The position numbers and the translations under genes were made by a program. Below are positions 1-31,734 of a stretch of 31,734 nt of DNA, one piece after another. Source of the DNA: Acanthamoeba castellanii str. Neff (taxonomy: Eukaryota > Discosea > Longamoebia > Acanthamoebidae); assembly GCF_000313135.1 (NCBI RefSeq), contig NW_004457350.1, positions 69,958 through 101,691 of the forward strand, in the 5' to 3' direction. Below the pieces are notes generated by a model. The model saw nothing but the letters and a program-made list of their open reading frames with translations, ran no database searches and was not told where the DNA came from. Each line of letters begins with the position of its first letter. The stretch's first letter is position 1.

Positions 1-2339
1 GCTCCAGCTCCAGCGCCACTCCTTGTCCCTGTTGCGCCGCTCCTGCGCCGCCGCGGCCGCCACCGACGACGACGAACTCAAGAGGGCCAGCTCGTGCAGC
101 TTGTGGCCCGCGCCAAGGCCCTTGCCGCCGCGCGCAACGCGACCGCCGCCGCTTGTGCTGTTGCTGGCGCTGGCCACGTCATCGCCCGGAGCGTCGGCGA
201 GGCTGGGGTTGCCGCCGCCGCCACCGCGGCGCGACAGGGAGCTGCCGATGCTGCCGCTGCCCACGGTGGTCAGCATCGCCATCCGCGAACGCGCCGTCGT
301 TGTCGTCGTCGGTGGTGGTGGTGGGTTGCCGCTGCCGCGGAAAGCGGCGGAGGTGAGCTCGTCGCGCTCGGCCCGCGTGCGGCCGGTGCTGGCGTCGTAG
401 GCGCCGAGGCTGCAGCTGGCGGGGCGCATGTTGCGGCGGTGCGGCAGCGGGGGCGGCCCGTGGCCCCACCCGTCCGCCGCGCGAGGCGGGAGCTGCGGCG
501 GCGGCTGCAGCTGCTGCTGGGCCGGCGAGAACGATCGGAAGTGGCCGCTTCCGACGGCCGCCAGGATTGAGGCCGCGTGGCCATCGCGAGCTGGCCCGCC
601 GCCGCCGGCAGAAGAAGAAGAAGAAGAATTCAAGGAATTCGAGGAAGCCAGCGGCGGCAGCGGGCTTGGGGCCGGCGAAGAATGCGAGGCGAGCTCCGGG
701 TGGCCCGGAGACACCGTATGACCGCCGCCGCCGGCGCCGGTGCCGTGCTGTTGCTGGTTGCCGCCGCCGCCGCCGCCACGCGTCAACTTGTTTACCACCC
801 GCGAGAGTGACAGCCCGCCCTTGGGTCGCGTCGCGCGTGCGGGCAGGTGTGCGAAGTGCGAGGAGTGAGATCGGCGCCGGTGCCCAGTAATATGTCCGTT
901 TGGTGGTGGTGGTGGGGTGGTACCTGATGGGAGGCGCCATCGGCGGCAGCGGCAGCGGCGGCGGCGGCATGTTGCTGCTGCTCGGGCGACCCGCCGCCGG
1001 AGGAGAAGAGCCGCAGCGAGAGGCGCCGTTTCTTCGTTGACTTCTTCATGGCCGCAATGGCGGCGGCCTCGGCTTGGTGGTGGTGGTGCTGGTGGTGGTG
1101 CTTCTCGCGGTGCGGCGTCGGCGGTGTCTGTCGCGGCTGCTCGCGCTCGTGGACGGCGGGCTGGCGGGCTGACGACGCCGCGACGAAGAGGTCGTTGCCT
1201 TCATCGTCGTCGTCGTCAGTGTCGTCTTCGTCTTCGTCGCCGGTTTCTTCATCGTCATGAGCGCCGGCCCGCCGCCGCCACCGCGGTTCGGGAGAGGGCG
1301 ACAGAGGCAGCGGGTCGGCGGTGGCGATGCCCCACAGGTAGTCGCCGGCCGACCCCGCCCGCTTCCTCTCCTCCACCACGCCCGGCGCCCCTGCGCCCCG
1401 GCGCCCATCGTACACCCGACGGCGGGCCACGACCTCCTCCTCCTCCTCGTCGCCATCGTCTTCGTCGTCACCATCGCCGTCGTCGTCGTTCTCCTCCTCC
1501 GCCGCCGCCGCCACGTCGTGCCGTGCGTCACTGTTCTGGCCGCCGCCGCTGGCGGTGGTGGTGGTGCATTCACGCGGTGGCGGGTCTGCGGTGGTGGCGG
1601 CGGCAGCGGCAGCGGTGATGGCGCTACGCAGAGCCGAGGAGGCATCGGTCGCGTCGGCCGGCGTCGGCCGTCGTCGAGGCGCCCGTTCTGTGTCGCACGT
1701 GCGGTGGGCTCCATCGATGGCGGCTGCAGCGTCGGCGGCGGCGTCGGTGGTGGTGGTGGGCGTCGGCGGCGCCGAAGCGGGGCGCGGGCAGCTGTCGGGT
1801 CCCATCCACGCGTAGCAGGACAGGTCGCCGCCGCCGCCGCTGATGGTGATGGTGGGGAACAGGCTGTCGAAGGACGACGACGAGTCTGACGAGAACGACC
1901 GGCTGCGCTCGCGGCCCAGCTTCTTCTTCTTCGCCGCCGCCGCCGTCGTCGCCCGCCGCCCGCTCGCAGCAGGCGACCGGTCTCCTGACGTCGATGCCAA
2001 CGACGCCCTCGACGCAAGGCCGCCTGAGGGGGGCGCCGCGGCCATCTCTGCTTCCTTTTCCTTCTTGTCTCCATCATCTTCATCTTCATCTTTGTCGTCT
2101 GCTACAACTGCATCTCCTCCATTTCCCTGTGTAGGGGGGCGGGATGGATAGCCGTACACGGAATGGCGCCACCTCTTTCTGCTGCTGTTGTTGTTTTTCT
2201 TGTGGTGGTGATGGTGATGGACGATGGGGCTGCCCGCCGCCTTACCGATCGCGCCTCCCCCCCTGTTGTTGTTGCCATCATCATCTACATCGGACGGCAG
2301 CAGCTTCCGAGCCCGCCAAAATGGCAGCAGTTTGGACAT
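1..2339 (-). CDS. Low-complexity hypothetical protein, 3' part missing (2 exons visible)
   Basis: I do not recognise this protein. Exon 1 is 2339-924 (472 codons, ATG at 2339) and exon 2 is 819-1 (273 codons), open through the window edge; the 104-bp GT-AG intron (923-820) is phase 0 on both sides. Exon 2 has no stop in 819 bases and a biased, protein-like composition, which supports the join. The 745 visible residues are almost all low complexity: His, Asn, Ala, Ser, Thr, Gly and Pro runs, several long Asp/Glu tracts (about residues 85-100, 285-310 and 365-385) and short basic stretches such as KKSTKKRRLSLRLF near residue 435. No signal peptide, membrane segment or known fold is visible. Acidic plus basic disordered protein of this kind could be nuclear or cytoskeletal, but that is a guess. 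It is divergently paired with the F-box gene across 352 bp. The frame is convincing; the function is unknown. Confidence 0.6.
820..923 (-). other. Intron of the low-complexity gene
   Basis: On the minus strand the donor reads CAG|GTACCACC at 924/923 and the acceptor CCCAAG|GGC at 820/819. Both flanks are phase 0. Reading through instead meets a frame with a very different composition, so splicing is preferred. Confidence 0.65.
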
Positions 2340-2691
2340 GTAGTTTGTCTTGTCCGTTTCTGGTGGATGTGGGGAGCCGTTTCAAGAGCCGAGGCTCATC
2401 GGTTCCTCCTTCTCCTCGTTGGCGGGAGGACCTCCACGAGCTTTCAAGTTCTCTCTTTTCTCGGCCACCAATCAATCCGGCCGTTCGATTGTTGTTTGCA
2501 CCGGTGGCCAAAAATGAAACCCCCAGAATGGGAGGAAATAGAAAGAGAAAGAAAGAGAAACTAAAATCAATTCTTGATTTTAGAGGCTAATGCGATTATG
2601 CGAATTCTTGGCGAGGAAGAGAAAAGCCGCAAGAAAAAGGAGACAGGGACCTTGTTGTGGGTGGTCAGGGCGCAGCGGCAGTTGATATACC
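2340..2691. promoter_or_regulatory. Divergent intergenic region with a perfect palindrome
   Basis: This 352-bp spacer separates the ATG codons of two divergent genes and must hold both promoters. It is less GC-rich than the flanking exons, with a purine-rich run (GAAAGAGAAAGAAAGAGAAA) at about 2540-2560. Next to it, at 2561-2583, is a perfect 10-bp inverted repeat with a 3-nt loop. No clear TATA box was found. The promoter role is inferred only from gene orientation. Confidence 0.45.
2561..2583. repeat. Perfect 10-bp inverted repeat, 3-nt loop
   Basis: The left arm CTAAAATCAA (2561-2570) and right arm TTGATTTTAG (2574-2583) are exact reverse complements around TTC. It lies about 110 bp upstream of the F-box ATG and about 220 bp from the ATG of the opposite gene. 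It could be a dimeric factor site or chance; nothing else in the sequence decides. Confidence 0.5.
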
Positions 2692-4408
2692 ATGGCCTCC
2701 TCGGCAAAGAAGGAATCAGTGGAAGCGAGTACTTCGCCTTCTTCCTCTGGCCTTTCCCTCCTTCGCCACATTCGCCATCCTCCTGCTACGCAGGCCTCCT
2801 CCTCCTCCTCATCTTCATGTTCTTTGCCCGTTCCACCACCTGCGGTCACAGCCGTCGGCCAGCGGCGAGAGTCCTCGTCGCCCATCGCGGTCCCCACATT
2901 GGCGGGGGCGGGGGCGGGGGCGGGGGCGAGCAGCGTAGTGCCCAAGCAGCATCTCGTAATCGAATGCACGCGCGAGAACGAGGCCCTTACATCGGCCCTG
3001 CTGAGCTTCCTCGAGGCCTTCACAGCCCCACGCCACATGGCGCAGCACAAGCAGAGCGGCGCCTGGTACCACGGCGAATGCCGCGTAATCCGACATGGCG
3101 AAGGCACCGCCCACCACAGCGGCGCGGGCGCCGTGGTCAGCGGCCTCTGGGAGCACAACGTCTACAAGGGTCCCAAGGCCAAGGCCTCTTCCTCCCTCTA
3201 CTCGTCATCGTCATCATCATCGACAGCATCATCGTCGCTATTCTCCTCTTCATCTTTCCACCATCTGCCCCTCTCCTCGGCCGACATCAGAGAGCTGCCC
3301 GAGGACGAGGGCATCGTGTCGCCGCCCCTGTCGCCCCCGCGTTCTGGGCCTTCGTCCACGTCCCACATGACCTCGGCCTCGACATCGTTCGCCACGTTCG
3401 CGAGTAGCGCCTCCCCCTCCTCCTCGTCCAGCTCTACACACCACCTGGCGGTGGCCACCACAAGCGAACCGCGTAGCGCCTCCTCCTCCTCGGCGGCGGA
3501 GGGCGTAGCGCGGCTCTCGCGGCTCCTCCCGCTGGGCTCCACCATCCACGAGTTCTTCTTCCCCGACGAGCTCCTCCTCTACGTCTTCAGCTTCCTCGAC
3601 ATCCAGTCCCTCTGCACCTGCGGTACTCCCTCCCCCCCTTTCTACTTCTACCCCCCCGTCAATCATGAGAGCTCATCGTGCTCTACGTCGTCGTCGTCGT
3701 CGGTGCACCATCATCGTCGCCCACCAGCCCAGGTGTCGACCGACTGGCGACGCCTCACCAACGACGCCGTGCTATGGACGGACCTGCACATCCGCATGCA
3801 GTTACGCCCGCCTCACCACACACACGCACACACGCACACACGCACACACGCACGTCAGCTGGCGGAGCCGTCGGCGCACGACTACTGCACACCAACCGGC
3901 CGCCCGGCCCCTGGCTGATCCTGAGTTCGCGCGACGTGTGTGTGTCGTGTGTGTTCTGTGTGCAGGTGGGGGCTGCCGGATGAGAAGGAGGAGGGCGCGA
4001 CGCGCGACTGGCGCGAGATCGTGAAGGGGCGCTACCTCCTCGAACGCAACTGGCTCAACGGTCACTACCACATGAGCACCCTCCGCGGCCACACGGGCTG
4101 GTACGTCTACACCCGCCTGGCGCCACCACCCACCGCGTCATCTGCCACACACACACACACACACACCCTTTCGCCGCGCTCCATGATCATGTCGCGATCC
4201 TGTTCGGGCGCACATCACACATCACGCGACACAACACACACGCGCCGATATGTTATCTATTGACGCGCGCGCGTGTCGTCGTGCGTGGTGGATGCAGGGT
4301 CACGTGCGTCGATTTCTACGCCAACAAGCTGGTGAGCTCAAGCTACGACGGGACCGTGAGGATCTGGAACACGCAAACAGGTACACGACACACACAACAC
4401 ACGCACAC

Positions 4409-4467
<59 letters not shown>

Positions 4468-6051
4468 CACACAAACACGGTTCGTATCGGGTGGCGGCCC
4501 GTATCGCTGACGTGTGCCGGGGTGGGTGGGTGGGCGCGCTGCAGGCAACATGCTGCAGACTCTCAAGAACGAGTCCAACGGCGTCCTCTCGCCCGTGTGG
4601 TGCCTCCAGTTCGACAAGAACCGCATCATGACCGGCTCCTCGGACTCCAAGCTGCGCGAGTTCGATCCCAACACCGGTAACTAACCCATCATCGCGCCAT
4701 TGTGTGTGTCGTGTGTGTCGTGTGTCGTGTGTGTCGTGTGTGCGTGCGAAAACCAACAATGTACCGGGGGGGGGTTTACCGCACGCAGGTCAGTGCACGC
4801 AGGTGATCGGCGGGCACGACGGCGGCGTCAAGTGCCTCCAATTCACCTCGGAGCTGCTCGTCACCGGCAGCGACGACAAGACCATCAAGATATTCGACGT
4901 ACGCACCGGCAAGTACATCAAGACCATCAAGGGTATATCAGCCAACACCCTCACCCACCCCCCTTCAATCGACCACAGCCTGCTCATGCCGTGTCGTGTC
5001 GTGTCGTGTTGCGTGTGTCGTGTGTGTCGTGTCGTGTTGTGTGTCGTTGGTCGTTGTCTACATCAGTGCCGTGTGGGGGGTCGATCAGTTGCCTGCAATT
5101 TCAGGACGATGTCCTATGCACGGCCTCGAAGCGGGAGAAGGCCATCTACACGTTCGACCTCCGGCGGTCCAACCACTACCAGCGCGTGCTGGAGGCCCAC
5201 TCCAAAGCCGTACGTCACCGCACACACCGCCACACATCGCACACACACACACACACACACACACCCCACAAGCCCCAAACCCCATCGGGAGGCTGTTCTC
5301 CGACTGACCTGCGCGGTGTCTTTGGGGCGACACACGACACTCACACGACACACACGACACACACGACACACACGACACACAGGTGTACTGTCTGCAGTTC
5401 GATCTCGCGACCAACAGGCTGGTGAGCGGCGCGAGAGACAGACAGATATTTGTGTGGGATTTCGAGAAGGGCGAGGTCATCAAAAAGCTGAGCGGCCACC
5501 GGTACGCGCTGATCCCCCCCCCTCGCTTGTTCGCTCTTTCCTTTCACCACTCACCGCACCTCCATCTATTCTATTCTATTCTTCTACAATATTACTGTAT
5601 TTTTCTACTTTATTGATATATATATATATATATTGTACAATGTTAAATAGATATACGGTCATGAACCTACGGTTCGACAACAACAAGATCGTGTCCGGGG
5701 CAGCCGATGACAGCCTGCGAATATGGGACATGCACTCGGGGGAGTGCATCCAAATACTCCAGGTCTTCCCCCCTCCCCCACGCCCCTCTTGCCATCTGTG
5801 AACGCAAAGGCTCACAGCGCGCGCCATGTCTTGTGTGGTGTGTGCTGCTGTTGCGTGTCACGTTGGTCGTGTGTGTGTGTGTGCCTATTGTGTGTTGTGT
5901 ATGATCACAACAGGGGCACACGGAAATGGTGACATCGCTCAAGTTCGACGCCAGCAAGATCGTGTCAGGCAGTGCGGATCGCACGTGCATAGTGTGGGAC
6001 TTCCTGCGAGGCCGGCCAGAGGACCGCGGCTTCTCCTTCTTTGGCTACTGA
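2692..6051 (+). CDS. F-box / seven WD40-repeat protein (SCF ubiquitin ligase adaptor type)
   Basis: Ten exons give 669 aa: 2692-3622, 3728-3800, 3966-4100, 4298-4380, 4545-4676, 4789-4932, 5067-5209, 5383-5501, 5651-5762, 5914-6051. All junctions are GT-AG and keep frame. The ATG lies in ACCATGG context. Residues 1-280 are Ser/Ala-rich with few conserved features. An F-box follows at about 285-335 (PDELLLYVFSFLD, then WRRLTNDAVLW after the first intron). Seven WD40 blades fill about 365-669, each with a recognisable GH...W/F-D unit such as GHTGWVTCVDF and GSDDKTIKIFD; blade 4 is degenerate and lacks the usual WD. In this family (Cdc4/Fbw7, beta-TrCP) the F-box binds Skp1 and the propeller binds phosphodegrons, so the inferred role is choosing substrates for ubiquitylation. 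Which substrate cannot be told. It is convergent with the REJ-like gene. Confidence 0.9.
3815..3853. repeat. CACACG/CACA repeat in F-box intron 2
   Basis: Alternating CACACACG units lie just after the donor (intron 3801-3965, donor GTTACG). The same intron ends in a GT-rich tract just before the acceptor at 3965, so the two ends are partly complementary. Confidence 0.8.
4382..4478. repeat. Long CA microsatellite in F-box intron 4
   Basis: More than 60 bases of nearly pure (CA)n directly follow the donor of the intron 4381-4544. It produces several spurious Thr-His and Cys-Val open frames on both strands. Confidence 0.9.
5342..5382. repeat. Four 9-bp CACACGACA units abutting a 3' splice site
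   Basis: Four exact copies of CACACGACA (5342-5377) run straight into CACAG, the acceptor of exon 8 (exon starts 5383). The splice site therefore sits in a tandem repeat with no pyrimidine tract. Confidence 0.8.
5566..5650. repeat. AT-rich tract with (TA)n in F-box intron 8
   Basis: This A/T-rich 3' half of the intron 5502-5650 includes a TATATATA run at about 5616-5633 and ends TTAAATAG before exon 9. It contrasts with the CG/GT-rich neighbouring introns. Confidence 0.75.
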
Positions 6052-6272
6052 GAGGAGAGTGGCTCTTCACATTTCAGCCTTTTTTTAATTTTTGGTGTAT
6101 TTCATAAAACAGTAAAGTGGCGCTGATGCGTAACACACAGCACGCCTTCTTCTATCCCTCTCTCTCTCTCTCTCTCTTCTTCCTCTCTTCTCTTCTCTTC
6201 TCTCTTAGAGGTCAGTTACCTGGCGGCGTTGTGGTGGCGGTGGGGGGGGGCGTAATGGGAGGCGGAGGGCGT
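6052..6272. other. Convergent 3' spacer, F-box and REJ-like genes
   Basis: These 221 bp between two stop codons must hold both 3' UTRs. TTCATAAAACAGTAAA lies about 50 bp after the F-box stop and may serve in 3' end formation. A CT run (about 6156-6207) follows. No gene is seen. Confidence 0.5.
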
Positions 6273-7148
6273 TCACATGTTGTCGTTGTCCGAACCGGCC
6301 GTCGAGTCCTCCTCCTCCGATGACCCGCTCCTCGACGAGCCGCTGCGGCTGCGGCTCGACCGAGACCGGGAGGACCCTCGCGACTGCGACCGGCTGCTGT
6401 GGGACCGGCTCCGGCTCCGGCTCCGGCTCTTGTCGTCGTCGTCGTCGCTGCCGCTGTCGGAGCTGCTGTCACGGTTCCCTTCCTTGTCGTCGTCGGCACC
6501 GCCGCGGCTCTTGGACCTGCTGGACCTGCTGCGGTCGCTCTCCGGCTCGCTGTCGGTCTGCTCCTCGCCCTCTGAGCTGTCGCTCGAGCCGCGCCTGTCG
6601 GGCTCGGGCACCGAACCAGACGAAGGCTTGGGCGCCGCCGCCGCGAGTGGCTGCTGCTTGACGGGGGCCGCAGGCTCCTTCTCGGCTTCGGCTTCCCGCT
6701 GCTGCTGCTGCTGCTGCTGCTTGACGGGAGGCGCCGGCTCCTCCCGCCTCTTCTCCGACGCCTCGCTGTCCCGCCTCTGCTCGCCGCCGCGCTCCTCCTC
6801 GCTCGAAAAGTCCTCGCCGCTGCGCCCTCCCCTCGTACTGCGCACGCACGCGTTGTTGGTGAGTGTCGTGTGCTGACGTGTCGTGTGTGTCATGTGTGTC
6901 GTGTGTCGTGTGTCGTATGTGTCGTATGTGTCGTGTGCCGTGTCGTGTGCAGAGGAGGGCGGTACCTGGGGGAGTCGCGGGAGGATCGGGAGGGCGAACG
7001 TCTCGCGGCGGACCTGGAGCTGGACTTGGAGCGCGAGCCGGATCGTCGCCTCGGGCGCGCGTAGGAGGAGCCGCTGCGCGATCGGCTGTTCGACCTCGAC
7101 CTCGACGAGCGCGAGCGAGTGCGCGAGCGCGCGCGCGATGACTCCCGC
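6273..7148 (-). other. SR-rich, acidic tail-coding exons of the REJ-like protein
   Basis: Exons 10 and 11 (7148-6966 and 6837-6273) encode dense RS dipeptides, a seven-Gln run, KQQ/EAE segments and Ser/Asp-rich blocks, ending DNDNM-stop at 6273. The composition is that of RS domains in splicing factors. The intron between them (6965-6838) is CA-rich in the sense strand. They belong to the membrane-protein gene because every splice phase from the membrane exon onward matches and no good start codon precedes them. Confidence 0.75.
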
Positions 7149-10100
7149 CTGCGCGTACCGCCCCCGCGTGAGCAGCAATCCGGCAAACAAAAAGGACGAA
7201 AACGAAATGAAGAGAAAGAAAGAGGGGGGGGGGCGTACGACATGTCGCCCTCGAACACGATGCGTCCGTTCTGGAATTTGGGGCGGCGGAGCACCACGCT
7301 GGCCTCCGAGTCGTTCTCCGAGGGCAGGCCCAGGTCCTCGGGGCCGGCCTCGTCGGCGGCCAACATCTCGTCGCGCTTGGCGGCCTCGGCGTGGGGCTCC
7401 TCGCCGGCGAGCGCGCCCGCCTGCGCGTCCGACTCGGCGGGGGCCTCGCGCACGGCCGGGATCTCGTACTCGGCCTCCTGCGTCTCCGGCTTCAGGATGT
7501 ACAGACGGAACCCGAACAGCAGAACTGCGTCGTGTCGTGCCGTCACACACAACACACACGTCAGCACGCGCGACACGTCAGCACGTCTAATCGCCGGTGG
7601 CGGTTGGGGGGGGGCGCACTGAGCAGGACGACGATGGCGAAGACGACGAAGATGGCGAGGAGGATCCACCGCTCCTCGCCGCTGCCCGACGACCGGTCCT
7701 CGGCCGCCACGACCGGCGACGCGCTGGGCTGCACCACACTGTGGAGGGGGGGCAACGATTGTCAATCAACGACGACGACGACGACGACATTTAATGCAAA
7801 GCCACGTGCGGGGGGGGGCGTACGGGCCACGGGCGAAGGCGCGCACGGAGAGGAGGGCGCCCGAGACGAGGCTCGAGCAGGCACACGTCGTGCCGCGGCT
7901 CGATGCGACCACCGATCCGGCTGAGCGACGATGGTCAGCACAACATCCACAACCCACACACCGCACGACACGACACGACACGACACGACACGACACGACA
8001 CGACCAACGACACGACACGACCAACGACACGAGTGGTGGTGGGGAGGGGCGTACCGGAACCCGAACCGGCGGGCGAGCAGGACTGGGTCCAGCCAGCGCC
8101 GCTCCAGCTCTGGCACGAGACGTTGTAGCCGCCGGCAAGAGTCTGCGCAAACTCAACTCCGTCAACAAAACCAAAACAAAAACCAAAACAAAACCAAAAC
8201 AAACGGAGGTTTGGGGGGGGGGTTGTACGGGGGATGTTGAGGCCGTTGGGGTTCTCGCTGATGACGGCGGGGTGGGCGATGATGAAGTTCTGCGTGAGCG
8301 GGCCGGCGAGGGCGATGTCGCGGCCGTCGACGCGCACGATGAGCGTGGTCACGGGCGCCATGAGGGTCACGTTGCCGCCGGCCGACGGCTGCGGGTTGAG
8401 CGCGAACGTGCACAGGGCGATCACCACCTCGGCGTCGTCGGCGTCGCCGCCCGCCTGCAGCCGGATGTCCGCCGTGGGCAGCGTCACCGTGACGCCCCCC
8501 GCCTGCATGGTGGCCGGCAGATCGCTCGCCGAGTCTGCGCAATCGGGGGTAAGTCGAACGCCCGACCGCACACGACACGCGACACGCAACACGCAACATG
8601 ACACACACGACACACGACGGGTGGTGGTTGGGTGGGGTGGGGGGTGCGTGCATTTGCCGGCGGCGGCCTGGATGTTGGGGGTGCTCCAGGTGTAGGTGCG
8701 GGTCTGGGCGGAGGCGGCGGCCTGCTCGACGGCGAGCTCGGTGATCAGGGCCACCAGCTCCGACGCAAACGCGCTCGAGTCCAGCGCCAGGGCCTTGTAG
8801 TACTCCAGCAGGTTCGACGCCGCGTTCGCGATGTACTGCACACACCGTGTGTCGTGTCGTGTGTCGTGTGTGCGTGTCGTGTCGTGTCGTGTCGTGTGTC
8901 GAGTGCGTGTCGAGTGTCATGTCAGTCGCGCTGGGGAGAATGAAGGCGGAAGTGAAGGCGGACGTACGGCGCGGTCGGAAGATTGCGGGGAGGCGGCGAC
9001 GAGCTCGCGGAGGTGTTGCACGACGTGCAGGCCGAGGTCGGTGCTGCCGCTTCGCTTGGCCTTGGGCGCCACCGTGTGGAGGCCGCGCCGGCCCGCAGTG
9101 GTGGTGGTGGTGCGGGAGCCGCCGGCGAGAAGGTAGAGCAGGTGGGCCTGGACGGTGGTGGCGTCGGCCGAGCGCTCAAAGGCCAGCTGGCGGCGCAGCA
9201 CGTCGAACACGGCCTCGCGCACGTCGCGCTCCGTGGAGCCGACGGCGAAAGGGTTGCCGGCGGTGCCGACGGCGGTGTTGAGCTCGAACAGGAGCGAATA
9301 GAGGAGCGTCGGAACGAGGTCCACGCGCCCGCGCTGGATGGCCTCGAGGCCGGCGCCGCTGGCGAGCAGCGCGGCGACCGCCTCGGCCGAGTCGGCGAGG
9401 GCGGCCTGCACGACGACGCCCGATGCGACCTCGAGCAGCCGGGGCTCGGCGGCGCTGTCGCTCTCCGCTTCGCCCTCGGCAGCAGCCGACGCCGGCGGGG
9501 CGTAGGCGGGCGAGCCCGTGCGATCAAAGACGCGCGCGTAGAGAGCCAGCGATTCTTCGCCGGCGCTGCCGGTCGAGGGCAGGTAGGTCTCGACGCGGCC
9601 AGCGGCCACCGACCTGTGCGAGCCCAGCGGGAAGAGGCCGCCCAGGACGTCGGCCGAGTGGCGGACGTAGTAGTGCGTAAAGACCGGGCCGTCGTCGGCG
9701 TTGGCCGCGATCGCGGCGTCGAAGCCGGCGCAGAGGGCCGTGGCGAGCGCGGTGCGGCCGGGACCCTTCTCGCCCTCGCCCTCGGGCAGCTGCAGGTCGC
9801 AGGTGCCGCCCCACGGGAAGGCGCCGACGGCAAAGGTGACCTCGGCCCAGCCGGCGGCGGCGGGCGTCGAGGCGGCCCACGGGAGGCCGCCGGTCGCGGT
9901 GGTGGCCCAGTCGGCCGGCTGGAGGAGGTCGTCGGCGTAGCGCGCCACGAGGCGCAGGCGGTACTGGGCGCCGGGCGTGAGCACGTCGGGCCGGAAGGCG
10001 AGCACGGCGGCGTCGCTGCCGGGATCGACCACGGCGGTGAGGTTGGCGTCGATGTCGCCGTCGACCAGCGACCACGCGAGCTCGCTCACGGTGCGGCCCA

Positions 10101-12118
10101 GCGGCGAGGCCACGCTGGCCTCGAACTTGACCAGCGCGTCGGCCGACGGGTCGACGTTGTCGCCGGCGGCCAGCAGGCGCACAAAGACCGTCGGGGCGTC
10201 GCCCCAGCCGATGGTGACGAGCTGGTCGGCCGTGGCCACGTCCAGTGCCATCCCGCGCTTCTCCGCGCCTTCTTCTTCGAAGGGCTTGCCCGCGCGGGTC
10301 ACGGTGAGGGTGAAGCGCCAGTCGCCAGGGGGCAGCGTGCCGGCAGGCAGCGTGACGTGCGGCGCCTGGTAGGCCGCCGTGCCGAGGTAGCGCGCCGCCG
10401 GGCACGCGCCGTCGTCGACGCCCTCGTAGGCCAGATCGGCGCTGCCGGCCCACGCGCACGACCACTGGTAGCTCACCTGATCGTCTTCGCCTTCGTCATG
10501 CTGGGCGGGCGAGGAGCGCAGGGAGCCGTCGAGCTCGATGGGCGCGTAGCGGGACACGTAGCGGGTGCCGGACTCGAGCACGGCGCGCACGGGCTCGTCG
10601 AGCACGGTGACGGTGACGGTGGCCTGGCCGACGTGGCCCAGCAGGCCGGCGCTGGTGGCGGTGAGGGTGAAGCGGTAGGTGGCGCCGGCCTGCAGGGCGT
10701 TGGCCGGGAGGTGGAGGGCGGACGACGTGCGCGAGGCCAGGTCGAGCGCCACCACGGGACCCCCGGTGCGCACCCACGCGTACGAGTAGCGCGCCTCCGG
10801 GTCGCACACGGCCAGCGACGCATCCCGCTTGCACACGCACGGCGGCTCCACACTACCGCGCAGCGACAGGTCGGTGCCCCTCTGGATCGTGGGCTGTGAT
10901 GGAGTAGAACGTAACGTTCTTAGAAGAAGAATAATAATAATCCATACCAAGCAAGATTCGTAATAGCAGACCTCTCCTTCACATCTTTCTCGCAATCTCT
11001 TCTCTTTGCACGTTTGATTGATTTCTTTCCTCATCTACTTTTTTTTCTTTTGTTTTTCACAGATTGGGGGGGGGGGCGAGAACGTACGTTTCCACCAGCG
11101 ATGCGCACGATGACCTGGTCGGTGGCGATGATCTCGACGGGGAAGTAGGCCGTGGAGGAGAGGCCGAGCCAGTTGGTGAGGGTGAGGGAGAAGGTGTAGG
11201 TGCGCGTAGTGTTGAACGAGAGCGAGCTTCCATCGAGCGAGACCACTACGTCGCGCTGGCTGGCCAGGTAGAGCGCCACCCCCTCCGTGACGTCGGTCGA
11301 GTTGTCCTCTGGCGCCACGAGGCCCCACTGGTAGCCGCCCACGTAGGCGCGACCGCCCGAGCCGTAAGAGGCCGATGCATCGAGGGTGAGCACGTCGCAC
11401 CACCCCACGGCCGATGTGCCCTCGATCACCACCACGGGCGCGGCTGGCGTGTCGGGGCTGATCACCAGCAGCACCCGCGATTCGTAATCGTCGAGCGTGA
11501 CGGATGGCGAATCCAGCCGTCCGATTACGCCCTGCCGCAGGGACAGAAGATCGTTGATGGCCACGCTCGCGTAGTAGCCGAAGCGGGCCACGAGGGTGCG
11601 GGCGTCGCGCCACAGGCACACGGAGGCGGAGCCGCCCAGAGCCTCTGCGGACGCATCGTCGAAGACAGTGGAGCAGGGGAACACCCCGCTCTGGCCCGCC
11701 CGGTTGGTGTCAACGTCGAACTGGATGATCAACGCGCCCCCGGCGTCGGACACCTTGGCCAGGTAGCTCAAGGGCAGCGGTGCGTTGGACCCTGCAAGCG
11801 AGTGAGTAAAAACATCATCAACAACATCACATGGTGGTTCTACACCAGTGAAGATGAAAAGTAGAATGGAACAGATCCGGGGGGGGGAGAGATTTGCGGG
11901 AGATGAAAGAACAATCGAGAAGATAGGGACTTAGCAGTACCTTGACGCTGAAGGATGTGGTGGGTGTCAGTTAGGCGGGCGGCGACGAGGGGAGGCGAGG
12001 TGGAAGAGACCAGGGAGAAGAAGAGGAGTGGGAGGAGGAGGAGAAAGGCGGAGAGGAGAGACGAGTGATGTAGTGGTAGCATGTGGCGAGTAGCTGAACG
12101 GGTCCTCGTCTCCGTCAT
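6273..12118 (-). CDS. REJ/GPS-containing single-pass membrane protein with SR-rich cytoplasmic tail
   Basis: Eleven exons give 1547 aa: 12118-11941, 11791-11088, 10893-8968, 8835-8658, 8534-8229, 8156-8055, 7920-7824, 7738-7620, 7524-7239, 7148-6966, 6837-6273. All are phase-consistent; intron 4 must be GC-AG. A signal peptide is clear (LLSAFLLLLPLLFFSLV; translation could start at Met13, 12082). Residues about 60-1000 form beta-rich repeats with REJ/PKD hallmarks (LDASASYGSGG, then YQWSC). Residues about 1000-1150 look GAIN-like and end in a GPS-type Cys/Trp pattern: Cys1112, Trp1115, Trp1120, Cys1124, Cys1144, Cys1146. One membrane helix lies at about 1188-1211, split by an intron. The roughly 335-residue tail is acidic, then Arg-Ser repeats, poly-Gln and Asp runs. 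In polycystin-1 the REJ-GAIN module precedes 11 membrane segments; here only one is present. A surface receptor or adhesion role is likely; the tail's role is unknown. Confidence 0.8.
7958..8030. repeat. (CGACA)n minisatellite in REJ-gene intron 6
   Basis: Tandem ACACG units with two interspersed CGACCAACGACACG variants lie in the intron 8054-7921. Very similar units occur in the long minisatellite at 27987-28272. Confidence 0.85.
8535..8657 (-). other. Probable GC-AG intron (REJ-like gene intron 4)
   Basis: Exon 4 ends GCC G at 8658 and the next bases are GCAAAT; the acceptor GCGCAG ends at 8535. Only this phase-1 junction joins the two conserved-looking frames. No GT in the correct phase exists near the end of exon 4. 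The interval contains the usual CA/CGACA intron repeats, although it happens to lack stops in frame, so retention cannot be excluded. Confidence 0.6.
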
Positions 12119-12670
12119 CCCACGCGATTTACGAGGGGGGCGAGCAAGGCTCGGCTCCGAGGTGAGAGGAGGAGATGAGATGCTTGTGTTGGAGGAGGCC
12201 GAGATGAAGAGGAGTTGTCTAAGCTAGATGGCGCCCAGTCTCATCGGCTGGCCAAACGCACTCTCTCTCTCTCTCTCTCACTTTTCTTTCTCGATGAGGA
12301 GGTCCTCTCTCACTCTCACTCTCTGACAGACCCCTTTTTTCGAAACACCCGTGTGCCGCTATTCTTCGCAGCGGTCCCACACCAACCACCTCCGAGTGAG
12401 TGTGTGCTCTTTTCCCACCCTCACCACTTCTTTTGGCCAAGAAAGGAAATTCCCTTTCCCGCGCAGACGGGCGTGCCAACCCATTGGCCCGTTTTTTAAG
12501 CAACGATTTTCCTTGTACCCTCTTTCAGGAAATAAAAATAAATAATATAAATAATGGTGTTGTTGTGCCTGGACACGAAATAGCAACCAAAGACAATATT
12601 ATTGTAATTATTTGTTTGGACGCGGGCGTGATTTGGCGACACAAGAGGGAGAGAGATAAAGAAACGAGAG
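12119..12670. promoter_or_regulatory. Divergent intergenic region, REJ-like gene and MO25
   Basis: This 552-bp spacer lies between two start codons. It contains a (CT)n run at about 12261-12280 followed by more CT/CA-rich sequence to 12330. An AT-rich stretch (about 12530-12620, with several AATAAT units) and GAGAGAGATAAAGAAACGAGAG lie immediately before the MO25 ATG. Both promoters must be here; no specific factor site is recognised. No credible gene is seen inside. Confidence 0.45.
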
Positions 12671-14471
12671 ATGTTCAAGGGCAGCAAGAAGGAGAAGCCG
12701 TCAGTGCTGGTGAAGCACTGCCGACAGGGCGTGCAGGCCTACATTAAGCACTCGGGTGGCGGATCCAAACAGGAGAAGGCCATCGCTGAAGTGTCGAACA
12801 GCATCACGGGCATGAAGGTGCTCCTCTACGGCGACGGCAAGACCGAACCCACGCCCGAGGCCGGCGACGAACTCCTCACCGAGATCTTCCAGGGCGACCT
12901 GCTCGGCCTCCTCTTCTCCAACATGGGGGCCATTGAATTCGAAGTACCCCCCCCCTCCACGCCCACTAGTGTGTTGAATCTGTGTAGAAGGTGCACTGTG
13001 TGAGGGCATGCAGCAAGTAGCGCAATTTCCTCCCAATTAATCCCCCCCCCCATTTGCCTCTACACGCTAATTTGTAGGCCAAGAAGGACTTTGTGATTCT
13101 GTTCGGCAATCTGATGCGCCGCGAGGTCGCGGGGAGGAAGACGGGCGTCGATTTTCTCGAGAAGAACAGCAAGCTGCTCGATGACCTCGTGCTCGGCTAC
13201 GAAGATCCGGAGGTGGCGGTGATCTGCGGCCAGCTGCTGCGAGTGTGCCTCGACAACGAGAGCCTCGCCCAGCTCGTCCTGCACTCTGAGCACTTCCTCA
13301 AGTTCTTCACCTTTGTCGAGAATCCCGGCTTCGATGTGGCCTCGGACGCCTTCGCCACCTTCAAGGTACCCCTTCCCCCCCCCCATCTACCACCATTCCT
13401 CTACTCGAGTCAGGCACAGCCTTCTACTCTCTCTCCCCCCGAGATTTTCTTAATCTTCTCATTGTTGGCGTTGGCCTTCTACGTCGTTGCTGTAGTCGTC
13501 GTTGCTACTACTCGCAATTATTATTATTATGATTGATTCTTGTTCTTTTTTACATTCATGTTTGGTGTGTTGATTTTTGCTTGTCTTCTCCCATCCCCGT
13601 GTAGGATCTCCTGACCAAGCACAAGGCGCTGTGTGCCGAGTTCTTGGAGAAGAACTACGACGTCATCTTCGAGGACTACACGCAGCTGCTGCACTCGAAG
13701 AACTACGTCACCAGGCGGCAGTCCCTCAAGGTGCGCTCGCCAGCGCCCTCCTCCTCTTCGTCGTCATCGAGGGCGTTCGTCATCGGCTACTCGTTCGCTT
13801 CCACGTAGCGTCAACTCGGCCCTGGCCTCACCTCCTCCGTGCCTTGCGTGTGTTGTGTGTCGTGTGTGTGTTGTGTGTCGTGTGTCGTGTGTGTGTCGTG
13901 TAGCTGCTCGGCGAGCTGTTGCTGGACAGGGCCAACTTCAACGTGATGACCAAGTACATCAGCGACCAGCAGAACCTCAAGCTGATGATGAACCTCCTGA
14001 GGGACAAGAGCAAAAACATCCAGTTCGAGGCCTTCCACGTCTTCAAGGTGTTCGTGGCCAACCCCAACAAGGCCAAGCCCATTCTCGACATTCTGACCAA
14101 GAACAAGGAGAAGCTCATCAGCTTCCTCAGCAACTTCCACAACGAGAAAGGTTTGTGCTACCACACACACGACACACACACACACACTCACTCACACACA
14201 CACACACACACACCACACATACCACACCACACACACCACACACACACACACACCTCCACTGCTTCCACCGGCCAAGGCTCACACCAACGCTTCACCGTCC
14301 TTCGCGCCTCGGCTCTGTTTGTGTGTCGTGTCGTGTCGTGTGTGCCGTGTGTGTCGTGTTGTGTCCTGTGTGGTGGCGGCCACGGCTTCCGGTTCAGCAG
14401 AGGATGAGCAGTTCGCGGACGAGAAGGCCTTCCTGCTGAAGCAGATCGAGCAGCTGCCCTCGGCGTCATGA
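12671..14471 (+). CDS. mo25: MO25 / CAB39 family scaffold protein
   Basis: Five exons give 334 aa, close to the usual roughly 340: 12671-12943, 13078-13365, 13605-13730, 13904-14150, 14401-14471. All introns are GT-AG. The start [17 protein letters not shown] and the later [20 protein letters not shown] and [17 protein letters not shown] blocks are highly characteristic of MO25. The fold is a stack of armadillo/HEAT-like helices that clasps the C-terminus of STRAD and helps activate LKB1, or stabilises germinal-centre (STE20) kinases. In amoebae and fungi it acts in cell polarity and cytokinesis signalling; which partner it serves here is not visible. Exons 1-3 have clean GTACCC or GTGCGC donors. 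Intron 4 is a CA tract followed by a GT tract. The gene is convergent with kinesin. Identification is very secure. Confidence 0.95.
13840..13903. repeat. GTGTCGTGT tract before MO25 exon 4
   Basis: GT-rich tandem sequence with interspersed TCG fills the 3' part of the intron 13731-13903 and ends TCGTGTAG at the acceptor, so GT repeats stand where a pyrimidine tract is expected. Confidence 0.8.
14161..14259. repeat. CA microsatellite in MO25 intron 4
   Basis: (CA)n with small interruptions follows the donor at 14151. The 3' part of the same intron (14320-14375) is GTGTCGTGT-rich, the near-complement. Confidence 0.85.
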
Positions 14472-14694
14472 TGTGATCGCGTTGCCCCCGCTTCATCATC
14501 CCCAGCCCACGCAGTGCGGCCGTGCCTCCACCCAATGTATAAATCGAAACATAACCTTACACGCTTGTTCCCCCGTCGTCGTCATCATCGTCGACGAACA
14601 AAGAAAGCAAAGAGAGCAAAGAAACGAGGTTTACTACAGTAGTGGAGGGGGGTGAAGAAAAGAACGACTGTGCGCTCGCGCGCGTCTCCCTTGC
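14472..14694. other. Convergent 3' spacer, MO25 and kinesin
   Basis: These 223 bp between stop codons hold both 3' UTRs. TGTATAAATCG (about 14536) lies about 65 bp past the MO25 stop. The half nearest kinesin is purine-rich (AAAGAAAGCAAAGAGAGC). No gene is seen. Confidence 0.5.
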
Positions 14695-17600
14695 TCACTC
14701 GGAGGACTGGTGCGGCGGTCGGTAGGGCGACGACGGTGCGGCACCGGACAACGACGGCGACGACGACGAGGCCGCGTCGGCGATGTTGGAGTGGAGCGCG
14801 AAGTTGTCCGACGACTTGAGCGAGGCCGCCGCGGCCGCCTTCTCCTTGGTAGACGATCGCTTGCCGGAGGAGGGCGACTCGGAGGCAAGCGACGACGACG
14901 ACCGGCGGAGCGAGGTGCCGCCGGGGCTGCTGCTGCTGCCGGCGGCGGTGGCGGCCGTGGTGGACAGCGACGACGACGACGAGGCGAGGTCGGGCTTCTT
15001 CCTACCGCCGCCGCCTCGGATGGGCTTGATAATGCGCGCGCCGCCGTTTCCGTTTCCGATCGACGACGAGCGGCCTCGGCTCTGCGCTCGCGCTTGGGCT
15101 GAACAACAACAACAGCAACACATCGACGCACGCAGCCGATCAGCACACAAACAATCATCATCGTCACCATTACCACCATCACCGTCATCTGTAGGGGGGG
15201 CGGGCGCGCACCTTGGTCCAGCTTGGCCTTGAGCTCGTCGACGAGCTGCTTGTACTTGGACACCTGCGTCCCGTGGCTGCGGTGCGAATGATTCGGGCGT
15301 GGCTGACGTCAGCACAGCTGCTCACACGCAAGTGTGTGTCGTGTGTGTGTGTGTGTGTCGTATGTGTGTGTGTCGTGTGTGTGTGTCGTATGTGTGTGTG
15401 TCGTGTGTGTGTGTGTGTGTGTGTGTGTCGTGTGTGTGGCGTACTTCTCTGACTGCTGCTGCAGCTTCTCCTGCGCGCTGGAGAGCAAAACCTCGAGGCC
15501 GCGGATGCGCTCGTTCCTGGCGGCGAGCTTCTTCTCCGACACCTTCTTCTCGAGTCGCAGCTCATTGTTCTGGTTGACCAGCTGCTGGTGCACGCGCGTC
15601 AGCTGCTCCAGGTTGCGCTCGAGGAACATGTTACGCTTCTGCACGCGCGCAGCGGGGGGGGGGAAAAGAACGAAAGCGTGAGTTGGCGCTTTCAGAAGAA
15701 AAGAACGAAAGAAAGAAAGAACGAAAGCGACGGAGAGTGCGAAGAAGGCCTGAAAACCTGGAGGGACTTGTTGGAGGAGTTCTTGAGGAGCTGCTCGTAC
15801 TGCTCGCGGGCCTCGTCGAGCAGCATCTCCAGATCGATCACCTGCGGTGTGTGGCGTGTTGCGTGTGAGACCCTTCTTCGTGTGTGTCGTGTGTGTGTGT
15901 GTGTCGTGGTGTGTGTGTCGTGGTGTGTGTGTGTCGTGTGCGCAAGTGCGATTTACCTTTTCGCATCGGTTCTGGAGGTCGCGCAGGAGGGAGGTCTTGA
16001 GCTGGTCGAACTCGGCCAGCTTCTGGGCGGTCTTCTGGCGGAGGTCGTTGAGCTCCTGCTCGAGCTGCTTCCGCTTCTCTTCGTTGTGGGTGGCCTTCTC
16101 CTCCTCCCGCTCCCTGTCCAGCGCCTGCGCCTTGCTCTCGAACTCCCGCCTCGTCTGCTCCACCGCCTCCTCCAGCTCCTCCTTCTCCCTCCGCAGCTGC
16201 TCCGCCTGTCCACCGCACGCGCACACGCACACGACACACACAACACGACACACACACACGACACACACCAAAGAGAAAAGAAGAAGAGAAAAGAGAGTCA
16301 AGAAGAGAAGAAAAGAGAGAGAGTCAAAGAGAGTCAACTGAAGTGATGGCGCACCTCGGCCTGGAACTGCTCCTTCTCGGCGCGCAGCATTTCCATTTCG
16401 AACGACTCGACGGGCTCGCCCTCCGCGAGGAGGGACTGGCTCAGGNNNNNNNNNNNNNNNNNNNNNNNNNNNNNNNNNNNNNNNNNNNNNNNNNNNNNNN
16501 NNNNNNNNNNNNNNNNNNNNNNNNNNNNNNNNNNNNNNNNNNNNNNNNNNNNNNNNNNNNNNNNNNNNNNNNNNNNNNNNNNNNNNNNNNNNNNNNNNNN
16601 NNNNNNNNNNNNNNNNNNNNNNNNNNNNNNNNNNNNNNNNNNNNAGCCCCAAGTGTGTGTCGTGTCGTGTGCGCGTGTGCGTCGTGTGTGTGTCGTGTCG
16701 TGTGCGTGTGCATGTGTGTGTGTTGTGTGTGCGTGTGTGGTGTGTGTGTGTGTCGTTTGAGGTGCGAACCTCTTCGCGCTGCTTCTGGCGCTGCTTCTCG
16801 CGCTCGCGCTCCTTTTCGTAGATCTCGAGCTTCTTGGCGCGGTCCTCGGCGGTCTTCTCGAGCTCCTCGAGGCGGCGGTGCAGCTTCTCCTTCTCCGCGT
16901 GTGCGGTCTTGGCGCCGGTCTCGAACTCGACGAGCTTCTTCTCCAGCTCGCCCAACCGCTCCAGCTTCTTCACGTGCTCCTCCGACAGCTGCTGCTCCTG
17001 CGCCGGGGCCGCGGCGGCGGCGACAACGGCGGCCTCCTGCGAGAGCGACGGCTCGGCCTCGGCGGCGGCGGCGCCGTCGGGCGTGTGGAGCGAGGTCTCG
17101 AGGTCCTGCAGGCGCGACACGCTCGACTCGAGCGACTGCAGCAGCGCGGCCGAGTCCATGGCGTACTTCTTCTGGTTCTCCTCCAGCGCCGCCATCTTGC
17201 TCTGCCGGGCCTCCTCCTGCTCACACGACACGACACGACACACACACACCAAGTCTGGAATGTGAGCAATGCGAGTAGTGGGTGCTGGCAAAAAATGTGA
17301 ACTTGTGTGTCGTGTGTGTGGCGTGTGTCGTGTCGTGTTGTGTGTCGTGTGTCGTGTGTCGTGTGATTTGGGTGGTGGTGGCACCTTCTTGGAGGTGGTG
17401 GCGAGCTTCTTGTGGGCCTCCTGCAGTTCGGCGAACTCGGTCTGGAGGCGCTGGAGCTCGGCCTGGAGGGTCTCCTTCTGCTCGGAGAGCGACTCGATGA
17501 CGACCTGGCTCTCGGATCGCTCGCACTGCAGTCGCTCCATCTGGATGGTGAGGTCGGCGATCCTGCCCACCATGATCTGGTTCTCCTTCTCGTACTGCTC

Positions 17601-20280
17601 CTGCGTCGCGCTGGCGTTGGCGAGCTCCTCCTTGAGCTTCTCCAGCCGCTCCAGCTCCTCGGCCGCCGCCTGGTCCCTGTCGCGCAGCGCGTCCTGGAGC
17701 GAGTCCACCTTCTCCAGAATCTCCGACTTCTCGTCCTCGGCCTGCTTCAGCTTGTCCTCCAGCTCCGTAACACGGTCTGTTTGTGGACACACGACACACG
17801 ACACACACGACACACACACAACACACGCGACACAACACGACACGACACACGACACGACACACACGAGTCAGTGGGGTTTGGGTTTGGTGGGGGGGGGCAG
17901 AGCGTTACCGTTGATGGCGGCCACGTTGGGGAGCTTGGAGCGGGTGTCGGGCGACATGGCCGGGAGGGCCGACTGCGACTGGACCTGCAGCACCGCCGGC
18001 GAGGCCAGCGTCATGCCGCCGGCGCCGGCCTTGTCCTTGGCCGCCGGCGAAATGCTGATGTCGCCTGCGCGCGCACGGAAGGAAGTCAGCGAAACGAACG
18101 GAAGAAGAAGCGAGTGTTGTGGTGAGAGAGAGAGAGAGGTGTGTGTGTGTTGTGTGCGTGCGTGTGTGTCGTGTGTCGTGTGTGTGTGCACGTGCCCTTG
18201 ACGAGGCGCAGCTCCTCCTCGAGGCAGGTGCAGTAGGTCTTGAGTCGGGAGAGCTCTTTGTTGGCCTTGTCCAGGAGGGCCTTGAGCTCCTGCACGCTCA
18301 TCTCCTTGTTCACCTTGGCCTGGTTCTTGATCGTCTTCGCTCTGCGTTCATCGCAAATGAAAAGAACGAAGACGACGACAAAGAAGACGACGAAGAAGAA
18401 GACGACGAGTCGGTTAGAACGTGGTCAAGGCGAGGCGAGGTGTGCTCCTCCGCACCTGATGCCGAAGCGCAGGGTGGAGAGGGTCTCCTCTTCGTTGTAG
18501 GACGAGGGCGAGCAGTTGATGATGAGCGTCGTGCGCGAGTTGCCGCCGAGCGACTCTTGGAGCAGACGCGTGAGCTTACTGTCTCTGTACGGGACGTGCT
18601 TGGACTGTTTCGGGCCACGGCGATCAGGGTTAGTGCCTCCTCTTCTCTCTTCTCTTCTTCGCTATTCTTCTTCGCTCTTTTCTTCTCTTCTCTTCGCTCT
18701 TGCGTCGAATGGAACCGGGCGCCGAAGGAGGTACCTTGCCGTCGGTGAGCGCGTTGATCACATTGCCGAGGGCCGACAGCGACTTGTTGATTCCCTTGGC
18801 CTCGTCCAGCGTTTGGCCTGCATCGTGCGCGCACGCCCCGGTCAGAAGAAAGAAGAACGAAGAACGAAGAAAGAACGAACGAAGAGAGAAAGAACGAACG
18901 AAGAAGAAAGAAGAACGAAGCGTACCGGTGGCGCCGGTCTTGCCCACCTTCTCGGAACCGGCCAGATCGACCAGGTAGAGCTTGCCGCTCATCGTGGTGC
19001 CGTTCTGAAGGTTCTTCTGCTCCACATTCCACACAAAGATACTGTGGGAGCGGCTGCTCACGTCGTTCATGTCTGTGTGTCGTGTGTGTGTGTCGTGTGT
19101 GTGTGTGTGTGTGTGTTGACAACATCACGTGTGACACATGACACACGACACAAGACAAACGGGTGAGATGCGAAAGCGAGCGGAGCTGAGCTGAGCTGGA
19201 AACTGGAAGACGTGATGACGATGGTGATGAACGAGGAATGTGAAGAAGAAGAAGATGATAATGACGATGATGAAGGGGAGGGCGTACTCGTGGCGGCGAC
19301 CTTGCGGTTGGCCGAGCCGGTGTCCATCACACGAATGACGTCGTCGGCGCAAGTGACGTACTCCTCGGTCACGCCCTCGATGTAGACGCTCTTGTCCTTG
19401 TTCTCCCTGATCTTGAGGTCCGCCTTGTCCGCTGCGCTCAGAACAGAACACGTCAGCAGATCCAACCACTGAACACAACACGACACGACACGCACGACAC
19501 ATGCGACACGACACGGCACAGAGCAAGAGCGGATTCATCACGTACGCGCCATGAGATCACGAATCTTTTCCATGTAGATCTCAATGTAGGAAACCTTCAC
19601 GAGGAACTCCATGGTTTCGCTGGCCTCTTCGACAAAGGTGAAGATCGTTTCGATCATGCGAGGAATGATGCCCTTCATCTGCTGATCGTGGATGTCTGGA
19701 CCCTGTGACACACATTTCCAAAAAAAAATTGATGCACGAATTTAACATTGAAAAAAAAAGGCATTGACATAGAGATTGGAGGAGGGGGGGGGGGACAAAC
19801 CTGCATCGTGTGCGTTTTGCCGCTGCCGGTCTGCCCGTACACAAAAATGGTGCCATTGAATCCCTTGAAGAGATCTTTTCAAAGACGAGTAGAAAGAGCA
19901 TTCGGGGGGTCAACAAGATGCATCGAATCAATTCTGAGGAACATGCAGGAGAGGAGAAACCTTCCACCACAGGCCTCGCGGCGTAATCGTAGACTTCTGT
20001 TTGGCTCGTGACCGGACCCCAGATTTTGTCGAAGTTGAAGCTGTGGTTGCCTTGGCCCTACACGCGGGTCACGAGTGCACCCAAGTGGTGTAAGAAGGCA
20101 AAGCCAGCTGCAGCGCATGAATGCTGGATGATGGATGGATGGATGCGGGGGGGGGGAACGAACGATAATCTTGGCGGTGGTGCCATCATCGCTCAAATGC
20201 ACGATCTCGGTGGCCCCGCGCGCCTTTTCTTTTGAATTACTCGGCCGGAAACGGCACACCACCTTGATGTTGTTCGACAT
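14695..20280 (-). CDS. Kinesin-1 (conventional kinesin) heavy chain, with assembly gap
   Basis: Eighteen exons: 20280-20164, 20057-19961, 19874-19801, 19702-19546, 19431-19288, 19072-18926, 18817-18735, 18604-18456, 18341-18196, 18064-17909, 17776-17385, 17216-16770, an exon truncated by the N run (16445-16355 visible), 16205-15957, 15841-15758, 15638-15445, 15276-15212, 15098-14695. About 1065 aa are visible. Motor domain about 1-325: start [16 protein letters not shown]-loop GQTGSGKT (about 85-92), switch [14 protein letters not shown] (about 197-209), switch [10 protein letters not shown] (about 230-237). Neck and long coiled coils follow. The [13 protein letters not shown] block is typical of kinesin-1 cargo regions, and IIKPIRGG in the last exon matches the autoinhibitory IAK tail motif. 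A Ser-rich end follows. It is a plus-end-directed microtubule motor for organelle transport. The first usable ATG is 20280; intron 9 appears to be GC-AG. Confidence 0.95.
15331..15439. repeat. GT microsatellite in kinesin intron 16
   Basis: GTGTGTCGTATGTGTGTGTC-type units fill most of the intron 15444-15277. On the sense strand this reads CACACACGACACAC, starting about 5 bases after the donor. Confidence 0.85.
16446..16644. other. Assembly gap (199 N) inside kinesin
   Basis: An unbroken run of N hides the acceptor and 5' end of kinesin exon 13. The right flank (16645-16769) is GT repeat in the intron, which probably broke the assembly. The real length is unknown. The frame left of the gap (16445-16355) is phase-consistent with exon 14. 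Confidence 0.98.
16651..16756. repeat. GT/TCGTGT repeat beside the gap
   Basis: Intronic GTGTGTCGTGTCGTGTGCGTG sequence lies between the N run and the donor of kinesin exon 12. Confidence 0.85.
18065..18195 (-). other. Probable GC-AG intron (kinesin intron 9)
   Basis: Exon 9 ends GTC AAG G at 18196, followed by GCACGT; the acceptor CGCGCAG ends at 18065. Phase 1 is required to enter the next frame ([14 protein letters not shown]) that continues without change into the coiled coil. The nearby GT (GTGCAC) would give the wrong phase. The intron also holds CA repeats and a (CT)n run in the sense strand. Confidence 0.6.
18841..18923. repeat. GAAGAACGAA purine repeat in kinesin intron 6
   Basis: Imperfect AGAAAGAACGAACGAAG units occur on the plus strand; on the sense strand they read TTCTTCGTTC, a pyrimidine-rich tract within the intron 18925-18818. 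The same element family recurs at 15690-15735, 27728-27806 and 31604-31650, and in sense orientation in reductase introns at 24416-24450 and 25406-25435. Confidence 0.8.
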
Positions 20281-20569
20281 CACCCCTCTCGGCCCGAGAA
20301 CGTCTCGATCGACGTTTACACTCCCGTTTCCTCTCTGGAGACCAACACCAAAAAGAAAAGAAAAACTCTAATTATTGCCTGAAATAAAATGAATCAGAAA
20401 CGCTTTGTCCGCACAAAATCGGGTCGACAATAATTCCCACCCACGCTGCAACAGGGCCGCCATTGGGCAGAACCGAAGACCACGCAGGCACCCACGCAGA
20501 TCTGTGTGGGCCTACAAGCGGCCATTTCGCTCAAGATTTTTTGGCACAGCAGCAACAACAACCGGCGCC
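20281..20569. promoter_or_regulatory. Divergent promoter region, kinesin and CaMK-like kinase
   Basis: These 289 bp lie between two opposed start codons. GCCGCCATTGGGC at about 20457-20470 contains a reversed CCAAT core about 105 bp upstream of the kinase ATG. An AT-rich patch (about 20365-20395) lies nearer kinesin. The promoter role is inferred from orientation. Confidence 0.45.
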
Positions 20570-22391
<1,822 letters not shown>

Positions 22392-22734
22392 AGCTTCAGC
22401 GCCCCGCTTGTAGCCCCCCCCCCGGCCCCACTGCCTGCCTTGTTGTGCTGCCTTTTGTATAAAAGACAATATCCGTGGTACCCCAACATATTTGGGCTCA
22501 TATACTCTTTGGAGCAAGCATACACTCCATATTTCTACATATGCGTGTGGTGTGTGTGGGTATGTGCTGACGTGGACGCGTTACCCTGCAACCCTCCGGG
22601 AGAAATACGTGGCGCCTCCGTTATTTTGTCCAGTCGCTCTTTTTCTTTGTTGGGTTTTTATTGTTTTTTTTTGCTTTTTTTAATAATTGTTTGTTTGTTT
22701 GTTGAGAGATCGGTCGAGAGGAGGAGAGATCATC
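22392..22734. promoter_or_regulatory. Tandem intergenic region, kinase to P450 reductase
   Basis: This 343-bp spacer holds the kinase 3' end and the reductase promoter. It begins C-rich, then has TTTGTATAAAAG at about 22455 (possible 3' signal for the kinase or a TATA-like element). A T-rich tract follows (22630-22700, GTTTGTTTGTTTGTTG) just before a purine-rich leader and the ATG at 22735. No gene is seen in it. Confidence 0.45.
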
Positions 22735-25700
22735 ATGGAACCGGCACCAGCCACCGCCGTCGTGGAGGAGAACGAGGAGGAGGCGAGCATGGCCTTCACG
22801 GTCGTCGTTGCCATCGCCGCGTGCGTGGTGGCAGCTGCCGTCTACCGCTTCTTCCTCTCGCCCGCCAAACCGCCATCATCAACACCGGCCGGCGGCGGCG
22901 GAGGCAGCAAAAAGCCAACGGTGCCAACCAACAGCACAGGCGCCAAGGCTGCGCTCATCAAGGTACAAGCCCGCCTTGTCATCATTCATTTCATCATCAT
23001 CATATTCTACACCAAATATTTGCGATTTGATGACGTAATCGCTCTCTGCACAACAATTTGCTCACGCAAAACGAACTTTGTGCGAATCCATTGGAAGAAG
23101 GGGAAGGAGGCGGCCTCCAAGGAAGCCGAGAAGGGCGTCCCATTGCGCATCTTGTGGGGATCCCAGACCGGCACCGCCGAAGATTTCTCCTCGCAGCTCG
23201 CCGACGAGGCCCGCAAGCACGGCTTCGCCCCTCGCTCCACCGATCTCGAAGACTTCTCTGCCGTACGCCCTCTCGCCCCCCCCCCCCAGATTAATCATTT
23301 TCATGTTTTTTTGCAATTTATTATTTAATTGACGTTGTTTGTTTGTTAAACCTCAATCAATCAGGAGGACCTGGCCGATGAGAAGACCGTCATCTTCGTG
23401 GCGGCCACCTACGGCGAGGGTGAGCCCACCGACAACGCCAAGGACTTCTACGCGTGGCTCATGCACGACGACCGCGAGCCCGGCCTGCTCGAGCGCGTCA
23501 ACTTCACCGTCTTCGGGTGCGTAGCGCCCCCTCCCGCCCCCTCCAGCCCTCGCCCGCCCCTCCCCCGCGCTCGAAGCGGCGCCTCACGCGAGGCGCACTC
23601 GTCGCGACGCAGGCTGGGCAATCGCACGTACGAGCACTACAACGCGATCGGGCGGGCGATCGACCGGCGCATGGAGGAGCTCTCGGCGGCCCGCTTCTAC
23701 GAGCGGGGCGAGGGCGACGACGACTCGTCCCTCGAAGAGGACTTTGCCAAGTGGAAGAAGGGCCTCTGGGGTCCGCTCTGCCGCCTGCACGACCTTCCCT
23801 TCGAGGGCGCCGCCCTCGAGACTGAAAGCTACGACGTGTACTTATGCCTCCGCCCCCACCCGCCCCGCCTGCCCCCACCCGCCCCCGCCTGCCCCCACCC
23901 GCCCCCGCCTGCCCCCACCCGCCCCCGCCTGACCCCTCCTCCGCGTGTGTTGTGTGTGTTCGTATGTTGTCGTGAGGCAGGAAGGCGCGCAATACGCTGG
24001 TCTTCGTGGATCACGCGAGCGAGGAGGGGCAGCGCGCCCTCCAGCGCTTCAAGGAAACCGGACACGCCGTGGGCACCACCAAGCAGGGGTACCCCCCACC
24101 CGCCCCCCTAAACACACCGTTCCTCTCACACCGCGTGTGCGTGTGTGTGCGTCGTGTGTGTGTCGTGTGTCGTATGTGTGTGTCGTCGCGCGTGTTGCGG
24201 CTATGCGCGGGCGACAGGGTGCACGACGCGAAGAACCCGCTGGTGTGCCAGGTGGTGGTGAACAGGGAGCTCCACGGCTCCACGTCGGAGCGCTCCTGCC
24301 GACACATCGAGATCGCCGTGCCCGACAACATCACCTACGAGCCCGGCGACCACGTCGGCGTCTACGCCAACAACGACCCCGACCTCGTTCTCGCCCTCGC
24401 CAAGTGCGCGCCCCCCCTCTTCTTCGTTCTTCTTTCTTCTTCGTTCTTTATTTTTCTTCATTTTCTTTTTCTTTTCTTTATCTTGAAAGGCTCACTGGTG
24501 CGCAGGCGCCTCGGCGCGGAGGCCGATCTGGATCGCCTGATCGCACTCGCGCCGGCGGCGGCGGCGGCGGCTTCGAGCAAGGCCAAGTACACGATGGGAC
24601 CCGTCACGCTGCGCCAGGCCCTGCTGGAGCTGGTCGACATCACCACGCCGCCGCGCAAGTCGCTCCTGCACGCGCTCGTCCAGTACGCGCGCAGCGACGC
24701 CGACAGCGCCGCGCTCAAGGCCCTCTCCGCCGGCACCGACCAGCCGGCGCACGAGCCCCGCGGCCTCAACTACGCCCAGTGGATCAAGGAAGACCGCCGG
24801 TATGCATTCCTCCCATACCACATACCTAATATCTAAATATCTACATATCTAAACATCTGATATCTAAATATCTAATATCTAAATATCTAAAAAAAGGACG
24901 ATCGGCGAGGTGCTGGAGGCGCTGCCGTCGGTGGCGGTGCCGGTGGGGCACCTGCTCGAGCTGCTGCCGGCGCTGGCGCCGCGCTACTACTCGATCTCGT
25001 CGTCGCCGCTGGAGCACCCCGGCCGCATCCACATCACGTGCGTCGTCACCCGCTTCACCACCCGCACGGGCCGCCTCCACCACGGCGTCTGCTCCACCCA
25101 CTTCCTTCGCCTCCTGCCCGGCACCGCCCAAGGTAACCAACCACCAAACGACGCCACACGGCACACGATACACATCTGACCCCCCGCGCGTGTCGTGTCG
25201 TTGTGTTGTGTGTCGTGTCGTGTTGTGTGTCGTGTTGTGTGCCGTGTCGTGAGCAGAAGAGGGAGAGGAGAGGCACACGGTGCCGCTGTTCGTGCGGAAA
25301 TCGCAGTTCCGGCTGCCCAAGTCGGTCAGCACGCCCCTCATCATGGTCGGACCCGGCACCGGCATCGCCCCCTTCCGCGGCTTCATCCACCACGTACCCC
25401 CCCCCCATCTTCGTTCTTCTTCGTTCTTCTTCGCCGCTAATCACCGCGTGTCGTGTGTGTCGTGTCGTGTGTGTGCGTGTGCGGTTTGGTGTTGACAGAG
25501 GAAGCACCTGCGCGAGGAGGGCGGCGCGCGGGGCGAGGCGGTGCTGTTCTTCGGGTGCAGGGAGCGGGCCAAGGACTTCCTCTACGAGGAGGAGCTCAAC
25601 ACGGCCCTCGCCTCCGGCCACCTCTCCAACGTCCTCGTCGCCTTCTCGCGCGAGCAAAACGAAAAGGTACCTTTTTTAAAGTCGTGCGTGTCGTGCGTGT

Positions 25701-26238
25701 CGTGCGTGTCGTGCGTGTCGTGTGCGTGTCGTGTGGTGGCCGTCCCACGCTAATGCTCTCTCCTCCCCATGTGGCGGCCCAAACGATGGTTAGGTTTATG
25801 TGCAGGATCGGTTGCGTGAGCACAAGGAGCTCGTCTGGACGCTGCTGGAAGAGCAGAAGGCCCATTTTTACATCTGCGGGTACGCACACCGCGGCTCGCC
25901 CTACCACAAACCACGTATCAGGATAGGCGGGAGGGGGCGGGAGGGGGCTGGAGGGGGCTGGCGAGGGCTGTTTCAATTGTGATCGAGCAAGCGACTCAGT
26001 GCTGCTTCTCCGCCACTATATGATCACAATCGTGCGTGGGCTTGCACCAAGAGAGCTGACGTGGGGGCGTTCTTTTTTCTTTCATTACAGTGACGCCGCG
26101 CAGATGGCTCCGGCGGTGCGGGCGGCCGTGGTGGACATCGTGGCGGAGAAGCTCGCCGACAACGACCGGGACCAGGCCGAGGCCTACGTCGCGCGCCTGC
26201 ACGAGCAGGGCCGGTGGGCCACCGACGTGTGGTTCTGA
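22735..26238 (+). CDS. por: NADPH-cytochrome P450 reductase
   Basis: Twelve exons give about 710 aa: 22735-22962, 23098-23262, 23365-23516, 23613-23837, 23981-24088, 24218-24403, 24506-24799, 24897-25132, 25257-25393, 25499-25666, 25794-25879, 26091-26238. All are GT-AG; the exon 2 acceptor could also be 3 bases later. An N-terminal membrane anchor lies at about 18-40 ([19 protein letters not shown]). The flavodoxin-like FMN domain has [10 protein letters not shown] (about 97-106), [13 protein letters not shown] and [11 protein letters not shown]. The FAD domain has RYYSISSSP (about 482-490). The NADPH domain has [11 protein letters not shown] (about 563-573), [12 protein letters not shown] and YICGDAAQMA. 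The end is DVWF, with the nicotinamide-stacking Trp next to last. It moves electrons from NADPH via FAD and FMN to microsomal cytochromes P450 (and, in the family, haem oxygenase and squalene epoxidase) at the ER. Length and motifs are complete. Confidence 0.96.
23852..23930. repeat. 20-bp tandem repeat, GCCCCCACCCGCCCCCGCCT
   Basis: Three exact 20-bp units (23871-23930) follow a 19-bp variant (23852-23870), within the reductase intron 23838-23980. The strand is C-only apart from A, G and T spacers, so the complement is G-rich with four or more G-runs. Confidence 0.9.
24828..24895. repeat. AT-rich TATCTAAA tandem repeat in reductase intron 7
   Basis: About eight diverged copies of TAAATATC/TATCTAAA occupy nearly all of the intron 24800-24896, ending TAAAAAAAG at the acceptor. 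The base composition is sharply different from the adjacent GC-rich exons. Confidence 0.85.
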
Positions 26239-26370
26239 TCGTGCCACCGCCCTCACCCGCCCCCTCGCTTGCCATGGTGACATGGTTTGGTTTGGTGCTC
26301 TTCTTCATTCACTATATAGGTACAAGGGACAACACCATCCACCATCCACCATCATCCACCACCATTTGTG
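26239..26370. other. Short convergent spacer, reductase and AlkB-SRA gene
   Basis: Only 132 bp separate the two stop codons, so the 3' UTRs probably overlap or abut. It holds CACTATATAGGTACAAG at about 26310 and an ATCCACCATC repeat at 26336-26363. No gene is seen. Confidence 0.55.
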
Positions 26371-29073
26371 TCAATGCGCGCTGGTCTTGTCGCGCGAAGG
26401 CGAAGGTGGTCTGCTGGTGCGTCGGCTCGACTTGCGCGTGCTCGCGCTGCTCGGCTTGGGGTCGGCCTTGCGTTTGCCCTCGCGCTCCTCCGGCGGCTCC
26501 GTGTAGATGCCCAACCGCGGCTCGATCGCCACCTTGCCCCCCAACCACCACCACAAACAATGATGACACGTCAGCACCACACGTCGTGTCGTCGTCATCG
26601 TCGTCATTCAGCCCAAGGCGCGGAGGGTGGCGCACGCCGCGGGGCATCTGCTGGGCGACCCACACCAAACGGTGCTCCGTGTCGGCCCAGTGCGGGACCA
26701 GCATGGCGGGCGCCCGCGGCTTCGGCGCCTGTTGATGCCCCCCCCCCATCAGCCAAAGAACGAAGAAAAAAGAACGAAGAGCGAAGCGGCACCTCGGGCC
26801 TTGGGAGGGTGTCGAGGTGGTCGATGCAGGGCACGCCCGGGTGCTCCTGCTCCAGGTGGTCGTAGAGGAAGGCCGCCGCGCTCGCGATGTCCGCCTCCGA
26901 GTACGTGCCCTGCAGCTGATGAGGCGCTCTTCGTCAGCCTGTGTGTGTCGTGTGTGTCGTGTGTGTGTCGTGTGTGTGTGTCGTGTGTGTGTGTCGTGTG
27001 TCATGTGTGGAGTGGAGGTGGGTGGGCGACCAACCTTGGCGACGAGCCAACGGAAGGTCACCTTCGTTCTGACGCAAGCCGGGAGATGGCGAATGTGGTC
27101 GTGCACGGCGTAGGCCATGCGGGCCTTGCGCAGCGTGGACACGAACAAGGGCGTGTAGAGCTCGCTACCCGACATCACCCTGCGCGCGCGCGCGCTGTGT
27201 GAGCTGGCCCAGCCCAGCGAACAACAACGACGACGACATTGACGACATTGACGACATCGACGACGTTGATGATGACGACGACGTTGACGACGGCGACGAT
27301 GAGACGCACCTGATCCAGGCGCGGAAGGGGTTGTCGACGCGCAGCCACAGGCCGGACATGCCGTAGTCGAGGTGGAGCGGGGAGGCCGGGGCCGCGAGGA
27401 CCCAGGTCGACGGGTGGCCCGTGACCTGGCCGACGACGCTCGCCCGGGCGTCCGGTCGGACGCGCTCCAGCGACACCATGCCGCCCGACTGGTCTGTTAC
27501 CCCCCCCACCGCACGCACCGCACACACACCGCACGCACGACAATGAGTGATGGCGCACGCGCACACGCGCGCGAGTGTTGTCAAGAAGAGCACCGAAGAG
27601 GCAGGCGTTGGTCAGGAAGTAGCAGGGCAAGCCCTGTTCGGGTTCCTTGATGCCCACGTGGGCCTCCAATTGATTGGTTGATTGAAACAAAAAGTCAGCG
27701 CGGCACGCACGACTTTTTGAATCAATAAAGAAGAACGAAGAACGAACGAAGAAGAACGAACGAAGAACGAAGAACGAAGAACGAACGAAGAAGAACGAAC
27801 GAAGAAGTGGACAACGACATGGGGCGCGTACCTGGGTGAGGTCCTCGAGGCTGCAAAGGTACTCTGCGATCCTCGCCTCCGCCTTTCTTTCGCCGCCGCC
27901 GCCACGCGGGTCATCCCGGCTGTGCGCCGCTTCGGCTCGTAGCCGCGCGTGCACCGCGACAGCCCGCTCACCTGGAAGAGAACACATCGTTTCGTTGGTC
28001 GTTGGTCGTGTCGTTGGTCGTTGGTCGTGTCGTTGGTCGTGTCGTTGATCGTGTCATTGGTCGTGTCGTTGGTCGTGTCGTTGGTCGTGTCGTGTCGTTG
28101 GTCGTGTCGTGTCGTGTCGTGTCGTGTGTGTCGTGTGTGTGCCGCGTGTGTGTCGTGTGCCTGATTACATTATGCGTCGTGTGTCGTGGGTTTCGTGTCG
28201 CGTGTCGTATGTGTCGTGTCGTTTGTCGTGGTGCGTGTCGTGTCGTGTCGTTGGTCGTGTCGTGTCGTTGGAGAGAGGCGGGTGGCAGGTACGGAGCTGG
28301 AAGAGCGGGAGGGAGTTGAGGTAGCCCAGGAGCTCGGGGAGGGTGAGGCGATCGGAAAGGTGCGCGCTTCGGTGGCGGATGAGGTACGCGTGGAGCTGAA
28401 ACAGAGGCAGGCCCGCAAACGAGTCCGCCGCAAGCCGCTTCTCTTCGCCCACCGCCAGCACATAGCCTGAACAAAGAGAGACACCTTGACGTTAGCACAC
28501 GCACGACACGCACGACACACGCACGACACACACCACACACACGACACACACACACACACACCACACACGACACACTCAAGCCACCGGCGGTACCGAGGCG
28601 ATGATCGAGATCCAAGTTTGCGGCGGAGGGCGGGGTGCCGAACATGATGTGCGCCGCGACGGCCGACTCCCTGCTCCAGCGACAACACAGTGCGGCCTGG
28701 GCGGCGGCGGCCTAATGTAGGAGCCGCAGCCCACTACAATAAGAAGAGAAGAAAAGAAGAGAAGAACAAAGAAAAGAAGAAAACAGAACTGCACCTCGTG
28801 TGGGCCGGCGTCGGCCACTGCCTGCCGCGATGGTGGAAAGTCCACCTCGATTGCGTCGTCGTCGTCGTCCTCCTCCACCTCCACCTCCGCTTCATCCATT
28901 TGCTGCGTTTCCGGTTCCAACGTCGTTGCCTGCTCGTGCCTGTCGCCATCGCTTCGAAGCTGTTGGCACGCCGGCCTCTTCCTCTTCTTCCTCCTCCTCT
29001 TCTCCTTCGTAGTCGTGCCGCGTCGCCTTCTCTTTCGCTTTCTGCTCGCTCCCCCTTTCTGGCCGTCGTCGTC

Positions 29074-29104
<31 letters not shown>

Positions 29105-31734
29105 TCGCTCTCTTTCCCGTCGCTGTCTTCCACGACCCCGTGCTCCTAATGCGCGACGAGATGACGGGTGAGATTATGCGTGTGTGTCGTGTGTGCGTGT
29201 GTGTGTGCGTGTGTGTGCATCCTGTGCGTGTTGTGTGTGTCGTGTGTGCGGCGTTGTGTGTGTGTGTGTGTGTGTGTGTCGTGTGTGTCATGTGTGAAAA
29301 GAGTGTTTTGGGGGGGGAGACATACGAGAGGAGGGCGGTAGGTGTGTTCGCGGGAGAGGGCCTCGAGGCTGACGTAGATGCGGTAGAGGCCGTCCACTTC
29401 GACCACGTAGGCGCCGCGGCACGTGAACAGGCCTCGATAGTGCCACTTGTCTTCTCCGTCGGGGCCGCACTGCGGGGCAAACGGCGACGTCGTCGACGAG
29501 CTGACCACCACCTGAGTGAGCCACACGAAGAACGAAGAACGAACGAAAGAACGAACGAAGCGAGGGGTCAAGATCAAGACGATCGAGGAAAGAAGGGGAG
29601 GTGAGAGATGGGACCCTGATCGGTTTGTTGGACAGCATCGAGGTGAGCCACGGCTTGTTCCTCTCGTTGGAGAATGTGGCATCGATGTCCGGCTGGCCGC
29701 CACTGCTCGAGTCAAACGCGCGCGTGTTGTGTGTGGGTCGTGTGTCGTGTGTGTGTTGTGTGTTGTGTGTCGTGTGTGTTGAAACGTGCGTCACGGCAGT
29801 CGTAGTATTGCCAACAATAGTGGTCCACCACGGGAGAGGCGTACCGGCGGCTGTGGGTGCCGTTCGTAAAGCAAACGATGCTGTCCAGCCGGTCCATGTT
29901 AACGAGATTGCGTTCCCGGCCCATCTTCATCGACCTCACGCCTTTGCGTGTGTCGTTGTCGTGTTGTGTGTCGTTGTCGTTGTGTCGTTGTCGTTGTTAA
30001 CACGATTGTTTCGTTTCGTTTTGCTCATTTTTAAAAATAAACAACAAGATGGCCACACATAAGTATTACTTCTTCTTCTCTCCATAGGCGTCAAAGGTCG
30101 TACCTTCTTTGCTCGTTCCCGCGACGGCTTGTACTGCATCACCCCCGCATAACATATATATATACACCACATGTGTGAGCGCCAACTCGATCGATCGATG
30201 TGGATAGAGTGATATGTAGAAATATGTATAGATGTATATATGAAATATGAAATATACCATGGGTGGGATGGAGCCCGGTCTCCATCACCGGCGAAAATGA
30301 TTCGAAGACGTGACCGACCGGGACTTGCGGCGGGTGGCCGAAGAAGCTGGGCTGCTTCTTCCTTAGCGCTGCGATAGATAGATAGACGCGCCCAATTACC
30401 AAAATCAGTTACGAGATATCACATATACATACATGTTGCAAAAGTAATACTAGTAAATATATTGATATATTTGATAATAATGATATATATTTATATATGA
30501 CTGCAGTGAGAGCACAGGCAGACCTTTCGCGATCCAAAACGGATCGCGCTCGGCCAGCGTAAGACAGCCGGGAGGTTCGACCTTGCATTGCCACCACCAC
30601 CCAAAAGAGGAGTCCACAGTTATTCACCAAACAAACCACGGTAAATAAATAAATAAATAAATACATGAATAAATAAATAAATACATGAATAAATAAATAG
30701 CGGTCGTGGTGTACCGTGGTGTGAGAGTCGTCCACATTCAGGAGGAACCGCGCGGTGATGGACCACCGCTCGGATTTCACCTCCGGCGCTGCGGGGATCT
30801 GGCCAAGGGGGAATATATATATATAGATGTGTATGAGTGTATATGAATATATATAAGATGCGGGTGGTCCAAAGCGTACCCAATGCTCAAGATGTTTCTG
30901 AAAGTCGCCCTCCATTATGTACAGAGACCGGTGCGGCTGCACGCCATTCGCAAGAGTGAGCGCTCAACTTATGCTGCGTACCACACGCACGCACGCACAT
31001 GCACCACCGCACATGCACGACACACACACACACACAACGGTTGAGAGGGGTGCAAACGAACCAGTGACACGATCCATTTCTTCCCTGCGCCTCTGTCTTC
31101 GAAACAAAAGTCTCGCTCCCTAAAGATATGGCGGTGTCAAAGCGAGGTGGGTGTCGTCGCCATGACTGCGACTCCCGCAGCCCCAGCCGCCGCCGCCACC
31201 ACAGCCGCAGTGAAATTCGGGAGTGCCGTGACGTACGCGCCAAGGGAGACCGTGACCACGCGGCCGTCCTTCACGTTGGCTTGGTCGTCCGCGTGCTTGC
31301 CAATGTATTGAAGCCCTGATGACGTGTGCGTCGTCGTCATCATGTGTGTGGGGGTGACCGCGCGGTACACGAAGCGACAACGGTTACGCGTTGGTACCGG
31401 CCCGCCGGCGCGTACCGTTGAGGTATCTGGTACACAGGAAGGAGTTGACCTCCACTTTCAGCTCATCCACCATCTTCTTCTTGAGCTGAAGGACGTTCAT
31501 CATCGGCGCCGACAACAACGACCATCACACACACACACACACACACGACACACACACGACACACACACATCGGGGTCAGCGCCTCCAAGCCGTCTCACCC
31601 TGGGAAAAGAACGAAGAAGACGAAGAAGAAGAACGAAGGAGAAAGAAAGAGGCACCGCGATGAGTTCCGGCGGTGCTTTCGACCAGGGCTGGGTGACGAC
31701 GGTCACACCGTGGTAAGCCACCGTGGAGCCAAAG
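26371..31734 (-). CDS. AlkB-type 2OG-Fe(II) dioxygenase fused to SRA(YDG)-like and RFD-like domains (5' end off window)
   Basis: Twenty-two exons, all in phase: 31733-31656, 31485-31416, 31315-31237, 31119-31062, 30936-30880, 30798-30715, 30581-30524, 30368-30258, 30133-30104, 29941-29845, 29702-29615, 29511-29326, 29145-28795, 28696-28594, 28466-28293, 27971-27832, 27663-27594, 27493-27310, 27179-27035, 26909-26793, 26728-26636, 26532-26371; 844 visible residues. Residues 1-142 are AlkB-like: CTRYLNG, then YIGKHADDQ (His57, Asp59), VVTVSLGA, SLYIMEGDFQKHLEHW (His113) and RWSITARF (Arg125, Arg131, for 2-oxoglutarate). Residues about 162-330 match SRA in order: FGHPPQVPVGHVFES, GLHPTHVQAVAGTSKEG, LDSIVCFTNG, KPIRVVVSS, SPFAP, HYRGLF. 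A 117-residue acidic/Lys-Arg linker (333-449) suggests nuclear location. Residues about 600-710 (YFLTNACLFDQSGG, GLWLRVDNPFRAWI) resemble DNMT1 RFD. Inferred role: oxidative removal of a base methyl mark in chromatin; the substrate is unknown. Confidence 0.85.
27228..27300. repeat. GAC/GAT trinucleotide repeat in AlkB-SRA intron
   Basis: An imperfect (GACGACATT/GACGACGTT)n series lies inside the intron 27309-27180. It would read as Asp-rich or Val/Val-rich peptide if translated, but lies between matched splice sites. Confidence 0.75.
27728..27806. repeat. GAACGAAGAA purine repeat in AlkB-SRA intron
   Basis: Tandem AAGAACGAACGAAG units; the sense strand reads TTCGTTCTTCTTCGTTC. It lies in the intron 27831-27664, just downstream of the GTACGC donor. 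Confidence 0.85.
27987..28272. repeat. About 285-bp TCGTGTCGTTGG minisatellite
   Basis: Plus-strand units of TCGTTGG and TCGTGTCGT in changing order fill almost the whole 321-bp intron 28292-27972, the longest intron in the window. On the sense strand they read CCAACGACACGA. The same two unit types, in smaller number, form the 7958-8030 array in another gene. Confidence 0.9.
28498..28575. repeat. CACACGACACAC repeat in AlkB-SRA intron
   Basis: CA-rich units with periodic CGACA lie inside the intron 28593-28467; on the sense strand the tract is GT/TCGTGT and follows the donor. Confidence 0.8.
28795..29145 (-). other. Exon encoding acidic and basic nuclear linker
   Basis: A single exon of 117 codons. 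It begins EHGVVEDSDGKES, has a run of ten or more Asp, then a Lys/Arg cluster (RKRKRRRR, KEKRRRKKRKRP) that is a strong nuclear-localisation candidate, then a Glu/Asp-rich end. It separates the SRA-like domain from the C-terminal region. Confidence 0.8.
29176..29290. repeat. GT microsatellite in AlkB-SRA intron
   Basis: GTGTGTCGTGTGTGCGTGTG units lie in the intron 29325-29146; on the sense strand they are CA-rich. Confidence 0.85.
30146..30255. repeat. AT-rich intron with (TA)n and (GATC)n
   Basis: The intron 30257-30134 contains ATATATATAT near 30154-30163, ATCGATCGATCG near 30189-30200 and ATATG-rich sequence to 30255. It is far more AT-rich than most introns in the window. Confidence 0.75.
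30642..30700. repeat. (AAAT)n repeat with ACATGAAT spacers
   Basis: Two similar blocks of TAAATAAATAAATAAATACATGAA lie inside the intron 30714-30582 of the dioxygenase part. Confidence 0.85.
31604..31650. repeat. AAGAACGAAGA purine repeat in the right-most intron
   Basis: This is the same element family as at 18841-18923, in the intron 31655-31486. A CA tract (31527-31570) fills the rest. Confidence 0.8.

What the first reader, a model, noticed from the sequence alone, without database searches (positions are those of the whole stretch)
26371..31734. AlkB dioxygenase, SRA(YDG)-like and RFD-like modules in one polypeptide
Twenty-two phase-matched exons join a complete AlkB active site (HxD, distal His, RxxxxxR) to an SRA-type fold and then to a region resembling the DNMT1 replication-foci domain. 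AlkB enzymes oxidatively remove methyl groups from bases; SRA domains bind modified or hemimethylated cytosine; RFD targets DNMT1 to replicating chromatin. One chain with all three would be a self-targeted base demethylase, a mirror image of the UHRF1-DNMT1 maintenance pair. The architecture is read from sequence; the biochemical role is inference. I do not know it as a described protein but cannot search.
Basis: partly seen in the sequence, partly recalled or inferred. Interest (0 to 1): 0.92.

Follow-up and report, generated by a model that had tools for sequence, protein, structure and literature searches.

The report
AlkB–SRA–RFD fusion protein in Acanthamoeba
An amoeba gene appears to join a DNA-repair oxygenase to two modules from the machinery that copies DNA methylation marks, which would be a direct physical link between methylation upkeep and base demethylation; the architecture is well supported, the function is not yet tested.

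Summary
Minus strand 31733..26371 carries one gene: 23 exons, 859 residues, 5' end lost in 4,981 N. It is Acanthamoeba castellanii Neff ACA1_139560, annotated as an uncharacterized 737-aa protein without the AlkB catalytic exons. AlkB (50.1 bits, cut-off 31.2) and SRA (42.9, cut-off 30.7) are confirmed. The third domain misses Pfam's RFD cut-off (16.1 against 22) but is homologous to clear Acanthamoeba RFDs (profile E 4e-7; 0 of 200 shuffles as high). The genome also has an RFD on a UHRF1-like protein, beside a CDCA7-type zinc finger and in a DNMT1-like gene, so RFD looks like a shared address tag. Caveat: the SRA lacks the GGYxDD pocket motif kept in four of five SRA domains compared, so 5mC reading is doubtful. 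Best reading: an ALKBH2-type dealkylase, most likely for 3-methylcytosine left by methyltransferases, brought to maintenance-methylation chromatin by the RFD. Substrate and targeting are inference.

The parts
26371..31733 (-). Whole gene model: 23 exons, 22 GT-AG introns, 859 aa, 5' end open into an N run; stop codon 26373..26371. Annotated in part as ACA1_139560
30715..31733 (-). Exons 1-7: AlkB (2OG-FeII_Oxy_2), residues 1-152; HxD = H67/D69, distal His = H123, R135-x5-R141; profile positions 65-194 of 194
30788..31077 (-). Where the public annotation differs: ATG at 31077 in another frame of exon 5, spliced to 30788 inside exon 7, skipping exon 6 (distal His)
29326..30581 (-). Exons 8-13: linker and SAD/SRA domain (profile match residues 181-313); GGYxDD motif replaced by GRERNLVNMD (residues 226-235)
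28795..29145 (-). Exon 14: charged linker, run of 10 Asp then Arg/Lys-rich stretch (possible nuclear localisation signal, by eye)
27832..28711 (-). Exons 15-17: region of unknown family before the RFD; helices only in a very low-confidence prediction
26793..27663 (-). Exons 18-21: DNMT1-RFD-like domain (GLPCYFLTN... LDYGMSGLWLR... ELYTPLF... YSEADI)
26371..26728 (-). Exons 22-23: C-terminal tail, basic and Ser/Pro-rich, no Pfam domain

Best explanation
One polypeptide with an ALKBH2-like Fe(II)/2-oxoglutarate dealkylase at the N-terminus, an SRA-fold DNA-binding module and a DNMT1-type replication-foci domain. The RFD (and perhaps the SRA) brings the oxygenase to newly replicated, UHRF1/DNMT1-occupied chromatin. 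There the AlkB domain oxidatively removes N-methyl lesions, most likely 3-methylcytosine made off-target by DNMT1/DNMT3. It would be a repair arm built into the maintenance-methylation apparatus. Shown: gene, domains, AlkB catalytic residues, RFD homology, RFDs on other maintenance-type genes of the same genome. Inferred: activity, substrate, targeting, timing.
For: AlkB over the Pfam cut-off with HxD, distal His and R-x5-R; His-to-Arg spacing as in the ALKBH2 alignment, and ALKBH2 the best solved match, 1.1e-6 against 0.019 for ALKBH3. SRA over cut-off. RFD homology: BLASTP 9e-10 to the C148 RFD; hhalign 4e-7 against a profile of 3 other Acanthamoeba RFDs, 0 of 200 shuffles as high, 4 of 4 other parts of the same protein negative. 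RFDs also on a UHRF1-like gene, next to a zf-4CXXC_R1 finger at C9, and with DNA methylase exons at C155. A. castellanii has DNMT1, DNMT3 and CpG methylation (PMC12344493, sections 5 and 6) and the set DNMT1, UHRF1, CDCA7, HELLS (PMC10538959, passages). 3mC arises from DNA methyltransferase activity (PMC8610418, passage citing Rosic 2018); ALKBH2 and ALKBH3 repair 3mC/1mA (PMC12133304, passages).
Against: About a third of the AlkB domain, including the nucleotide-recognition lid (recalled), is in the N run, so substrate class cannot be read. The Asn of the recalled ALKBH2 N-R-Y 2-oxoglutarate site is Thr here (alignment). The window RFD misses the Pfam cut-off, alone hits no solved structure at E<=10, and no window exon was listed in the genome RFD scan at E<=10. 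The SRA motif is lost. The genome has 16 exon-level AlkB matches elsewhere that could do generic repair. No transcript crossing exons 1-7 was seen; no orthologue outside this genome was found, in searches of limited reach. The structure prediction is uninformative.
Confidence: 0.42

Rival explanations
1. 5mC eraser: the AlkB domain oxidises or removes 5-methylcytosine at maintenance sites, a TET-independent demethylase that trims or resets methylation.
For: SRA plus RFD would deliver it to methylated or replicating CpGs. No Tet_JBP match over cut-off in this genome's exon-by-exon scan (one match, 19.9 bits, cut-off 34.9). One paper counts ALKBH2 with TET as DNA demethylases, though it assayed ALKBH2 on a 1-methyladenine probe (PMC11836389, passages).
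Against: Closest to ALKBH2, whose established substrates are N-methyl lesions; SRA GGYxDD motif absent; CpG methylation in A. castellanii is only 1.3% and lies mostly on repeats and silent genes (PMC12344493, section 6).
Confidence: 0.2
2. 6mA demethylase: it removes N6-methyladenine around replicated chromatin.
For: A. castellanii has 6mA on expressed genes (PMC12695648, passages); a fungal AlkB relative, Dmt1, reduces 6mA (PMC13297926, passages).
Against: [quoted passage not shown] SRA and RFD belong to the 5mC side.
Confidence: 0.08
3. A catalytically dead or relic AlkB kept as a scaffold; the protein is mainly an SRA-RFD chromatin adaptor.
For: Divergent sequence, one 2-oxoglutarate-contact Asn replaced (recalled site), public annotation without the AlkB exons.
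Against: H67, D69, H123, R135 and R141 kept with ALKBH2 spacing; open frame across seven exons with coding-type GC3.
Confidence: 0.15
4. Artefact: a separate AlkB gene abuts an SRA-RFD gene and the joining is wrong.
For: The public model starts at exon 5/7, and unknown sequence lies directly upstream.
Against: The last AlkB strand (RWSITARFLLN, exon 7) is in the same annotated protein as the SRA (P0001), so NCBI's model already splices exon 7 to 8 to 9; no stop and no Met lies between them.
Confidence: 0.07

Closest known systems
ALKBH2 (AlkB-family DNA dealkylase)
   Same: Best PDB match; HxD, distal His, R-x5-R with the same spacing
   Different: Fused to SRA and RFD; N-terminal lid not readable; ALKBH2's RKK stretch absent in the aligned part (role recalled); one 2-oxoglutarate-contact Asn replaced (recalled)
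SRA domains of UHRF1, UHRF2 and TagI
   Same: SRA by profile; matches to TagI 9.1e-5, UHRF2 0.0018, UHRF1 0.0055
   Different: No UBL, PHD or RING in the model; GGYxDD absent (UHRF2 has GGFADE); the GNKR finger is absent too, as it also is in TagI
DNMT1 replication-foci domain (RFD/RFTS)
   Same: Third domain aligns over its length with the C148 RFD and a profile of C148, C155 and C9 RFDs
   Different: Under the Pfam cut-off by itself; no methyltransferase, BAH or CXXC domain in the protein
Acanthamoeba UHRF1-like protein at C148 (P0002 is a near-identical database protein)
   Same: Same order SRA, charged linker, RFD; shared GLPC..LTN and LDY..LWLR motifs
   Different: Has PHD and RING (and a ubiquitin-like stretch just under cut-off) and a PIP-like C-terminus in place of AlkB
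Fungal Dmt1 and CcTet DNA demethylases (PMC13297926, passages)
   Same: Dioxygenases (AlkB and TET families) acting on DNA methyl groups
   Different: No SRA or RFD fusion is mentioned in the passages seen

Membership tests
AlkB (2OG-FeII_Oxy_2) | Pfam profile over curated cut-off | tested here: met
   45.4 bits in the whole model, 50.1 alone, cut-off 31.2
AlkB (2OG-FeII_Oxy_2) | HxD ... H ... R-x5-R active site | tested here: met
   H67, D69, H123, R135, R141, aligned with ALKBH2
AlkB (2OG-FeII_Oxy_2) | N-terminal nucleotide-recognition lid | not testable with these tools
   First 64 of 194 profile positions would lie in a 4,981-base N run
AlkB (2OG-FeII_Oxy_2) | Fe/2OG-dependent dealkylation of a nucleic-acid base | not testable with these tools
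   Needs bench assay
SAD/SRA | Pfam profile over curated cut-off | tested here: met
   38.2 bits in the whole model, 42.9 alone, cut-off 30.7
SAD/SRA | 5mC pocket motif GGYxDD | tested here: not met
   GRERNLVNMD in the window; motif kept in C148, C154, TagI and UHRF1, GGFADE in UHRF2; C78 not assessed; that the motif forms the pocket is recalled
UHRF1 | UBL, PHD and RING beside SRA | tested here: not met
   None in the Pfam scan of the model at E<=1
DNMT1-RFD | Pfam profile over curated cut-off | tested here: not met
   16.1 bits, cut-off 22; none in the whole model at E<=1
DNMT1-RFD | Homology to clear RFDs over the domain | tested here: met
   BLASTP 9e-10; hhalign 4e-7, 0 of 200 shuffles as high
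DNMT1-RFD | RFTS fold | tested here: inconclusive
   AlphaFold model from 2 sequences, mean pLDDT 31, uninformative
DNMT1 | C5 methylase catalytic domain | tested here: not met
   No PF00145 in the model at E<=1
TET/JBP | Tet_JBP profile | tested here: not met
   No PF12851 in the model at E<=1

The most novel reading that the evidence does not exclude
In Acanthamoeba the replication-foci domain is a portable address tag, shared by a DNMT1-like protein, a UHRF1-like ligase, a CDCA7-type zinc-finger protein and an AlkB-SRA oxygenase, so that the writer, the ligase, a hemimethylation sensor and a base dealkylase are all sent to the same newly replicated nucleosomes. The window protein would then be a maintenance-coupled base 'proofreader' (3mC) or a TET-independent 5mC eraser with an SRA retuned to another modified base.
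Probability: 0.35. Interest if true: 0.9.

Novelty: new variant of a known kind. Interest (0 to 1): 0.76.

Why it matters
AlkB-type repair has been linked to cytosine methyltransferases by evolutionary analysis (Rosic 2018, seen only as a citation and reference entry in PMC8610418). A protein that physically joins an AlkB oxygenase to the SRA and RFD modules of maintenance methylation would turn that link into a testable mechanism in an axenically grown amoeba. The accompanying RFDs on a UHRF1-like ligase and beside a CDCA7-type zinc finger suggest that the modules of maintenance methylation have been reshuffled in this lineage, which bears on what the RFD reads.

Tried and rejected
Structure prediction of P0001 with P0002 as the only second row gave mean pLDDT 31; no fold search was run on it. 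The AlkB half was not folded: the spliced model is not a letter-for-letter translation of the DNA and was not sent. Homologue searches with the full model (only 7,992 candidates scored, a capped list; 1 hit at E<=0.01) and residues 1-340 (6,053 candidates; 1 hit at E<=1) found only the gene's own annotated protein. The C148 RFD search (317 candidates) found only P0002 and not even other DNMT1s, so these searches are of low reach for divergent relatives. P0001 in viral contigs: none. P0001 in its own genome: 16 matches at this locus and 4 weak ones elsewhere (E 0.03-0.56); it did not recover the C148 relative. Window RFD alone against solved structures: none at E<=10. A weak Pfam match to SH3-A_UBE2O in the acidic linker (22.3 bits, cut-off 24) was set aside as composition. 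Beyond the N run, minus-strand frames of 35 or more residues showed no AlkB N-terminus by eye. MAFFT of the window and C148 SRA domains misaligned the motif region, so the motif statement rests on the HMMER alignments; pairing there can shift by one residue, the motif is absent either way. The second C155 RFD was not spliced and was left out; the C78 SRA match (C-terminal half only) was not assessed. Literature: AlkB + SRA domain + RFTS, 2 papers, one seen by passages, the other as a listing only; 'AlkB', 'SRA', 'UHRF1', 'RFD' do not occur in the main text of PMC12344493; UHRF1 + Acanthamoeba + SRA + PHD, 0 papers; locus tag, 0; some searches gave context or off-target lists, mostly seen as listings. 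Absence from this open-licence library does not show that the fusion is unpublished.

Full report
What is there. The window is C183:69958-101691 of a 38.4 Mb assembly. The gene in question is identical, from residue 128 on, to Acanthamoeba castellanii Neff protein ACA1_139560. I read the minus strand and obtained 23 exons with GT-AG borders at all 22 introns, phases consistent, 859 aa, stop at 26371. The 5' end runs into N at C183:101692-106672, 4,981 bases; I cannot tell an assembly gap from a withheld stretch.

The public annotation hides the finding. The NCBI model is 737 aa; its listed Pfam domain is the SRA only. It begins with an ATG in another frame of exon 5 (31077), jumps into exon 7 (30788) and so leaves out the HxD and the distal His. 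It still contains the last AlkB strand RWSITARFLLN in frame with the SRA, which argues that AlkB and SRA are one gene.

AlkB. PF13532 matches at 50.1 bits (cut-off 31.2) over profile positions 65-194. The best solved relatives are ALKBH2 chains, E 1.1e-6 for the best, against 0.019 for ALKBH3. H67, D69, H123, R135 and R141 are the iron and 2-oxoglutarate residues by alignment. The lid is unseen. By recalled numbering, the Asn of ALKBH2's N-R-Y site is Thr here.

SRA. PF02182 matches at 42.9 bits (cut-off 30.7); solved relatives are TagI (9.1e-5), UHRF2 (0.0018) and UHRF1 (0.0055). The motif GGYxDD, kept in the Acanthamoeba C148 and C154 SRA domains, TagI and UHRF1, with GGFADE in UHRF2, reads GRERNLVNMD here. 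The genome's third other SRA locus, C78, was not assessed for the motif.

RFD. Pfam alone does not accept it: nothing at E<=1 in the full model, 16.1 bits for the domain alone (cut-off 22), no PDB hit at E<=10, and no window exon in the genome scan at E<=10. But it aligns along its length with the RFD of the C148 protein (BLASTP E 9e-10), which is itself over the cut-off at 56.5 bits and finds DNMT1 chains in the PDB at 0.0011 (8 of 8 listed are DNMT1). A profile of three Acanthamoeba RFDs without the window gives hhalign E 4e-7, score 47.6; the highest of 200 shuffles is 26.1; AlkB, SRA, linker and the stretch before the domain are negative, 4 of 4. A two-sequence profile that includes the window domain finds DNMT1 chains at 8e-5 (best single stretch 0.0017), a weaker test as the C148 sequence is in it.

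The company it keeps. Scanning the whole genome exon by exon with PF12047 gave 4 matches in 3 loci. C155 also has DNA methylase exons on the same strand, a DNMT1-like gene. C148 I spliced into a 1,223-aa protein in 26 exons: PHD, SRA, RING and RFD over cut-off, ubiquitin-like just under (21.0 against 25.4), ending KKTLDHFFKPRA, which looks like a PIP box (recalled). The database holds a near-identical 1,218-aa protein, P0002, on a 5,128-base contig with PHD, SRA, RING and RFD families listed; since the genomic gene spans 6.3 kb with introns, that contig looks like a transcript (inference), which would support the UHRF1-RFD fusion. C9 has an RFD (54.7 bits) followed by a zf-4CXXC_R1 finger (27.2 bits, cut-off 22.7) (joined by hand, so one gene is likely, not proven). 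A CDCA7 study lists an A. castellanii class II zf-4CXXC_R1 protein with a CHROMO domain and states that the species has DNMT1, UHRF1, CDCA7 and HELLS; RFD, RFTS and AlkB do not occur in its main text (PMC10538959, passages). I did not check whether C9 is that protein.

How it may work. A. castellanii has DNMT1 and DNMT3 and 1.3% CpG methylation, mostly on repeats and silent genes (PMC12344493, sections 5 and 6), and 6mA on expressed genes (PMC12695648, passages). 3mC arises from DNA methyltransferase activity among other sources (PMC8610418, passage); ALKBH2 and ALKBH3 repair 3mC and 1mA (PMC12133304, passages). RFTS binding to UHRF1 and ubiquitinated H3 is stated in a review (PMC13297926, figure-legend passages). 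An ALKBH2-type oxygenase tied to SRA and RFD is most simply a repair arm of the maintenance apparatus. Erasure of 5mC remains possible, and the genome shows no Tet_JBP match over cut-off, but the altered SRA motif and the ALKBH2 affinity make it second.

Limits. No transcript of this gene, no orthologue, no confident fold, and a third of the AlkB domain unseen. Architecture I hold at about 0.9; the mechanism as stated at about 0.42.

Noticed in passing
L036 1099-7393 (G000:C148:73598-79892, +): UHRF1-like gene, 26 exons, 1,223 aa: ubiquitin-like stretch (under cut-off), PHD, SRA, RING, charged linker, DNMT1-type RFD and a PIP-like C-terminus (KKTLDHFFKPRA). A UHRF1-like protein fused to an RFD looks unusual in itself.
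   Followed up: yes
L037, minus strand, about 6265-8000 of the reverse complement (G000:C9 near 972,832): RFD (54.7 bits) followed by a CDCA7-type zf-4CXXC_R1 zinc finger (27.2 bits); an N run lies upstream, and exon joins were not verified.
   Followed up: partly
L038 (G000:C155:79762-86104, +): DNMT1-like gene with two RFD matches and DNA methylase exons; a KKSQGSIKAFF stretch near its start resembles a PIP box by eye.
   Followed up: partly
L039 (G000:C154:41063-41708, +): Another SRA gene with an intact GGYEDD motif and a long acidic C-terminal part; no AlkB or RFD match on this contig at the thresholds.
   Followed up: partly
G000:C215 (68 kb contig): The two strongest AlkB matches and the strongest DNA methylase match of the genome lie on one small contig; possibly of viral origin, since a Pithovirus-like DNMT is reported in Neff (PMC12344493, section 5). 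Not examined.
   Followed up: no
window 31077..30788: The public gene model ACA1_139560 uses a start in another frame of exon 5 and skips exon 6, which removes most of the AlkB domain from the annotated protein.
   Followed up: yes
window 8917..11034 (-), 2692..3918 (+), 4704..5801 (+), 21271..22140 (+): Neighbouring open frames with REJ/PKD, F-box, WD40 and protein-kinase matches; 4 of 10 frames scanned had any match at E<=0.001.
   Followed up: no
window about 26091..26240 (+): Convergent neighbour whose C-terminal exon looks like the end of a flavoprotein reductase (by eye only).
   Followed up: no
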